Assembly (NCBI RefSeq): GCF_026183675.1
Contig: NZ_JAPIVK010000001.1
Coordinates: 131,498-195,497 of the forward strand
From: Microbulbifer halophilus
Lineage (GTDB): Bacteria > Pseudomonadota > Gammaproteobacteria > Pseudomonadales > Cellvibrionaceae
DNA length: 64,000 bases
Direction: 5' to 3'
Shown here: positions 1 through 64,000 of the stretch, piece by piece
Layout: every line of letters starts with the position of its first letter
Numbering within the stretch: the first letter of the stretch is position 1
Translations under genes and position numbers: made by a program
The notes under the pieces: model-generated
What the model saw: only the letters and a program-made list of their open reading frames with translations
What the model was told of the DNA's origin: nothing
Database searches by the model: none

Positions 1-40
1 CTCGGGACTCGGGACTCGGGACTCGGGACTCGGGACTCGC
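1..40. repeat. 7-bp tandem repeat, 5 copies plus a partial
   Basis: The window opens inside a direct repeat of the unit CTCGGGA, five full copies and a partial one; the array may extend to the left of the window. It resembles the CGGGTCC repeat at the end of ruvB and the GGTCAGT repeat at 8388, so short heptamer arrays recur in this genome. Confidence 0.95.
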
Positions 41-61
41 AAGATTGTGCTGTAGATCCGC

Positions 62-92
62 AGGATGGGCAAAGCGGCAGCGTACCCATCCT
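62..92. repeat. REP-like palindrome, GGATGGGCAAAGCG family
   Basis: An imperfect inverted repeat with arms AGGATGGG and CCCATCCT around a short AAAGCGGCAGCG centre. Related copies lie at 46463-46542 and 52466-52496. It sits just upstream of the response-regulator gene. Confidence 0.75.
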
Positions 93-117
93 ACATAGAG
101 GGAAAACAAAACGCGCT

Positions 118-1473
118 ATGGATAAAGTCCTGATCATCGACGACAACCCGGGTATCATCTCCGCCCTGGAGCTGTTGCTGTCCCTGCATAATATGGACAG
201 CATCAGCACCGTCACCCCCCAGGCGGGGCTGCAGCTTTTGCGGGAACATTCCGATATCGGCCTGGTTATCCAGGATATGAATTTCACCGCCGATACCACT
301 TCCGGCGAAGAGGGCCGCGAGCTGTTTTTCGCCATCCGGGAAATCGAGCCGGACATTCCAGTGATACTCCTCACTGCCTGGACCCAGCTGGAGATGGCGG
401 TGGAGCTGGTCAAGGCGGGGGCCGCCGACTATATCGGCAAACCCTGGGACGATAACAAGCTGGTAGCGACGGTAAAGAATCTGCTGGAACTGAGCGAGCT
501 GCAGATGCAACAGCGACGATCCCGGCAGGAGGCCATGCAGGCGCGGCAACAGTTGCGCGAGCAGTTTGACCTGCAGGATATCGTCTACCGCAGCGGCGCC
601 ATGCAGAAGCTGCTGGAAATGGCCACCCAGGTAGCCCGCGCCGAGGTGCCGGTGCTGATCACCGGCCCCAACGGCGCCGGCAAGGAAAAAATTGCCGATA
701 TCGTGCAGGCCAACTCGGTACTCCGCGAGGGCCCCTATCTCAAGGTCAATGTTGGCGCTCTGCCGGAGGAGCTGATGGAGGCGGAGCTCTTCGGCGCCGA
801 GGCGGGCGCCTATACCGGTGCCGGCAACCGCACGCGCCAAGGCCGTTTCGAGGCCGCCGACGGCGGTACCCTGTTTCTCGACGAGATCGGCGAACTGTCC
901 GCCAGCGGCCAGGTTAAACTGCTGCGGGTATTGCAGACCGGGGAATTCCAGCGGCTCGGCAGCAGCCAGACGCGCCGGGTCCGGGTACGCGTAATCAGCG
1001 CCACCAACAGCGACCTGCCGCAACAGATCGCCGCCGGTAATTTCCGCCAGGACCTGTTTTACCGCCTGAACGTGATAGAGCTGAAAGTGCCGGCACTGCG
1101 GGATCGCCCCGAGGATATACCGCCGCTGGCCCGCGTTTTCCTTCAGCAGGGCAGCGGTGAGACAAAACGACTCGCGCCGCAGGCCCAATCGGCATTGACG
1201 CGGTACCACTGGCCGGGCAATGTGCGCGAGCTGCAGAACAGCATGCAGCGCGCCGCCGTGCTCACCAGCGGCGACACCATCGACGCGGAGACCCTGGCCC
1301 TGCCACAGCAGGAGACCGGTGCCAGGACCGAGCTCAGTTTCGAACCCAGCCGCGAGCTGCTGGAACAGACGCTCGCCAACTGCAACGGTATCATCGCGCA
1401 GGCGGCGCGAGAGCTCGGGCTCAGCCGCCAGGCGCTCTACCGCCGGCTGGACAAACACGGCATTCCCTACTGA
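118..1473 (+). CDS. Sigma-54-dependent response regulator (NtrC family)
   Basis: A 451-residue cytoplasmic activator with three modules. Residues 1-120 form a receiver domain with acidic pair D8/D9, phospho-acceptor D53, T86 and K108. Residues about 155-385 are the AAA+ sigma-54 activation domain: Walker A 183-190 (GPNGAGKE), the sigma-54 contact loop GAYTGA at 230-235 (Tyr in place of the usual Phe), Walker B ending LFLDE at 252-256, and the arginine-finger region near FRQDLFYRLN. A Fis-type helix-turn-helix occupies about 410-448. The histidine kinase 158 bp downstream on the same strand is the obvious partner. The regulated genes are not evident in the window and may lie upstream of it. 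The nearest purine-rich stretch (AGAGGGA) is about 14 bases before the ATG, longer than usual, so the exact start is slightly uncertain. Confidence 0.93.
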   Translation: MDKVLIIDDNPGIISALELLLSLHNMDSISTVTPQAGLQLLREHSDIGLVIQDMNFTADTTSGEEGRELFFAIREIEPDIPVILLTAWTQLEMAVELVKAGAADYIGKPWDDNKLVATVKNLLELSELQMQQRRSRQEAMQARQQLREQFDLQDIVYRSGAMQKLLEMATQVARAEVPVLITGPNGAGKEKIADIVQANSVLREGPYLKVNVGALPEELMEAELFGAEAGAYTGAGNRTRQGRFEAADGGTLFLDEIGELSASGQVKLLRVLQTGEFQRLGSSQTRRVRVRVISATNSDLPQQIAAGNFRQDLFYRLNVIELKVPALRDRPEDIPPLARVFLQQGSGETKRLAPQAQSALTRYHWPGNVRELQNSMQRAAVLTSGDTIDAETLALPQQETGARTELSFEPSRELLEQTLANCNGIIAQAARELGLSRQALYRRLDKHGIPY

Positions 1474-1488
1474 CGATGCGATCTGCAG

Positions 1489-1618
1489 CCGTAGGGTGCA
1501 CCCTCCGCACCGATAGAATGCCGCATCCCCGATCAACGCCAAATGGTGCGAGGCCGCCATGGATGGCGGTCATGCAGATCACGCATGGAGCAGTTATCTG
1601 CCACGGCGCACCCTACGG
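1489..1618. repeat. 130-bp inverted-repeat element between the two-component genes
   Basis: The ends CCGTAGGGTGC and GCGCACCCTACGG are inverted copies enclosing about 105 bp with no gene. The ends match the GTAGGGTGCGC repeat family seen at 4868, 25200, 30374, 33080 and 57704. It fills almost the whole gap between response regulator and kinase, so it may be a small non-autonomous element that inserted inside an operon. Confidence 0.6.
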
Positions 1619-1631
1619 AGAATTGTGAGCA

Positions 1632-2945
1632 ATGCAGTTTAGCCTGGAAGGCCGTATCGTCGGAGTTTCGCTGCTGACGGTGTTGGTTGCCACCTCCACT
1701 CCATTTATCTTGTTGCAACTGGGGCTGGAACCAGAACTCGCCTGGAGCGGCGGCCTGCTGTTGGCAGTGCCTGTGGTACTGGCCCTGTTGCGCCCGCTCA
1801 CCGCCTCCCTCAACCGTGCAATCGCCGCCCTGGAAAGCGGTCTTCTCAATTTCCGCGATGGCGACTTTTCCATCTCGCTGGCGATACAGCGCCGCGACGA
1901 AATGGGCCGTGTTTCGCAGCTCTACAATGAAGTGGTGGAGATACTGCGGCGCGAGCGCGCCCATATCTACCAGCGCGAACTGCTGCTGGATACGGTGATA
2001 CAGAGTTCTCCCCAGGCTCTGTTGTTGCTCGACCAGAGCGAGCGCATCATCTACAGCAATACCAGCGCCCGCCACCTGCTGAACAACGGCAAACCGATAC
2101 AGGGAATGCATCTCGAGCAGATACTGCCATACTGCCCGCCGGAACTGGCGGGTGCCATTGAGCGGCGCGAGGACGGCCTTTTCAGTTACAGCGGTGACGA
2201 GGGCGCCGTTACCCAGCATGTTGGCAACAGTTATTTCGTCCTCAATGCCCACCGCCACCGGCTGGTGGTGATTCGCGAGATGACCCGCGAGCTGACCCGC
2301 GCGGAAGTGCAGGTGTGGAAAAAAGTCATTCGCCTGATCAGCCACGAACTGAACAACTCCCTCGCGCCGATTTCCTCCATGGCCCATAGCGGCAAAATGC
2401 TGGCACAACAACCGGCCAAGTCGGGAGCCCTGGAAAAAGTCTTCGACACCATCGCCGAACGCTGCCAGCACCTGACCGAGTTCACACAGGGCTACGCCCG
2501 TTTCGCCAAACTGCCGGCACCGAGTTGCGAAAAGGTGCAGTGGCGGCAACTGATCGATCAGCTGTCACCGCTGCAACAGTTCACCCTAGAGGGCGAACTG
2601 CCCGCGCGCCCGGGTTATTTCGATCCGGTGCAGATAGAACAGGCGCTGTTGAATCTGTTCAAGAACGCGGGCGAAGCCGGCAGCGACAACACGGAACTGC
2701 GAATCATCGCCGACCGTCAGGGCCAGCAACTGGTAGTACGCGACCGCGGCTGCGGTATGAGCGAGAAAGTACTGCAGCAGGCACTGCTGCCGTTCTATTC
2801 AACCAAGGCCGGAGGCATGGGACTGGGGCTGGCGCTGTGTCGGGAAATAGTCGACGCCCACGGCGGCAATATCCAGATGCACAACCGCGAGGGCGGCGGC
2901 CTGCAGATCCGGCTGTGGCTACCGTGGCCCGACAAACAGGCCTGA
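1632..2945 (+). CDS. Sensor histidine kinase with HAMP and PAS-like regions
   Basis: A 437-residue membrane kinase. Two hydrophobic segments lie at about residues 9-30 and 38-55, followed by a HAMP-like stretch (about 56-110), a PAS-like region (about 118-220) and a kinase core. The phospho-acceptor is in ISHELNNSLAPI, the N box reads NLFKNAGEA, and ATP-lid glycine motifs DRGCGMS and GMGLGLAL are intact. With almost no periplasmic loop between the two membrane segments, the signal is likely sensed within the membrane or by the cytoplasmic PAS-like part. It should phosphorylate the NtrC-type regulator encoded just upstream. A GGAG precedes the ATG by about 11 bases. Confidence 0.92.
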   Translation: MQFSLEGRIVGVSLLTVLVATSTPFILLQLGLEPELAWSGGLLLAVPVVLALLRPLTASLNRAIAALESGLLNFRDGDFSISLAIQRRDEMGRVSQLYNEVVEILRRERAHIYQRELLLDTVIQSSPQALLLLDQSERIIYSNTSARHLLNNGKPIQGMHLEQILPYCPPELAGAIERREDGLFSYSGDEGAVTQHVGNSYFVLNAHRHRLVVIREMTRELTRAEVQVWKKVIRLISHELNNSLAPISSMAHSGKMLAQQPAKSGALEKVFDTIAERCQHLTEFTQGYARFAKLPAPSCEKVQWRQLIDQLSPLQQFTLEGELPARPGYFDPVQIEQALLNLFKNAGEAGSDNTELRIIADRQGQQLVVRDRGCGMSEKVLQQALLPFYSTKAGGMGLGLALCREIVDAHGGNIQMHNREGGGLQIRLWLPWPDKQA

Positions 2946-2951
2946 GGGCAT

Positions 2952-3530
2952 CTACTCCCCCGACACAGCGTCGATCAGTAGTCCCGCTGTACGGCCCGCC
3001 CGCCGCGCCGCGTCCAGATCCCCCTGTACATGGGCCTTGACAGTGGCGCCCTCTTTCAGCAACAGCAGTGTTTCACAGATCGCCTGCGCCCGCCGGGGCG
3101 ATAGTCCGAGTGCATCCACCTGTGGCCGCACCAGTGCCGCAACCCTGCCCTTGTGTGCCGCACACGCCCTGTGTATCGGGTGCTGCCGATCGCTGTACTC
3201 GGCGCTGGCGTTAATAAAAAAACAGCCGTTAAAGGGGCTGAGTTTTTCGACCCGCCCATTGAACCAGTCGTCCAGCGCCCGGAACAGCTCGGCAACACCG
3301 CGCGAGCCGGCGGGCACACGGGCGAGCCGTTCGCCGAACCATTCCAGGTATATTTCATCGCGATGTTCCAGCGCCGCCATTACCAGCGCCTCCTTGCTCT
3401 CAAAATGGTGGTAGAGGGTTTTTTTTGCCACCCCGGACTCCTCCAGCACCCGGTTGATTCCCACAGCGTGGATACCGTGCCGATAGAACAGTGAGAGGGC
3501 GGTGCACACCAGATGCTCCCGTTTATCCAT
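2952..3530 (-). CDS. TetR/AcrR family transcriptional repressor
   Basis: A 192-residue regulator with an N-terminal TetR helix-turn-helix (about residues 8-55, including GIHAVGINRVLEESGVAKKT and YHHFESKEAL) and a helical ligand/dimer domain. The reading frame is open further upstream, but the start MDKREHL is chosen because the extra N-terminal codons would run across the divergent operator and have no family counterpart. It is divergent from the HPP membrane-protein gene, and the gap contains paired GGTAGAC/GTCTACC inverted repeats. The likely arrangement is autorepression plus control of the HPP gene; the ligand is unknown. Confidence 0.85.
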   Translation of the reverse strand: MDKREHLVCTALSLFYRHGIHAVGINRVLEESGVAKKTLYHHFESKEALVMAALEHRDEIYLEWFGERLARVPAGSRGVAELFRALDDWFNGRVEKLSPFNGCFFINASAEYSDRQHPIHRACAAHKGRVAALVRPQVDALGLSPRRAQAICETLLLLKEGATVKAHVQGDLDAARRAGRTAGLLIDAVSGE

Positions 3531-3584
3531 AGCCTTGGTTCCGTTATCGCGACAGTCGCCAGCTTGACAGCGGGATACCGACTT

Positions 3585-3613
3585 GTCTACCTTGGTAGAC
3601 AAACTGGTCTACC
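3585..3613. promoter_or_regulatory. TetR-family operator, two overlapping palindromes
   Basis: GTCTACC-TT-GGTAGAC (3585-3600) is a perfect inverted repeat, and its right arm pairs again with GTCTACC at 3607-3613 across AAACTG. The TAGAC/GTCTA core resembles known NemR/AcrR-type boxes (established for those families). It lies between the divergent TetR and HPP genes, 15 bp before the chosen HPP start, so a bound repressor would block both promoters. Confidence 0.7.
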
Positions 3614-3627
3614 TGGAGACAACAAAC

Positions 3628-4110
3628 GTGTACAAACTGTTTCGCTTCCCCCGCCCTCTAGCGGCTGCACTCAGCGCCGGCATCGGCGCCGCTCTCTGTA
3701 TCGCCACACTCAGTGGCCTGGATTCGATGGATAGGACGGGAATATGGCTGATGGCTCCCTTCGGGGCGACCATGGTGATCCTGTTCTGCCTGCCGGAGAG
3801 CCCCCTGGCACAGCCGCGCAATATCGTGCTGGGGCACTGCCTCACTGCCCTGGTAGGGGTCCTGTCGGCGTGGCTGTTCGGCGTCCACGCCTGGTCCCTG
3901 GGCTTGGCAGTCGGGCTCGCCGTTGCCCTGATGCAGGTGACCGGCACCACGCACCCGCCGGCAGGTGCCAACCCGATTCTGCTGATGCTCGGCGGGCAGG
4001 ACTGGGGCTTCCTGCTGACACCGGTCGCCGCAGGCACAGTACTGATCGTGCTATTCGGCACCCTCTACCATCGCGCGCTGGGGCAGAAATACCCCTCTCG
4101 ATGGCTGTAA
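3628..4110 (+). CDS. HPP family integral membrane protein
   Basis: A 160-residue protein with about four hydrophobic helices and the family signature THPPAGANPILLM at its centre. HPP proteins are small inner-membrane proteins; some members have been linked to nitrite transport in plastids and cyanobacteria, but the bacterial role is mostly unknown. The GTG at 3628 is chosen because GGAG lies 9 bases before it. A TTG 45 bases upstream also opens the frame but would translate the operator. It is divergent from the TetR gene and very probably under its control. Confidence 0.8.
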   Translation: MYKLFRFPRPLAAALSAGIGAALCIATLSGLDSMDRTGIWLMAPFGATMVILFCLPESPLAQPRNIVLGHCLTALVGVLSAWLFGVHAWSLGLAVGLAVALMQVTGTTHPPAGANPILLMLGGQDWGFLLTPVAAGTVLIVLFGTLYHRALGQKYPSRWL

Positions 4111-4150
4111 CCGGGCAGTCGCCCTCCCGGGGCACACCGGATCTCGCGGT

Positions 4151-4416
4151 GACCAACGAGGTCAAGCTGATCGAAATACTGTGGCCGGAGAGATACTCGG
4201 CTTCAACGAGGGGCTGGTGGTCTGGTATGCGGATACCGGTTACGACAACAACTGGGTCGGCGAGCATCCTGGCAACGCCTTTATCGGCGTTGTCGACGCG
4301 GACCAGCACACCAACACCTGGAACGACCAGAGCGGGCCATTACCCCCTGTGGGCTCAAGGTTCGCGCTGTGCAGAGTGACGACAAGTCTGTCGGCAAGGT
4401 CCTGCTCTACCGGTAA
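4151..4416 (+). pseudogene. Decayed C-terminal fragment of an M6 (immune inhibitor A-like) metallopeptidase
   Basis: Read from about 4166, the frame gives GEILGFNEGLVVWYADTGYD and DNNWVGEHPGNAFIGVVDAD, which resemble the region following the catalytic domain in M6/immune inhibitor A peptidases (recognised from memory, not searched). Near 4350 the homology moves by one base into another frame, ending GLKVRAVQSDDKSVGKVLLYR-like sequence (4350-4413) at a TAA at 4414-4416. There is no start codon context, no zinc-binding HExxH and no signal peptide. I read it as the remnant of a gene whose 5' part has been deleted up to the HPP gene and which has since frameshifted. Confidence 0.5.
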
Positions 4417-4572
4417 TCCCGGCTCCCCAACCTCAAAAAGCGGCACACACGCAGTGTGTCGCTCCCTTTTCAAAAAAACCGAACACAATCGATTCGCAAT
4501 TTCATCTGCGTCGATCTCTTGTGCCGTGAGCTAACCTGATAGGCGCATCCTGTTTCATGGAGGTGAACGACC

Positions 4573-4845
4573 GTGGACCGATACAACCGCAATATCTCGC
4601 GGCGCAGGTTTCTCAAATTGGGCGGCAGTGCCGCGGTGCTGGTGCCGCTGGCACTGATCGCGACCGATCGCGCCGCGGCCCAGGGCAAGGCAAGCAAAGA
4701 GGCCGTGCAGTACCAGGACTCGCCGAAGAACGGCGACAAATGTGTCGACTGCCAGTTTTTCACAGAGCCCGATGCCTGCCAGGTGGTGGAGGGAAAAATC
4801 AGCCCGGAGGGCTGGTGCAGTCTGTATGTGAAAAAAGCTTCCTGA
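4573..4845 (+). CDS. High-potential iron-sulfur protein (HiPIP)
   Basis: A 90-residue periplasmic electron carrier. The leader has a twin-arginine motif, SRRRFLKLGG (residues 9-18), followed by a hydrophobic stretch and an Ala-rich cleavage region near residue 36. Four cysteines at 57, 60, 69 and 82 have the C-x2-C-x8-C-x12-C spacing of HiPIPs and would hold one [4Fe-4S] cluster. The GTG start at 4573 is supported by GGAGGT eight bases upstream. Tat export fits a protein folded around its cluster before transport. It stands alone, so its redox partner is not shown by context. Confidence 0.93.
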   Translation: MDRYNRNISRRRFLKLGGSAAVLVPLALIATDRAAAQGKASKEAVQYQDSPKNGDKCVDCQFFTEPDACQVVEGKISPEGWCSLYVKKAS

Positions 4846-4867
4846 CCCCGTAATGCCGGTCAGTCGC

Positions 4868-4940
4868 AGGGGGCGCCGTGCGCACCAGCTGTGGCCTGAC
4901 ACTTCGCTCCACTCACTGGGTGCGCACGGCGCGCCCTACG
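4868..4940. repeat. REP-like inverted repeat, GTAGGGTGCGC family
   Basis: The arms AGGGGGCGCCGTGCGCACC and GGGTGCGCACGGCGCGCCCT are near-perfect inverted copies separated by about 30 bp, between the convergent HiPIP and AraC genes. The hairpin could act as a shared transcription barrier. Confidence 0.75.
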
Positions 4941-4944
4941 TATA

Positions 4945-5898
4945 TCACGCCGACTCGCGATGCTCCCCGCGAAGCTTGTTCACATCCGCCCGCGGCGGCG
5001 CGCCGAACATACGGCTGTACTCGCGGCTGAAATGGGACGGGCTCTCGTAACCCACGCGGTAGCTGGCCGAGGCGGCTTCCAGTCCTTCGCTCAACATCAG
5101 GCGCCGCGCCTCGTGCAGGCGCAGCTTCTTCTGGAACTGCAGCGGCGACATGCGGGTCACCTGCTTGAAGCTGTGGTAAAGGGACGACTCGCTCATGTTG
5201 GCCAGGCCCGCCAGATCGCCGACGCGCAGCGGCTCGGTAAAGCGGTTCTTGAGTACCGCGATCACCCGTGAGATACGGTTGGCCTGACTGTCTGCCAGTG
5301 CAAATTTTCGCATCCGCGGCCCCATCTCGCCCATCAGCGCACGGTAGAGTATTTCCCGGCGTATCAGCGGTGTCAGTATCGGCGCGTCGGCGGGTCTGTC
5401 CAGCAGTTCCACCAGGCGTGTTATCGCGTCCAGCATGTCCAGATCCATCTTCGCCTGACAGAGACCACAGGAAATCTCGGGACAGGGCATGTCCGGATCA
5501 AATGTCGGTGCCCGATCGCCCATTTCGATAACCAGGTCGGTGACTTCCTGCGGGTCCACCGACAACTTGATTGCCAGGTAGGGTTCCCTGCCCGAAGCGC
5601 CGATAACCTGGCCCAGCACGGGCAGGTGTACAGACGAGGCCAGGTAGCTCAGCGGCTCATAGACGATCTTTTTGTCCCCCAGCCGCAGTGTTTTGCTGCC
5701 CTGCACAATAAACCCCAGCGAGGGCTCGTAGACACTGGATACGCAGCTGCTGGTGGAATTGGCGCGTGCGAATCCCAGGCCGGGCAATCGGGATTCTCGC
5801 ATGCCTTCATCGGGCATCGACCGCAGCACCAGTTGAGCCAGCCGCCGACGCTCCATTTCCAGGGCCGCAGCTTGCTCTCTCTCCAAACTCTCGTTCAC
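4945..5898 (-). CDS. AraC family transcriptional regulator (AraC_N type)
   Basis: A 317-residue regulator with an AraC_N-type ligand domain (about residues 25-190, including YEPSLGFIVQGSKTLRLGDK) and a C-terminal AraC/XylS double helix-turn-helix (about 215-305, with VGDLAGLANMSESSLYHSFK and the closing YESPSHFSREYSRMFG). The start is the GTG at 5896-5898, which has GGAGGAGAGG directly upstream. The frame is open for 93 more codons to 6177, but that part has no family counterpart. A SoxR/MerR-type promoter about 335 bp upstream points at this gene, implying a long leader. The 381 bp between this gene and the next (5899-6279) hold that promoter and no gene. Confidence 0.88.
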   Translation of the reverse strand: MNESLEREQAAALEMERRRLAQLVLRSMPDEGMRESRLPGLGFARANSTSSCVSSVYEPSLGFIVQGSKTLRLGDKKIVYEPLSYLASSVHLPVLGQVIGASGREPYLAIKLSVDPQEVTDLVIEMGDRAPTFDPDMPCPEISCGLCQAKMDLDMLDAITRLVELLDRPADAPILTPLIRREILYRALMGEMGPRMRKFALADSQANRISRVIAVLKNRFTEPLRVGDLAGLANMSESSLYHSFKQVTRMSPLQFQKKLRLHEARRLMLSEGLEAASASYRVGYESPSHFSREYSRMFGAPPRADVNKLRGEHRESA

Positions 5899-6232
5899 AA
5901 CCTCTCCTCCCCCGGTTTCCCGGATCCGTGGAACGGATTTCACAACACCGCCGGGCAGGTGCACAGCAATGATGTCTTCACTTCTGGAAGGGCCAGTATA
6001 CGGAGTTTCAGGCAAGTGTCTTAGACTTTTGCAGAATTGGGCAATAAGCGTGCAGCAATATGCAATACTGACAAATGCTGCCAAACCGCCGTATACCGGG
6101 GCCCTCACCAACCAACCGGTTTCCGCCCGACCACCGCCACACCTGCATCCGTCGGTGGACTGAGTATTTTCAGCCAACCACCGTCCACAGAAATAGGCAA
6201 TCAGGGCAGATCCGGCAATAGTACCGGTGCAC

Positions 6233-6263
6233 AGGCTACAACCTCAACCAATATTGAGGTCAA
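6233..6263 (-). promoter_or_regulatory. SoxR/MerR-type promoter with 19-bp spacer and operator
   Basis: The 20-bp palindrome ACCTCAACCAATATTGAGGT at 6241-6260 has arms ACCTCAA/TTGAGGT like the known SoxR box (CCTCAA-N6-TTGAGG). Read on the minus strand, TTGACC (6258-6263) and TAGCCT (6233-6238) are separated by exactly 19 bp, the over-long spacer typical of MerR-family activated promoters. It points towards the AraC gene. No MerR/SoxR gene is present in the window. Confidence 0.7.
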
Positions 6264-6279
6264 GGGGCCCGCGGGAGCT

Positions 6280-6636
6280 TCATCCCCGGTAACGGGCTGA
6301 GGGGAACAACCGGACATAGAGGCGGGTGACAATCGACAGCGGAATACAGGTTAGGATGACCAGGATCCCCAGCAGCGCCCGCATGGAGTCACTGCCCTCC
6401 TCGTTCCTCTCGTCCTTGTCCGAGAGATAGGCGTTGTAACAGTGACAGGGTCCGTCGATGGGCAGGAAGGTGAAATCGATGACCCGCTCCATGGTCCGCC
6501 AGTAGGGACGGAGGGGCGTCTCTTCCACATGGGAGAAGTAACCGGTGCGCGCGGAGATAGTGGCGTCGGGGTTGCCCCCGGCGATTGCGTTGCCCAGCTG
6601 GTCGATGGCTACCAGTACGCCGCCTATCCAGCTCAC
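6280..6636 (-). CDS. Small membrane protein of unknown function
   Basis: A 118-residue protein beginning MSWIGGVLVAIDQLGNAIAG from a GTG with GGGAGAG upstream. The middle is polar and has a Cys-His-Cys group (PCHCYNAYLSDKDERNEE), and the C-terminus has one clear membrane helix (MRALLGILVILTCIPLSIV) followed by a basic tail. I recognise the general look of this family in Gammaproteobacteria but know of no function. It lies alone between the VOC gene and the SoxR-type promoter. Confidence 0.6.
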   Translation of the reverse strand: MSWIGGVLVAIDQLGNAIAGGNPDATISARTGYFSHVEETPLRPYWRTMERVIDFTFLPIDGPCHCYNAYLSDKDERNEEGSDSMRALLGILVILTCIPLSIVTRLYVRLFPSARYRG

Positions 6637-6691
6637 AGTCTGTCTCTCCCGTGGCCCGCAGCCGTTGTCGAGCAGGGAGCATGCTTTCGGG

Positions 6692-7084
6692 TCAATGTGG
6701 CAGATTCATTTGCCAGGAGACGCCAAAGCGATCGTTCAGCCAGCCGAAGCGGCGGCTGAAGCCGTAATCGTCCAGCGGCATCAGCACGGCGCCGCCTTCA
6801 GCCAGTTGCCCGAACAGCTGCTCCAGCTCCCCTTCCGATTCGCAGTCGACAAAGATCGAGATAGAGGGAGTAAAACCGAAATCGTGCTTTGCCGGGCTGT
6901 CGATACAGAGAAACTCCTGGCCGGCCAGTGAAAATCGCGCCTGTTTGACAGAACCTTCCTCTCCCGGCTCGCCGGGGCCATACTTTTCCACTTCCAGAAT
7001 TTCCGCGCCCGGGAATACCGACGTGTAGAGATCCATCGCCGCCTCCGCATCGCCGTCAAACATCAGGTGTGTTCTGGTTTTCAT
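6692..7084 (-). CDS. VOC family protein (PhnB/glyoxalase-like)
   Basis: A 130-residue single-domain protein beginning MKTRTHLMFDGDAEAAMDLY, with the beta-alpha-beta-beta-beta pattern of the vicinal-oxygen-chelate fold and the PhnB-like ending FGWLNDRFGVSWQMNLP. Members are metal-dependent lyases, dioxygenases or antibiotic-binding proteins; nothing here fixes the substrate. The ATG at 7082-7084 has GAGGAGGAT upstream and overlaps by ATGA the stop of a short upstream frame (7081-7323), which hints at coupling. Confidence 0.85.
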   Translation of the reverse strand: MKTRTHLMFDGDAEAAMDLYTSVFPGAEILEVEKYGPGEPGEEGSVKQARFSLAGQEFLCIDSPAKHDFGFTPSISIFVDCESEGELEQLFGQLAEGGAVLMPLDDYGFSRRFGWLNDRFGVSWQMNLPH

Positions 7085-7323
7085 TGTCGATCCTCCTCGA
7101 TCGCGAACGTCGGTTTCGATCCTCTCACACAGCACTTCCCGTACACCCGGTTTTCCTGTGGCAGGATATCGTACCTCATTACGCACTCAATCGGGGAAGC
7201 GGCATGATAACCGCAGGCCACCACCGGCTCGATGAGCGGCAATGCCTGCGGCGTTTTGCCATCAACCTTTTGCGCTGGCGGCCGAACGGCAGCGCAGGTT
7301 GGGGAAGTAGACTCCGCACTCAT
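7081..7323 (-). CDS. Possible Cys-rich short gene or frameshifted tail of the lipoprotein upstream
   Basis: An 80-codon frame whose second half reads like protein rather than shadow (ACGYHAASPIECVMRYDILP, then ENRVYGKCC) and whose stop overlaps the VOC start codon by ATGA. Its first 60 bp overlap the end of the lipoprotein gene at 7262-7639 in another frame. Either it is a small overlapping gene, or the lipoprotein once continued into this frame and has lost it by a frameshift near 7290. No good ribosome site precedes the ATG at 7323, which favours the second reading. Confidence 0.3.
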   Translation of the reverse strand: MSAESTSPTCAAVRPPAQKVDGKTPQALPLIEPVVACGYHAASPIECVMRYDILPQENRVYGKCCVRGSKPTFAIEEDRQ

Positions 7324-7639
7324 CCCCGCCGGGACAGTCCGAATCGACCACCTTCGGTTCCGCTCCCAGCGGGCAGATCTCGGCGCGGCTGTCGCTGCAC
7401 CAGTTGCCGGTATCCAGTTGGTAGCAGGCTGCGTAGTCCATGGGACACTCGGCGAGAGCCATGAATTCTGTATCGCCGGCCAGGCAGTGGCGTGGGAAAG
7501 CCTGCAGGTCGGCCAGCGGCACGCTGCGCTGGGTGTGGAGCGGGGGCGTACCGCGCAGGTCACCCCAGAAACCGTCCAGGCCGGCGCAACCGCCTAGCAG
7601 GCCGGCGAGTGTGAGGATGAGTGCAAGTTTACCTTTCAT
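7262..7639 (-). CDS. Cysteine-rich lipoprotein of unknown function
   Basis: A 125-residue protein starting MKGKLALILTLAGLLGGCAG: a lipoprotein signal peptide with lipobox LGGC and lipidated Cys18. The mature part is small and contains about eight more cysteines (HCLAGD, ECPMDYAACYQ, WCSDSRAEICP, DCPGGDECG, RCRS), suggesting disulfides in the periplasm or outer membrane. It starts inside the last codons of another Cys-containing lipoprotein gene, so the two are probably co-translated. Its own C-terminus may have been altered by a frameshift (see the frame at 7081-7323). Confidence 0.65.
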   Translation of the reverse strand: MKGKLALILTLAGLLGGCAGLDGFWGDLRGTPPLHTQRSVPLADLQAFPRHCLAGDTEFMALAECPMDYAACYQLDTGNWCSDSRAEICPLGAEPKVVDSDCPGGDECGVYFPNLRCRSAASAKG

Positions 7640-7910
7640 AGTCGATGCAGCGTTTGCCTCCGGAAACCTTGAAACAGCGCGCCGACTCCGGGCAGATGGA
7701 ACCCGGTGCCAGCTCTTCGGCGTCGCCCGGGCAGGAGCCGGAAGCGGAGCGGCGGGTTGCCGGAGCCGTGGTCCGCTGTTCGCGGTATTCCGCCTTGGGT
7801 GTCGGTGGGTTGTAGGGATAGACCACGTCACTGCGCGGGTCGGTTGTGCCGCAACCGCCGAGCAGAATTGTTGCAGCCAGTGTGGAAAGAAAGAATACGG
7901 ACATTTTCAT
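7629..7910 (-). CDS. Small Cys-containing lipoprotein
   Basis: A 93-residue protein with a signal peptide and lipobox LLGGCG (lipidated Cys20). The mature chain is rich in Pro, Thr and Arg, then has four cysteines in a short C-terminal block (SGSCPGDAEELAPGSICPES, then RCFKVSGGKRC). The C-terminal cysteine spacing resembles that of the lipoprotein encoded just downstream, so the pair may have arisen by duplication. The two genes overlap by 11 bp. No function is recognised. Confidence 0.65.
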   Translation of the reverse strand: MKMSVFFLSTLAATILLGGCGTTDPRSDVVYPYNPPTPKAEYREQRTTAPATRRSASGSCPGDAEELAPGSICPESARCFKVSGGKRCIDYER

Positions 7911-7929
7911 GACTGTTGACTCCTCATTG

Positions 7930-7966
7930 CCCTCTCCTCCAACCCTTCTCCCAAAGGGAGAGGGGC
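7930..7966. repeat. REP-like palindrome, CCCTCTCC...GGGAGAGGGG family
   Basis: CCTCTCC and GGGAGAGGGG arms around a short centre. Other copies are at 24128, 25061 (interrupted), 33017, 57662 and in the array at 60014. Confidence 0.75.
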
Positions 7967-7991
7967 GTTGTTTTTTCGCCGGATCCCACTA

Positions 7992-8261
7992 TCAGTAAAC
8001 CCGCATTACCGGGAAAAACCAGCAGGCGGCTCCCGTTTTTGTCATTTCCCAATCCCCCGAACAATGGTGATTGCTCGATGGTGGCAGCGGGGCGCTGGTT
8101 CGATAGTGACTGGCTTCGACAAAGTCGGCGCTGTTACTGACGTCGTCAGCAGCGAAGAAGAAAGGGTCGTCTTTGTCGCTTCTTTCAACAGGTAGAAAGA
8201 CGCAACCTTGCAATACCAACAACAACAGTGCCGGCAGTGCGAATATCCCTGTGCGCTTCAT
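7992..8261 (-). CDS. Putative small lipoprotein
   Basis: An 89-codon frame beginning MKRTGIFALPALLLLVLQGC, which looks like a lipoprotein signal with Cys20 after a hydrophobic run; GAGAGGT lies nine bases before the ATG. The rest (VFLPVERSDKDDPFFFAADD and a Cys-Trp-Phe C-terminus) is not recognised. It continues the series of small envelope lipoproteins in this stretch but could be a chance frame. Confidence 0.4.
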   Translation of the reverse strand: MKRTGIFALPALLLLVLQGCVFLPVERSDKDDPFFFAADDVSNSADFVEASHYRTSAPLPPSSNHHCSGDWEMTKTGAACWFFPVMRVY

Positions 8262-8387
8262 TTCCGAATACCTCTCGATTTCAGAGTTGCGCGTCTACTC
8301 GGTACTTTTTCAGTGTAGTTGGCGGGGGATTTGACTTGTCGGTAGCGGGAAATTTATGCGCGAAATTCGACGGGAGGTTCGGGGCTC

Positions 8388-8460
8388 GGTCAGTGGTCAG
8401 TGGTCAGTGGTCAGTGGTCAGTGCAGAGTGAACCCACTCACACTGACCACCAACCACCGA
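8388..8460. repeat. 7-bp tandem repeat with an inverted flank
   Basis: Five direct copies of GGTCAGT (8388-8422) are followed, about 20 bp on, by CACTGACCACCAACCACCGAC, which is complementary to the repeat and could fold back on it. Similar GGTGGTCAGTGG sequence occurs after the HU-like gene at 36939. It lies downstream of aceF. Confidence 0.85.
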
Positions 8461-8479
8461 CCATTGCGCGCGCAGCGCG

Positions 8480-10162
8480 CTACAGCAGCAGGCGACGCAC
8501 GTCGCCGAGGACGCTGACCATGTAGGTCAGGAAGCGGCCGGCATCACTACCGTTCACAGCGCGGTGGTCGTAGGACAGCGCCAGCGGCAGCATCTTGCGC
8601 GGCACGAACTGGGAGCCGTCCCAGACCGGTTGTATCGACAGTTTGGAAACGCCGAGGATACCCACTTCCGGCGCGTTGACGATGGGCGTAAAGCCGGTAC
8701 CGCCAATGGCGCCGAGGCTGGAAATGGTGAAGCAGGCGCCCTGCATATCCTTCGGCTTCAGCTTGCCATCGCGGGCCAGCGCCGCCATTTCCGACGCTTC
8801 TTCCGCCAATTCGTAGAGCCCCTTCCTGTCCACATCGCGGATCACCGGCACCATCAGGCCTTTCGGTGTATCCACCGCCATGCCGATATGCACATAGTCC
8901 TTGCGCACGATGTGCTCGCCGTCGTTGTGCAGCGACACATTGAAGCTGGGCTCGGCGCGCAGTGCGGCGGCGGCGGCCTTGAGCAGGAAAGGCACCGGTG
9001 TGAGTTTCACTCCGCGCTTTTCCGCCTCCGCCTTCATGGACTTGCGGAAATCCTCCAGCTCGGAGATGTCCGCATCGTCGAACTGGGTGACGTGGGGCAC
9101 GGTCAGCCAGTTGCGCGCCATATTGGCGGCGGTGAGCTTGTGGATCTTGCTCATCGGCTCGGTTTCCACCGGGCCGAACTGGCTGAAGTCGATCTCCGGC
9201 ATGGGCGCGACGCCCGCGCCGACACCCACGGCGCCGCTCTCGGACTTCTTCACCTGCTCCTTGATATAGGCATGCAGGTCGTCCTTGGTGACACGGTTGC
9301 GCGGGCCGGTGGGCTTGACCTTGTTCAGAGTCACACCCAGTTCGCGGGCCAGCTTGCGCACCGCCGGGCCGGCGTAGACCTCGGCGGACACGGTCAGGTC
9401 GCGTTCCAGGTAGCGGTCCTTCTGCGGCGCGGCCGGCGGCTCCGATGCCTGCGGCTCCGGTTCTGCTTTCCGCTCCGGCTCGGCGGCGGGCTTCTCCTCT
9501 TTCTTTGTCTCGGCTTTTTCCGCCGGCGCTGCCGCGCCGCCGGAAACCACTTTCATCACCCCCAGGTCGTCGCCGGAGGAGACCTTGTCGCCTTCCTTCA
9601 CCGCAATGGAAACCACGGTGCCGGCGAAGGGTGCCGGCACGTCCATGGAGGCTTTGTCGCCCTCGACCACGATCAGGGCATCGCCTTCATCCACTTCGTC
9701 GCCGGCCTGGGCGCTGACCTCGATCACATCGACAGCATCGGCGCCGCCGAGATCCGGCACCTTGACGGTTTCCTCTTGCTCTTCACCCTGAGCAGCCGGC
9801 GCTTCGGAAGACTCGCCCTCGGACTTTTCCTCCGATTCTTCCTCGGCTTTTCCTTCCGATGCTTCTTCCTTTGAGGCCTCTTCCTTTTCCCCGGATTCGG
9901 GGGCTTCTTCCTCCCCGCCGCCGGCATCGGTTTCGATCTCGCCGATCACGTCGCCCTCGGAGACCTGGTCGCCCTCGGAGACACTGATCTTGACGATTTT
10001 GCCAGCGTAGGGGGAGGGCACGTCCATAGAGGCCTTGTCGCCCTCGACCACAATCAGGGCGTCCTCCTCTGCGATGGTATCGCCCTCTGCCACGCTGATT
10101 TCGATTACGTCTACCTGATCGGCACCGCCGAGATCAGGCACTTTGATGACTTGTTTTGCCAT
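8480..10162 (-). CDS. aceF: Pyruvate dehydrogenase E2, dihydrolipoamide acetyltransferase
   Basis: A 560-residue core subunit that moves the acetyl group from E1 to CoA. Two lipoyl domains are visible, each with the motif GDKASMDVP; the lipoylated lysines are K43 and K170. Long acidic Glu/Ser and Ala/Pro/Lys linkers join them to a peripheral-subunit-binding domain (about 255-297, YAGPAVRKLARELGVTLNKV) and a catalytic domain of about 230 residues with the active-site motif SYDHRAVNG. Escherichia coli E2 has three lipoyl domains; two is common in pseudomonads. It follows aceE by 26 bp on the same strand. No E3 (lpd) gene is nearby. Confidence 0.97.
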   Translation of the reverse strand: MAKQVIKVPDLGGADQVDVIEISVAEGDTIAEEDALIVVEGDKASMDVPSPYAGKIVKISVSEGDQVSEGDVIGEIETDAGGGEEEAPESGEKEEASKEEASEGKAEEESEEKSEGESSEAPAAQGEEQEETVKVPDLGGADAVDVIEVSAQAGDEVDEGDALIVVEGDKASMDVPAPFAGTVVSIAVKEGDKVSSGDDLGVMKVVSGGAAAPAEKAETKKEEKPAAEPERKAEPEPQASEPPAAPQKDRYLERDLTVSAEVYAGPAVRKLARELGVTLNKVKPTGPRNRVTKDDLHAYIKEQVKKSESGAVGVGAGVAPMPEIDFSQFGPVETEPMSKIHKLTAANMARNWLTVPHVTQFDDADISELEDFRKSMKAEAEKRGVKLTPVPFLLKAAAAALRAEPSFNVSLHNDGEHIVRKDYVHIGMAVDTPKGLMVPVIRDVDRKGLYELAEEASEMAALARDGKLKPKDMQGACFTISSLGAIGGTGFTPIVNAPEVGILGVSKLSIQPVWDGSQFVPRKMLPLALSYDHRAVNGSDAGRFLTYMVSVLGDVRRLLL

Positions 10163-10188
10163 ATTGCTTGCCTTCCTTTTCCGGTGCC

Positions 10189-12861
10189 TTAGACCAGACG
10201 CGGATTTGCTTTTTCCGGGTCGACGTTGAGCTTCTTGATCGCGTCAGTCACTTCTTTCGCTTCGATCACGCCCTGTTCCGCCAGGCTGTTCAGCGCGGCG
10301 ATGGCGATGTAGTTGCGGTCCACTTCAAAGAAGCGGCGCAGTTGCTCGCGACTGTCGCTGCGGCCAAAGCCGTCGGTACCCAGTGTGGTCAGGTCGCCGT
10401 CGATAAATTCGCGCAGCGGCTCGACGTAGGCGCGGATGTAGTCGGTGGAGGCGATCACCGGGGACTCGTTGCCCTCGAACTGCTCGGTGATCCAGGCCTT
10501 GCGCGGTTTCTTATCCGGGTGCAGCATGTTCCAGCGCGCCACATCCTGCCCCTCGCGCGCCGCCTCGGTGGCGGAGGTGAGGTTCCAGACATCGGAGGTC
10601 ACGCCGAATTCGTCGGCCAGGAGCTCCGAAGCCGCCAGCACTTCGCTGAGGATGGAAGCGGCACCGATCAGCTGCACATGCTTCTTGGCCGCCTTGCCCT
10701 TGGCACTCTTCCTGGCGTTGGACTTCAGCTTGTAGATACCGCGAATGATGCCCTCTTCCGCGCCCTGCGGCATCTCCGGTTGCAGGAAGTTTTCGTTCTC
10801 GATGGTGATGTAATAGAAAACATTCTGCTGCTCTTCGTACATCTCCACCAGGCCGCGCTGGATGATCACCGCCAGCTCGTAGCCGTAGGCCGGATCGTAG
10901 CTCTTGCAGTTGGGGATGGTGGAAGACAACACATGGCTGTGACCATCCTGGTGCTGCAGGCCCTCGCCGTTCAGGGTGGTGCGGCCGGCGGTGGCGCCGA
11001 TCAGGAAGCCGCGCGCCTGCATGTCGCCGGCGGCCCAGGCCAGGTCGCCGATTCGCTGGAAGCCGAACATCGAGTAGTAGATGTAGAAGGGCACCATGGG
11101 TACGCCGTGGTTGCTGTAGGCGGTGGCCAGCGCAATCCAGGCGGACATGGCGCCGGCCTCGTTGATGCCCTCTTCCAGCACCTGGCCCTTCTTGTCTTCC
11201 TTGTAATACATGATCTGGCCGTGATCCACCGGCGTATATTTCTGCCCCTGGGAGGAGTAGATACCCATCTGGCGGAACAGCCCTTCCATACCGAAGGTTC
11301 GCGCTTCGTCGGGAACGATGGGTGCCACGTTCTGGCCCATGTTCTTGTCCTTGACCAGCGCCGCGATGGCACGCACGAAAGCCATGGTGTTGGAGATCTC
11401 GCGATCGCCGGAGCCCTTGGTCAGGGCCTTGAAAATGTCCAGCCCGGGTACCTTCAGTTTCGGGCACTCGGTGCGGCGTTCCGGCACCGGGCCACCCAGG
11501 GCCTTGCGGCGCTCGGCCATGTATTTCATTTCCGGGCTGTCCGGCGCCGGGCGGTAGTACGGAACCTCCTCCAGCGCCTTGTCGGTCAGCGGAATACCGA
11601 AGCGGTCGCGGAAGCGCTGCAGCGCTTCCAGGTCCATTTTCTTGACATTGTGGGTATCCATGGCCGCCTCGCCGGCGGCACCCAGGCCGTAACCCTTGAC
11701 TGTCTGCGCGAGGATCACGGTGGGCTGGCCTTTGTGCGCCATGGCCGCGGCGTAGGCGGCGTAGACCTTGTAAGGGTCGTGGCCACCGCGGTTCAGCTTC
11801 ATGATTTCGTCGTCGGAGAGATCCTTGACCATCTCCTCGAGCTCCGGGTACTTACCGAAGAAGTGCTCGCGGGTATAGGCGCCGCCGTTGGCCTTGAAAT
11901 TCTGCATCTCGCCATCGACGGTTTCGTCCATGACTTTCTGCAACAGACCTTTCTCGTCCTTCTCCAGCAGCGGATCCCACAGGCGGCCCCAGAGGACCTT
12001 GATCACATTCCAGCCGGCGCCGCGGAAAACGCCTTCCAGTTCCTGGATGATCTTGCCGTTGCCGCGCACCGGGCCATCCAGGCGCTGCAGGTTGCAGTTG
12101 ACCACGAACACCAGGTTCTCGAGGTTTTCGCGGCCAGCCATGGAGATGGCACCGAGGGATTCCGGCTCGTCGCACTCGCCGTCGCCCAGGAAGGCCCAGA
12201 CCTTGCGATCGCCGCGGGGCGACAGGCCGCGCGCGGACATATAGCGCATGATGTGCGCCTGGTAGATGGCCTGGATGGGCCCCAGGCCCATGGAAACGGT
12301 GGGGAACTGCCAGTAATTGGGCATCAGCCAGGGGTGCGGGTAGGAGGACAGGCCGTTGCCGTTCACCTCGCGGCGGAAGTTGTCCAGTTGCTCCTCGTCG
12401 AAGCGCCCCTCGAGATAGGAGCGGGCGTAGATGCCCGGCGAGCTGTGGCCCTGGAAGAAGACCAGATCGCCCAGCTCTTTGCCCTCATTGCCGCGGAAGA
12501 AATAGTTGAAGCCGACGTCATAGAGGGTGGCGGCGGAGGAGAAGCTGGCGATATGGCCGCCCAGGTTGTCCGCGCTCTGGTTGGCGCGCACCACCATCGC
12601 CAGCGCGTTCCAGCGGATCAGCGAGCGAATGCGGCGCTCCATGAACAGGTCGCCCGGCATGCGCTTCTCCGCATTCGGCGGAATGGTATTGCGATAGGGG
12701 GTGGTGATGGCCGCCGGCAGCTTCACGCCTATGTCGGTGGCGCGGTCGGACAGCTGTTTCAGCAGAAACGCGGCGCGCTCCTTGCCACTGAAGCGAATTA
12801 CCGCCTGCAGCGCGTCCAGCCACTCCTGCGTTTCCTGGATATCGGTTTCGTCTTGCATCAA
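10189..12861 (-). CDS. aceE: Pyruvate dehydrogenase E1 component (homodimeric type)
   Basis: An 890-residue thiamine-diphosphate enzyme, the usual length for AceE. The TPP/Mg motif runs from GDGECDEPES to VVNCNLQRLDGP, and the typical regions SPGIYARSYLEGR, DEARTFGMEGLFRQ and GATAGRTTLNGEGLQHQDGH are intact. It decarboxylates pyruvate and acetylates the lipoyl groups of AceF, encoded next. A 435-bp gap upstream (12862-13296) holds its promoter region and a perfect 17-bp palindrome at 13138; no pdhR-type regulator gene is adjacent, unlike in Escherichia coli. Confidence 0.97.
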   Translation of the reverse strand: MMQDETDIQETQEWLDALQAVIRFSGKERAAFLLKQLSDRATDIGVKLPAAITTPYRNTIPPNAEKRMPGDLFMERRIRSLIRWNALAMVVRANQSADNLGGHIASFSSAATLYDVGFNYFFRGNEGKELGDLVFFQGHSSPGIYARSYLEGRFDEEQLDNFRREVNGNGLSSYPHPWLMPNYWQFPTVSMGLGPIQAIYQAHIMRYMSARGLSPRGDRKVWAFLGDGECDEPESLGAISMAGRENLENLVFVVNCNLQRLDGPVRGNGKIIQELEGVFRGAGWNVIKVLWGRLWDPLLEKDEKGLLQKVMDETVDGEMQNFKANGGAYTREHFFGKYPELEEMVKDLSDDEIMKLNRGGHDPYKVYAAYAAAMAHKGQPTVILAQTVKGYGLGAAGEAAMDTHNVKKMDLEALQRFRDRFGIPLTDKALEEVPYYRPAPDSPEMKYMAERRKALGGPVPERRTECPKLKVPGLDIFKALTKGSGDREISNTMAFVRAIAALVKDKNMGQNVAPIVPDEARTFGMEGLFRQMGIYSSQGQKYTPVDHGQIMYYKEDKKGQVLEEGINEAGAMSAWIALATAYSNHGVPMVPFYIYYSMFGFQRIGDLAWAAGDMQARGFLIGATAGRTTLNGEGLQHQDGHSHVLSSTIPNCKSYDPAYGYELAVIIQRGLVEMYEEQQNVFYYITIENENFLQPEMPQGAEEGIIRGIYKLKSNARKSAKGKAAKKHVQLIGAASILSEVLAASELLADEFGVTSDVWNLTSATEAAREGQDVARWNMLHPDKKPRKAWITEQFEGNESPVIASTDYIRAYVEPLREFIDGDLTTLGTDGFGRSDSREQLRRFFEVDRNYIAIAALNSLAEQGVIEAKEVTDAIKKLNVDPEKANPRLV

Positions 12862-13137
12862 ACAATGCTCCTCGGCGAATTGTGCGACGTCGAGTCGGTA
12901 GCGTCTTCTTTTTCAGATCGGTTTTTGGCAATCGGGCAAAGTACAGCGCAGGCAGAAAATTGCTTCCTTTTTCTCTGCGTTTCCGCCAAATCGCCGCCCT
13001 CGTTGGCGGAAATGCAGAGTGGGCGGACGCTCACTTCTGCGCAGGCGAAACAGGAAGGGAGCCGGCACCTGTCTGCTGCCGTGCTTCTATGATTCTGTCG
13101 TGTGCGGGATCCGCCCCGGATCCCCAGGCGGGGGCGA

Positions 13138-13154
13138 TTGTAGTATTACTACAA
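13138..13154. promoter_or_regulatory. 17-bp palindrome in the aceE upstream region
   Basis: TTGTAGTATTACTACAA is a perfect inverted repeat in an A/T-rich part of the otherwise geneless 12862-13296 interval. On the minus strand, TTGTCC and TAGTAA are 18 bp apart, with the TAGTAA inside the palindrome, so a protein bound here could cover the -10 region. GntR-family pyruvate regulators bind palindromes of similar size, but the sequence does not match the Escherichia coli PdhR box. The assignment to aceE regulation is inference from position. Confidence 0.45.
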
Positions 13155-13296
13155 GAGTTTTTCCAGATAGGACAATTAGTAACAAATAAAACCAATATAC
13201 AAAACAGATATTTGCCCATTTGCCGTTTGGGCGGAAGATATTGCGGGCAAAGGCGGAAATTAAATTACAAAATCGAGTCTCAATCGCGCCCGCCGG

Positions 13297-13875
13297 TCAC
13301 AGCTGTACCGGGGGCCCGCCGGGAAGATATTCAGCGTAGACCAGGTAGCGCAGCGGGCCACCGGGATCGACCGCACCGAAAGGGTAACAGGTGACCAGCA
13401 GCAGGCCGGGTTCGGCGAATACCGGCAGTCGCTCGCGTTCGCTGTTGACCACCCGGGTTTCCATAACGCGGTAATGGTGCCAGCGCCCGCGGCCATCCTG
13501 CAGCCGTATCGGCGCCCCCGGCTGCAGCTGGTCCAGGCCGGTAAAGTGGGTGTCCCGGTGCGCGGCGATCGCGGTGGTGCGCGCTTCACCCGGCTCGCCG
13601 GACGCCGGCAGCATGCCGGGACCGAACGCCAGCGCCTGGCCGCTGCCGCCGGCCAGCACCATCAGTGGTTCGCGATCCGCCAGCTGCAGCTTTGCCACCG
13701 GGCGGGTGTCCGCCCAGGGCCAGGGCTCAACCGACTCCCCGCTCGATAACTTCTCTTCCCAGGCCGCGGCAATCAGGTACTGGGCCAGTTCCGCCTTCGC
13801 CAGCAGCCAGGCGGCGCCACCCAACTGCCAGAGACCGGCCAGCAGGCAAGCCGCAAACAGTGTCCCGCGCAGCAT
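13297..13875 (-). CDS. Proteobacterial (marine-type, class GN) sortase
   Basis: A 192-residue membrane-anchored cysteine transpeptidase. An N-terminal helix (LFAACLLAGLWQLGGAAWLL) is followed by the sortase barrel with catalytic His in AAHRDTHF, Cys in LLVTCYPFG and Arg in PLRYLVYAEYL. The frame is open 41 codons upstream, but the ATG at 13873-13875 overlaps the stop of the preceding gene as TGATG, so this start is chosen. It is paired with a VIT/VWA target protein carrying a sorting signal, a two-gene unit known in marine Gammaproteobacteria, where the biological role is not established. Confidence 0.92.
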   Translation of the reverse strand: MLRGTLFAACLLAGLWQLGGAAWLLAKAELAQYLIAAAWEEKLSSGESVEPWPWADTRPVAKLQLADREPLMVLAGGSGQALAFGPGMLPASGEPGEARTTAIAAHRDTHFTGLDQLQPGAPIRLQDGRGRWHHYRVMETRVVNSERERLPVFAEPGLLLVTCYPFGAVDPGGPLRYLVYAEYLPGGPPVQL

Positions 13876-16265
13876 CAGTGACCCCTCACCAGACCGCGCT
13901 CCAGGGGCCGGCGCGCGCGGCGCGGGTCCGGCACCACCCTGCGCAGCAGTTCGCGCAGGCGCCGCAGCAACCTGCCCTTCAACAACCTGCCACGGCACAG
14001 CAGGCCCGCCAGGCCGAGCAATCCCGCGGCAGTCAGCAGTTGCGCGTAAAGGCCGGCGGCGGTGGGCGGATAGGCCTGGGTCTGCAGCACCTGCCCGCGG
14101 GCCACCGCGTTGGGCACCGGGCTTTTGGAGACACCTTCGCCCCGCGGTCGCACTACTTCCTCCTCCACGGCGACAAAACTGGTGTAAGGGCTCGCCAACT
14201 GGTGATCCAGCGCCAGCTGCAGTATCTGCTGCCGCAGTTCCCGGCCGGCCTCGCTGTGTTCACCGACTTCCAGTTGCCGGTCGCGCAGGGATTCGATCCT
14301 GGCGCGCGCCCAGACACTGCCGATACCGCGACCGCTACCATCGCCGCTCTCTTTCAGTAACAGGCTGCGACGGAACTGCCTGCCGGCCAGGCGGCCGCGC
14401 AGTGCCACCTCCCCCTTCAGGGAGCCGCCATCGATACGCGCCACCAATTGCACCGGTTCGCCGCGGTAGAGATCGGGGAGACGCTTGGGATAGGCGTCCA
14501 CTTTCAACCCCCGCGGCCAGGTCAGTTGCAGATCCGTCACCAGCGGATTCTCCAGCTTGGCGAACAGCGCCTGCATCTGTTCCTGCACCTCCCCGAGGTC
14601 GCCGATGGTGATGGAGGCCCCGCGGCCGAACTGTGCCGCCTTGCGCATAAAATGGCCGTTGGGTGCCGAACCGATACCCACGGTAAAGAGCCGCGCCTGT
14701 TGCAGTTGCCCGTGGATCAGTTCGAACAGGGCCCGCTCATTGCCGACGGCGCCGTCGGTGATAAACACCACCTGGCGCACCAGACTGTTGTCGCCGGGCA
14801 ATTGCTGGCTCAGAGCCAGGCGCAGCGCCGGTGCCATCTCGGTTCCGCCACTGGCCCGCAGTCCCTCGACCCGATCGCGGGCGTGCTGTATGTGCTGCTT
14901 TTCCGCCGCCACCGGGCGCGGGAAAAAGGCGCGGGTATCGCTGTTGAACTCGATCACATTGAAGCGATCCCCCGGCTGCAGACGCGACAGGGCGAGCAGC
15001 AGGCTCTCCTTGGCCTGGCGGATGGAGTTGCCGCCCATGGAGCCGGAAGTGTCGATCACATAGACCACCTCCCGCGGCAGGCGCCGCACATTCCTGCCCG
15101 CATCCGGCGGCAACAGCAACAACTGCAGGTAAGTACTCGCCTCGTCCCCATCACCTGCCTGCGGAGACTTCTGGGTAAAAAGCGCCGCGCGTGGCATGGC
15201 GGACGTACGCGGACGCCATTGCAGGGCGAAGTCCCGATCCATCACCGCACTGCCATGTTTCAGGCGCACGGCATAGCGCCCGTCCGACCGTTTATCAAAA
15301 TCGATAGCGTGGTAGGGACTGGAGATATCCGCCAGCGGCAGGCCGCCATCCAGCTCGACGTCGATCGAAATCCTGTGACTGCCGCCGGCGCTCCGTTCGG
15401 CAGCCGGCTGCATAAAACGGCCGGGAGCAGCCCCGGGCAGCTTTGCGCTGCCCCCAAGGGTGGACTCCACGGGTGGAATCCACATGAAAGGGGTAATTTT
15501 GTGCGCATCCGGCACTCGATCTGTGGGCAGCGCCCAGCCGCTGCTGTCGGCGGCCAGTTCCGTTTGCGCATCGGGGATGACCTCGCCGGGAATATAGCGC
15601 GGCGTCAGCGTCGTGGGCAGGCGCAGGCTGAAGGTGCCGCCGTCGTAGCGGACCGGTTGCAGATAGCGGACCTGCACCTGCACCGTTTCACCGGGAGCGA
15701 TATTCGCCACCTTGTTGGTAAACAGGTTGGGCCGCTGCTGTTCCAGCAGCGCCGCGCGCTTGCCCGCCTTGCGCGCAGCCTTGTAGATCTGCTGCGCCTT
15801 CTCGCGCTCGCGCACTTTGCCGACGATACGCCGCTCGCCCACGCGGATTTCCAGTCCGGCGACGGCGGCATTCTCCGGCAACGGCAGTGCGTAGACCGCC
15901 TCCCGCCACTGGTCGCTGCGATTGGCGAATTCCTGCTTTAACGTCACCTCCGCCACCAGGCCGCGCACCGACACCTGCGCTTTGCTGGCGAGATGCACGG
16001 CGGGCAGATACCGCCCTTCTCCACCGCCCGCAAACAGCAGGTCGCCGGCCTCCACATCGTTGAGGGTGACTCCGCCGCTACCGGCCGCGGCGCCCTCTTC
16101 CGCCCGCGCGCCCACAGCGGCCAGCACCACCGCCAGCACCGTAACAACAAACAGCAACCAGCGTCCGCGCCGACTGCCGCGGTAGCGGCGTCGATAGTAT
16201 TCCTCGGTCGGCAGCACCAGCAGATCGCGCGGAACCCGCTGGCCGGAAAATAGTGCCCTGTTCAC
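13875..16265 (-). CDS. Sortase target protein with VIT and VWA domains
   Basis: A 796-residue exported protein. A basic N-terminus and a membrane/signal helix (about 36-53) are followed by a VIT domain (about 65-190), a VWA domain (about 398-575) with the metal-site motif DTSGSMGG, and a beta-rich region. At the C-terminus YPPTAAG (732-738) replaces the usual LPxTA-type sorting motif, followed by a hydrophobic stretch and an Arg-rich tail. The tail is unusually long at about 40 residues after the helix. The product should be cleaved and anchored by the sortase translated from the overlapping gene. The GTG start has GGGGGGAAG upstream. Confidence 0.9.
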   Translation of the reverse strand: MNRALFSGQRVPRDLLVLPTEEYYRRRYRGSRRGRWLLFVVTVLAVVLAAVGARAEEGAAAGSGGVTLNDVEAGDLLFAGGGEGRYLPAVHLASKAQVSVRGLVAEVTLKQEFANRSDQWREAVYALPLPENAAVAGLEIRVGERRIVGKVREREKAQQIYKAARKAGKRAALLEQQRPNLFTNKVANIAPGETVQVQVRYLQPVRYDGGTFSLRLPTTLTPRYIPGEVIPDAQTELAADSSGWALPTDRVPDAHKITPFMWIPPVESTLGGSAKLPGAAPGRFMQPAAERSAGGSHRISIDVELDGGLPLADISSPYHAIDFDKRSDGRYAVRLKHGSAVMDRDFALQWRPRTSAMPRAALFTQKSPQAGDGDEASTYLQLLLLPPDAGRNVRRLPREVVYVIDTSGSMGGNSIRQAKESLLLALSRLQPGDRFNVIEFNSDTRAFFPRPVAAEKQHIQHARDRVEGLRASGGTEMAPALRLALSQQLPGDNSLVRQVVFITDGAVGNERALFELIHGQLQQARLFTVGIGSAPNGHFMRKAAQFGRGASITIGDLGEVQEQMQALFAKLENPLVTDLQLTWPRGLKVDAYPKRLPDLYRGEPVQLVARIDGGSLKGEVALRGRLAGRQFRRSLLLKESGDGSGRGIGSVWARARIESLRDRQLEVGEHSEAGRELRQQILQLALDHQLASPYTSFVAVEEEVVRPRGEGVSKSPVPNAVARGQVLQTQAYPPTAAGLYAQLLTAAGLLGLAGLLCRGRLLKGRLLRRLRELLRRVVPDPRRARRPLERGLVRGH

Positions 16266-16533
16266 TGGCTTCCCCCCATGTTCGTTTCGTTGTGGAGGTC
16301 ATTAAACAGAGGCAATACGGCGAAAGCGGGGAGGAATCCGGGTGCTGGAATGGGGAATTGTGGCGAATTATGGCGGGAGGCAGGTAGGCCGTAGGGTGAA
16401 CCATCCGCACTACACTCAGCTACAGGATATTGACCGAACGGCAAACAAGTGATACGAAGAAAACATGCTGCCTGTAATGAAAGGAAAGTCTATAAGATTC
16501 GGCTAATATCAGCCATGTGGTCAAGGAGGATTC

Positions 16534-17073
16534 ATGTTAGCGACGCATCTGGATGCGGAGCTCCGGTATAGTGCATACAGAACAGAAGTTTTCAAACAGG
16601 TTAAGGAGTTCCTGACCTATCCTGACTCCCATCACATACGCTTGTCAGATATCGATCACAAAGCCTTAACCCAGGCTCGCCTATGGCACGATATCCCGGA
16701 GAGGTCGGTGAACTTCGATTGGGAGCATGACTGTCGACTTTACCGCAAGCTATACCCAAAACGATTTGAGCTGGCTATCTGGCACCAGAACAGACTCGAA
16801 TCCCTTGCGCTTGGTCGGCCCTCATACAGTGGAACGAGAGTACGCCTGGAGCTTGTCGAAAGGCTGGCGAGAAACAGCCAGCTGAAGGGAAGAGCCTTCG
16901 TAATAACCGAACTCTCGTTGATGGCATATGCTGCTTTACTCGGGGCAGAGGAAATCAGGATTATGGAGCCCATCAACGAAAGCGTAAAAAACTACTACAT
17001 ATCCCGAGGCTACCGGTACGTGCCATCTACAGGTGCCACACACTTTCCAGACTACTGTGTAAAGAAGTTATGA
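16534..17073 (+). CDS. Uncharacterised protein, possibly of GNAT-like fold, first gene of a low-GC cassette
   Basis: A 179-residue soluble protein with a strong ribosome site (AAGGAGG five bases before the ATG). The N-terminal half is charged (HDIPERSVNFDWEHDCRLYR); the C-terminal half (RLELVERLARNSQLKGRAFV, LMAYAALLGAEEIRIMEPIN, NYYISRGYRYVP) has the helix/strand rhythm of GNAT acetyltransferases, where a terminal GY.Y near the end is common, but the acetyl-CoA loop is not obvious. Codon use is much more A/T-rich than in the neighbours, which suggests recent arrival. Its stop overlaps the next start as ATGA. Function unknown. Confidence 0.7.
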   Translation: MLATHLDAELRYSAYRTEVFKQVKEFLTYPDSHHIRLSDIDHKALTQARLWHDIPERSVNFDWEHDCRLYRKLYPKRFELAIWHQNRLESLALGRPSYSGTRVRLELVERLARNSQLKGRAFVITELSLMAYAALLGAEEIRIMEPINESVKNYYISRGYRYVPSTGATHFPDYCVKKL

Positions 17074-17252
17074 AAGTCAAGAAATCCCATCAAGAGCGTC
17101 TTAAAAAAATGAAAAAGACTCTCGAAGAAAATCAACATATCCTTGACTCCGAATTTCCGGACAACGTTACGCACGTAGGGTCTCCTGATCTTACGAAGAA
17201 GGAGGATAAGGACATCGACGAAGATTTTGAGGATAAATCAGATGAGGAATAG
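17070..17252 (+). CDS. Small highly charged protein
   Basis: A 60-residue protein beginning MKVKKSHQERLKKMKKTLEE: a basic helical N-terminus and a very acidic C-terminus (KKEDKDIDEDFEDKSDEE). The start overlaps the stop of the upstream gene by four bases, so it is probably made by coupled translation. The bipolar charge resembles small nucleic-acid-associated or adaptor/antitoxin-like proteins, but there is no recognised domain. Confidence 0.6.
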   Translation: MKVKKSHQERLKKMKKTLEENQHILDSEFPDNVTHVGSPDLTKKEDKDIDEDFEDKSDEE

Positions 17253-17379
17253 AGAGGAAGCGAGAAGCTTGGAAGATGCCAGAAACAGAGTCAAGGAGAT
17301 CCTGCAATCCGAAAAGAAACCACTCCCGCCCACTGATGTAAAACCAAAGCGCAATATTCCTGCAACAACGCAGAAATAG
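17242..17379 (+). CDS. Very small basic protein, third gene of the cassette
   Basis: Forty-five codons from an ATG at 17242 inside the end of the preceding frame (11-bp overlap) to TAG at 17377-17379. The product starts MRNREEARSLEDARNRVKEI and has a Lys/Pro-rich end. The upstream gene itself provides the purine-rich sequence GAGGATAAATCAG before the start. Support comes from the overlapping arrangement, shared A/T-rich codons and a terminator seven bases after the stop. It is short, so it could still be spurious. Confidence 0.45.
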   Translation: MRNREEARSLEDARNRVKEILQSEKKPLPPTDVKPKRNIPATTQK

Positions 17380-17385
17380 CCTGAC

Positions 17386-17414
17386 CAAAAAACCGGCGCT
17401 TGGCCGGCTTTTTA
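17386..17414. terminator. Bidirectional rho-independent terminator
   Basis: AAAAAACCGGC-GCTTG-GCCGGCTTTTTA: a stem of CCGGC/GCCGG with A-tract on one side and T-tract on the other, placed between the convergent small-gene cassette and purC. It can end transcription from both sides. Confidence 0.85.
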
Positions 17415-17432
17415 TCAGAGACAGGAATTCGA

Positions 17433-18536
17433 TCAATCGATCAGGCCGTAACCGTCGCGCAGGACCTCGATCAGCTCCGCCCTGGGATTGTCGGAGAGTT
17501 CGAGCTTTTTCCCGATGATCTTTTCCGCAATCCCCACATAGGTGGCGGAGACATCCATCAGCATGGATTCCGGCAGTTCGTTGTCGCGGGCCAACGCCCG
17601 GCGCTCGTCCATGCGCTCCTTGTCGAGCAGGATATCCGGGTCCGGGAAGTGGTTGAGCAAGGCCTGGCGGAAGCCCTCTTTGGAGTTTTCCACCACCCTG
17701 CCGTTGCGGTACTGCTGGCCGTCCCAGATGCGGGAGGAGTCGGGGGTGCCCACTTCGTCCATGTAGATCAGTTTTTCGCTGCCGTCGGCGTCGATGACAT
17801 AGCCGAATTCGAACTTGGTATCGACGAAGATCTGGTCGATCTGTTCCAGCTCGGCGGAGATTGCGGCGAAGCCCTCTTTCAGCAGCTTCTCGTAGAGATC
17901 GATATCGTCGGCGTTGCGGAAATTGAACGCCTCGGCATTGTCTTCAATGTTCTTGCGGGTAATGTTGACGTCGTCCGCTTCCGGCACACCCGGAAGGCCC
18001 TTCAGGACACCCTTGGTGGACGGGGTGATCAGCAGCTCCGGCAGCTTCTGGTCTTTCTGCAGGCCGTCGGGAATCTGAATACCGCAGAACTCGCGCTCGC
18101 CCCGGGCGTAGGCGCGCCACATGGAACCGGTGATATACCGGCGGGCGATGGCCTCGATCATCACCGGGCGGGCCTTCTGCACGATCCACACCAGCGGGTG
18201 CGGGATATCCAGGATATGGCTGTCGGCCAGGCCCTTGTCCCTGAATAGCTGGAACCAGTGGTTGGAGATGGCGTTCAGCGCCGCGCCCTTGCCGGGCACA
18301 CCACGCATACCGCCCTCGCCGGTCCAGATACAGTCGAAGGCGGAGATACGGTCGGAAATCACCATCACCGCCAGCGACGCGTCGGGCGCCACCGGGTAGC
18401 CCTTTTCCTCGATCAGGCGCCGGCTGTCGGCTTCGGTCAGCCAGTAGACCGAGCGGACCTTGCCGCTGTGGACGGGTTTATCGGTGCGGATCGGCAGATC
18501 GTCGTTGACTGCCAGTACTTTGCCAGCATGGCTCAT
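17433..18536 (-). CDS. purC: Phosphoribosylaminoimidazole-succinocarboxamide synthase
   Basis: A 367-residue SAICAR synthetase, joining aspartate to CAIR with ATP in de novo purine synthesis. It is of the long form rather than the roughly 237-residue form of Escherichia coli. Motifs include [10 protein letters not shown] near the start, [14 protein letters not shown], the substrate region [20 protein letters not shown], and [15 protein letters not shown]. It is transcribed towards the shared terminator, with a free-standing position downstream of perM. Confidence 0.94.
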
Positions 18537-18621
18537 GGATCATTCCTAATTGGATTCAGTTCTTATCGATGGCGAACAAATCGGGGGCGGGAAGTTGGCA
18601 GGCTCCCACAGGGGCAACTCT

Positions 18622-19725
18622 TCACTCGGCGGCCTCTTCTGTCTCCTCCGCCTCCCTGGCCTGCCATTCGGCCTGATGCTCGACGGTGGGCCAGGCGTTC
18701 ATGATCGCCTTCAACAGGGTCGCCAGCGGAATGGCGAAGAACACCCCCCAGAATCCCCAGATACCGCCGAAGAAGAGTACCGCCAGGATGATGGCCACCG
18801 GGTGCAGGTTGACCGCCTCGGAGAACAGCAGCGGTACCAGCACATTGCCGTCCAGAAGCTGGATGATGCCGTAGGCCAGTATCAGGTAGAAGAACTCACT
18901 GCTCCAGCCCCACTGGAACAGGCCGATGGCGGCCACCGGGATGGTTACCACGGCGGCGCCGATATAGGGAATCAGCACACTGAGCCCCACTGCCACTGCC
19001 AGCAGCAGCGCGTAGTTGACGCCCAGCGCCAGGAAGGCGGCGTAGCTGATCAGTGCCACTATGCCGATCTCGATCACCTTGCCGCGCACATAGTTGGCCA
19101 CCTGATCGTTCATCTCGTGCCAGATCTGGCGCAGCATGGGTCGGCGATGTGGCAGGAAGGAGGTGCACCAGCCGATCAGCCGCTCGGAATCCTTGAGGAA
19201 GAAAAATACCAGCAGCGGCACCACCACGGCGTAGATCAACACAGCGGCGAGAACCGGCAGGTTGGCCAGGGAGAAGGTCAGCAGTGTCTGGGTCACATTG
19301 CCCAATTCGCTGCCAATGGTGTTGAAGATTCCGTCGATCTGCTCGGCGGAGACCAGCCGCGGATAGCGCTCGGGCAACAGCAGTAGCAACTCCTGCCCCC
19401 GCTCGATCATGTTTGGCAGTTCCGCGAACAGGCGCACCAGTTGGCGCCAGATGATCGGCAGCACCACCAGGAAAAGCGCGACGACCGTCCCCACCAGCAC
19501 CACGCAGGATAAACTCACCGCCAGCCAGTGGGGGGCACCCCAGGATTGCAGCCGCTGCACCATGCCCTGCAACAGGAAGGCGATGATCAACGCCGCCAGC
19601 ACCGGCGCCAGTACCTGCCCCAGGGTGGCCAGCACCACCAGGGCCGCCAGCAGCAACAGGACCAGCAATACCACCTCTTCCTGGCTGAAATAGCGGTTAA
19701 CCCAGTGTTTGACGATGGTCAGCAT
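18622..19725 (-). CDS. perM: AI-2E family transporter (PerM-like permease)
   Basis: A 367-residue inner-membrane protein with about seven to eight hydrophobic segments and the AI-2E/PerM family layout: two N-terminal helices, a soluble stretch (about 95-165, LPNMIERGQELLLLLPERYP), then a helix bundle with PYIGAAVVTIPVAAIGLFQW and LFFGGIWGFWGVFFAIPLAT. Family members have been described as AI-2 exporters or as ion transporters; the substrate here is unknown. It lies 18 bp after the TusA-like gene, as in Pseudomonas. Confidence 0.88.
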   Translation of the reverse strand: MLTIVKHWVNRYFSQEEVVLLVLLLLAALVVLATLGQVLAPVLAALIIAFLLQGMVQRLQSWGAPHWLAVSLSCVVLVGTVVALFLVVLPIIWRQLVRLFAELPNMIERGQELLLLLPERYPRLVSAEQIDGIFNTIGSELGNVTQTLLTFSLANLPVLAAVLIYAVVVPLLVFFFLKDSERLIGWCTSFLPHRRPMLRQIWHEMNDQVANYVRGKVIEIGIVALISYAAFLALGVNYALLLAVAVGLSVLIPYIGAAVVTIPVAAIGLFQWGWSSEFFYLILAYGIIQLLDGNVLVPLLFSEAVNLHPVAIILAVLFFGGIWGFWGVFFAIPLATLLKAIMNAWPTVEHQAEWQAREAEETEEAAE

Positions 19726-19743
19726 AAATTCGGCGTTCTCTTT

Positions 19744-20040
19744 CTATTGCCCGGCCCGCAGCCAGTAGTAAAAACAATCCCCGCGGCGCTCCGCGCGCAG
19801 CAGGACACGGCCGCTCAGCTCGGCAAAACTGTGAAAATCGCGCCAGGATCCCTCGTCCGTGGCCAGCACGCACAGCAGCGTGCCGGCAGGATAGTCCCGC
19901 AGTGCGCGACGCATGGCCAGCAGCGGCTGAGGGCACCGCAGGCCGCGGGCATCCACGGTGGTGGCGGCGTCCCGATCGGCAGAGCCTTCAGCGGACAAAT
20001 TGTCATCGGCGGGAGGTCCGGTCATCGGCTGCGCGGTCAC
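19744..20040 (-). CDS. TusA-like sulfur-carrier protein
   Basis: A 98-residue protein with the TusA signature VDARGLRCPQPLL, whose cysteine carries persulfide sulfur, after an unusually long N-terminal tail of about 28 polar residues. The tail has no family counterpart and the true start could be later. The position between bepA and perM matches Pseudomonas aeruginosa, where the homologue PA1006 is tied to molybdenum cofactor metabolism and nitrate growth. A role in sulfur transfer is likely, the exact acceptor unknown. Confidence 0.85.
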   Translation of the reverse strand: MTAQPMTGPPADDNLSAEGSADRDAATTVDARGLRCPQPLLAMRRALRDYPAGTLLCVLATDEGSWRDFHSFAELSGRVLLRAERRGDCFYYWLRAGQ

Positions 20041-20245
20041 TGTCTTTCGATGGGCGCATTATAACGCGTATAAGACGCGGGAATCCGGGTCAATCCACCT
20101 CCCGCGCAATTTCTTTCAACGGCGATGGTGACGACAACTCTTAGAACCTTTTACCACCCCTCTGGTCAAAACCTCGACAGTTTGCCGAGGTTGCCATAGA
20201 GTTGTCCCAGAGATATCCCCGGAACAAACCGAGCAGTAACAACCG

Positions 20246-21742
20246 ATGATCGACCTGAAGAGAAACAGCCGCCTCCGCCCGCTACGACAGCGTATCAGCG
20301 GCGGCCTGGCAGCGCTGGGCATGGGGCTGCTGCTCGGCAGTGTGCCGCCGGCAGCACTGGCGGAAGAGGATCGGATACAACTGCCCGAACTCGGCGACGC
20401 CACCAGCGGCCTGGTCTCCCACGCGCGGGAGAAGGATCTGGGGCAGATGTGGCTGCGCATGTTCCGCAGTCAGGTGCCCACCTCCAGCGATGCGCTGCTG
20501 CAGCAATATGTGGAGGAGACCGTCAAAGGCCTGGCGGAACACAGCCCACTCGAGGACAAAGCCGTCGATGTGGTGGTGGTCAACAACGACACCATGAACG
20601 CCTTCGCCGTCCCCGGCGGCGTCATGGGGATCCACACCGGCCTGTTCCTGTTCGCCGAAAACGAGGACCAGTTCGCGTCGGTGGTGGCACACGAACTGGG
20701 CCACCTGAGCCAGCGTCACTATGCGCGCTCCCTGGAGGCGCAACGCAACAGTACCATTCCCACCCTGGCCGGCATGCTGGGCGCGCTGGTGCTGGCGGCC
20801 ACCGCCGGCGGCGACGCAGGCCTCGCCGCCATGACCGCGACCCAGGCGGCGGCCCTGGACAACCAACTGCGCTTCTCGCGCCAGAACGAAAAGGAAGCGG
20901 ACCGGGTAGGCATCCAGACCCTGGCCAAATCCGGCCGCGACCCGCAGGCGGCCGGGGAAATGTTCGAGCAGATGCTCAGGGCCACCCGCTACTATCGCCG
21001 CCCCCCGGAATTCCTGCTGACCCACCCGGTGACCGAAAAGCGGATCGCCGATGCCCGTTTGCGCGCCAATCGCATGCCGGACACAAAGACCACCGACAGC
21101 CTCGACTACCACCTGATGCGCGCGCGTATCCGGGTCAGGGCCGAGGACACGCCGCAACAGGCGGTCAAACGCTTCCAGGCGGAACTGCGCGGTATCCATG
21201 ACAATGAGGAGGCGGCCCGCTACGGCCTGGCGCTGGCGCAGATCGACGCCGGCAAGCCCGACTATGCGCTGGAGACCCTGCAGCCGCTACTGGATGCGCG
21301 ACCGGACAAGAACACCTATGTACTGGCTCGGGCCGATATCGACATCACCCGCAACGCCTACGACACCGCCATCGAGCGCCTGCAGTCCGCCCTGGACAAG
21401 GCGCCGGGCGACCACGCGCTGACCATGGGCCTAGCCAACGCCCATTTCAAGGCGGGCAATTACCTGGCGGCGGAGCGCCTTCTGGAGACACACAGCCGCG
21501 TGCGTCGCGAGGACCCGTCGGTCTGGTACCTGCTGGCGGAGACACACGGCCTGGCCGGGGATATCGTCGGTGTACACGAGGCGCGCGCCGAGTACTACAT
21601 CCTCAACGGCGTCTTCGACAAGGCCGCCCAGCACCTCCGCCACGGCATCCGCCTGGCCAAAAACGACTACCAGACCCACGCGATCCTGGAACAGCGGCTG
21701 AAGGATGTAATGAAGATGCAGCGGGAGGCGAAGGAACTTTAA
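20246..21742 (+). CDS. bepA: Periplasmic M48 metalloprotease/chaperone with TPR repeats
   Basis: A 498-residue exported protease of the BepA (YfgC) type, which helps assemble or remove LptD and other outer-membrane proteins. A signal peptide ends near Ala39 (PPAALA). The M48 zinc motif is HELGH at 149-153, with the third ligand in NEKEADRVG. The C-terminal half (about 290-490) is built of TPR repeats, for example AARYGLALAQIDAGKPDYAL and ALTMGLANAHFKAGNYLAAE. It is divergent from the TusA-like gene and convergent with nadA, from which a long hairpin separates it. Confidence 0.94.
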   Translation: MIDLKRNSRLRPLRQRISGGLAALGMGLLLGSVPPAALAEEDRIQLPELGDATSGLVSHAREKDLGQMWLRMFRSQVPTSSDALLQQYVEETVKGLAEHSPLEDKAVDVVVVNNDTMNAFAVPGGVMGIHTGLFLFAENEDQFASVVAHELGHLSQRHYARSLEAQRNSTIPTLAGMLGALVLAATAGGDAGLAAMTATQAAALDNQLRFSRQNEKEADRVGIQTLAKSGRDPQAAGEMFEQMLRATRYYRRPPEFLLTHPVTEKRIADARLRANRMPDTKTTDSLDYHLMRARIRVRAEDTPQQAVKRFQAELRGIHDNEEAARYGLALAQIDAGKPDYALETLQPLLDARPDKNTYVLARADIDITRNAYDTAIERLQSALDKAPGDHALTMGLANAHFKAGNYLAAERLLETHSRVRREDPSVWYLLAETHGLAGDIVGVHEARAEYYILNGVFDKAAQHLRHGIRLAKNDYQTHAILEQRLKDVMKMQREAKEL

Positions 21743-21807
21743 TGATGAATGCGGAATGATGACAAATCTGCTGGGAGCAGATATGTCATCATTCCGCATT
21801 CATCATT
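21741..21807. terminator. Long perfect hairpin between convergent bepA and nadA
   Basis: The 24-bp arms at 21741-21764 and 21784-21807 are exact inverted copies (AATGATGAATGCGG... and its complement), and the 19-base loop folds again as ATCTGCT-GGG-AGCAGAT. The first two bases are part of the bepA stop codon. There is no T-run, so it is a candidate bidirectional terminator or mRNA 3'-end stabiliser rather than a classic intrinsic terminator. Confidence 0.65.
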
Positions 21808-21811
21808 CGCC

Positions 21812-22882
21812 CTAGTCCAGCGGTTTGCGGAAGTCCAGCATCCGCTGCAGCGGGATCATCGCGCGCCGGCCCAGGTCCGGGTCCACCAGGATTTCGTTGT
21901 CGCCGCGCTCCAGCACCCCGCAGAGGTTTTCAAGCCCGTTCATCGCCATCCACGGGCAGTTGGCGCAGCTGCGACAGGTGGCGCCGGCACCGGCGGTGGG
22001 GGCGACGATCAGCTCCTTGTCCGGGCACTGCTGCTGCATCTTGTAGAAGATGCCCTGGTCAGTGGCGACGATAAAGCGCTTTTCCGGGCGCGTCCTGGCC
22101 GCATTGATGATCTGCGAAGTGGAACCCACCACATCCGCCAGTTCCACCACCGCCGCCGGCGATTCCGGGTGCACCAGCACCACGGCATCCGGGTACATGG
22201 CCTTCAGGTCCTGTACGCCCTTGGCCTTGAATTCCTCGTGCACGATGCAGGAACCGTCCCACAGCAGCACGTCCGCGCCGGTTTCCCGCTGCACATAGCT
22301 ACCCAGGTGCTTGTCCGGCGCCCACAGGATCTTCTCGCCCTGCGCGTCCAGGTGATCCACCACATCCAGCGCGATACTGGAGGTTACCACCCAGTCGGCG
22401 CGCGCCTTTACCGCCGCTGAAGTGTTCGCATAGACGACCACGGTGCGGTCGGCGTTGGCATCGCAGAAGGCGGAAAACTCCTCCGGCGGACAGCCGATAT
22501 CCAGGGAACAGGTGGCTTCCAGGGTGGGCATCAATACGCGCTTTTCCGGCGTCAGGATCTTGGCGGTCTCGCCCATGAATTTCACCCCGGCCACGATCAG
22601 CGTGTCCGCCTGGTGTTCGGCGCCGAAGCGCGCCATCTCCAGTGAATCCGACACGCAGCCACCGGTCTCCTCCGCCAGTGCCTGGATCAGCGGATCCGTG
22701 TAGTAGTGGGCCACCAGCACCGCGTTCTGTTCCTTCAGCAGGCGCTTGATGCGCTCGCGCCACAGCTGCAACTCGTCCTCGCTGTACTCGTGTACAGCCG
22801 GCTCGGCCAGGTGGGCCTGCACTATCGACCTGGAACCGGAGCGGGAATCGACGTCTTCTGTGGGAACCAACTTCTCGGTCAT
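21812..22882 (-). CDS. nadA: Quinolinate synthase A
   Basis: A 356-residue [4Fe-4S] enzyme that condenses iminoaspartate and dihydroxyacetone phosphate to quinolinate for NAD synthesis. The three pseudo-symmetric domains are present, with [40 protein letters not shown] and [12 protein letters not shown], and the cluster region [19 protein letters not shown] near the C-terminus. The gene lies next to the tRNA-Lys/queC block, as in pseudomonads. The nadB partner is not in the window. Confidence 0.96.
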
Positions 22883-23024
22883 GATTACCTGTCACCAGTG
22901 GAAAAGCGCGCATTATAGCCTTTTGTGACCAGACTGTTGCAGCCCGGGCCCAGAGTGTAAGACGGCACCTGTGCAGATCTCAAATTCGCGTACGCGCGAA
23001 ACGGACGGAGGATACAAGGGGGAA

Positions 23025-23100
23025 TGGTGGGTCGTGCTGGATTCGAACCAGCGACCAATTGGTTAAAAGCCAACTGCTCTACCGACTGAGCTAACGACCC
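23025..23100 (-). tRNA. tRNA-Lys (anticodon TTT)
   Basis: The 76-nt minus-strand sequence starts GGGTCGTTAGCTCAG and ends with encoded CCA. The acceptor stem GGGTCGT pairs with ACGACCC, the anticodon loop reads CTTTTAA with TTT, and the T-loop GGTTCGAATCC is canonical. The D-loop has CGGTAG where the second copy has TGGTAG. Confidence 0.97.
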
Positions 23101-23115
23101 GCAAAAGAGGAGCGC

Positions 23116-23143
23116 ATCATACTGATCTGCTGCCGAAAAGCAA
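23116..23143 (-). promoter_or_regulatory. Sigma-70 promoter of the first tRNA-Lys gene
   Basis: On the minus strand TTGCTT (23138-23143) and TATGAT (23116-23121) are 16 bp apart, placing the start about 8-10 bases before the tRNA. The -10 is followed by a GC-rich discriminator (GCGCTCC), typical of stable-RNA promoters. Confidence 0.65.
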
Positions 23144-23168
23144 CGCCCGCGGCGCTGCAATCCATACA

Positions 23169-23195
23169 GGAAGGGCCGCCAGTGGCGGCCCTTCC
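23169..23195 (-). terminator. Hairpin after the second tRNA-Lys gene
   Basis: GGAAGGGCCGCC-AGT-GGCGGCCCTTCC is a perfect 12-bp stem with a 3-base loop, starting seven bases after the 3' end of the upstream tRNA copy. The following sequence (TGTATGG on the minus strand) has only a weak T content. Confidence 0.7.
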
Positions 23196-23202
23196 GGAAA
23201 GA

Positions 23203-23278
23203 TGGTGGGTCGTGCTGGATTCGAACCAGCGACCAATTGGTTAAAAGCCAACTGCTCTACCAACTGAGCTAACGACCC
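23203..23278 (-). tRNA. tRNA-Lys (anticodon TTT), second copy
   Basis: A 76-nt gene identical to the neighbouring copy except in the D-loop (one base). It also encodes CCA and has anticodon TTT. The two copies are 102 bp apart, each with its own promoter and the first with its own hairpin, so they are likely independent transcription units made by duplication. Confidence 0.97.
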
Positions 23279-23307
23279 GTTGATGCCTCGCTGTCGAGGA
23301 GCTGCGT

Positions 23308-23335
23308 ATCTTACGGATCTATTTCCAAAAGACAA
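23308..23335 (-). promoter_or_regulatory. Sigma-70 promoter of the second tRNA-Lys gene
   Basis: On the minus strand TTGTCT (23330-23335) and TAAGAT (23308-23313) are 16 bp apart, about 30 bp before the tRNA 5' end. Confidence 0.65.
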
Positions 23336-23396
23336 TACCCGGCGGTAAAAATTCAAAGAATTTAAGGGGTTAGCGCCGCATTGCAGGCTCCTGCAG

Positions 23397-24074
23397 TCAA
23401 CCCGCGTAGATCGTCGGGTCCGCCAGGCCGGCCTCGGTGAAACCGGCCGCCCGCAGGCGGCAGCTGTCGCAGCGGCCGCAGGCGGCGCCGTCCGGCCGTG
23501 CCTGATAGCAGGATACCGTCAAACTGTAGTCCACTCCCAGTTCGGTGCCGCGGCGCACGATATCCGCCTTGGACATTTCCATCAGCGGCGCGCGGATCCT
23601 GAGGCCGCGCCCCTCCACACCGGCCCGCGTGGCCAGGTTGGCTGTCTTTTCGAAGGCCTCTATATATTCCGGGCGACAATCCGGGTAGCCGGAGTAGTCC
23701 ACCGCATTGACACCGACGAAGATATCCTGCGCTCCCAGCACCTCGGCCCAGCCCAGGGCGATGGACAGGAATACGGTATTGCGCGCCGGTACATAGGTCA
23801 CCGGAATACCGCCGGTCTCCTCCTCCGGTACGTCGATGCTGTCGTCGGTCAGCGCAGAGCCGCCGATGGCGCCCAGGCCCAGTTGTACCACCTTGTGTTC
23901 GCGGGTCTCCTGATCGGCGGCCACCCGCCGGGCGGCCGCCAGTTCGGCGCTGCTGCGCTGGCCGTAGTCGAAGCCCAGCGCGTAGCATTCGAAGCCCTCG
24001 GCGCGGGCCATCGCCAGTACAGTGGCGGAATCCAGGCCGCCGGATAGCAGGACTACGGCTTTTTTCGTGGTCAT
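23397..24074 (-). CDS. queC: 7-cyano-7-deazaguanine (preQ0) synthase
   Basis: A 225-residue ATP-dependent enzyme making preQ0 from carboxydeazaguanine in queuosine biosynthesis. The PP-loop is [14 protein letters not shown] near the N-terminus, [19 protein letters not shown] is the family core, and a C-terminal zinc site reads [20 protein letters not shown]. It is encoded downstream of queE on the same strand, after a REP-like palindrome. Confidence 0.97.
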
Positions 24075-24127
24075 GATTTCCTCGTGAATCAGTGTTCAGG
24101 GGATAGGATTGGGTGCCAAACCCGCCG

Positions 24128-24169
24128 CCCTCTCCCCCGGCCCCTCTCCCGGAGGGAGTAGGGGAGCTA
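24128..24169. repeat. REP-like palindrome, CCCTCTCC...GGGAGTAGGGG
   Basis: An imperfect copy of the CCCTCTCCCCCGGCCCCTCTC family between queE and queC. A partial GTAGGGTGCGC-type copy (CAGGGTGCACCGCGCGCCC) follows at about 24194. Confidence 0.75.
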
Positions 24170-24232
24170 TGCGTTCAGATTTCGGGGAATTCCAGGGTGC
24201 ACCGCGCGCCCAGTCCGCAGCAAGCTACCAAG

Positions 24233-24892
24233 CTACACCCCGGGAACATCGCCCCAGAGCAGCTTGTGCATCTGCAGTTGCATGCGCACCGGCAGGCCGG
24301 CCTCGAGGATCCACTCGGCCAGTTGTCGCGGCGGGACCTGTTCGTAGCTGGGAGAGAAGAGCACTTCCCCCACCCGTTCGGTCAGCCGGTAGCGGTCGAC
24401 GGTGAAGCTGGCCCAGTCGAAATCCGAGCGATCGCAGATCACGAACTTGATCTGGTCGCGCCCGGTGAGGACGTCGATATTGTCCATGCGATTGCGGTGC
24501 TGTTCGCCGGAGGCCGGCGTCTTCAGGTCGACCACCCGCGACACGCGAGTGTCCACGGCCCCCACCGGCATGGCACCGCCGGTTTCCAGGGATACCCGGT
24601 AGCCGGCGTCGCACAGCGCCGTCAGCAGCGGCAGGCAGTTGGGCTGGGCCAGCGGCTCGCCGCCGCTGACACAGACATGGCGCGCCGGGTGGCTCTTCAC
24701 CTCCTGCAGGATCTGCGCCAGGGTCATGCGCTCGCCGCCATGGAAGGCGTACTCGGAGTCGCAGTAGGTACAGCGCAGCGGGCAGCCGGTTAGGCGCACG
24801 AATACCGTCGGGTAGCCGGACTCCCGCGCCTCCCCCTGCAGGGAATAGAAGATCTCGGTGATGCGGAGCGACTCCGCGGTCAAGTCAGTCAT
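24233..24892 (-). CDS. queE: 7-carboxy-7-deazaguanine synthase (radical SAM)
   Basis: A 219-residue radical SAM enzyme that contracts 6-carboxytetrahydropterin to carboxydeazaguanine. The cluster motif is GCPLRCTYCD (C-x3-C-x2-C), preceded by IFYSLQGEARESGYPTVFVR and followed by CVSGGEPLAQPN. The start MTDLTAESL is chosen; a GTG three codons earlier is also possible, and neither has a strong ribosome site. It is the first gene of the queE-queC pair, after cpoB of the Tol-Pal operon. Confidence 0.94.
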   Translation of the reverse strand: MTDLTAESLRITEIFYSLQGEARESGYPTVFVRLTGCPLRCTYCDSEYAFHGGERMTLAQILQEVKSHPARHVCVSGGEPLAQPNCLPLLTALCDAGYRVSLETGGAMPVGAVDTRVSRVVDLKTPASGEQHRNRMDNIDVLTGRDQIKFVICDRSDFDWASFTVDRYRLTERVGEVLFSPSYEQVPPRQLAEWILEAGLPVRMQLQMHKLLWGDVPGV

Positions 24893-25060
24893 TGCTACCA
24901 CAATAGAAAACGCCCGGACGGCACATGCCGCCCGGGCGCGGGATCATAGAGGTTTTGTGGTTAAAAAACCAGCGGGAGGCTTCGAGACTGGTCCGCCAGC
25001 CTCTTCCCAACCCGCGAAAGTCCAACATCGGGGGCATGGGAACCACCGGGCTCTTCTATG

Positions 25061-25230
25061 CCCTCTCCCCCGGCCCCACTGACTCGCGCCATCCCTGGCG
25101 CTCGCCCGCTTAGCGGGCGCCTTCGGCGCCCAAATTTGATCCAGTCAAATTTGTCCCGGTGGGAGAGGAGAGCTACTTTTTCGGACTTTGGGGGGAAGTG
25201 TAGGGTGCGCCGTGCGCACCGCCCGGATCC
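25061..25230. repeat. REP-like element split by an 80-bp hairpin-rich insert, plus a second REP
   Basis: The left half CCCTCTCCCCCGGCCCC (25061-25077) and the right half GGGAGAGGAGAGCTAC (25161-25176) of one REP flank about 80 bp that contain three palindromes: GCCCGCTTAGCGGGC, GGCGCCTTCGGCGCC, and AAATTTGATCCAGTCAAATTT-like arms (AAATTTG/CAAATTT). A GTAGGGTGCGCCGTGCGCACC repeat follows at 25200-25220. This occupies most of the 345-bp interval between queE and cpoB; no gene is seen there. Confidence 0.7.
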
Positions 25231-25237
25231 CGGGTGT

Positions 25238-26074
25238 TCAGAAGTTCTGCTCCAGATACTTCTTGGCCAGGCCGGAGGCCCGGGCGTCGCTGGCGGCGAC
25301 CTGCTCCAGCAGTTCGCGGGCCTTCTGCTCTTCGCCCAACTGGTGGTAAACAGTGCCCAGCTTGTAGCGGCCGTCCCAGACCTTGGTGGAATCGGGATAG
25401 CCGTCCAGCAACGCCACAAACCACTGGCGCGCCTCTTCCAGGTTGCCCTGCACCAACGCTATCTCACCCAGCCAGTAGTTGGCATTGGGGGCATACTGGC
25501 CGTCGGGGAAGTCCTCGAGCAGCTTCTCGAACTCGGCACTGGCGCCATCGTAGTCGCCGTCGCGAGCGAGGCCAAAGCTGGCCTGGTAGCGGTCGCGCTC
25601 CTCTTCACTGGCGGCCGCCGACTCACTGCCGGGCTGCTGCGCCGGGCTCGAGGCGTCATTGCCTTCGGAATCACCGCCGCCGGGCGGGATCCCGACGGGC
25701 CCATTGCCCGAAAGGCGGGAAATGCGCCTGTCCAGATCCATATAGTCGTCGGTGCGCTGCTGCTTGAGGCGCTTTACCTCGTGGCGCAGCTCTTCCACCG
25801 TGCCGCGCAACTCCTGGACTTCCTGCTGCAGTACCTGCATCTGGTAGTAGGCGTCCGCCTGCTGATCGCTCTGGGCGCGCGGGGCGGGAGCCGATGCCCG
25901 CGCCATCCGGGTTTCCCGGTAGGCGGGTTCGGAACTGGTGGTATCCGGGGAGGAAGACGTCGATTGCGCCCTGTCGTCACCGGACAGGTCGACAATCGGC
26001 GCCTGGGAGAATACGGGCGATGCCGCAGCCAGGGCGGCTGCGGCAATCGCGATCTGTTTAATCGTCAAAGCCAT
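25238..26074 (-). CDS. cpoB: Cell-division coordinator CpoB (YbgF)
   Basis: A 278-residue periplasmic protein at the end of the Tol-Pal operon, which links Tol function to septal peptidoglycan synthesis in Escherichia coli. It has a signal peptide (IAAAALAAASPVFSQA), an N-terminal trimerising coiled coil (about 75-125, YYQMQVLQQEVQELRGTVEE), a low-complexity Ser/Gly/Pro linker, and TPR repeats from about 160 onwards (ASFGLARDGDYDGASAEFEK, NYWLGEIALVQGNLEEARQW). It is 18 bp downstream of pal. Confidence 0.93.
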   Translation of the reverse strand: MALTIKQIAIAAAALAAASPVFSQAPIVDLSGDDRAQSTSSSPDTTSSEPAYRETRMARASAPAPRAQSDQQADAYYQMQVLQQEVQELRGTVEELRHEVKRLKQQRTDDYMDLDRRISRLSGNGPVGIPPGGGDSEGNDASSPAQQPGSESAAASEEERDRYQASFGLARDGDYDGASAEFEKLLEDFPDGQYAPNANYWLGEIALVQGNLEEARQWFVALLDGYPDSTKVWDGRYKLGTVYHQLGEEQKARELLEQVAASDARASGLAKKYLEQNF

Positions 26075-26092
26075 CGTTGGCAGCTTACACGA

Positions 26093-26581
26093 TTATTTTA
26101 CGATCACAACACGACGGTTCATCGCGCGAGCACTCTCGCTGGAACCAGACTGGGCCGGGCGCTCTTCGCCGTAGCTGATCACTTCCAGGCTGTTGGCGTC
26201 CACGCCCTGCAGCACCAGGAAATCGCGCACGGCGTTGGCGCGGCGCTCACCCAGGGCCAGGTTGTACTCGCGGGTGCCCAGCTCGTCGGCATGACCTTCC
26301 AGGCGTACGTTCTGGGTGGTGCCGCGCAGGCGATCGGCGTGCTGAATCAGCAGCTCACGGGTATCCGGCTTCAGCAGGGACTGGTCAAAATCGAAGTAGA
26401 CGATATTGTCCAGCGGCATGGCTTCTTTCGGCTCGGGCGGGGTATCCACCACCGGCTCCTGCGGCTGCTGGGTCATTTCCTGTTGTGCGCTGTCGTCGGT
26501 ATCGGTGCTGGAACAACCGGCCGTTACCGCCAGAACGCAGGCCAGACCCAGGCCGGTTTTTACTGATTTCAACATAAGCAA
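26093..26581 (-). CDS. pal: Peptidoglycan-associated lipoprotein Pal
   Basis: A 162-residue outer-membrane lipoprotein. The signal peptide ends at lipobox VTAGC (lipidated near residue 23), then a Gln/Asp/Pro-rich linker and an OmpA-like peptidoglycan-binding domain with VYFDFDQSLLKPDTRELL, LEGHADELGTREYNLALGER and RANAVRDFL. It binds the peptidoglycan and TolB in the trans-envelope complex. It is 97 bp after tolB. Confidence 0.96.
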   Translation of the reverse strand: MLMLKSVKTGLGLACVLAVTAGCSSTDTDDSAQQEMTQQPQEPVVDTPPEPKEAMPLDNIVYFDFDQSLLKPDTRELLIQHADRLRGTTQNVRLEGHADELGTREYNLALGERRANAVRDFLVLQGVDANSLEVISYGEERPAQSGSSESARAMNRRVVIVK

Positions 26582-26678
26582 CTCCGCTATTTTGTGTTAT
26601 AGAAAAATCCTGAAAGACTTCTTTGTCTCTGAATCCATACCCGCCGAAGGCCTCAGCCCAATCGAACGAGCACCCCAA

Positions 26679-27977
26679 TCAATCAAAGTATGGCGACCAC
26701 GCCGGTTCGCGAACATCCCCCCGTTGGGACGGCAGGTTGTACTTACCGCCGGCATCCAGCGATACCGCTGCCAGAATTCCCTTATCCCCCCGCTTGGTGG
26801 CATACATCAGCATCGCGCCGTTGGGTGCAATGCTGGGGGACTCATCCAAGCTCGTCTCCGTGAGAACACGCATTCTGCCGGACTCGATATCCATCGTAGC
26901 AATCGTGAAAACTCCCCTGCTGCGATGCACCATGACCAGCGTTTTCCCATCCGGCGATACCCGCGGCCTTGCGTTGTAGTCGCCATCGAAGGTTAAGCGG
27001 TCCACTTGACCGGTGGCAAGGGTCAATTCATAAATTTGTGGCTTACCTCCCCTATCTGAAGTGAAAACCAGTGATTTACCGTCCGGCATCCAGTTCGGCT
27101 CGGTGTCGATGGCAAAGTGCCGCGTCATCCGTTTAAACCGACCGGTATTCAGGTCCAGAACATAGATCTCCGGATTGCCGTCTTTCGATAGCACCATCGC
27201 CAGTTTGGTTCCATCCGGCGACCAGGTCGGCGAGCTGTTGATCCCCTCGAAGTCGGTCAACTGCTGGCGCGCCCCGGTCTGCAGGTTTTCACGGAAGATC
27301 GCCGGGCGGCCGGTTTCGAAGGAGACATAGGCCACTTCCTGGCCGTCCGGCGACCACATCGGCGACATCACCGGCTGATCGAAACGGCGCACTTCCCGCG
27401 CCCGCGCTCCATCGATATCCGCCCGCATCAGCGCGTAGCTGGGGCGACCGCCGCGGGTCGTCTCCTGTACGTAGAGCATCTCCGTGGAGAAAGCACCGCG
27501 AATGCCGGTGATCGCCTCGAAGATCTCGTCCGCCGCGCGGTGCGCCATATCCCTGAGCTGCTGGCCGCTCCCCCTGACCTGCTTGGTGAACATCTTGCTC
27601 TGTCCGAAGATATTCACCAGATCGAAGGTCAGCAGGTAGCCGCCCGCCTGGGGCTCTATACGACCCGTTACCACGTATTCGGTTCCCAGGATTCGCCAAT
27701 CGCGATACGCCACATTTTCCGGCGTCTTGGGAAAGGACAGCATGTCCTCGCGCGGCACCGGGTCAAACAGGCCGCTGCGGCGCAGGTCCGCGGAGACGAT
27801 TTCGGACACATCCTCGGACAGCACCCCGCTGCCGGACCAGCCGAACGGCGATATGGCAATCGGGGTGGGATCCTGGACATCCCCGGAAATTTCCACCACC
27901 AACTGCGCCTGGGCGGCGACCACCAGCAGGCAGTTGGCAAAAATGACTATCAAGGACAACTTGAGTTTTTTGATCAT
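26679..27977 (-). CDS. tolB: Tol-Pal system protein TolB
   Basis: A 432-residue periplasmic protein: signal peptide ([13 protein letters not shown]), an N-terminal alpha/beta domain that contacts TolA, and a six-bladed beta-propeller with repeats such as [20 protein letters not shown] and [20 protein letters not shown] that bind Pal. It overlaps the tolA stop by four bases (ATGA), so translation is coupled. Confidence 0.96.
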
Positions 27978-28750
27978 TGGCGCAGGCCTTCGACTCTGAA
28001 AATCAATCTCGTGGTACGTACTTCGCGCTCGAACAGCGCCGGTTCCTCGCGGGCCAGATCCTTGACCTCCGGAAAGACCTCGACCTTCCGCACCGCATTG
28101 AGCACCGAGCGGTCCAGGGCGGCGTTGCCGCTGCTTTCGGTGACATCGGCGGCCACCACACGACCGGTGGGCACAAAGCTGATCCGTACTTCGGTCACCA
28201 TACCATTGCGCGCGCTGGGCGGCAGGCTCCAGACCGCTTCGATACGCTGCTGGATAGCCTGGGCGATGGACATCACCGCCTGGGCGTCCTCTCGCGCGTC
28301 GAGCAGTTCTTCCTCGTCTTCGAGCGCCTCGTCAAAGGCACTCTGGCGTTCGCGCTCCCGCTGCTCCCGGCGCTCGCGCTCCTTGCGTTCTTTCTCGCGC
28401 CGGGCCTTTTCCTCCGCCGCCTTGCGTTTGCGCTCGGCCTCGGCCTTGCGCTTCTTTTCCGCCTCGGCCTTTTTCTTGCGCTCGAGGGCGGCTCGGCGCT
28501 TTTTCTCCGCTTCCGCCTTGCGCTGGCGCTCCAGCTCCTGCTGGCGTCGTTTCTCGCGCAAATCTACCTTCTTTGGCGCCTTTTTCTTTTTTACCGTGGC
28601 GTCAACCGTAACCAGTTTCGCCTGCACGAACTGCGGCATGGTGCGCTCGGGCTCCTCGGTCGCCTCCCAGCCAAAACCGAGCACGGCGATCAGCAACCCG
28701 TGGAACAGCAGGCTGACGACAACAGGCAATACATAGGAATTGGCCCGCAT
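27974..28750 (-). CDS. tolA: Tol-Pal system protein TolA
   Basis: A 258-residue inner-membrane protein: one N-terminal helix ([20 protein letters not shown]), a long Lys/Glu/Arg/Ala-rich helical domain (about 65-150, with repeated [17 protein letters not shown]) and a C-terminal domain (about 160-258, with [20 protein letters not shown]) that reaches TolB/Pal at the outer membrane. It is clearly shorter than the 421 residues of Escherichia coli TolA, mostly in the helical spacer. Confidence 0.93.
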
Positions 28751-28756
28751 ATGACG

Positions 28757-29188
28757 CTATTCCTGTGGCGGCTCGGTGACCAGCCCCACGCTGGGCGCAC
28801 CCGCCCGCTGCAAGTGGGTCATGGCGCCGACGATCAGGCCGTATTTGGCCTCGGTATCGCCCCAGACCAACACCGGCGTCTCGGGTTTTTGACGCAGAAC
28901 CTTGGCGACAGTTTCCCCGATTTCCTCCAGGGGCTTGGCCGCTTTCTCGTCCTCGCCCAGGTTCAGGTAGTAGGTACCGTCGGCGCGCACCGAGACGATC
29001 AGCGGCTCGTCGTCCGTATCGTCGATCGGTGCCGAGGGCGCGTTGGGCAGGTCCACCTTGACCCCCTGCATCAATAGTGGCGCGGTCACCATGAAGACGA
29101 TCAACAGCACCAGCATCACGTCGATATAGGGGACGACGTTGATTTCCGATACCAGCTTTTTCTTGGGTCCCTTGCGAAACACACTCAT
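28757..29188 (-). CDS. tolR: Tol-Pal system protein TolR
   Basis: A 143-residue ExbD/TolR-family protein with one N-terminal membrane helix (INVVPYIDVMLVLLIVFMVT) that includes the proton-channel Asp, and a periplasmic domain. It forms the proton-driven motor with TolQ. Spacing is 17 bp from tolQ and 6 bp to tolA. Confidence 0.96.
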   Translation of the reverse strand: MSVFRKGPKKKLVSEINVVPYIDVMLVLLIVFMVTAPLLMQGVKVDLPNAPSAPIDDTDDEPLIVSVRADGTYYLNLGEDEKAAKPLEEIGETVAKVLRQKPETPVLVWGDTEAKYGLIVGAMTHLQRAGAPSVGLVTEPPQE

Positions 29189-29205
29189 AGGGGTCGTCTA
29201 TCCAC

Positions 29206-29895
29206 TCAGCTGGAGTGCACTTTGCGGTGCAGGATCGAGGAGAACTCCTCGGCGAAGGTCTCGTAGCTGGACAGCAGCCACTCCGCCTTGGCCGAGTAGC
29301 GGTTGTAGGCCATCACCGCCGGAATCGCCGCGAACAGGCCCATGGCAGTGGCCACCAGTGCCTCACTGATACCCGGCGCCACCGTGGCAATGGTCGCCTG
29401 GTGCATGGTGGCCAGGCTGCGGAAGGAGTTCATGATGCCCCAGACGGTGCCGAACAGGCCGATATAGGGGCTCACCGAGCCCACACTGGCGAGGAACGGC
29501 AGGTTCATCTCCGCCTTTTCCTGTTCGCGGGACATGGCCACGCGCATGGCGCGCTCGGTGCCCTCCATCACTGCCTCGGGGCTGCTGCGGCCCTGCTGGC
29601 GCAGGCGGGTGAACTCGGTGAAGCCGGCGCGGAACAGGGATTCGACGCCGTCGGTCCCGCCGCGCTCGGCGCGTGCGTTGCCCTCTCGGAACAGCTGGTT
29701 GACGTCGGCACCGGACCAGAAGCGGCGCTCGAACTTGATCAGCGCCTTGCGGGCGCGGGACAGGTAGAAACCGCGCTGAATGATCATGACCCAGGAAATG
29801 ACCGAGGCCAGCAGCAGTAGCAACATGACCAGCTGCACCAGCAGGCTGGCGTTCTGTATCAGCCCCCACAGGGAAAGTTGTTCACCGGCGTTCAT
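29206..29895 (-). CDS. tolQ: Tol-Pal system protein TolQ
   Basis: A 229-residue ExbB/TolQ-family inner-membrane protein with three helices (about 15-38, 135-158, 170-195) and the conserved LASVGSVSPYIGLFGTVWGI and EALVATAMGLFAAIPAVMAY regions. It forms the stator channel with TolR. Only 3 bp separate it from ybgC, the standard start of the Tol operon. Confidence 0.97.
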   Translation of the reverse strand: MNAGEQLSLWGLIQNASLLVQLVMLLLLLASVISWVMIIQRGFYLSRARKALIKFERRFWSGADVNQLFREGNARAERGGTDGVESLFRAGFTEFTRLRQQGRSSPEAVMEGTERAMRVAMSREQEKAEMNLPFLASVGSVSPYIGLFGTVWGIMNSFRSLATMHQATIATVAPGISEALVATAMGLFAAIPAVMAYNRYSAKAEWLLSSYETFAEEFSSILHRKVHSS

Positions 29896-29898
29896 TTT

Positions 29899-30303
29899 TT
29901 AACAAGCTGCCTTTAATGCTGAGTAAATGGGTTTGGGTAGCGCGCAGGGCCTGCGGTTGTCATCCGCGACGCAGGCCACTTTGACCGCGCCCTCGCAGAT
30001 AATTTCATCGTCGCGCCATATTTTTTGTTCAAAGGTCATCCCGGCGCGTCCCAGTTTGCCAACCGCCGCCGTGGCCCGCAACGAATCGTCCAGCCAGGCC
30101 GAGCGGCGGTACTGGATCTCCGCCGAGTGCACCACCAGCAACAGCCCCTGCTGCGGCATGGCGGGCTTATCATAGCCCAACGAACGCATGAATTCTGTGC
30201 GCGCGCGCTCCATATACTTCAGGTAATTCACGTAGTAGACGATTCCGCCCGCGTCCGTGTCTTCGATATAGACGCGGATGGGGAGGGTGAAGGGTTCGGT
30301 CAT
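29899..30303 (-). CDS. ybgC: Tol-Pal associated acyl-CoA thioesterase YbgC
   Basis: A 134-residue hot-dog thioesterase with catalytic Asp in VYIEDTDAGGIVYYVNYLKY followed by MERARTEFMRSLG. It is thought to act on acyl-CoA or acyl-ACP in phospholipid metabolism and is the first gene of most tol-pal operons. The usual His after VY is Tyr here, as in the pseudomonad proteins. A 135-bp gap with a REP-like palindrome separates it from ruvB. Confidence 0.95.
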   Translation of the reverse strand: MTEPFTLPIRVYIEDTDAGGIVYYVNYLKYMERARTEFMRSLGYDKPAMPQQGLLLVVHSAEIQYRRSAWLDDSLRATAAVGKLGRAGMTFEQKIWRDDEIICEGAVKVACVADDNRRPCALPKPIYSALKAAC

Positions 30304-30373
30304 GGGGTTCGTTATCGTTCTGTGGGTGGTTCTGGGTGTCCGTTGGTCGGGTGGCTTTTTTCGGGGCTCGAGC

Positions 30374-30413
30374 AGGGTGCGCCGGCCGGACGGTGCGCAC
30401 GGCGCACCCTACG
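30374..30413. repeat. REP-like palindrome, AGGGTGCGCC...GGCGCACCCT
   Basis: AGGGTGCGCC and GGCGCACCCTACG form a compact inverted repeat around GGCCGGACGGTGCGCAC, between ruvB and ybgC. It may lower read-through from ruv genes into the tol operon. Confidence 0.75.
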
Positions 30414-30438
30414 CTCCGGCGAGACCGCCCTCTTTGCT

Positions 30439-31515
<1,077 letters not shown>

Positions 31516-31599
31516 TTTCCCCCGCGAGCACAATATCTGTCGTAGGGGCAAACCCTGTGCTCGCCCCTACATCATCATTCACAGACCACCGACCACCCA

Positions 31600-32211
31600 T
31601 CATGCCGGCGCCAGGCCCTTCAGCGCCAGGCGGATCAGCGTGGCGCTGTCGGCGTCCGGCTGCTCCTTGCTGGCGCGGGCCACCATCTTGCTGGCCTCGG
31701 TGGGCTTGTAGCCCAGTGCGGCCAGGGCGCTCTCGGCCTCGCCGGCACAATCCACTTTCGGTTCGGCGGACGCGGTCATCAGCGGGATATCGTTCGAATC
31801 GCCAAACTGCGGCGCCAGCTTGTCGCGCAGCTCGATAATCAGGCGCTCAGCGGTCTTCTTGCCCACGCCAGGCACCTTGACCAGCGCGCCGACATTGTCC
31901 TCCGCCACACAGCGGGACAGCGCGGCACCGTCCAGGCCAGACAGAATCGCCAGCGCCATCTTGGGCCCCACACCATTGACCTTGATCAGGGTGCGGAACA
32001 GCTGGCGGTCGGCGTCGCGGATAAAGCCGTACAGGGTCTGGGCGGTTTCCGACACCGCCAGGTGGGTGTGCAACTGCACCGGCTGGCCCAGGGGCGGCAA
32101 TTCGAAAATGGTGGTCATGGGAGCCAGCACTTCGTAGCCGATCCCCTGTACATCCACCAGCATGTTCGGCGGTTGAACGGCGGCGAGGGTGCCGCTGAGT
32201 CTTCCTATCAT
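31600..32211 (-). CDS. ruvA: Holliday-junction DNA helicase subunit RuvA
   Basis: A 203-residue protein that holds the four-way junction and recruits RuvB. The N-terminal OB domain begins MIGRLSGTLAAVQPPNMLVD, two helix-hairpin-helix motifs read LIKVNGVGPKMALAILSGL and LVKVPGVGKKTAERLIIEL, and the C-terminal three-helix domain (AESALAALGYKPTEASKMVA) binds RuvB. The long upstream extension of the frame crosses the hairpin element and is not coding. Confidence 0.95.
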   Translation of the reverse strand: MIGRLSGTLAAVQPPNMLVDVQGIGYEVLAPMTTIFELPPLGQPVQLHTHLAVSETAQTLYGFIRDADRQLFRTLIKVNGVGPKMALAILSGLDGAALSRCVAEDNVGALVKVPGVGKKTAERLIIELRDKLAPQFGDSNDIPLMTASAEPKVDCAGEAESALAALGYKPTEASKMVARASKEQPDADSATLIRLALKGLAPA

Positions 32212-32252
32212 TCTTTCTCTGGTTCCGGGTTGTTCTTTTCTGGCTCCGGGGC

Positions 32253-32364
32253 GGCGCTGCTGCGGATAGTCCCTTGCGGGACACGCCGTGAATCCATCCC
32301 TGGAGGCTTGTCGGCGAGGTCCCTCTCGCCGACAGTCCCGCAAGGGACTATCCGCAGCAGCGCC
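32253..32364. repeat. Long-hairpin element, copy 1 (between ruvC and ruvA)
   Basis: Perfect 30-bp inverted arms (32253-32282 and 32335-32364; GGCGCTGCTGCGGATAGTCC and its complement, closing with TTGCGGGAC) enclose a 52-nt core that contains a second hairpin, GTCGGCGAG/CTCGCCGAC. The core is the reverse complement of that in the copy at 45013-45122 with five differences, two of which form a compensatory base pair. The outer arms of the two copies differ in sequence. Confidence 0.85.
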
Positions 32365-32375
32365 TTCGCATCTGA

Positions 32376-32912
32376 CTATCGAATACTTAATCGCCCGCGG
32401 CGGAAGCGCCCCCGGGCACCACCACCGCCGGCGGTCTGCAGCAGGGTCTGGGAGGTGTGCATATGGCACAGGGCCACCGCCAGGGCGTCGGCGGCGTCCT
32501 CCTGCGGCGACGCGGGCAGGTTCAGCAGGGTCTTGACCATATGCTGCACCTGCAGCTTGTCCGCTGCACCGTTACCCACCACGGCCTGCTTGACCTTGCG
32601 CGCCTCGTACTCGGAGACCAGCAGGTCCGCATTGACGGCGGCGACGATGGCGGCGCCGCGGGCCTGGCCCAGTTTGAGCGCCGATCCGGCGCTCTTGGCC
32701 ATGAACACATTCTCGATCGCCATCTGCCCGGGGGCGTGCTGCTCCGCTATCTGGCTGACCGCGTCGAAAATGAGCTTGAGACGTTCCGGCAGTGGCCCGT
32801 CGGGAATGCGGATCACGCCGCTGGCGACATAGGCGGCCTTGCCGCGCTGCACATCGATCAGGCCGTAGCCGGTTTTGCGCGAGCCGGGGTCTATGCCCAG
32901 GATTCGGGTCAC
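32376..32912 (-). CDS. ruvC: Crossover-junction endodeoxyribonuclease RuvC
   Basis: A 178-residue Holliday-junction resolvase of the RNase H fold. The acidic site is set by [14 protein letters not shown] (first Asp), the Glu in [11 protein letters not shown], and the C-terminal Asp pair in [16 protein letters not shown]. It leads the ruvC-ruvA-ruvB set, with 164 bp to ruvA mostly filled by the hairpin element. Confidence 0.96.
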
Positions 32913-33016
32913 AGGCTATATCCCTGTACGTTTATATAGTGGCGGGAGTTTCCCAAGGTGGGCGGGAGGCGTCAAGTTGGCGATGGAAGGCCGGCGATTC
33001 CGGGGCGCAGGTCCGG

Positions 33017-33113
33017 CCCTCTCCCCCGGCCCCTCTCCCAGAGGGAGAGGGGAGCTACTCTTTCGAAGTTCGGGGGGGTCGTAGGGTGCGCCGCGCGCAC
33101 CGCCCGGGTCCCG
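33017..33113. repeat. Tandem pair of REP-like palindromes between yebC and ruvC
   Basis: A CCCTCTCCCCCGGCCCCTCTC...GGGAGAGGGGAGCTACT copy (33017-33058) is followed by GTAGGGTGCGCCGCGCGCACC (33080-33100) and CGCCCGGGTCCCG. The same order, CCCTCTCC type then GTAGGGTGCGC type, recurs at 25061-25230 and 57662-57738. Confidence 0.8.
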
Positions 33114-33119
33114 ACAATA

Positions 33120-33863
33120 TCACCCCAACTCGGCCATCACCTCTTCCGGGATATCCGCATTGGTATAGACATTCTGTACGTCGTCCAGGTCTTCCAGCAT
33201 ATCCACCAGCGCCAGCACCTTCTCGGCGCCGTCTTTCTCCAACGGAATGGTGGTGGACGGGATCATGGCGATCTCGGCGCCGTCCGGCTTGAAGCCGGCT
33301 TCGGTCAGGGCGTCCTTGACCGGCATATAGTCCTGGAACTCGGTGGTGAGCTCGATGCTGCCGTCGTCGTTGGTCTCGATATCGTCGGCGCCGGCCTCCA
33401 GGGCCGCCTCCATCAGGGCCTCTTCATCGGTGCCGGATTCGTAGTACATCTGGCCCTTGCGGGTAAAGAGATAGGCCACGGAGCCGTCGGTGCCCAGGTT
33501 GCCGCCGCGCTTGGTGAAGGCGTGGCGCACCTCGCTCACTGTGCGGTTGCGGTTGTCGGTGAGGCACTCCACCAGGATGGCGACACCGCCGACGGCGTAA
33601 CCCTCGTAGGTGCAGGCCTCGTAGTTGTCTCCCTCGGCATTGCCGGCGCCGCGGGCGACGGCCTTGTCGATGGTGTCCTTCTTCATGTTGGCGCCCAGCG
33701 CCTTGTCGATGGCGGTGCGCAGGGCGGGGTTGTCATCCGGGTTGGGGCCGCCCTTGGCGGCCACGGTCAGCTCGCGGATGATCTTGGTGAAAATCTTGCC
33801 GCGTTTGGCATCCTGGGCCGCCTTGCGGTGTTTGATGTTGGCCCATTTACTGTGTCCAGCCAT
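33120..33863 (-). CDS. yebC: YebC/PmpR family DNA-binding or translation-associated protein
   Basis: A 247-residue protein with the diagnostic start [20 protein letters not shown] and three conserved domains. Homologues act as transcription regulators (PmpR, RuvC-operon control) and recent work links the family to translation of proline-rich stretches. The position upstream of ruvC is the standard one. The start chosen excludes 30 codons that run through a REP-like repeat. Confidence 0.95.
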
Positions 33864-33940
33864 TATTTTCTCCGGTATTTCTCCGCTGTGGCTTTTACAA
33901 TTTTCCCGCTCCCCCGGCGCGGCCGGGGACCAGAAGACAC

Positions 33941-33967
33941 TGGATTCCGGCATGCGCCGGAATGACG
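33941..33967. repeat. TGGATTCCGGC...GCCGGAATGACG palindrome
   Basis: TGGATTCCGGCATGCGCCGGAA-type inverted repeat in the short gap between aspS and yebC. A second, expanded copy is at 56191-56282. Confidence 0.75.
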
Positions 33968-33971
33968 ACTG

Positions 33972-35750
33972 TTAACTGATTTTCTCTTCCTTCTGGCGCA
34001 GGCGGATATTCAGCTCCCGCAACTGCCTGTTCTCCACTGTGCCCGGCGCATCGGTCATCACATCGGCCGCGCTCTGGGTTTTCGGGAAGGCAATCACATC
34101 GCGGATCGAATCGCTGTCGGTCATCAACATCACCAGCCGATCGAGGCCGAAGGCCAGGCCGCCGTGGGGCGGCGCGCCGTACTTGAGCGCATCCAGCAGG
34201 AAGCCGAATTTCTCCCGCTGCTCCTGCTCGCCGATACCCAACACGCGGAATACCGATTCCTGCATGGACTGGTCGTGGATACGGATGGAACCGCCGCCCA
34301 GTTCGGTGCCGTTCAACACCATGTCGTAGGCCCGCGACAGCGCCTCCAACGGATTCTCCTCCAGTTGCTCCGGCGAGCAGGAGGGGGCGGTGAATGGGTG
34401 GTGCAGCGAGGTCAGGCCGCCGTTATCGTCTTCCTCGAACATGGGGAAGTCCACGACCCACAGCGGGGCCCAGTCGCGGGTGTACAGCTCCAGGTCCTCG
34501 CCCAGCTTGCAGCGCAGTGCGCCCAGGGCCTCGGAAACCACCTTGGCCTTGTCGGCGCCGAAGAAGATCAGGTCGCCGTTCTCGGCCTCCAGCCGATCGA
34601 GAATCGCCGCGCGGGTCTCGTTGGGCAGGAACTTGACGATCGGCGACTGCAATCCGCCCTCGAGGTCGGACTTGTCGTTGACCTTGATATAGGCCAGTCC
34701 CTTGGCGCCGTAGATGCCGACAAACTTGGTGTAGTCGTCGATCTGCTTGCGGGTCAGCTTGTCGTTGCCGCCGGGCACCTTGAGCGCGGTCACACGGCCC
34801 TTCGGGTCGTTGGCGGGGCCGGAGAAGACCTTGAAGTCCACCTCGGTCATCAGGTCCTTGATCTCGACCATCTCCAGCGGAATGCGCAGGTCCGGCTTGT
34901 CGGAGCCGTACTTGAGCATCGCCTCGTAATAGGTCATACGCGGGAACTCGCCCAGCTCCACGCCTTTCAACTCGCTGAACAGGCTGCGCACCATGCCCTC
35001 GGTGACGGACATGATGCCGGCCTCGTCGAGGAAGGCGGTCTCGATATCGATCTGGGTGAATTCCGGCTGGCGATCCGCGCGCAGGTCCTCGTCGCGGAAG
35101 CACTTGGCGATCTGGTAGTAGCGGTCGAAACCGGACACCATCAGCAGCTGTTTGAACAACTGCGGCGACTGCGGCAGGGCGAAGAACTTGCCCCCGTGGG
35201 TGCGGCTCGGCACCAGGTAGTCGCGGGCCCCCTCGGGGGTGGCGCGGGTGAGGATCGGGGTCTCGATATCCAGGAAGCCCTCGCCGTCCAGGTAATTGCG
35301 GATGGCGGTGGTCAGCTTGGAGCGGAAACGCAGGTTGTGCTGCATCTCGGTGCGGCGCAGGTCCAGGTAGCGGTACTTGAGGCGCACGTCCTCGCCCACC
35401 GCGGTGTGCTCGTCCAACTGGAAGGGCACGGTTTCGGCGGTATTGAGAATCTCCAGCTCCGTGCCGTAGATCTCGATTTCGCCGGTGCCCATATTCGGGT
35501 TCACCGCCTCGGCGGCCCGGGCGCGCACGCGGCCGGTTACCTTCAGTACATACTCGCTGCGCACCCGGTCGGCCTTCTCGAAGTGCGACCCGGCGTCCGG
35601 ATCGAACACCACCTGGGCGATACCGTCGCGGTCGCGCAGGTCGATGAAGATGACCCCGCCGTGATCGCGGCGGCGGTCCACCCAGCCGCAGAGGGTTACA
35701 GTGCGGTCAATATCCGCAGAGCGAAGGGCGCCACAGTAGTCGGTGCGCAT
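33972..35750 (-). CDS. aspS: Aspartyl-tRNA synthetase
   Basis: A 592-residue class II synthetase of bacterial type. An N-terminal OB anticodon-binding domain starts [20 protein letters not shown]; motif 2 lies in [20 protein letters not shown]; a GAD insertion domain sits between motifs 2 and 3; motif 3 is [15 protein letters not shown]. The frame is open far upstream, but the family N-terminus fixes the start at 35750. The 226 bp before it (35751-35976) hold its promoter region and no gene. Confidence 0.97.
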
Positions 35751-35976
35751 GGATGCAAATTCCCGTTGTCGAAAGTTGATTCTGGGCCCCCAGTGGGCCG
35801 TGTGTGAAGTTCTGTAGCAAAGGAGCCCAGCCAAAACGTCCAGATCAGGGCGAGAAAGCGCTGGAATAGTGGTTCTATTTCGAGCTTTCTCAACGCAGAG
35901 CCGGGCGTTCTGGCGCAGCGAACTGTTACAGAACTTTGCGCACGGCCCACTGGACCCGCCTGTCCCTGCCCCGGCG

Positions 35977-36234
35977 TCAGCTCGCGGCCGGTTTGTCCGC
36001 CGCCGGCCCGGACCCGGCTTTGGCCGCGTCGCCGGCCAGGTTCTTCTTGCCACCGGTCTTGAAATCGGTCTCGTACCATCCCCCGCCCTTGAGGCGGAAG
36101 CCCGCCGCGGAGATCTTCTTGCGCAGTTCGGCCCGCTCACAGGCCGGGCAGTCCGTCAGGGGAGCGTCACTCATCCGCTGCAGCTTCTCCATTTCGTGGC
36201 CGCAGGCTTTGCACTGGTATTCGTAGATCGGCAT
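35977..36234 (-). CDS. FmdB family zinc-ribbon protein
   Basis: An 85-residue protein with an N-terminal zinc ribbon: [20 protein letters not shown] and DCPAC, giving two CxxC knuckles, and an Ala/Pro/Lys-rich tail. FmdB-type ribbons are common upstream of aspS in Gammaproteobacteria; the function is unproven, with regulatory or nucleic-acid binding roles suggested. Confidence 0.9.
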
Positions 36235-36397
36235 TGGTCAATACCCGGTACTTTTAAGGGGCGCAGATTATACATGACCCCCCCAGCCGGAAGAAGCAGT
36301 GGCGGCAAGAGGCAATGGATACACCATATATGAAGCATGAAGATGCGGTCCGGCCCCCAAAAATGTGTAAAAAAGCACTATTTTTCCCGTATTTTCC

Positions 36398-36426
36398 CGT
36401 GCGGGCGAACAAAAACTATATATACT
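36398..36426 (+). promoter_or_regulatory. Probable promoter of the HU-like gene
   Basis: TATACT at 36421-36426 within the A/T-rich run AAAAACTATATATACTT is a good -10 element about 100 bp before the HU-like start. The -35 (CCGTGC, 36398-36403, 17 bp upstream) is poor, so activation or an UP-type A/T tract may help. The 293-bp interval 36235-36527 holds this and no gene. Confidence 0.45.
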
Positions 36427-36527
36427 TGCCCCAACACCTGTTGCGTACCCCCGGGGCTCCCGCGGTAACGTAACGGGCGTACGAACACACTCTCACTGGA
36501 AAACACGATCAGAGAAGGAAGCTACTC

Positions 36528-36929
36528 ATGGCCGCAAAGAAAAAAGCAGCTAAGAAAGCACCCGCCAAGAAGACCGCAGCCAAGAAGGCCGCCGCCCCGG
36601 CCAAGAAGGTGAAGGCGGTCAAGGAAAAATACACCAAGACCCAGATCCTCAACCAGATCGCCGAGAATACCGACCTGACCCGCAAGCAGGTCCAGTCGGT
36701 TCTGGACGAGCTGAACGACGTGATCCACAGCCACGTGAAGAAGCGCTCCGTGGGCGAGTTCGCCCTACCGGGCCTGCTCAAGATCACCACCGTGAAGAAG
36801 CCGGCCAAGAAAGCGCGCAAGGGCATCAACCCCTTCACCGGCGAAGAGACCATGTTCAAGGCCAAACCGGCCAGCACCCAGGTCAAGGTGCGCCCGCTGA
36901 AGAAGCTGAAGGAAATGGCCGAGTCCTGA
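36528..36929 (+). CDS. HU-like DNA-binding protein with a basic Lys/Ala/Pro tail
   Basis: A 133-residue nucleoid-type protein. Residues 1-33 are a histone-H1-like tail of KK, AP and AAKK repeats (MAAKKKAAKKAPAKKTAAKK). Residues about 35-125 are an HU/IHF-type domain: KTQILNQIAENTDLTRKQVQ for the helical dimer base, then GEFALPGLLKITTVKKPAKK and NPFTGEETMFKAKPASTQVK for the DNA-binding arms. AAGGAAGC before the ATG is a good ribosome site. Homologues with such tails are known in Pseudomonas relatives; a role in compaction or regulation is inferred. Confidence 0.88.
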   Translation: MAAKKKAAKKAPAKKTAAKKAAAPAKKVKAVKEKYTKTQILNQIAENTDLTRKQVQSVLDELNDVIHSHVKKRSVGEFALPGLLKITTVKKPAKKARKGINPFTGEETMFKAKPASTQVKVRPLKKLKEMAES

Positions 36930-36938
36930 GGCTTCTGA

Positions 36939-36993
36939 TGGTTGGTGGCCGGTGGTCAGTGGCGAGCGCGCCCCGATTACCGGCCACCGACCA
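36939..36993. terminator. Hairpin after the HU-like gene
   Basis: TGGTTGGTGGCCGG (36939-36952) pairs with CCGGCCACCGACCA (36980-36993) except for one G-T position. Placed nine bases after the stop, it is a likely 3'-end hairpin, without a T-run. It belongs to the GGTGGTCAGTGG repeat group seen at 8388. Confidence 0.5.
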
Positions 36994-37061
36994 CTCCTCC
37001 CCTCCCCGCCAAATGCCGTAGAATACCCGCCCCCGAAGCAACACAAACAGAACACGACCCT

Positions 37062-38804
37062 ATGCGCGCATCCCGCTACCTGATCGCCACCCAGAAAGAA
37101 ACGCCCAGCGACGCCGTGGTCATCAGCCACCAGCTGATGCTGCGCGCCGGCATGATCCGCCGCCTCGCCTCCGGCCTGTACACCTGGCTACCGACCGGCC
37201 TGCGGGTGCTGCGCAAAGTGGAGCGCATCGTGCGCGAGGAGATGGACAATGCCGGCGCGCTGGAAGTGCTGATGCCGGTCGTACAGCCGGCGGAGCTGTG
37301 GGAAGAGTCCGGCCGCTGGCAGGAGTACGGCCCCGAGCTGCTGCGCCTGCGGGACCGCCACGACAACGCCTTCTGCCTGGGGCCCACCCACGAGGAAGTG
37401 ATCACCGACCTGATCCGCAACGAGATCAACAGCTACAAACAGCTGCCGGCCAACTTCTACCAGGTCCAGACCAAGTTCCGCGACGAGATACGGCCGCGCT
37501 TCGGCGTGATGCGCTCGCGGGAATTCACCATGAAGGATGCCTACTCCTTCCATATTGACCCGGACTCCCTGCAGGAGACCTACGATGCGATGCACGGCGC
37601 CTACTGCCGCATCTTCGACCGCATCGGCCTGGACTACCGCCCGGTGCTCGCGGACACCGGCGCCATCGGTGGCTCCAGTTCGCACGAATTCCACGTGCTG
37701 GCGGAAAGCGGCGAGGACGATATCGCCTTCTCTACCGAGAGCCGCTACGCCGCCAACGTGGAACTGGCGGAAGCCGCCGCACCCACCGGCGAGCGCCCGG
37801 CAGCCACAAAAGACATGCAGCAGGTGCACACGCCGGGGCAGAAAACCATCGCCGCCGTGAGCGACTTCCTGAAAGCGGATCCGGTGCAGTCGGTCAAGAC
37901 ACTGATCGTGCTCGGCGAGTGCGGAGAAGAAAGCCCGGAACCGGAAAACGCGGCCCCGCTGGTGGCGCTGGTACTGCGCGGCGACCACGAACTGAACGAA
38001 CTGAAAGCGGAAAAACTGCCGGGCATCGCCAGCCCGCTGGAATTCGCGCCCGAGGAGCGCATTGCCAAAGAGCTCGGCTGCGGCATCGGCTCCCTGGGCC
38101 CGGTAGGCCTGAAGATAGATACCATCGTCGACCGCGCCGCCGCCCACCTGGCGGATTTCGTCTGCGGTGCCAACCTGGACGACTACCACTACACCGGCGT
38201 CAACTGGGACCGCGACACCCCGCTGGGCCGGGTCGAGGACCTGCGCAACGTGGTCGCCGGCGATCCCAGCCCGGACGGCCGGGGCAGCCTGGAGATCAAA
38301 CGCGGTATCGAGGTGGGCCATATCTTCCAGCTAGGCGACAAATACAGCCGAGCCATGAACGCCACGGTGCTGGACGAGAACGGCAAGGAACAGCGGATGG
38401 ATATGGGCTGCTACGGCATCGGCGTATCCCGCATCGTCGCCGCCGCCATCGAGCAGAACCACGACGACGCCGGCATCATCTGGCCCGACGCCATCGCCCC
38501 CTTCCAGTTGGCGATCGTGCCGATCAACATGCACAAGAGCGACCGGGTGCGGGAGAAGTGCGAACACCTGTACGAATCCCTGCGCGCAAAAGGCGTCGAC
38601 GTGCTGCTGATGGACGAACCCAAGGCCCGCCTGGGCGCCATGCTCGCCGACGTAGAGCTTACCGGTATCCCGCACCGCATCGTGGTCGGCGACCGCGGCC
38701 TGGAAAAGGGCGTGGTGGAATACAAGGGGCGCCGGGATGCCGAGAGCCAGGAGTTTGCGGAATCGCAGCTGGAGGAAGTGCTGCTGAAAAAGCTCGACGG
38801 CTGA
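37062..38804 (+). CDS. proS: Prolyl-tRNA synthetase (bacterial type with editing domain)
   Basis: A 580-residue class II synthetase starting [20 protein letters not shown]. Motif 1/2 regions include [20 protein letters not shown] and [20 protein letters not shown], followed by [10 protein letters not shown]. The INS editing domain that clears mischarged Ala-tRNA lies at about 225-400 ([20 protein letters not shown]), then the [17 protein letters not shown] motif 3 and the anticodon domain ([20 protein letters not shown]). The ATG at 37062 is fixed by the family N-terminus. Confidence 0.97.
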
Positions 38805-38962
38805 TTCGAGCGCAGCTTGGGGCGAGCGCCGCGAACCCCGACAACCCCCGCACCCGATGCAGGACTCGATCCGGCCCCCCGGTCCCGGAATCGGGTCCGG
38901 CACGACCGGCAATCCACAATTGCCCCTGCCCTTTCCCCGCGCCTTTTCGTAAAATCCCGCCC

Positions 38963-39517
38963 ATGATAAGAAAAACCCTGCTCACCCTGCTGCTGTGCCT
39001 GCCCGCTGTGGCCCAGTCGGCGCCGGATATCGACCCGGCGCTGAAGCGCGCCCTGAAAGAGGCGGTGACCGGGGCCGACAGTTTCACCGACCGCTTCGAC
39101 GCGGAAGTCTGGCTGATGGCCAAATCCCAGCCGCTGGCCCGCTATATCGACGAGCCCCAGGACCGTATGCACGTACTGAAAGCGGTGCACCGCGAGGCCA
39201 CCCTGGCCGGCCTGCGTCCGGAAATCGTGCTCGCCGTCATCCAGATAGAGAGCGCCTTCGATCCCTACGCCGTATCCCGCGTCGGTGCCCAGGGGATGAT
39301 GCAGGTGATGCCCTTCTGGAAAAACGAAATCGGCCGCCCGGAGGACAACCTGATCGATATGGACACCAACCTGCGCTACGGCTGCACCATCCTCAAACAC
39401 TATATCGGCAAGGCCGAGGGCAACCTGGCCAACGCGCTGGCCTATTACAATGGCAGTTACGGCCGCCATACCTATTCCAGCAAGGTGCTGGACGCCTGGG
39501 CGGAGCGCTGGCGCTAA
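38963..39517 (+). CDS. Lytic transglycosylase (SLT domain, GH23)
   Basis: A 184-residue exported murein-cleaving enzyme. The signal peptide is MIRKTLLTLLLCLPAVAQSA. The catalytic Glu is in LAVIQIESAFDPYAVSRVGA, followed by QGMMQVMPFW and the NLRYGCTILKHYIGKAEGNL and ALAYYNGSYG motifs of soluble lytic transglycosylases. A short, single-domain member. It lies 158 bp after proS, a common neighbour in Pseudomonas relatives. Confidence 0.92.
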   Translation: MIRKTLLTLLLCLPAVAQSAPDIDPALKRALKEAVTGADSFTDRFDAEVWLMAKSQPLARYIDEPQDRMHVLKAVHREATLAGLRPEIVLAVIQIESAFDPYAVSRVGAQGMMQVMPFWKNEIGRPEDNLIDMDTNLRYGCTILKHYIGKAEGNLANALAYYNGSYGRHTYSSKVLDAWAERWR

Positions 39518-39551
39518 TGTGGTGTCAGGTACGGATCGAGGGCCCCGGGGA

Positions 39552-40613
39552 ATGACAGCGGAAAGCAGCTACCTGTTCTTCACCGGCAGCGCCTGCGGCC
39601 TGTTGCTGCTGGCGGCAGCGCGGCTGGCGATCGGGTATCGGCAGCAGGCCGCGGGGCGCTGGCTGCTCCTGTTGCTGGCCGGGGTCTTCTGCTATCTGCT
39701 GCGACCACTGTTGCCGCTGGAAAGCCGTTTCATTGAATTCCTGCTCGATCTGCCCACCATCCTGGTGCCGGCGGCCTTCTGGCTTTTCGCGCACCTGCTC
39801 AGCAGCGAAGGCGAGCCTTTCCCGTGCTGGGGCTGGATTCCCGTGTCGCTGTCCGTCGCGATCAGCGTGGCCGCGGGCCATCTCGACTTCCCGCCATCTT
39901 CACGGTTACACGAAACCCTCTACGTGCTGTCGCAGCCACTGAAGCTGGGCCTGATCGCCGCCGGTATGCTGGCACTGCTGCAGCGCTACCAGTCGGACCT
40001 GGTGGCGGCGCGCCGTCGCCTGCGGGCGCTGCTGCTGATTGCGGTGGGCGGCTATATGCTGATCGTGGTCTGCGCCGAGTTTCTGTTTTCCTACCAGCCG
40101 GTGCCCGCGGGCCTACCGACCCTGCACGCATTTCTCGCCAGCCTGCTGATCTTTGCCGCCTGCCTGTGGCTGCTGGCGCTGTCGCCAAACGCACTGACCG
40201 AATCCATGCCCCGGCCAACGGACAGCAACGCCGCTGCGGAGGAAACGCCGGCACCGCTGGACGAAGCCCAGCGACAACTGCTCGACAGGCTGGAGTCGCA
40301 TATGGCCGCTGGCGGCTACCGCCACACCGGGCTGACCATCCGCGAACTGGCGACACAACTGGACGCCCGCGAGTATGTACTGCGTACACTGATCAACCGC
40401 CACCTGGGCTACCGCAATTTCAATGAATACCTGAACCGCTTCCGTATCGACGAGGCCAGTGCGCGCCTCGCCAGTCCCGACCAGGCGCACCTGCCGGTGC
40501 TGTCGATTGCGCTGGATATCGGCTACCGCTCCCTGAGCCCGTTCAATGCCGCCTTCAAGCGTCGCCACAATATGACCCCCACGGAATTCCGGCGCGAACG
40601 GCTGCCGGCCTGA
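39552..40613 (+). CDS. Membrane-anchored AraC family regulator
   Basis: A 353-residue protein with about seven N-terminal membrane helices (residues 8-25, 35-52, 60-82, 93-108, 128-146, 162-180, 193-213) and a C-terminal AraC helix-turn-helix (about 255-350: LTIRELATQLDAREYVLRTL, LGYRNFNEYLNRFRIDEASA, IGYRSLSPFNAAFKRRHNMT). This 7TM-plus-AraC design couples an unknown membrane signal to transcription. It stands just upstream of the CBM2/dehydrogenase locus and might regulate it, which is inference from position only. GAGGG precedes the start. Confidence 0.88.
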   Translation: MTAESSYLFFTGSACGLLLLAAARLAIGYRQQAAGRWLLLLLAGVFCYLLRPLLPLESRFIEFLLDLPTILVPAAFWLFAHLLSSEGEPFPCWGWIPVSLSVAISVAAGHLDFPPSSRLHETLYVLSQPLKLGLIAAGMLALLQRYQSDLVAARRRLRALLLIAVGGYMLIVVCAEFLFSYQPVPAGLPTLHAFLASLLIFAACLWLLALSPNALTESMPRPTDSNAAAEETPAPLDEAQRQLLDRLESHMAAGGYRHTGLTIRELATQLDAREYVLRTLINRHLGYRNFNEYLNRFRIDEASARLASPDQAHLPVLSIALDIGYRSLSPFNAAFKRRHNMTPTEFRRERLPA

Positions 40614-40781
40614 CGCGCTTCCCGCTTTCTTCGAAGACCTGCAAACCGGCCACTCTCACTGTATTTACCAGCAAGATGGATGCCCTCTTGTTTACCGTGA
40701 CCGGCTTCTCACAACTCTCCCTGTAAAAAACTGAATAAAGAAAGCAGCGCCAAATCCCCTTGCCACAGTTGTGGATTAAAA

Positions 40782-40795
40782 TGGAAACGCTTACA
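40782..40795. promoter_or_regulatory. LacI-family type operator upstream of the CBM2/dehydrogenase gene
   Basis: TGGAAACGCTTACA fits the general LacI/GalR-family operator form (TGnAAnCGnTnnCA). It lies 295 bp before the start codon at 41090, inside a 476-bp gene-free, relatively A/T-rich interval (40614-41089) that otherwise shows no clear gene or terminator. No LacI-type regulator gene is in the window. Confidence 0.5.
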
Positions 40796-41089
40796 TTGTT
40801 TCGCAGCCCGGCCCAGTATCCGAAGCGCTGAATCCAGAAACGGCAGGCCGGGCGAGAAAAAAGACAAGATAAAAAAACAGAATAATAAAAACAGAAACCC
40901 GGGGATCAGACTGTTCGCAGACAGAAAACATCCCGGACTTCCTTCCGCACCTCACGCTGGCAGCAGTGCATCGCCGCTATATGGCCGCTGCTATCTACCC
41001 GGCATCAATTCCTCGGACATACCGAGGTCGTAAAGGCGCCACCGCATGCGGTGGTATCCATTTACCTATTGACGGTGCAGGAAATAATA

Positions 41090-44000
41090 ATGAAAACCCC
41101 CGCCTTGAACATCTCGTCATTATTTCTGTGCTCGTGTTTATGGGCATCGGTGCAGACAGCGACCGCCGCCACCTGCGAGTACACAGTGGGCAACGACTGG
41201 GGCTCGGGCGCGCAGGCCGCGATCCGTATCACCAACGACGGCGAAAGCGCCATCGACGGCTGGGAAGTCCAGTGGGAATACGGCGATGGCAGCGTCCTGA
41301 CCGACAGCTGGAATGCCAATGTCTCCGGCGACAATCCCTACACCGCCAGCAACCTGTCGTGGAACGGCAGCATCCAGCCCGGGCAGTATGCCGAGTTGGG
41401 CCTGCAGGTGAGCAACGGAGCGGACGGCGCCGCGATACCGGAGATAACCGGCCCGGTTTGCGACGGCGGCGGCAATTCGAGTTCCAGCTCTAGCTCCTCG
41501 TCGAGTTCCAGCAGCAGTTCTTCGTCGAGCAGTTCCAGTTCGAGCAGCGGTGGCCCCAGCGGCCCACCGCCAGCAGTGGAGATAGAGCGGGCCTTCCCGA
41601 ACCTGACCTTCAGCCAGCCACTGGGGTTGATGCAGGCACCGGGGGACGATTCGCGCTGGTACCTGCTGGAAAAAACCGGCATGGTCTACTGGATCGACGC
41701 CAACAACAGCGCCACATCCACCAAGACCCCCTACCTGGACCTGTCCGGCCTGGTGGACACCGCGGTCGAGGGCGGCCTGCTGGGGATGGCCTTCCACCCG
41801 GACTACCAGAACAACGGCCAGGTGTACCTGTCGTTTACCACAGCGGATTCGGAGCCGATGACATCGGTCGTCGCCCGCTATACCGAGAATGCCAGTGGCA
41901 CCGCCCTGGACGCCGGTTCGCGCCAGGACCTCCTCACCCTGCAGCAGCCCTACGCCAACCACAACGGCGGCCAGATCGCGTTCGGGCCCGACGGCTACCT
42001 GTATATCGGCTTCGGCGACGGCGGTTCGGCCAACGATCCCGAGGCCAACGGCCAGGACACCAGTACCTGGCACGGCTCCATGCTCCGGATCGATGTGGAC
42101 AGCGGCTCCCCCTACGGCATTCCCACGGACAACCCCTTCGCCAACGGCGGCGGCCAGCCGGAGATCTACGCCTACGGCCTGAGAAACCCCTGGCGCTGGA
42201 GCTTCGACAGGCTTACCGGCGACCTGTGGCTGGCGGATGTGGGCCAAGCGGAGTACGAGGAAGTCGATATTATCGAAAACGGCGGCAACTACGGCTGGCG
42301 TTGCCGGGAAGGATTCCACACCACCTCCAACAGCTGCGACAGCAGCGGTCCCTACGACGACCCCCTGTTCGAGTACGATCACAGCCAGGGGCAGTCGATC
42401 ACCGGCGGCTATGTCTATCGCGGCTCGCAGATCGCCGGCATGGGCGGCGCCTACCTGTTCGCCGACTACCAGAGCGGCAGGGTCTGGGCCTATACCGACG
42501 CCATGCACCAGCTGTTGGACACGGACCTGAGCATCACCTCCTTCGGCCAGTCCAACAGCGGTGAGCTCTACCTGGTGGATATCGCCGGCGGCACCCTGCA
42601 CCGGATCGCCGCCGAGGGCGGCGGCAGCTCCAGCTCGTCGTCCAGCAGCAGCGCCTCTTCGAGCGCCAGCAGTTCCAGCTCGAGCAGTTCCACGTCCAGT
42701 AGCTCGACGTCCAGCAGCTCCTCCAGCGGCAACCCCGGCGGCGGTGACGTAAGCTGCTCGATCACCAGCCAGAATGTCTGGGGCAACGGCTACCAGCTGG
42801 ATATCACCGTCACCAACGGCGGCAACAGCGCCGTGGACAGCTGGGAGATCACCCTGCCGTTCAGCGAGCCGCCGCAGGTCACCGGCAGCTGGAACGTGGA
42901 CCTGAGTGTCTCGGACAACACGGCCACGGCCAGGGACGTGGGCTGGAACGGCAGCCTCTCGCCCGGCGGCAGCGCCTCGTTCGGCTTCCAGGGCGACCAC
43001 GACGGCAGCTTCACCGTGCCCGACTGCCTGGGGCCGGGCGGCTCTTCGAGCAGCAGTTCCAGCTCCTCGTCCAGCAGCTCCAGTTCGTCGTCCAGCTCCT
43101 CCAGCGGCGGCACCGGCAATATGACCGGCTCCGAAATCTATGCCAGCGACTGCGCCCACTGCCACGGCTTCGCGGGTGAAGGCGGCTCCGTGGGCATACC
43201 GCTGACCACGCCCCAGGACCTGGACTTCATGATCGGCTTTATCGAGGACGCCATGCCCCAGGGCCAGCCGGAAGTCTGCGGCGCGGACTGCGCGGACAAG
43301 GTGGGCAACTATATCGCCGACACCTTCTGGGAAGACCAGCAACCGCCCAACTGCAGCATGGTCCGCTACGGCGCCCGCCAGCTGAAGATACTGACCCGGT
43401 CCGAGTACCAGAACACTGTCGAGGACCTGCTGGGAGTCGATTACGACGCATCCGGCGAGCTGTCCGAAGACAGCACGGTGGGCTACTTCGCCAACAACAC
43501 CCACGCCGCCATCGTCACCGGCACCTACGACCGCTACCTGACGGCGGCGGAGGAAATCGCGGCCTGGTCCGCGGCGCGCGATTACGCGCCGGCACTGAGC
43601 TGTGATTCCTTCAACCAGGACTGCGTGGACCAGTTTATCGGCGACTTTGCCCCCAGAGTGTTCCGCCGCCCGCTGGACAGCCAGGAAGTGACGACCTACA
43701 CGGAGCTGGCCAACGGCACCTTCACCGAGGGCGACGTGCACACCGGCATCCAGCTCGCCCTGATGACCATGCTGTCCTCGCCGCAGTTCCTCTACCGCCA
43801 CGAGCTGGGCGAATCCAACCCGGCCAACAGCGAACTCGATGCGGACGCCTTCGAGCTGACCTCCCACGAAATGGCCACCTGGTTGAGCTATTCCTTCACC
43901 GGCTCCACACCGGACGATACCGCCCTGCAGAAGGCGGCCAACGACCAGTTGCGCGACCCGGCACAGATCCGGCAGGAAGCGCAGCGGTTGCTGGACCTGT

Positions 44001-44965
44001 CCGACGCCCGGGAAACCATGGGCAATTTCGTCGGCAGCTGGCTGGATACCGACAACCTGGAAAAATCCCCCAAGGATGCGGCCACCTGGCCCGGCTTCGA
44101 GGAAGTGGCGCCGCACATGGAGCGGGAGATCCGCGAAGTGTTCGCGGAGGTGATGCTGAGCGGCGAGGAATCCTTCGCCTCCCTCTACGACGCCAACTGG
44201 ACCTTCGTCAACGGGCCGCTGGCGCAGCACTACGGTATCGGCGGCGTCTCCGGCGATAGCTTCCAACGGGTCACCACCAGCGATCGCGGCGGTATCCTCA
44301 CCAGCGGCGCCTTTATGGCGCGCTGGGCCGAGCGGGTCGAGACCTCGCCCATCCGGCGCTCGGTGCGCGTGCGCCGCCGCATGCTGTGCCAGGACCAGCC
44401 GGACCCGCCCGCCGGCATCGCCGAGAGCCGCGCGGAACGCCTCGAGGAACTGGCGGACCTGATCGCCGACCCGGCGACCACCAATCGCGATAAATATGAA
44501 GCACTGACGTCCGTTTCGCCCTGCCTCAACTGCCACCGGGAGTGGATCAACCCGCTCGGTGGCGGCATGGAGGACTTCGACTCCGTGGGCAACCCGCGCA
44601 GCGTCGACCTGAACGGCAACGTGATCGACGCCAGCGGGGAGCTGTACGCACCCGATGTATTGAGCAACCGCGGCGAGTCGATCGCGTTCGAGGGCGCCCG
44701 GGGGCTGGGCCAGGTACTGGCGACCCTGCCCAGCGCACAATCCTGCGTATCGCAGAACCTCTTCCGCTTCATGCTCGGCGTCGGACACGACAGCATCGAC
44801 AACATGAATCCCGAGGGGCGGGAACTCGATCCGGTCGAAGAGGACGGTTACACCTGCACGGTGCAGGATATGACCGACACCCTCGTGGAACAGGATCCCC
44901 GCACGATGCTCGAGCGCATGAGCACACTGCAGGCGGTGCGTTACCGCAAGGCGTGGGCGCGGTGA
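41090..44965 (+). CDS. Secreted CBM2 / sugar dehydrogenase / CBM2 / cytochrome c / DUF1592-series fusion protein
   Basis: A 1291-residue exported multidomain protein starting MKTPALNISSLFLCSCLWAS (signal peptide to about 27). In order: CBM2 carbohydrate-binding module (about 28-125); 24-serine linker (130-153); glucose/sorbosone-dehydrogenase beta-propeller of the PQQ type (about 160-510, with LLGMAFHPDYQNNGQVYLSF and YGLRNPWRWSFDRLTGDLWL); Ser/Thr/Ala linker (513-546); second CBM2 (about 553-648); serine linker (652-672); cytochrome c with CAHCH at 688-692; then the DUF1587, DUF1595, DUF1592, DUF1588 and DUF1585 series (about 765-1291), including a second haem motif CLNCH at 1145-1149. It should bind cellulose or another insoluble glycan and pass electrons from a sugar to haem. 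Cellvibrio secretes comparable CBM2-bearing redox proteins. The ATG has AGGA upstream; a longer frame from 41051 is unlikely. Confidence 0.88.
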   Translation: MKTPALNISSLFLCSCLWASVQTATAATCEYTVGNDWGSGAQAAIRITNDGESAIDGWEVQWEYGDGSVLTDSWNANVSGDNPYTASNLSWNGSIQPGQYAELGLQVSNGADGAAIPEITGPVCDGGGNSSSSSSSSSSSSSSSSSSSSSSSSGGPSGPPPAVEIERAFPNLTFSQPLGLMQAPGDDSRWYLLEKTGMVYWIDANNSATSTKTPYLDLSGLVDTAVEGGLLGMAFHPDYQNNGQVYLSFTTADSEPMTSVVARYTENASGTALDAGSRQDLLTLQQPYANHNGGQIAFGPDGYLYIGFGDGGSANDPEANGQDTSTWHGSMLRIDVDSGSPYGIPTDNPFANGGGQPEIYAYGLRNPWRWSFDRLTGDLWLADVGQAEYEEVDIIENGGNYGWRCREGFHTTSNSCDSSGPYDDPLFEYDHSQGQSITGGYVYRGSQIAGMGGAYLFADYQSGRVWAYTDAMHQLLDTDLSITSFGQSNSGELYLVDIAGGTLHRIAAEGGGSSSSSSSSSASSSASSSSSSSSTSSSSTSSSSSSGNPGGGDVSCSITSQNVWGNGYQLDITVTNGGNSAVDSWEITLPFSEPPQVTGSWNVDLSVSDNTATARDVGWNGSLSPGGSASFGFQGDHDGSFTVPDCLGPGGSSSSSSSSSSSSSSSSSSSSSGGTGNMTGSEIYASDCAHCHGFAGEGGSVGIPLTTPQDLDFMIGFIEDAMPQGQPEVCGADCADKVGNYIADTFWEDQQPPNCSMVRYGARQLKILTRSEYQNTVEDLLGVDYDASGELSEDSTVGYFANNTHAAIVTGTYDRYLTAAEEIAAWSAARDYAPALSCDSFNQDCVDQFIGDFAPRVFRRPLDSQEVTTYTELANGTFTEGDVHTGIQLALMTMLSSPQFLYRHELGESNPANSELDADAFELTSHEMATWLSYSFTGSTPDDTALQKAANDQLRDPAQIRQEAQRLLDLSDARETMGNFVGSWLDTDNLEKSPKDAATWPGFEEVAPHMEREIREVFAEVMLSGEESFASLYDANWTFVNGPLAQHYGIGGVSGDSFQRVTTSDRGGILTSGAFMARWAERVETSPIRRSVRVRRRMLCQDQPDPPAGIAESRAERLEELADLIADPATTNRDKYEALTSVSPCLNCHREWINPLGGGMEDFDSVGNPRSVDLNGNVIDASGELYAPDVLSNRGESIAFEGARGLGQVLATLPSAQSCVSQNLFRFMLGVGHDSIDNMNPEGRELDPVEEDGYTCTVQDMTDTLVEQDPRTMLERMSTLQAVRYRKAWAR

Positions 44966-45012
44966 AGAGGGGACTCGGGCCCCGGAAAAGAACGGCTGAG
45001 TCAGATGCGAAG

Positions 45013-45122
45013 GCCCTGATACCGGGGAAAGTTTGCGGGACTGTCTGCGAGAGGGACCTCGCAGACAAGCCTACAGGGATGTATGCACGGCGTGTCCCGC
45101 AAACTTTCCCCGGTAGCAGGGC
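45013..45122. repeat. Long-hairpin element, copy 2 (before the DUF1552 gene)
   Basis: Arms of 29 bp (45013-45041 and 45094-45122, one mismatch) containing ACCGGGGAAAGTTTGCGGGA enclose a 52-nt core with an inner stem GTCTGCGAG/CTCGCAGAC. It matches copy 1 (32253-32364) in reverse orientation. It occupies most of the 226-bp gap between the fusion-protein gene and the DUF1552 gene and could separate or stabilise their transcripts. Confidence 0.85.
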
Positions 45123-45191
45123 CGCCCCCAGCCTCTCTTATCGGCAACAAGAGACGTGAGCAGTTACCGCAAAAATAAAAAGGTTCAGGTC

Positions 45192-46433
45192 ATGGCAAAG
45201 CGACACAAGAACGTATTCGACAAAAGACGTCGGGATTTACTGAAAATTTTCGCAGCCGCCGGTATCACCCGGGGGCTGCTGCAGGCCTCGCCGCTGGTCG
45301 CGGGCATGATGGCCGCCCGCCGGGCGGAAGCGCAGACCGGGCCCAACAAGTCGGTGGTCATCTACGTGCCCGACGGCGCCCTCCCCGAACACTGGTTTCC
45401 CAACAGCGACCTCACCAGTTTCGGCGCCATGTCCCAGCCCTACAGCAGCGTCGCCGGCGAGTGCAACTTCCTGCGGAGCATGAGCCACCACCGCGGCGGC
45501 CACGGCGTGATGCCCACCATCATCAACAACAGTTGGGGCGGCGACAGTTTCGACGTCAACATGGGCCGGATCCTCGGCGGCGACCTGCCCTTCACCTACG
45601 TCAACCTGGGGGTACACAGCAACGGCAACGGCACCCTCACCAAGGACAACGGCTCGGAAGTCCCGTTTGAGGACAATCCCTTCAATGCCTTCAACCAACT
45701 GTTCGGCAACCTGCAGGGCGGCGGTGGCGATCCCAAGCTGAACGCGGTGGATGCACATCTCGAAGCGGCCAATGCCCTGAAAACGAAACTGGGCAACTAC
45801 GAACAGCAGCGCCTGGATTCGCACCTGACCGCCATCGAGGAAACCCAGCAGCGCCTGCAGGACCTGGCCGGCGGCGGCCTCTCCTGCGGCGGCGCCACGG
45901 AGCCCGATCCCTTCCCGATCGAGTTTTCCACTTTCCAGCAGCAGGCGGAACTGCAGGCGGATATCATCACACTGGCGCTGGAGTGCAACCTGACCGCCTC
46001 CTGCTCCCTGGCACTCGGCAACGACGGCGCCGAGTTTGCGCTGCCCTACCTGGATTTCAAGGATACCTACCACAACTCGATCCACGGCGGTAACGGTGGC
46101 GACCCCACCTACCCCCACTACCGGGAGACGCGCGCCCACCTGAGCAGCCTGTCAGCCATCCTGATCGGGAAACTCAGGGACCGCGGGCTGCTCGACAGCA
46201 CCATCGTCTGCGAGGTCTCCGATATGGGCAACGGCGACGCCCACGGCAGCAACGACATCCCGCTGATCATGGCCGGCGGTGGCGGCACCATCCAGCGCGG
46301 CGTGTCCAATGCCGGCAGCGCCGCCTATACGCCCCTGCACCAGGTACACACCGCCGCAGTGGCACTGCAGGCCGACCAGCACCCGGCCTACCAGGGCTAT
46401 GAGAGCGAAGTGATTCCGGGTGTTCTGGCCTGA
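45192..46433 (+). CDS. DUF1552 (HXXSHH family) exported protein
   Basis: A 413-residue protein with a twin-arginine-like leader (KRRRDLLKIFAAAGITRG) and Ala-rich cleavage region near AEA. The DUF1552 body includes VVIYVPDGALPEHWFP, the signature here RSMSHHRGGHG (Arg where the family name has His), and the C-terminal DMGNGDAHGSNDIPLIMAGG. In planctomycetes and myxobacteria DUF1552 genes sit beside DUF1592/1588/1585 cytochrome genes, exactly as here, so the two products very likely act together. The biochemical role of DUF1552 is not known. Start at 45192 (MAKRHKN) is preferred over 45156. Confidence 0.88.
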   Translation: MAKRHKNVFDKRRRDLLKIFAAAGITRGLLQASPLVAGMMAARRAEAQTGPNKSVVIYVPDGALPEHWFPNSDLTSFGAMSQPYSSVAGECNFLRSMSHHRGGHGVMPTIINNSWGGDSFDVNMGRILGGDLPFTYVNLGVHSNGNGTLTKDNGSEVPFEDNPFNAFNQLFGNLQGGGGDPKLNAVDAHLEAANALKTKLGNYEQQRLDSHLTAIEETQQRLQDLAGGGLSCGGATEPDPFPIEFSTFQQQAELQADIITLALECNLTASCSLALGNDGAEFALPYLDFKDTYHNSIHGGNGGDPTYPHYRETRAHLSSLSAILIGKLRDRGLLDSTIVCEVSDMGNGDAHGSNDIPLIMAGGGGTIQRGVSNAGSAAYTPLHQVHTAAVALQADQHPAYQGYESEVIPGVLA

Positions 46434-46462
46434 ATGCCAATAAAATAAGCCCACTCTCTTCG

Positions 46463-46542
46463 CAGGATGGGCAAAGCGTAGCGTGCCCATCAGCGGCGCC
46501 CGAATGATGGGCACGTCGCTGCGCTCCTGTGCCCATCCTACA
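46463..46542. repeat. Double REP-like palindrome, GGATGGGCAAAGCG family
   Basis: AGGATGGGCAAAGCGTAGCG opens and CTGTGCCCATCCTA closes an 80-bp inverted pair; an internal ATGATGGGCACG/CGTGCCCATCA gives a second fold. It lies between the DUF1552 and DUF1566 genes. Confidence 0.8.
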
Positions 46543-46592
46543 CAATATGGCTCTTCTGCATTGACCTGAAAGGCGAAATAACGACTTTATAA

Positions 46593-47465
46593 ATGCCCAA
46601 CATGCTCGAGAATAAAAACACAGGCCTCATCGCACTGGCTGTCGCACTCGCCTGCGCGGGCAGCTGTTCGAAGCCCGACGAGGACACTGCGTCACCGCAG
46701 GGCCGCCTCAACGACACCGGTATCACCTGGGGCGCCGACTACCCCCGCGGCGTCAACGACGACTGCAGCGCCAGCATCGACAAAAAGCTGCTGCCCGAGG
46801 GAGACGCCATTGCCGGCGATATTCTCAGCCAACAGGATTGCAGGCACGGCGGCGACGCCGATGGCGCTGCGAGCTTCGCCTATCGCAAAATCGACGCCGG
46901 AGGCGAACCGCTGCCCGCGGATGCACAGGACTGGCAGTGCGTGCTCGACGAAACCACCGGCCTGGCCTGGGAGATAAAACAGCCGGGCGACGGGACCTAC
47001 GGCAACCGGGGCATGCACGACGCAGACGATGTCTACACCTGGTACAACCCCAACAAAGGCGTCAACGGCGGCGCCATCGGCGACTGGAACAGCCGCTATG
47101 CGCAGTGTACCGGCTACCTCGAAGGCCAGCCCGCCACCTACTGCAACATCGAGGAATACGTCAGTCGTATCAACCGGGGCGGCCTGTGCGGGCATAGGGA
47201 TTGGCGTGTTCCCAGTCTCGACGAGCTGGCCAGCCTGGTGCACTTCGGACGCAGTGCGCCGGCCGCCGACACCACCTATTTTCCCAACACCAAAAGCGGT
47301 TTCTACTGGAGCCATTCACCGGACGCAAAACTGCAGGAGCGAGCCTGGGCGGTCAACTTCCAGTTCGGCTATTCCGCACCCATGCCGCGCAATAACGGCC
47401 GCCACCTGCGCCTGGTGAGGGACTGGAAGGGCGATAAAAACCGACCCGGAACGGGGGCCGAATGA
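46593..47465 (+). CDS. DUF1566 (Lcl C-terminal domain) lipoprotein
   Basis: A 290-residue exported protein. The N-terminus (IALAVALACAGSCSKPDED) is a lipoprotein-like signal with Cys near residue 25. The C-terminal domain (about 110-280) shows the DUF1566 pattern: DETTGLAWEIKQ, a DDVYTWYNPNKG insert, CGHRDWRVPSLDELASLVHF, and a closing WAVNFQFGYSAPMPRNNGRH-type strand ending LRLVRD. Such domains resemble C-lectin-like surface folds; the role is unknown. It overlaps the next gene by ATGA. Confidence 0.8.
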   Translation: MPNMLENKNTGLIALAVALACAGSCSKPDEDTASPQGRLNDTGITWGADYPRGVNDDCSASIDKKLLPEGDAIAGDILSQQDCRHGGDADGAASFAYRKIDAGGEPLPADAQDWQCVLDETTGLAWEIKQPGDGTYGNRGMHDADDVYTWYNPNKGVNGGAIGDWNSRYAQCTGYLEGQPATYCNIEEYVSRINRGGLCGHRDWRVPSLDELASLVHFGRSAPAADTTYFPNTKSGFYWSHSPDAKLQERAWAVNFQFGYSAPMPRNNGRHLRLVRDWKGDKNRPGTGAE

Positions 47466-48001
47466 TTAACAGGGTATGGAAAGCAGGGGTCTTGTCGATA
47501 TTGCTGACAGCTGCCTGCCACGCGCAGGCCGATCAGCTTTGCAAGACCGGACACATCGCGACGACAGCGCCGCCCTCGCGCTATCAACAGAAGGAAGACA
47601 GCACTGTTGTCGATACAAAAACCGGTTTGATGTGGCGCACCTGCCAGGAAGGTGTCGCGGGAAAATCCTGCGGCGAAGGTGCACCCCTGATGTTGACGTG
47701 GGCCGAGGCGCTGGCCTACGTGCCGACTTTCAACCGGGAGGGCGGTTTCGCTGGCTACAGGGACTGGCGACTGCCGAATATCCGCGAGCTGAGTAGCCTG
47801 ATCGAACCTCAATGCGTCGCCCCCGCGATCAACCTGACAGTTTTCCCAAATACGGCCCCGGTGGATGTCTGGTCCTCGTCGCCGTCCCGTTTCCATAGCC
47901 ATTATTCCTGGCTCGTCGATTTCGAAACCGGAGCATTTACCTACGGCGAACGGGCCAGGCCTAAAGCCATTCACCTGGTGCGCGATCGCCTTGTAAGGTG
48001 A
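47462..48001 (+). CDS. DUF1566 domain protein, second copy
   Basis: A 179-residue exported protein with signal peptide (VLSILLTAACHAQA) and one DUF1566 domain: VVDTKTGLMWRTCQEG, LTWAEALAYVPTF, GYRDWRLPNIRELSSLIEPQ, WSSSPSRFHSHYSWLVDFET and the ending IHLVRD. It is a shorter relative of the preceding gene and overlaps it by four bases, so the two are translationally coupled and probably form a pair. Confidence 0.82.
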   Translation: MINRVWKAGVLSILLTAACHAQADQLCKTGHIATTAPPSRYQQKEDSTVVDTKTGLMWRTCQEGVAGKSCGEGAPLMLTWAEALAYVPTFNREGGFAGYRDWRLPNIRELSSLIEPQCVAPAINLTVFPNTAPVDVWSSSPSRFHSHYSWLVDFETGAFTYGERARPKAIHLVRDRLVR

Positions 48002-48295
48002 CCCTGTGACAGCAATCAGCCCGCCAGACGCCCCATTCTGGCTGCCGGTGGCGTTATCGGCGCAGTACCAGGCCAACAGCCTGATGGGCAATCGCTATGG
48101 GAAGAACATCAGGCACGCGGCCCATCCGGGTAAGCCAGGGGACGATCCCAGGCTTCCGCTCCCTGAATAACGCAACCTTTTGCCACCGGCACCGCTGCTC
48201 TATTTCCTCAAAAGCCACCCACTACCGGCGGGAAAAGTTACCCGCTGGCGACGCTTCTTTTCACCAGCCTCCATTCAGAGACGGAATCGGACTTC

Positions 48296-48351
48296 ATATA
48301 AGCGATTATTACGATCCCGCTCCGGGACAGTTATCGCTTATATTCTATACT
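48296..48351 (+). promoter_or_regulatory. Inverted repeat and candidate promoter before the MscS-like gene
   Basis: ATATAAGCGAT (48296-48306) and ATCGCTTATAT (48333-48343) form an 11-bp inverted repeat, with a smaller TCCCG-CTC-CGGGA palindrome between them. TATACT at 48346-48351 could be a -10 with a weak GGGACA -35 sixteen bases upstream, so the right arm would lie in the spacer. The rest of 48002-48437 (436 bp) shows no gene. Confidence 0.5.
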
Positions 48352-48437
48352 GTTCGATCTCGGCGTCAGGAAAGAGCGGCCCCCAGTGGTCGCTTTTATC
48401 CCGCCAGATCGCGCGCAAACCGGAAGGAACACCGATC

Positions 48438-49619
48438 ATGAATGGAATCACCAATACGCTGAACGAATTCCTCGGCCCGGGGGTTTCGGGCACCTTGGGA
48501 CACGCCCTTGTCGGCCTGATCATCCTCATCGTCGGGCTGGTAGTCGTCAAGATCTTCGTAAGCATTCTCCGCAAGATCCTCTCGAAACTTTCATTCCTGC
48601 ACCGCAAAGATGCAGACGGCACTGTCACAGACCTGGCATCCCCGATCGCCTCACTCGTCAAGGCGGTCCTGATCATCTTCGTGTTGCTGGCGGTTCTGCA
48701 ACATTTCGGCCTGACGGATGTGCTGGCGCCACTGCGGGACATGCTGGGTAAATTCACCGCCGCGATCCCCAATATCATCGGCGCGGGCGTGATTGGCTAC
48801 GCGGGCTGGCTGATTGCCAAAATCGCCTCCGAGCTGGTGGGCGTGGCACTGGGCAAGGTAGACCAGCAGGTCGCCGAGCGGACCGGCAACGACAAGGTGG
48901 AGGTCTCGAAATTCGGCAGCGCCTTCGTATTCATCGCCATCCTGCTGCCGATCATCGTGGCCGCGCTGGGGGTTCTGAATATCCCGGCCATCTCGGAGCC
49001 GGCCTCGACCATGATCGAGCGGCTTATGGCCGCCATACCGAATATCATCGGCGCCGCGATCATTCTGCTGGTGACTTACTTCGTAACCCGTTTTGTCGTG
49101 ACCATGCTCAACAGCCTGCTGGAGGCCATGCACGTGAACGAGCTGCCGGCCAAGATGGGCGCCGAGAGCATGTTCAGCTCCTCGTTTACGCTGACCAGAC
49201 TGATCGGCGGCGTCATCATGTTCTTCGCGATGCTGGGGGCGGCCACCGCAGCCGTGAACCTGCTCCGTATCGAGGTGATCTCGACCATCTTCGCCGGCCT
49301 GCTGCACTTCGGTGGCAATATTCTGGTGGGCGCGGTAATCCTGCTTATCGGCAACTTCCTGAGCACCCTGGCTTACAACAAGCTGTCCGCTGGCGGTACC
49401 TCGAGCGCGATGGCCAACATCGCCAGGTTCGCGATCCTGGGCCTGGTGCTGGCGATGGGGCTGCGGGCCATGGGCCTGGCCGACAACATCGTCAACATGG
49501 CCTTCGGCTTTACCCTCGGCAGCGTCGCCGTCGCCGTGGCGCTCGCCTTCGGTCTGGGTGGCCGGGATGCGGCCAAGATCATCGCCGACAAATGGGCGTC
49601 GAAAATTTCACAGCGCTAA
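48438..49619 (+). CDS. Mechanosensitive-channel-like membrane protein (conserved TM helix type)
   Basis: A 393-residue integral membrane protein with roughly ten hydrophobic segments and repeated TM_helix units marked by AAIPNIIGAGVIGYAGWLIA and AAIPNIIGAAIILLVTYFVT, and the closing VALAFGLGGRDAAKII, typical of small MscS-related proteins. It is probably an inner-membrane channel or channel-like protein; osmotic or ionic gating is inferred from family only. GGAAGGA precedes the ATG at 48438; a longer open frame upstream is ignored. Confidence 0.85.
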   Translation: MNGITNTLNEFLGPGVSGTLGHALVGLIILIVGLVVVKIFVSILRKILSKLSFLHRKDADGTVTDLASPIASLVKAVLIIFVLLAVLQHFGLTDVLAPLRDMLGKFTAAIPNIIGAGVIGYAGWLIAKIASELVGVALGKVDQQVAERTGNDKVEVSKFGSAFVFIAILLPIIVAALGVLNIPAISEPASTMIERLMAAIPNIIGAAIILLVTYFVTRFVVTMLNSLLEAMHVNELPAKMGAESMFSSSFTLTRLIGGVIMFFAMLGAATAAVNLLRIEVISTIFAGLLHFGGNILVGAVILLIGNFLSTLAYNKLSAGGTSSAMANIARFAILGLVLAMGLRAMGLADNIVNMAFGFTLGSVAVAVALAFGLGGRDAAKIIADKWASKISQR

Positions 49620-49660
49620 TTCCCGCCCGGCAGTGGCGGCCGGCCCATAGGGCGCGGCCG

Positions 49661-51043
49661 TCACCAGTCGGGTCGCCCCGCCTCCGCGAGCAGCCCGACA
49701 ACCCGCTCCACGTCCGACTCACTGGTAGACCAGTTGCTGAACGCGGCGCGCACCGCGGTTTCCCCCTGCCAGTTTCCCGGCGTCATAAAAACCAGTCCGG
49801 CACGGTTGAGCCTCTCCAGCCAGGCCCCGATATCGCCGTGTCGCGTCGGGCAAAAGACCACCACGTTCAATCCGCACGGCACCAGCAGCCGGTAATTCGG
49901 CGAAGCGTCAATCCACTCCGCCAATCGCGCCGCCTGCCGGCAGTTTTCTTCCACCAGCCGGGCCGCCCCTTCGCGGCCATAGGCCTGCAGCGCGAACCAC
50001 AGTGGCAACGCACGGAAGCGGCGCGAGTTCTCCACGCCCCGATTCATAAAATGCGGCGCGGGACCGCCGGTCGGGAGGTAGGGAGACGCCACCGCCAGCA
50101 CCTCTTCCAGCAGATCGAGATGCCGGGTCAGGAAGATGCCGCTGTCGTAGGGCACGTTGAGCCATTTGTGCGCGTCGCTGGTAATCGAGTCCGCCGCGCC
50201 GATACCGCGGAGCCAGTGCCGGCGGTCGTCCAACAGGCTGGCGAAAAGCCCGAAAGCGGCGTCGACATGTAGCCAGGCGCCGTGGACACGACACAAGCCG
50301 GCGATGGCCTCCAGGTCGTCGAAGTCCGTGCCGGTGACGGTACCGGCACTGGCCACTACGATCTTGCCGGAGCTGTCACTGGCGGTGAGGCAGCGTTCCA
50401 GGTCTGCCACATCCATACGCTCGCTGCCTGGCTCGCAGGCCACGTTTACCACCCTGTCCCGGCCCAGCCCGGCCATTGCCAGCCCCTTCAGGCTGCTGGC
50501 GTGGGGGCAGGCGGAAAATACCTCGATACGCGTACCCACCAGTCCTTCGGCGGCCACGTCGATTCCCTGCGCGCGGCCGGCGAACTGGCGGCCGCACAAC
50601 AGACCCAGCAGGTTGGCGCTGGTGGCACCACTCGTGAGACTGCCGGCGAAGCTCGACGGCAGTCCGAACATTTGCCGTAGCCATTCCAGCACCTGCTGCT
50701 CCACCGCCGGCGCGATGGAGTCGCCGGAAACCGACAGGTTCTGGTCCGTGACCGCCGCCAGCCAATCGCCCATCAGTGCCGCCGGGCTGGCACCACCGGT
50801 GACAAATCCCCAGTAGCGGGGCCCGGCCGAGGCGGACAGGTGCGGCATTATCTGCCGGCGGAAAAGGTCCAGCGCACCGGCACCACCACAACCGGATTGC
50901 GGCAGTTCCCCCGCCGGCAGCGGCGGCGCATCGGTACAGGCCGCCGGCCGGCTTTCCAGGGTGCGCAGAAACTCGCCGCTGGTCTCCAGCGCCTGCGCCA
51001 GCAGTTGCGGCAGCTGCGCGCCCTCCTCTCGTATCCTCGACAT
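49661..51043 (-). CDS. PLP-dependent group II decarboxylase-like enzyme
   Basis: A 460-residue fold-type I PLP enzyme of the aromatic/glutamate decarboxylase group. Landmarks are PRYWGFVTGGASPAALMGDW, SLTSGATSANLLGL, LHVDAAFGLFAS (Asp binding the pyridine ring) and the Schiff-base Lys in ITSDAHKWLNVPYDSG, with ENSRRFRALPLWFALQAYGR after it. The amino-acid substrate cannot be told from the sequence. It is a single gene between the MscS-like gene and the divergent dehydrogenase. Confidence 0.85.
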   Translation of the reverse strand: MSRIREEGAQLPQLLAQALETSGEFLRTLESRPAACTDAPPLPAGELPQSGCGGAGALDLFRRQIMPHLSASAGPRYWGFVTGGASPAALMGDWLAAVTDQNLSVSGDSIAPAVEQQVLEWLRQMFGLPSSFAGSLTSGATSANLLGLLCGRQFAGRAQGIDVAAEGLVGTRIEVFSACPHASSLKGLAMAGLGRDRVVNVACEPGSERMDVADLERCLTASDSSGKIVVASAGTVTGTDFDDLEAIAGLCRVHGAWLHVDAAFGLFASLLDDRRHWLRGIGAADSITSDAHKWLNVPYDSGIFLTRHLDLLEEVLAVASPYLPTGGPAPHFMNRGVENSRRFRALPLWFALQAYGREGAARLVEENCRQAARLAEWIDASPNYRLLVPCGLNVVVFCPTRHGDIGAWLERLNRAGLVFMTPGNWQGETAVRAAFSNWSTSESDVERVVGLLAEAGRPDW

Positions 51044-51157
51044 CGTCTTCCCTCCGTACAGGCGGTTTACCGGCTTTGAACCCCGGACCCGCGACGCCCG
51101 AACTCGCCGGAAGTATTCCCGGCGGTCATGTTACGATGATCCGAAAAGGATATCGTT

Positions 51158-52468
51158 ATGTTTCTGCCCCGCCCGGTTGCTTTCATCTGCTTCGCGCTGA
51201 CATTGACTGCCTGTAGCGATATGGCCCGCCTGCCGGTGTCCGCGGGAACCGGTCCCAACCCCGTATTGCCGCCACCTGCGAAATCCCTGATTCCGACGGT
51301 CAATATCGCGCCGGCCAGGGGCTGGCCCGAAGGGGCCGGGCCGGTTGCGGCCACCGGTACCGAGGTGGTGGCCTTCGCCGGGGCACTCGATCATCCTCGC
51401 TGGCTCTATGTGCTCCCCAACGGGGATGTGCTGGTGGCCGAAACCAACCGACCGCCAAAAAAAGCGGGCGGGTTCAGGGCCTGGATTGGTCGCCTGCTGA
51501 TGAAGAAGGCCGGTGCGGGCGGCGAGAGCGCCAATCGCATTACCCTGCTGCGCGATACCGACGGCGACGGCGTGGCGGATCGGCGTTCGGTATTCCTCGA
51601 CGGGTTGAATTCCCCCTTCGGCATGGCGCTGGTCGGCAAGGATTTCTATGTGGCCAATACCGATGCCGTGCTGCGCTTCCCCTACGAGACGGGCCAGACC
51701 CGGATCACTGCAGCGGGGGAAACCATCGTCGAATTGCCGGCCGGCCCCATCAATCAGCACTGGACCAAAAGCCTGATCGCCAGTCCCGACGGCAACCGGC
51801 TCTATGTGGGCGTGGGATCGGACAGCAACGCCGGCGAATACGGCCTGGAAAGGGAACGGGGGCGCGCCGCCATCTGGGAAATAGACCTCCGAAGCGGCGA
51901 TCATCGCCTCTTTGCCTCGGGGCTGCGCAACCCGGTCGGCCTGGCCTGGCAACCCGACAGCGGCGAGCTCTGGGTGGCGGTCAACGAACGCGATGCCCTG
52001 GGCAGCGACCTGGTGCCGGACTACATGACCTCCGTGCGGGATGGCGGCTTCTACGGCTGGCCCTACAGTTACTTCGGCCAGCACCTGGACCAGCGGGTCG
52101 AGCCGCAGCACCCCGACCTGGTTGCCAGCGCCATTGTCCCCGACTACGCCCTGGGACCGCATACCGCTTCCCTGGGCCTGGCCGCGGCCGAGGGCAATTC
52201 CCTGCCCGGACGTTTCAGCAAGGGCATGTTCATCGGCCAGCACGGCTCCTGGAATCGCGAACCCCGCAGCGGTTACAAGGTGATATTCGTGCCCTTTGAA
52301 GACGGCCTGCCCGCCGGTCAACCGGTGGATGTGCTGAGCGGGTTTGTCAGCGCGGATGGCGAGGCATTCGGCAGGCCGGTGGGCGTGGCGATTGACCGGC
52401 AGGGCGGATTGCTGGTGGCGGACGATGTGGGCAATGTCATCTGGCGGGTGCATCGCGCGCGCCCGTAG
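51158..52468 (+). CDS. Sorbosone-dehydrogenase-like PQQ lipoprotein
   Basis: A 436-residue exported beta-propeller. The N-terminus ([17 protein letters not shown]) is a lipoprotein signal with lipobox LTAC. Family motifs include [80 protein letters not shown] and [20 protein letters not shown]. Such proteins are PQQ-type sugar or aldose dehydrogenases of the periplasm. It is the second propeller of this general type in the window, but free-standing. The stop codon lies in a REP-like repeat. Confidence 0.88.
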
Positions 52469-52496
52469 GATGGGCAAAGCGAAGCGTGCCCATCAG
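52466..52496. repeat. REP-like palindrome, GGATGGGCAAAGCG family
   Basis: TAGGATGGGCAAAGCGAAGC followed by GTGCCCATCAG. It supplies the stop codon of the dehydrogenase gene and touches the 3' end of the convergent GH43 gene. Confidence 0.75.
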
Positions 52497-54133
52497 CCGT
52501 AGTCGCCCACGTCTGGTGTGTGTTCCCGGTATTCGAAGAACCCGAAATCCGCCGGCCGACACCTGCCGGACGCATCCTGGCAGGCCATGCCGACAAAGGC
52601 GCCGGTAAAACTCTTGCCCTCGCCGCGGCCGGCTTCGTCGGAAATCAACGAGTAATCCAGGCAGACGTCTATGTGCTGCCAGTCCTCCCCGTTCAGGGAC
52701 CAGGAGAAAAAGAGCTTTTCAAAAGCTACCTCCGCGCGCAGGTAGAGGACACGGCCCTTCGGCAGGGGAATTTCCTTTGCGCCTTCGTGTGGATAGTTCA
52801 GGTTCCACTGCTGCTGCCCTTCGCAGCTCAGGATGGCGAGATGCTTTTCTCGGGCCTCGTTGCAGCTCACGTGCAAGTAGTGAAACTTGTGCGCGTTGTA
52901 GTAGCAGACCAGGCCGGCCGACTGCTGGAAGCTGTCCGGCTCGAATTCCATTTTGGTGGTGGCGGTGAAGCAAAAGGCCTGTTGCCGCCGCCCCACCAGT
53001 GCCTGCGTGAACCAGGAGCCGATGGATTCGTGCCCGTACAGGCGCAGGTAACCGGGTCTGTCTTTCAGTGAGAAGACGGATTCGTCCCGGGGAATACGCA
53101 GCCACTGGAAATCCAGCGGCAGGTTGCCGCCATCGAAAGTGGTTCTGGCCGGGGTTTCCGGCCAGGGGTGCGGCGGCAGGTCCGGCGGGTCGACGTCCCG
53201 ATCGGGGTCGGTGCCGCCGTTGTCGAGGCGCAGCCAGCCATCGTCGTTCCAGTAGGCCTTTTGAATCGCGGTTTCCCGCCCCAGCGGGCAGCGGCGCTGA
53301 TCCGCGCCGCCGTGCAGGGACAGGGGGCGGCCGCACAGGTGCACGATATAGACCTCGCCGTGCCGGGTTTCCACCCAGTCGCCGTGGCCGGCGCGTTGCA
53401 GCGGCAGTTGCGGGTCATCCTTCGCCGTCACGATATGTTTGATCGGGTCCAGCTCGTAGGGACCGGTGAGATTTTTCGAGCGCGCCATGGTAATGGCGTG
53501 GTCGTAGCCGGTGCCGCCCTCGGCGGTCATCAGGTAGTAGTAGCCGTTGCGCCGGTAGAGGTGCGGCGCCTCGGTCAGGCGCAGATCCGTGCCCCCGAAA
53601 ATATTGCGCGCGGGGCCGACCAGTTTCTTTTCTTTCGGGGAATATTCCTGCAACAGTATGCCGTTGAAGGAGTGGCGGCCCGGGCGGATATCCCACTGCA
53701 TGTTGACCAGCCACTTGCGACCGTCGTCGTCGTGGAACAGGGAGGGGTCGAAGCCGCTGCTGTTGAGCGGCACCGGGTCGGACCAGCGACCGTCTATGGT
53801 GGCGCAAGTGGTGAGGTAATTGTGGCTGTCCTTGAAGGAACCCTCGTGGCGCTTTACGTCGGTGTACACCAACCAGAAAAGGCCATCGCAGTAGGACAGG
53901 CAGGGCGCCCAGATACCGCCGGAGTCCGGGTTGCCGCGCATATCCAGCAGTTCGGCGCGGTCCAGCGGGCGCGCGACCAGGCGCCAGTGCACCAGGTCCC
54001 GGGAGTGGTGGATCTGTACCCCGGGATACCACTCGAAGGTGGAGGTGGCGATATAGAAATCATCGCCGGCACGCACTATGGAGGGATCCGGATTGAAACC
54101 GGGCAGAATCGGGTTTGTGATCTTGCTGTTCAT
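52493..54133 (-). CDS. GH43 beta-xylosidase (XynB type)
   Basis: A 546-residue cytoplasmic glycosidase with no signal peptide. The five-bladed GH43 propeller begins MNSKITNPILPGFNPDPSIV, with catalytic base Asp16; the pKa-modulating Asp is in SSGFDPSLFHDDDG and the general-acid Glu in DLRLTEAPHLYRR. The C-terminal half (about 330-540) is the beta-sandwich of the XynB3/GH43_11 group. It should release xylose (or arabinose) from imported xylo-oligosaccharides. Its start overlaps the transporter stop by ATGA, forming an uptake-hydrolysis operon. Confidence 0.93.
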   Translation of the reverse strand: MNSKITNPILPGFNPDPSIVRAGDDFYIATSTFEWYPGVQIHHSRDLVHWRLVARPLDRAELLDMRGNPDSGGIWAPCLSYCDGLFWLVYTDVKRHEGSFKDSHNYLTTCATIDGRWSDPVPLNSSGFDPSLFHDDDGRKWLVNMQWDIRPGRHSFNGILLQEYSPKEKKLVGPARNIFGGTDLRLTEAPHLYRRNGYYYLMTAEGGTGYDHAITMARSKNLTGPYELDPIKHIVTAKDDPQLPLQRAGHGDWVETRHGEVYIVHLCGRPLSLHGGADQRRCPLGRETAIQKAYWNDDGWLRLDNGGTDPDRDVDPPDLPPHPWPETPARTTFDGGNLPLDFQWLRIPRDESVFSLKDRPGYLRLYGHESIGSWFTQALVGRRQQAFCFTATTKMEFEPDSFQQSAGLVCYYNAHKFHYLHVSCNEAREKHLAILSCEGQQQWNLNYPHEGAKEIPLPKGRVLYLRAEVAFEKLFFSWSLNGEDWQHIDVCLDYSLISDEAGRGEGKSFTGAFVGMACQDASGRCRPADFGFFEYREHTPDVGDYG

Positions 54134-55518
54134 AGCGTACTGGAAGACGGAACGGGTTGGGACAAATCACCGGCCGGAAGCGACTCCTGCCAGCCGCGGT
54201 TCAGTTTGTAAAAATGCAGACAGACGATCACCAGCGCTCCCGCAATGACGGAGCTGCCGGCAAAGGCGAAGACAATGCCGAACAGCGCCGGCCCGCTCTG
54301 TTCCACATTTGCCTGGTAACCGAAGAAAGCCAGCACCCAGCCGGTGAGGCCACCGCCGATGGAGTTGCCCAGTTTGAGGGCGAACAGCTGGCCGGCAAAA
54401 AACATGGCCATGGCCCCCTTGCCTACCGTTTTCACTCCGTAATCCACCGTATCGGGCACCGCGGAAAACAGCAGCGGCACGAACATCATGTGGAAATAGT
54501 TGGACAACATGGCCAGGGACAGCGACGGCAGCAGCCATTCCCGCGGTACCAGGAACACGAGAGCATTGGTGACGATGGTGCCGCACAGGGCCAGCTTCAT
54601 CACCTTCACCTTGCACAGCCCTTTCACCAGCCAGCCGGCGGTGAGGGCGCCGGCGACACCGGCGAGCATGGTCAGCCCCATAAACAGTGACAACAGGTTG
54701 GCGGTGTCGGCGAAGAAACCGCTCATATTGTTGATCAGGTAGTAATCCACGAAATAGGGCTTGGCCGCACTCTGCATGGCACCGCGGATCATGATGATCA
54801 GGGTCGCCAGGGCGACGAGCAGCCACTGGGAATTGCTGAACATGGCCTTCAGGTCGGCGGTGGGACTGACTTTCGGCGCGCTGTCGTCCGGCTGTATGCG
54901 CTCGCGGGTCAGCGCAAAACAGCCCAGGAAGCAGAGCACGGCGATGACCGCCATCACCGCCATGGCCAGGGGGAAGCCCAGTTGCGGGTTGTCGCCACCC
55001 AGCAGCGCCGCCAGCGGGAATATGGAAGTGGTCACCAGAAAGCCGCCCATCATGGCCATGGCGAAACGGTAGGTCTGCAGGTTGGCTCGCTCCTCGCTGT
55101 CCGCCGTCATCACCCCGCCCAGGGCCGAATAGGAAATATTCACGGCGGTGTAGGCGCTCATCAGCAGGGCATAGCTGATATAGGCGTAAACCAGCTTGGT
55201 GCCGGCATCGGAACCGGGGGTGATAAAGGCGGCCACGGCGAGCAGCCCGTAGGGAACCGCCACCCACAGCATCCAGGGCCGGTAGCGGCCGTGCCTGGAA
55301 CGGGTGCGATCGGCAATGGCCCCCATGATGGGATCGGTCACCGCATCGAACAGCCGCACCACCAGCATCAGGGTGCCGGCAGCGGCGGCGGTGATGCCGT
55401 AGACGTCGGTGTAGAAATACAGCAGGACGTTGATCACCGCCTGGAAGACGATATTGCTGGCGGTGTCGCCGAGACCGTAGCCCAGCTTCTCTTTGCGGCT
55501 CAGTGGGGCAGGCTTCAC
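54130..55518 (-). CDS. GPH-family glycoside-cation symporter (XynP-like)
   Basis: A 462-residue inner-membrane transporter with about twelve helices and the GPH/MelB signatures LGYGLGDTASNIVFQ, VVRLFDAVTDPIMGAIADRT and RSRHGRYRPWMLW near the N-terminus, and DTVDYGVKTVGKGAMAMFFA later. Paired with GH43, the likely substrate is a xylo- or arabinoxylo-oligosaccharide. A LacI-type operator lies 33 bp upstream. Confidence 0.92.
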   Translation of the reverse strand: MKPAPLSRKEKLGYGLGDTASNIVFQAVINVLLYFYTDVYGITAAAAGTLMLVVRLFDAVTDPIMGAIADRTRSRHGRYRPWMLWVAVPYGLLAVAAFITPGSDAGTKLVYAYISYALLMSAYTAVNISYSALGGVMTADSEERANLQTYRFAMAMMGGFLVTTSIFPLAALLGGDNPQLGFPLAMAVMAVIAVLCFLGCFALTRERIQPDDSAPKVSPTADLKAMFSNSQWLLVALATLIIMIRGAMQSAAKPYFVDYYLINNMSGFFADTANLLSLFMGLTMLAGVAGALTAGWLVKGLCKVKVMKLALCGTIVTNALVFLVPREWLLPSLSLAMLSNYFHMMFVPLLFSAVPDTVDYGVKTVGKGAMAMFFAGQLFALKLGNSIGGGLTGWVLAFFGYQANVEQSGPALFGIVFAFAGSSVIAGALVIVCLHFYKLNRGWQESLPAGDLSQPVPSSSTL

Positions 55519-55550
55519 GGGGGGCTTCCTTCTTGTTTTTATCGCAGGAA

Positions 55551-55564
55551 TGTTACCGCTAACA
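55551..55564 (-). promoter_or_regulatory. LacI-family type operator of the xylo-oligosaccharide operon
   Basis: TGTTACCGCTAACA has arms TGTTA/TAACA around a CCGC centre, the form bound by LacI-family regulators. On the minus strand TTGTTA (within it) and GATAAA are 16 bp apart, so the operator could cover the -35. No LacI gene is in the window. Confidence 0.65.
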
Positions 55565-55622
55565 AAAGAAGCCTATAGAGGCGGTTCGAGGCCGTCAAGA
55601 AAAAGGCACCGTACCGCCGGAA

Positions 55623-56099
55623 TCAATCCTGAAACAACAACTCCAGCGGATAGCCGGTAAACGGCTTGGTCTTTTCGATCACCAGGTGGGAGGTCATGCG
55701 GGAAATGGCCGCCTCCTCGTTCGCCAGCAGTTGCTCGGAAACGCGGTTGAAATCCGCTGCGTCCGGGCAGACGAAGCGCAGCATATAGTCGAATTCACCG
55801 GACATTTTCACGCAGGAGACGATCTGGGGAATATCGTTGATGGCGCGGCGGAAATTTTCGCTGGTGCGCGCATCCTGGCGCTTCAGGGCCACGTTGACGT
55901 AGAACTCGGCGTGGCGCACCTTGTCCAGGTTTACTTCGGCGAGAAACTCGCGCACATAGCGCTCGCTGGTGAGGCGTTTGACCCGCGCCAGGCAGGCGCT
56001 CTCGGACAGGCCTATCTGTTCACTCAGGTTCAGGTTGCTGATGCGCGCATTGGTCTGCAGCGCCTCCAGAATTTTCAGGTTGTGGCGATCTATTTTCAC
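55623..56099 (-). CDS. Lrp/AsnC family transcriptional regulator
   Basis: A 158-residue regulator: N-terminal helix-turn-helix (ILEALQTNARISNLNLSEQI, GLSESACLARVKRL) and C-terminal RAM effector domain (HAEFYVNVALKRQ, SCVKMSGEFDYMLRFVCPDA). It sits 206 bp after the aminotransferase gene on the same strand, and amino-acid-sensing regulation of that enzyme is plausible but only inferred. Confidence 0.92.
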   Translation of the reverse strand: MKIDRHNLKILEALQTNARISNLNLSEQIGLSESACLARVKRLTSERYVREFLAEVNLDKVRHAEFYVNVALKRQDARTSENFRRAINDIPQIVSCVKMSGEFDYMLRFVCPDAADFNRVSEQLLANEEAAISRMTSHLVIEKTKPFTGYPLELLFQD

Positions 56100-56190
56100 G
56101 CGGTTGTTCTTCTACCAGGGGATTCTGTGCCAAAGAGGAAGGATAGCGGCATTCGCCGGGGATCGAAACTGCCCCCACCCAACCGGTCGC

Positions 56191-56282
56191 CGTCATTCCA
56201 GCGAAGAGCCTGTGCTGGAATTGATCCAGTACCGGAATCCAGCCCCCGGGGGCTCTGGATTCCGGCATCCGCCGGAATGACG
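56191..56282. repeat. 92-bp palindromic repeat, CGTCATTCC...GGAATGACG
   Basis: CGTCATTCCAGCGAAGAGCC at one end and TCCGGCATCCGCCGGAATGA at the other form an inverted structure with a CCCCCGGGGG centre. It belongs with the shorter copy at 33941-33967. Confidence 0.75.
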
Positions 56283-56304
56283 ATTTGGGAGATTCAAGGG
56301 GCAG

Positions 56305-57519
56305 TCAGCCCGCCTGGCGGCTCCCGCTGGCAACGAAGCGCTCGATGCGGTCCAGCGCGCGGGCGAGTTCGCCCTCCTCCGCCGCCAGGGTCAGGCGCAC
56401 GTGGTTTCTGGCGCTGGGGCCGAAGGGCGCGCCCGGCAGCACCGACACGCGCTCGGCGTCCAGCAGCGCCTCGGCGAAGGCTTCGCCGCAGTTTCCATCT
56501 TTCGAGTGGGCCACCGCAGACACATCCACCATCACGAACATACCCGCATCCGGGGAGGTGCAATTGAGACCGGGGATATTGTTGATGCGCTCGACGATCA
56601 GGTCGCGACGCTTCTGGTAGGCGGAGCGCATCTCCTCGACAAAATAGGTGTCGAATTCCAGCGCAAAGGCGGCGGCCTCCTGGATAAACTGCGGGCAACC
56701 GAAGATGGTGGCGCCGGCAAACTTTGCCAGCCGCTCCACCAGCGGCCCCTGGGCCACGGCCCAGCCCAGGCGCCAGCCGCTCATGGCGTGGGATTTGGAC
56801 AGGCCGTCGATCACCACCACATTGTCCAGGTGTTCCGCGGCACTGCGCAGGGAAGTGTGGCGGCGGGCGAAAGTGATCATCGAGTACATCTCGTCGCAGA
56901 TCAGCCAGATACCGCGCTCGCGGCAGTAGGCGGCCAGCTCGCGCAACTGCTCCGGGGTGGCCATGGCGCCGGTGGGATTGACCGGGGTGTTGACCATCAC
57001 CGCGCGGGTGTCTTCGCCGATGGCGGCCTTGATGTCGTCGACGTCGAAGGCGAAATCGTTGTCCGCCGGGCAGGCGACCTTCTTCATGTTCAGGCGCAGT
57101 GCATCGCAGATGGGCACATAGCCGATATACATGGGCTCCGGGATCAGCAGTTCCTCGCCGGGGTTCAGCAGGCAGGCGAGCACCGCGTAGATGGCGTTGG
57201 TGCCGCCGGGGAACACCACCACGTCGTCGGCGCTGCAGGGGTGCGGCGAGACCTTGCTCTCGATATCGGCGATGGCGCGGCGCAGTACCGGTTCGCCGGC
57301 ATCCGGGGAGTAGTGGGTACGCCCCACGCCGAGGCGCGCGCGGGTGTAATCGAGAATCGGTTCCGGGGTGTCGAAGTTGGGGTCACCGACACAGAGGAAA
57401 ATCACATCCTCGCCCTTGTCGGCCAGCTCGTGGGCGCGATCGCTGACGGCCCAGACATTGGCATCGTCCTTGTTCAGGGCTTCACTCAGTTCGCTGAATC
57501 GGGGGTTGTACTGCGTCAC
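56305..57519 (-). CDS. Class I/II aminotransferase, AruH-like
   Basis: A 404-residue fold-type I PLP aminotransferase: FLCVGDPNFDTPEPILDYTR, NTPVNPTGAMATPEQL, CDEMYS (Asp/Tyr cofactor contacts), the Schiff-base Lys in DGLSKSHAMSGWRLGW and a C-terminal Arg in FGPSARNHVRLTLA. From memory it most resembles arginine-pyruvate transaminase AruH of Pseudomonas aeruginosa (shared GDPxFDTP, SKSHAMxGWR and FIQxAA patterns), but substrate specificity cannot be proven. The Lrp-type gene follows. Confidence 0.87.
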   Translation of the reverse strand: MTQYNPRFSELSEALNKDDANVWAVSDRAHELADKGEDVIFLCVGDPNFDTPEPILDYTRARLGVGRTHYSPDAGEPVLRRAIADIESKVSPHPCSADDVVVFPGGTNAIYAVLACLLNPGEELLIPEPMYIGYVPICDALRLNMKKVACPADNDFAFDVDDIKAAIGEDTRAVMVNTPVNPTGAMATPEQLRELAAYCRERGIWLICDEMYSMITFARRHTSLRSAAEHLDNVVVIDGLSKSHAMSGWRLGWAVAQGPLVERLAKFAGATIFGCPQFIQEAAAFALEFDTYFVEEMRSAYQKRRDLIVERINNIPGLNCTSPDAGMFVMVDVSAVAHSKDGNCGEAFAEALLDAERVSVLPGAPFGPSARNHVRLTLAAEEGELARALDRIERFVASGSRQAG

Positions 57520-57661
57520 GGTCTTTTACTGCTCGGGTTGTCTTCGATCCCCCTACGGTAACAACCGGGCGGGTAATCGTTGCCGCGATCGGGGCGGTGT
57601 TTTCGCATTCGGGGGGCTTTTAAGAGGGGATTGCCGCAGAAAATTCGGCGGCCGTTCGGCC

Positions 57662-57738
57662 CCCTCTCCCCCGGCCCCTCTCCCGGCGGGAGAGGGGAGC
57701 GCCGTAGGGTACGCAGTGCGCACTGCCCGGGTCCCGAC
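57662..57738. repeat. REP-like pair downstream of the autotransporter gene
   Basis: A CCCTCTCCCCCGGCCCCTCTC...GGGAGAGGGGAG palindrome (57662-57700) followed by GTAGGGTACGCAGTGCGCAC and CCCGGGTCCCGAC, in the same order as at 33017-33113. Confidence 0.8.
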
Positions 57739-57742
57739 AGAA

Positions 57743-59917
57743 TCAAAACCGGTAATTCAGGTTCAGCCCGCCGACGGTGTCGTCCGCCCCCACCTGGATA
57801 TTGCCGCTCACCTGGAACTTGTCGGTCAGGTTCAGGCCCACCAGGGCGCCGGCACCGTTCTGGAAGAAGCCGGCGTTGCGGCTGTCGTAGGCGGCCATCC
57901 GGGCGCTGTTGCCGCGGATGGATTTGAGGCCGATCCCCACGGTGTCCGTTTCGTCGCCGTCGTTGGCCTCGAACCAGACCTCGCCGAACCAGCGCCACTC
58001 GGCATTCTCCGGCGCGTTGTAGAAGAAGCCGGCGCGGTAGCGCCAGTACTCGCGGCTCTGGTGGTGCACCCGCAGGCCGATGGGGTCCAGGTTCCTGCCA
58101 TTGCTGCCGACGTAGGTCAGGTCCCCGTGGGTATCCTCGCGGAAACCGGACGCGGAGACATCGGTCCAGGCCGCCGACACGAACGGGCCCAGCTGGCAGG
58201 GCAGCGCGGGCGCCGTATCGTAACCGGCGCGGGCAAAGAGACTCACGGCCTCGCCGTCGGTATCCCCGGTGATTCGGCGCGAGAAGTGGGGCCCCAGTTG
58301 AATGCGGCGGTCCACCTCGTAGTAGTCGATATCGGAATAGGTGACACCGCCGTCGACGAAGAAGCGCTCGTTGTCCCAGCGCGCCAAACCGCTCAGGTTC
58401 CAGCTGTCCGCCTGCAGCCACAGGTCCTCCGGCTGGTATTCGGAGCCCGCATAGGAAAGCGCCAGCGCCCATTCGAAATCATCGGTGGCGGCGAAGCTGA
58501 AGCCGAAGAAACCATCCCAACTGTCGCCCCGCTCGCCGGGGGCCGGGCCCTGTCCCAGGTCGTTGCGGGACCAGGCGGCACCGAAAAATACCGTGGTGGT
58601 CGGGTCGCGGAAGCGCTGCGCCACCAGGTGGTGATCGATGTTCGACTGGTGACTGCGGGTGTTCTCATAGCCGAGATCCGGCAGTATCGCGAAGCCCACC
58701 GGTGCCGCGAGCACGGAATAGTAGTAGTCGCCCAGCAGTTCCCCGGCGGCCAGGGTCGGGTGGACACCGTCGTTGAAAAACAACTGATCGGAGTCCGGGG
58801 CGCTGCCGCTCTCGCTGTAGACCGGATCCGGGTTGGCACACTCGCCGGCGGCGTAGCAGGTGGCGGCCTGGTCGATATCGGCAAAGCCGAACAGGCCCGG
58901 GCGGTCCAGCGCCAGGGCGCCCAGGCCCTCGGTATCGAGGATCAGCACATTGCCGACGCGATTCAGCTGGCGGCGCAGGGATTCGTTGAACAGGGTCGTG
59001 CCGGTATTGCCGGCGCTGACCGCGGCCGGCCCCAGATCGTTCATCAGCGGCGTATTGCCCACCCGCGGCGCATTGGACACGGCAACGAAGCGCGCGCCCG
59101 CACTGCGCAGTGCCGCCGCGGCAGTGGCGAGAAATCCCGCCGAGCGCTCCATGCTCCCCGGCGAAACGGTGCCGGCCAGAACGCCGGCAATGATGTCGTT
59201 GCCACCGCCGTTCAGGTAGTAGAGCGAGTCGCGGTCGACCCGGTTCTGCGTCAGATAGCCCTGCCCGGTGGCGAAAGGCACGCCGGTCAAGGTAATACTG
59301 TTGCCCGGATCATCCACCAGCGCCTGCAGCGCCGCCGGATCGTCAAATGCGGCGGTCGCCAGCGCCACGTCCGCCGGTGACGGGTAGGGGCTCTCGCCGG
59401 CGGAGGGGTCGCAGACGCCGTCCGCGCCGCAGCGGCTGGAATCCGGCAGCACCGTGGTCAGGGTATTGTGGTCGGCAACGGTGGTGTTGGGGGCCAGCTC
59501 GCGAAAGCGCTGTGGCCCCACCACATCGAGCAGTACATCGGCGGCGCGGTTGCCGCCCACGGCCCAGTTGCTGCCGTTGGCCAGCACCGAGCCGGCAATC
59601 TGCTGCAGTTGCTGCTCGGCCGTGCCCGCCGCCGGCGCACAGGGAATGGCGCCGCCACTGGCCGGGCCCAGGCCGGAACAGGAAGGCAGCAGGGGGGACA
59701 CGCCGAAACTCTGCGCGGTGAATTCGATCGCCGGCTGCATCGGCAGGATGCCGTCGGGATCGCTGCTGGTGAAAATGCCGGCATTGCCGCCGTCCGACAG
59801 GCTGTCACCGAAGACGACGATATTGTCGTAGAGATCCGGGGTGAAGTTGTCGGCCTGTGCGCTGGATACGGCGGCGAGAGCCACTGCCGCGGCGATGGAT
59901 CTGACGGGAAACCCCAT
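57743..59917 (-). CDS. Autotransporter GDSL/SGNH esterase
   Basis: A 724-residue surface protein of the type V secretion kind (EstA-like). A signal peptide (MGFPVRSIAAAVALAAVSSA) precedes an SGNH hydrolase passenger (about 24-440): nucleophile Ser in VVFGDSLSDGGN, YLNGGGNDIIAG for the oxyanion Asn, and the Asp-His pair in NDGVHPTLAAGELLG. The C-terminal part (about 450-724) is a 12-strand beta-barrel ending in the outer-membrane sorting Phe (NLNYRF). The start at 59917 is chosen by the signal peptide. Confidence 0.92.
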   Translation of the reverse strand: MGFPVRSIAAAVALAAVSSAQADNFTPDLYDNIVVFGDSLSDGGNAGIFTSSDPDGILPMQPAIEFTAQSFGVSPLLPSCSGLGPASGGAIPCAPAAGTAEQQLQQIAGSVLANGSNWAVGGNRAADVLLDVVGPQRFRELAPNTTVADHNTLTTVLPDSSRCGADGVCDPSAGESPYPSPADVALATAAFDDPAALQALVDDPGNSITLTGVPFATGQGYLTQNRVDRDSLYYLNGGGNDIIAGVLAGTVSPGSMERSAGFLATAAAALRSAGARFVAVSNAPRVGNTPLMNDLGPAAVSAGNTGTTLFNESLRRQLNRVGNVLILDTEGLGALALDRPGLFGFADIDQAATCYAAGECANPDPVYSESGSAPDSDQLFFNDGVHPTLAAGELLGDYYYSVLAAPVGFAILPDLGYENTRSHQSNIDHHLVAQRFRDPTTTVFFGAAWSRNDLGQGPAPGERGDSWDGFFGFSFAATDDFEWALALSYAGSEYQPEDLWLQADSWNLSGLARWDNERFFVDGGVTYSDIDYYEVDRRIQLGPHFSRRITGDTDGEAVSLFARAGYDTAPALPCQLGPFVSAAWTDVSASGFREDTHGDLTYVGSNGRNLDPIGLRVHHQSREYWRYRAGFFYNAPENAEWRWFGEVWFEANDGDETDTVGIGLKSIRGNSARMAAYDSRNAGFFQNGAGALVGLNLTDKFQVSGNIQVGADDTVGGLNLNYRF

Positions 59918-60013
59918 GGCGCACTCCTTTGCGTCGTTTGCGATGGGGCAAGTATAGACATGCCTGCGGCACAGGCCCGCAGCCTGGATCACAGCGCCGG
60001 AAACCGAGGTCAA

Positions 60014-60641
60014 GCTCCCCTCTCCTCGACCGGTGAGGGGACTGGCATGGGGCCCGGGAGGGCTCGGTGGGTTAATTTGCCTCAAGCGCTTCCGACATGG
60101 CTCCCCTCTCCCTAACCCTCTCCCGGCGGGAGAGGGGATTGGTATGGGGCCCGGGAGGGCTCGGTGGGCTGATTTGCCCCCGGCGTTTCCGACATGGCTC
60201 CCCTCTCCCTAACCCTCTCCCGGCGGGAGAGGGGATTGGTATGGGGCCCGGGAGGGCTCGGTGGGCTGATTTGCCCCCGGCGTTTCCGACATGGCTCCCC
60301 TCACCCTAACCCTCACCCCGCGGGAGAGCGGACTGGTATCGGGCGTGGGAGAGCTCGGTGGGCTGATTTGCCCCCGGCGTTTCCGACCTGGCTCCCCTCT
60401 CCCTACCCCTCGCCCGGCGGGAGAGGGGATTGGGATGGGGCCCGGGAGGGCTCGGTGGGCTGAGTTGCCCCCGGCGTTTCCGACATGGCTCCCCTCACCC
60501 TAACCCTCACCCCGCGGGAGAGCGGACTGGTATCGGGCGTGGGAGAGCTCGGTGGGCTGATTTGCCCCCGGCGTTTCCGACATGGCTCCCCTCTCCCTCC
60601 GGGAGAGGGGCCGGGGGAGAGGGGAGCGGATGCGCCCGGGA
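60014..60641. repeat. 97-bp tandem repeat array built from REP-like units
   Basis: Five complete units with an exact 97-bp period begin at 60097, 60194, 60291, 60388 and 60485, flanked by a partial unit before (60014-60096) and one after (from 60582). Each unit has a REP palindrome (CCCTCTCC...GGGAGAGGGG), a spacer GGGAGGGCTCGGTGGGCTGA and TTTGCCCCCGGCGTTTCCGA. Two sequence variants alternate in the order A-A-B-A'-B, as if a 194-bp dimer had been copied. It fills most of the 741-bp gap 59918-60658 between the autotransporter and DUF523 genes. Confidence 0.95.
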
Positions 60642-60658
60642 AGTTCGCTCACCCCACC

Positions 60659-61186
60659 CTACTCCCACTTTTGCGCCCGGTAGGCCCGCACCCGGGCAAG
60701 GAACTCCTCGCGCCGGGGCCGCTCCTCCAGTTGCCAGGCCTCCTCCACCGGCAGCGCCGGAAACAGCTCGCGCAGCCGCTCGGCGAACAAGCCGGCGCCG
60801 TGGGCCTGCGCTTGCGGGTCGCCGGGCCGGTAGCGCGGCGTCGAGTGCAGCCCGCAACTGGGGGATTTCTGCATAAAGATGAATCCCCCCAACCGCGCCA
60901 CCTGCGGCGCCACCCGCTCGGCGTATTCCCGCAGTTGCCGGGTCACATCCAGGTGCGGATCCCCGACACCCTGTGCGCGCGGCCCGCCGTCGCTCGCTAC
61001 CAGGTGGATCGGCGGCCTGGGCACCCCCATACCGATGGCCACTTCCGGGCAGAAGGGCAGATAGTCGAAGTATTTCGACAGGGCTTCGGTACAGACCCGG
61101 CTGAGCTTGTGGCCACCGTTGTAGCGCACCGGCGCGCCCAGCAGGCACTGGCTGATGCCGACGGGAATTTTGCGGGGAGATAGCAT
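60659..61186 (-). CDS. DUF523 family protein (YbbK-like)
   Basis: A 175-residue protein with the family start IPVGISQCLLGAPVRYNGGH, the block PFCPEVAIGMGVPRPPIHLV and GFIFMQKSPSCGLHS, which places conserved cysteines for a possible metal or Fe-S centre. The function is not established. The start MLSPRKI is chosen over a longer frame. It is divergent from the ydiJ-type gene; a GTGTGATCACAC palindrome lies next to the start codon. Confidence 0.85.
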   Translation of the reverse strand: MLSPRKIPVGISQCLLGAPVRYNGGHKLSRVCTEALSKYFDYLPFCPEVAIGMGVPRPPIHLVASDGGPRAQGVGDPHLDVTRQLREYAERVAPQVARLGGFIFMQKSPSCGLHSTPRYRPGDPQAQAHGAGLFAERLRELFPALPVEEAWQLEERPRREEFLARVRAYRAQKWE

Positions 61187-61343
61187 GGTGTGATCACACT
61201 GCAAGATTGTTGCATCGCCTGTATACCGGCCACAGAATGTTTCATCAACCCCACGGGATAGCAGTGACTTCTCTGCGAAGTCCTCGCCACACCGGTATAA
61301 TGATCGGCCTTTGTGGCACCCGGTTAATAAGCACAGGCCCTAC

Positions 61344-64000
61344 ATGATCCCAGCACTGCGCGAAGTCGACGAAGTTCAGGCGCTCTACCTGCAGTATCTG
61401 CAGGCCCTCAAGGAAGCCGGTTTTCGCGGCGATCTCAGCCCCAGCTACGCCAGCCGCACGGTACTGGCCACGGACAACTCCATCTACCAGGTGCTGCCAC
61501 AGGCGGTGGCCTACCCCCGCGATGCCCACGATCTGCAGTTGCTGGCGGAGCTGGCGGATCGGGAGGAGTTTCACAAAGTGGTGCTGTCGCCCCGCGGCGG
61601 TGGCACCGGCACCAACGGCCAGTCGCTGACCGACGGTATCGTCGTCGACATCTCCCGGCATATGAACCGAATCCTCGAGATCAACGCCGAGGAGCGCTGG
61701 GTGCGGGTACAGGCCGGTGTCGTCAAGGACCAGTTGAACGCGGCGCTGAAGCCCCACGGCCTGTTTTTCGCACCGGAACTCTCCACCAGCAACCGCGCCA
61801 CCATCGGCGGCATGATCAATACCGACGCCTCCGGCCAGGGCTCCTGCGTCTACGGCAAGACCCGCGACCACGTGCTGGAGCTGTCCACGGTATTGCTGGG
61901 CGGCGAGCTGTGGCAATCGGCCCCTGTGTCCGACGAGCGGCTGGGCGAGATCACTGCCCGCGAAAACCGCGCCGGCCGGGTGCACCGCATCTGCGACGAA
62001 ATCGCCCGCGGCAAAGCGGAGCTGATCGAGCGGAAATTCCCCAAGCTGAACCGCTGCCTGACCGGCTACGACCTGGCCCACCTGCGCCAGGACGACCGCT
62101 TCGACCTGAACAGCGTGCTCTGCGGCTCCGAGGGCACCCTCGGCTTTATCGCCGAGGCGAAGCTGAATGTGCTGCCGATTCCCAAATATGCAGCGCTGGT
62201 GAACCTGAAGTACGACCACTTCCAGGATGCCCTGCGCGACGCCGAGGACCTGATGAACGCCGGCCCCACCTCCATCGAAACCGTCGACAGCAAGGTGCTG
62301 GGCCTGGCGATGGAGGATATCGTCTGGCACAGCGTCAGCGAGTTTTTCCCGAGCGACGAGCGCCCGGTCAAGGGCATCAACCTGGTGGAGTACACCGCCG
62401 AGTCCGAGGAGGAACTGGAGCGGCTGCTGGCAAAATTCACCGGCCGTATCGACGCGGCCATCGGCCAGCCCGGCAAGAGCTTCGGCTACACCATCGCCCG
62501 CGGCCACGCCCAGGTGAACCGCATCTGGGGTATGCGCAAGCGCGCCGTGGGGCTGCTGGGCAATGTGGAGGGAGAGAAGCGGCCCATCCCGTTTGTGGAG
62601 GACACCGCCGTGCCGCCGGAACACCTCGCGGACTTTATCGCCGAATTCCGCGCGGTGCTGGACGAAGCCGGGCTGGAATACGGCATGTTCGGCCACGTGG
62701 ACGCCGGCGTACTGCACGTGCGCCCGGCCATCGACATGAAGGATCCCGGACAGGCGGCACAGATACGCCCGATCACCGACAGGGTGGTGGCGCTGACGCA
62801 GAAGTACCGCGGCCTGCTGTGGGGCGAGCACGGCAAGGGCGTGCGCTCCGAGTACGCGCCGGAATTCTTCGGCGAGCTCTACCCGGAACTGCAGAAGATC
62901 AAGGCCGCCTTCGACCCGCGCAACCAGCTCAATCCCGGCAAGATCGCCACCCCCAGCAAGATCTCCCCGCTGCTGAAGATCGACGCCGTGCCCACCCGCG
63001 GCGAGCGCGACCGGCAGATCCCGGCGCAGGTCTGGGACGGCTACAGCGAGGGCGTGCACTGCAACGGCAACGGCGCCTGCTTCAACTGGAATCCGGACGA
63101 CGCCATGTGCCCGTCCTACAAGGCCACCCGCGAGCGCATCCACTCCCCCAAAGGCCGCGCCACGCTGATGAAGGAGTGGCTGCGGCTGCTGTCCGCGCGC
63201 GACGTGGACGCGGTGGCCAGCGCGCGCAAATTCCGCGAGCAGTCCTTCCTGGTGACCCTGCCCGGGCGCCTCAAGAACTCCCTGGCCAAGGCCCGCGGCG
63301 AATACGACTTCAACCACGAGGTCAACGAGGCCATGCAGGGCTGCCTGGGCTGCAAGTCCTGCGTCGGCCAGTGCCCGGTGAAGGTGGACGTGCCCGAGTT
63401 CCGCAGCAAGTTCCTCGAGCTCTACTACAGCCGCTACCTGCGGCCACTGAAGGACTATTTCATCGGCGGGCTGGAATTCGTCATGCCGCAGCTGTCCCGC
63501 TGGCCGCAACTGTACAATTTCCCCCTGCGCCTGAAGCCGGTGCGCTGGCTGCTGGAACGGGGCCTGGGGCTGGCCGACAGCCCGCGGCTGTCGCGCAAGA
63601 CCCTGGCCGCCACCATGGACGAACTGGGCGTGCCCTACGCCAGCCGCGCCTGCCTGGAAGCGATGGGCCCCGAGCAACGGGGCCGCGCCGTGATCCTGGT
63701 GCAGGATGCCTTCACCAGCTACTTCGATGCCGAAGTGGTGGGCGACGCGCTGCGGCTGCTGAAGAAGCTCGACTTCCACCCGCTGGTGGCGCCTTTCAAG
63801 GCCAATGGCAAGCCCCTGCACGTACACGGCTTCCTGCGCCAGTTCGAGCGGGTGGCGGGAACCAACAGCGCCATGCTGAACGACCTGGCGGCCAGCGGTG
63901 TACCACTGGTGGGCGTGGACCCGTCCATGACCCTGACCTACCGCGCCGAATACCGGAAACTGCTGGGCGACAGGGCACCGCGGGTACAACTGCTGCAGGA
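61344..64000 (+). CDS. ydiJ: FAD-linked oxidase / Fe-S oxidoreductase, YdiJ type (partial)
   Basis: The first 885 codons of a large oxidoreductase that continues past the window (Escherichia coli YdiJ has about 1018 residues and oxidises D-2-hydroxyglutarate). Residues about 45-280 are a PCMH-type FAD domain (LSPRGGGTGTNGQSLTDGIV, ATIGGMINTDASGQGSCVYG), about 290-570 the FAD-oxidase C domain (FGHVDAGVLHVRPAIDMK, GEHGKGVRSEY). Cysteines C573, C579 and C589 and the ferredoxin motif C667-x2-C670-x2-C673-x3-C677-P indicate iron-sulfur clusters. The frame is open to the window edge. Confidence 0.92.
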   Translation, partial: MIPALREVDEVQALYLQYLQALKEAGFRGDLSPSYASRTVLATDNSIYQVLPQAVAYPRDAHDLQLLAELADREEFHKVVLSPRGGGTGTNGQSLTDGIVVDISRHMNRILEINAEERWVRVQAGVVKDQLNAALKPHGLFFAPELSTSNRATIGGMINTDASGQGSCVYGKTRDHVLELSTVLLGGELWQSAPVSDERLGEITARENRAGRVHRICDEIARGKAELIERKFPKLNRCLTGYDLAHLRQDDRFDLNSVLCGSEGTLGFIAEAKLNVLPIPKYAALVNLKYDHFQDALRDAEDLMNAGPTSIETVDSKVLGLAMEDIVWHSVSEFFPSDERPVKGINLVEYTAESEEELERLLAKFTGRIDAAIGQPGKSFGYTIARGHAQVNRIWGMRKRAVGLLGNVEGEKRPIPFVEDTAVPPEHLADFIAEFRAVLDEAGLEYGMFGHVDAGVLHVRPAIDMKDPGQAAQIRPITDRVVALTQKYRGLLWGEHGKGVRSEYAPEFFGELYPELQKIKAAFDPRNQLNPGKIATPSKISPLLKIDAVPTRGERDRQIPAQVWDGYSEGVHCNGNGACFNWNPDDAMCPSYKATRERIHSPKGRATLMKEWLRLLSARDVDAVASARKFREQSFLVTLPGRLKNSLAKARGEYDFNHEVNEAMQGCLGCKSCVGQCPVKVDVPEFRSKFLELYYSRYLRPLKDYFIGGLEFVMPQLSRWPQLYNFPLRLKPVRWLLERGLGLADSPRLSRKTLAATMDELGVPYASRACLEAMGPEQRGRAVILVQDAFTSYFDAEVVGDALRLLKKLDFHPLVAPFKANGKPLHVHGFLRQFERVAGTNSAMLNDLAASGVPLVGVDPSMTLTYRAEYRKLLGDRAPRVQLLQ

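Follow-up and report, generated by a model that had tools for sequence, protein, structure and literature searches.

What does a haem protein fixed to an insoluble polysaccharide do for the bacterium that makes it? Cbp2D and Cbp2E matter for the growth of Cellvibrio japonicus on insoluble cellulose, and the same question is raised by a Microbulbifer halophilus gene located in the 64,000-nucleotide stretch analyzed here (the window). The initial annotation had read its product as a single exported chain oxidizing sugars with PQQ at the glycan surface and passing electrons through two haems, perhaps to LPMOs.

Domain organization and family of the window protein

The gene encodes 1291 aa without an internal stop (Table 1), and the same domain order occurs in single open reading frames of ten further Microbulbifer genomes (L031 to L036 and L038 to L041), which argues for one gene and not two separated by a frameshift. 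Most of the proposed architecture was recovered: over the Pfam cut-offs, we found two CBM2 stretches (E = 2.7e-49), a GSDH domain (PF07995, E = 4.9e-45), a CBB3-type cytochrome (E = 9.5e-8), and DUF1587, DUF1595, DUF1592, and DUF1588. The three polyserine linkers and the two CxxCH motifs lie where they had been placed, and a putative Sec-type signal peptide, recognized by eye, suggests export. DUF1585 (PF07624), which had been listed as the end of the series and is present in some relatives, gave no match in the window protein at E ≤ 0.1 in HMMER, whose filters may hide very weak matches.

Table 1. Features of the modular haem protein gene and of the genes downstream (positions in the window)
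Feature	Positions	Strand	Basis
Gene for modular haem protein (1291 aa), kin of TERTU_3803	41090..44965	+	ORF translation, Pfam
Sec-type signal peptide, aa 1-26	41090..41167	+	By eye from sequence
CBM2 module 1, aa 27-124	41168..41461	+	Pfam PF00553
Polyserine linker 1, aa 130-153	41477..41548	+	Sequence
HHIP-like propeller with GSDH fold (aa 176-467), counterpart of TERTU_3803 X173	41615..42490	+	Pfam
Polyserine-rich linker 2 (aa 513-546, interrupted once, at 522)	42626..42727	+	Sequence
CBM2 module 2, ~aa 552-652	42743..43045	+	phmmer to 1exg (aa 552-651); second Pfam CBM2 stretch
Polyserine linker 3, aa 652-672	43043..43105	+	Sequence
X183-type cytochrome c domain, aa 679-742, CxxCH at aa 688-692	43124..43315	+	Pfam, sequence
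DUF1587 (PSD3), aa 768-826, first part of X132	43391..43567	+	Pfam
DUF1595 (PSD5), aa 845-905	43622..43804	+	Pfam
DUF1592 (PSD4), aa 923-1050, E = 8.1e-37	43856..44239	+	Pfam
DUF1588 (PSCyt3), aa 1066-1171, haem motif CLNCH (aa 1145-1149) at 44522-44536	44285..44602	+	Pfam, sequence
DUF1552 (HXXSHH) partner, Tat-type RR signal, likely start ATG 45192	45156..46433	+	Pfam, alignment, structure model
Lcl_C-domain protein 1, N-terminus lipoprotein-like by eye, syntenic	46593..47465	+	Pfam, synteny
Lcl_C-domain protein 2, syntenic	47462..48001	+	Pfam, synteny

The suspected kinship with the CBM2-bearing redox proteins of Cellvibrio was confirmed by homology to Cbp2D and, at 60% identity over 1144 aa, to TERTU_3803 of the shipworm symbiont Teredinibacter turnerae (the genus name Teredinibacter is applied to genus group g59 because its locus L173 is TERTU_3803). 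By its modules, family, and synteny, the window protein is a predicted secreted, polysaccharide-anchored haem protein of the Cbp2D/TERTU_3803 family, with the X183 c-type cytochrome, the X132 region starting with DUF1587 and holding one CxxCH, and CBM2. In the terms of this family, and judged by sequence, the "PQQ dehydrogenase" is X173, and the cytochrome with the DUF1592 series corresponds to X183-X132, a pair that Cbp2D also has. The protein is probably anchored to cellulose, which would also be its target. Sister proteins carry the starch-type CBM26 (checked in one Microbulbifer, L048, and four other genera). The second class in the genus comprises 13 Microbulbifer genomes, assigned by an open frame of 1894 to 1934 aa, within which GSDH was shown for 10 of the 13.

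The propeller and the PQQ question

The assignment as a PQQ-type sugar dehydrogenase held only as far as the fold predicted from sequence. The best PDB sequence match of the GSDH domain was hedgehog-interacting protein, ahead of glucose dehydrogenases, and the RxR motif near the domain end was absent from the window protein and from all 23 assessable distinct genes (33 rows less 9 repeat fetches gave 24 genes, with L046 incomplete), whereas it was present in L065, L066, and all five PDB chains displayed. The RxR arginines contact PQQ in sGDH. No match to PqqC or PqqD was found in the M. halophilus genome at E ≤ 0.001, and the pair was found in one of 48 congeners, both on one contig; PQQ could be scavenged. 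Moreover, the T. turnerae construct Ttpf08450-X173 neither bound PQQ by ITC, with or without Ca, nor oxidized glucose (PMC10916295), although it may have needed its other domains.

On the other side, the NHNGG motif, with the putative catalytic His, and the LRNP motif are kept, and earlier work on T. turnerae had suggested a resemblance to fungal AA12 enzymes (PMC12055684). The residue argument is weak by itself, because AA12 CcSDH, as far as the available text describes it, works with PQQ even though several of the canonical residues for it are missing (PMC4133262). Among 22 sequences matched at E ≤ 0.01 no AA12 chain appeared, in a library that may not hold one. Given the published negatives, the lack of matches to pqq genes, and the absence of RxR, the window protein probably does not use PQQ.

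LPMO and GH9 cellulase in the genus

The same reading, in which electrons would pass from the sugar dehydrogenase via X183 and X132 to LPMOs, as in a bacterial counterpart of AA12, gains some support from the two LPMO10 of the M. halophilus genome. Within Microbulbifer, LPMO10 was found in 9 of 11 carriers of the gene versus 23 of 37 noncarriers (P = 0.29), an absence of association that led us to reject LPMO as an obligatory partner; none was seen in two carriers and in 3 of the 13 second-class genomes. GH9 cellulase, present in 24 of the 48 genomes of the genus, was found in all 11 carriers versus 13 of 37 noncarriers (kinship ignored), so that the carriers track GH9 cellulase and not LPMO. 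In the sister protein TERTU_2913, the X183 domains did not drive their cognate LPMO (PMC10916295), while CjX183, according to the available text of another report, reduced LPMOs slowly (PMC8981238). The notion that LPMOs are the needed electron sink thus lost ground, and we regard the full route from PQQ to LPMO as distinctly unlikely.

DUF1552, a constant neighbor and proposed partner

The DUF1552 gene downstream adjoins the X132 gene in all 80 named loci and is also present in C. japonicus, behind cbp2E-cbp2D; a pattern for the DUF1592 region had matched 324 relatives, and the named loci are the best 80 of these. Thirty stretches (L031 to L060) were chosen from the matches, several of them holding the same genes as named loci; at L045, L046, and L050 a single-sequence phmmer search missed the DUF1552 neighbor, and a profile search found all three. 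The two Lcl_C domains are joined in one open reading frame in some relatives.

The twin arginine of DUF1552 is invariant, pointing to a Tat export route, and its structure model falls in the alkaline-phosphatase superfamily. It may be asked, then, whether DUF1552, as a sulfatase- or phosphatase-like protein, is the actual enzyme, merely presented or protected by the CBM-haem protein. The predicted fold and the constant neighborhood would fit; however, among 23 aligned relatives H306, H310, and H363 are invariant while the SDxG motif is variable at its Asp, and a standard sulfatase centre is therefore doubtful. Since this explanation also leaves the two haem motifs unaccounted for, we hold it to be very unlikely.

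The X183 and X132 haem domains

For X132, 116 candidates were aligned; two were dropped for their span (L053 and the first gene of L059) and one as an identical string, and 12 of the remaining 113 rows repeated a gene already present, leaving 101 distinct genes. The CxxCH is kept in all 101, and no His or Met that could serve as second haem ligand is invariant among them. On this pattern of conservation the X132 haem may be catalytic. Arg859 and Glu905 of the window protein are likewise at invariant positions. Met1010, kept in 82 of the 101, could be a ligand in most X132 domains, and a noninvariant ligand does not prove an open haem. To our knowledge, no activity of any X132 domain has been established. 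A joint 617-aa model of X183 and X132 (pLDDT 88, pTM 0.83) had no Foldseek match at E ≤ 0.001; residues 3 to 78 alone were spanned by at least a fifth of the VIA rows.

X183 matches electron-transfer cytochromes, its Met is mostly conserved, and relatives carry up to five CxxCH motifs. These features would suit an extracellular electron conduit, suggested for the TERTU proteins in the available text of PMC10916295, in which the protein is parked on the fiber with no glycan chemistry and its haems connect the cell surface electrically with a remote acceptor or donor. Such a role leaves unexplained the constant DUF1552 neighbor and the invariant X132 haem motif devoid of an invariant second ligand, and the window protein has only two haem motifs, with linkers between haems and anchors. 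We therefore think a conduit unlikely.

A proposed role in growth on insoluble polysaccharide

The reading we prefer, and hold with moderate confidence, is that of a polysaccharide-anchored haem protein with a core of X132 and DUF1552 and a PQQ-less propeller, serving growth on insoluble polysaccharide. The two CBM2 modules would hold the protein on crystalline glycan and X183 would shuttle single electrons. The working core would be X132 (DUF1587-1595-1592-1588) with its Tat-exported DUF1552 partner, and the X132 haem c, with no invariant second ligand, would be the most likely reactive centre, fed or drained by X183. The GSDH-fold domain, as a PQQ-less HHIP-like propeller, would more likely have a binding role, toward glycan or toward a partner protein. 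The system would support growth on insoluble polysaccharide and not only serve LPMOs, its target being cellulose for the CBM2 type and starch for the CBM26 type. A bolder version, which we put forward tentatively and consider rather doubtful, makes X132 plus DUF1552 an unrecognized unit for the attack on polysaccharide: crystalline glycan would be oxidized by a haem c whose second ligand can be exchanged, DUF1552 would be obligatory, and the N-terminal modules (CBM2/GSDH, YceI, CBM26/GSDH, GH5) would be swappable targeting or accessory parts.

The partner gene has been overlooked so far and could help explain bacterial attack on insoluble plant fibers. The published gene list of plasmid pCEL6 comprises cbp2E, cbp2D, lpmo10B, cel6A, cel3B, and cel5B, a set that lacks a DUF1552 gene. 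Escherichia coli W/pCEL6 grew on soluble but not insoluble cellulose, and neither filter paper nor acid-swollen cellulose supported growth of any pCEL strain; the authors suggested that Lpmo10B and/or Cbp2D/E were poorly active and that export was uncertain (PMC12542752). The missing DUF1552 gene could be one reason for the failure on insoluble cellulose. The tie to the DUF1592 series and the constant third gene open the question to gene deletions and coexpression tests.

Comparison with known systems

A dehydrogenase and the DUF1592 series in one chain had appeared unusual, yet the combination is already in print: two reports on T. turnerae, from 2024 and 2025, describe GSDH, cytochrome, and CBM in one chain (PMC10916295, PMC12055684). 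TERTU_3803 has GSDH/X173, CBM2, X183, and X132 in identical order (PMC10916295; secretome homologue in PMC12055684) and the same downstream neighbors, DUF1552-Lcl_C-Lcl_C. It differs in carrying CBM10, X122, and an SGL propeller at the N-terminus, where CBM2 stands in the window protein; neither SGL nor X122 gave a match in the window protein.

Cbp2D (1122 aa; PMC12542752) shares CBM2, X183, and X132 (DUF1587/1595/1592/1588), as far as the available text of two reports goes (PMC8981238, PMC12542752), and a DUF1552 gene follows it. Locus L183 was taken as C. japonicus Ueda107 on the strength of the 1122-aa length and of 7b21 (cbp2D), which matches aa 470 to 560 almost exactly. In Cbp2D, however, a YceI/X158 domain replaces the GSDH propeller and second CBM2, and cbp2E precedes the gene.

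Fungal AA12 CcSDH likewise combines a cellulose-binding module, a six-bladed propeller, and a cytochrome; in the available accounts, its module is a CBM1, it is active with PQQ (PMC4133262), and its AA8 cytochrome is b-type (PMC8981238), whereas the CxxCH of the window cytochrome marks a c-type. The planctomycete-type PSCyt3/PSD proteins, in the available text of PMC5615132, also unite PSCyt and PSD in one chain, some with CBMs, next to a conserved neighbor family of unknown function; they differ in having other CBMs and a predicted periplasmic or cytoplasmic location, and that text names no GSDH fusion.

Domain architecture of the window protein and its relatives

Pfam and PDB sequence searches resolved the window protein, from its N-terminus onward, into CBM2, a GSDH-family propeller, a second CBM2, cytochrome c, DUF1587, DUF1595, DUF1592, and DUF1588. 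A sequence check agreed with the initial annotation on the positions of the linkers and haem motifs, while the DUF1585 domain that it had also claimed found no match in the Pfam search of the protein. The M. litoralis block was 89% identical to that of the window.

The closest known counterpart was traced through L173, a stretch from another genus of the family, to which PDB entry 8q28 (TtX122A) aligned at aa 124-364, with the last aligned residue as the sole mismatch. Since the TtX122A construct, as given in PMC10916295, covers nucleotides 370-1089 of TERTU_3803, i.e., aa 124-363, we identified the L173 protein as TERTU_3803 of Teredinibacter turnerae. Its Pfam domains (CBM10, SGL, GSDH, CBM2, cytochrome, and DUF1587/1595/1592/1588) agree with the description in that paper. 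The window protein and TERTU_3803 were 60% identical over 1144 aligned aa, with 63% identity in the GSDH domain, 62% in X132, and 40% in the cytochrome domain X183, and the window cytochrome domain matched TtX183A and TtX183B (8q1v and 8q1w). The GSDH domain of TERTU_3803 (aa 727-1055, Pfam) falls inside the construct pf08450-X173 (aa 415-1068) and thus corresponds to X173. The small DUF domain opening X132 is printed as DUF1687 in the Figure 1 legend of PMC10916295, and DUF1587 is named for Cbp2D in PMC8981238. In our Pfam searches, Cellvibrio japonicus Cbp2D (L183) had the order CBM2-YceI-cytochrome-DUF1587-1595-1592-1588; because this series is present in both TERTU_3803 and Cbp2D, with DUF1587 at the start of X132, X132 is the DUF1592 series. 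The architecture of the window protein is not new to science; its family is unsolved.

Genes surrounding the locus

Downstream of the window protein gene, on the same strand, lie one DUF1552 gene and two Lcl_C-domain genes (Pfam), whose products were 71% (DUF1552) and 52% (each Lcl_C protein) identical to those of the TERTU_3803 locus. Among the best 80 of 324 relatives, DUF1552 was upstream rather than downstream at four loci (L136, L138, L139, and L144), all of them Polyangium or myxobacterial records. The Lcl_C pair was fused into one ORF in several relatives, and some loci of the Cbp2D type (L077, L079, and L089) have it on the other strand. Near the locus, L033 and L034 contain close relatives of the AraC-family regulator, for which the other eight ortholog stretches of the genus gave no match. 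Next to the GH43 and MFS gene pair lies a second gene that matches GSDH/DUF7133 weakly.

Coordinates of genes in the window and in stretches of relatives (L-numbers)
Feature	Stretch	Positions	Strand	Remark
AraC-family regulator	window	39450-40613	+	upstream of window protein gene
Modular haem protein gene	window	41090-44965	+	1291-aa ORF
Pair of Lcl_C genes	window	46593-48001		after DUF1552 gene
MFS sugar-transporter gene	window	51158-52468	+	adjoins GH43 gene
GH43 beta-xylosidase-type gene	window	52493-55518	-	
GSDH gene of own genome with RxR	L065	667-2463		
GSDH gene of own genome with RxR	L066	1477-2721		
GH5 cellulase and cytochrome-X132 core	L103	2207-8719		single chain
GH5 cellulase and cytochrome-X132 core	L121	4256-9319		single chain

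The GSDH-fold domain and PQQ

In the PDB sequence search, the domain taken for a PQQ sugar dehydrogenase in the initial annotation matched hedgehog-interacting protein best (E 5.3e-36), ahead of sGDH (E 4.4e-25). In sGDH, the arginines of the RxR motif contact PQQ. Toward the end of the domain, five aligned PDB enzymes and two GSDH genes of the own genome (L065 and L066) have R[IL]R; at this position the window domain has ITSFG, and none of the 23 assessable distinct genes carried RxR in the alignment. PqqC and PqqD had no match in the own genome (99.56% complete) and were found, both on one contig, in 1 of 48 Microbulbifer genomes. Ttpf08450-X173, as reported in PMC10916295, neither bound PQQ nor oxidised glucose. 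Two points count against a reading without PQQ, however: the NHNGG His motif is retained, and a fungal enzyme lacking several PQQ residues remains PQQ-using, according to PMC4133262. With pqqC and pqqD not found in the genome, scavenged PQQ may perhaps feed the L065 and L066 GSDH genes, one of which encodes a CxxCH close to the N-terminus.

Haem ligands of X132 and X183

The CxxCH of X132 was kept in all 101 distinct genes aligned, and no second invariant His or Met column was present in X132, the best His column reaching 47/101 and the best Met column (Met1010) 82/101, with Leu, Phe, Ser, or Ala elsewhere. The Met of X183 was kept in 21/24. This pattern of ligand conservation suggests that X183 transfers electrons and that the haem of X132 may have an open site for chemistry, which is the least certain step of our reading.

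Association with LPMO10 and GH9, and other fusions of the core

The initial annotation had electrons passing perhaps to LPMOs. Among 48 Microbulbifer genomes, 11 had the CBM2-type locus and 13 a second class, assigned by open frames of 1894-1934 aa, with CBM26 scanned in one of them. LPMO10 was present in 9/11 CBM2-type carriers versus 23/37 noncarriers (p 0.29) and in 10/13 second-class carriers versus 22/35 noncarriers (p 0.50). The corresponding values for GH9, uncorrected for phylogeny, were 11/11 versus 13/37 (p 2.2e-4) and 13/13 versus 11/35 (p 2.6e-5).

The second class comprises proteins of 1.9-2.3 kaa with starch-binding CBM26 modules, GSDH, cytochrome, and the DUF1592 series (L045, L046, L047, L048, and L049), and DUF1552 adjoins the gene at these loci. 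CBM26 was found in 5/5 second-class proteins scanned, from five genera, and judging by these modules the same core appears to be targeted to starch there. Bacteria are not known to have a starch-active LPMO. The core is also fused to GH5 cellulase domains in two relatives, and the L103 protein has additional esterase-type and CBM9 matches.

Comparison with the system reconstructed in E. coli

According to PMC12542752, E. coli W equipped with cbp2E, cbp2D, lpmo10B, and three cellulase genes grew on cellohexaose and CMC, and neither filter paper nor acid-swollen cellulose supported growth; the gene set described there has no DUF1552 gene. For the lack of growth on insoluble cellulose, alternative causes, including export and haem maturation, are possible. 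The link to DUF1552 makes the unsolved X183-X132 family, to which both Cbp2D and the window protein belong, open to tests at once.
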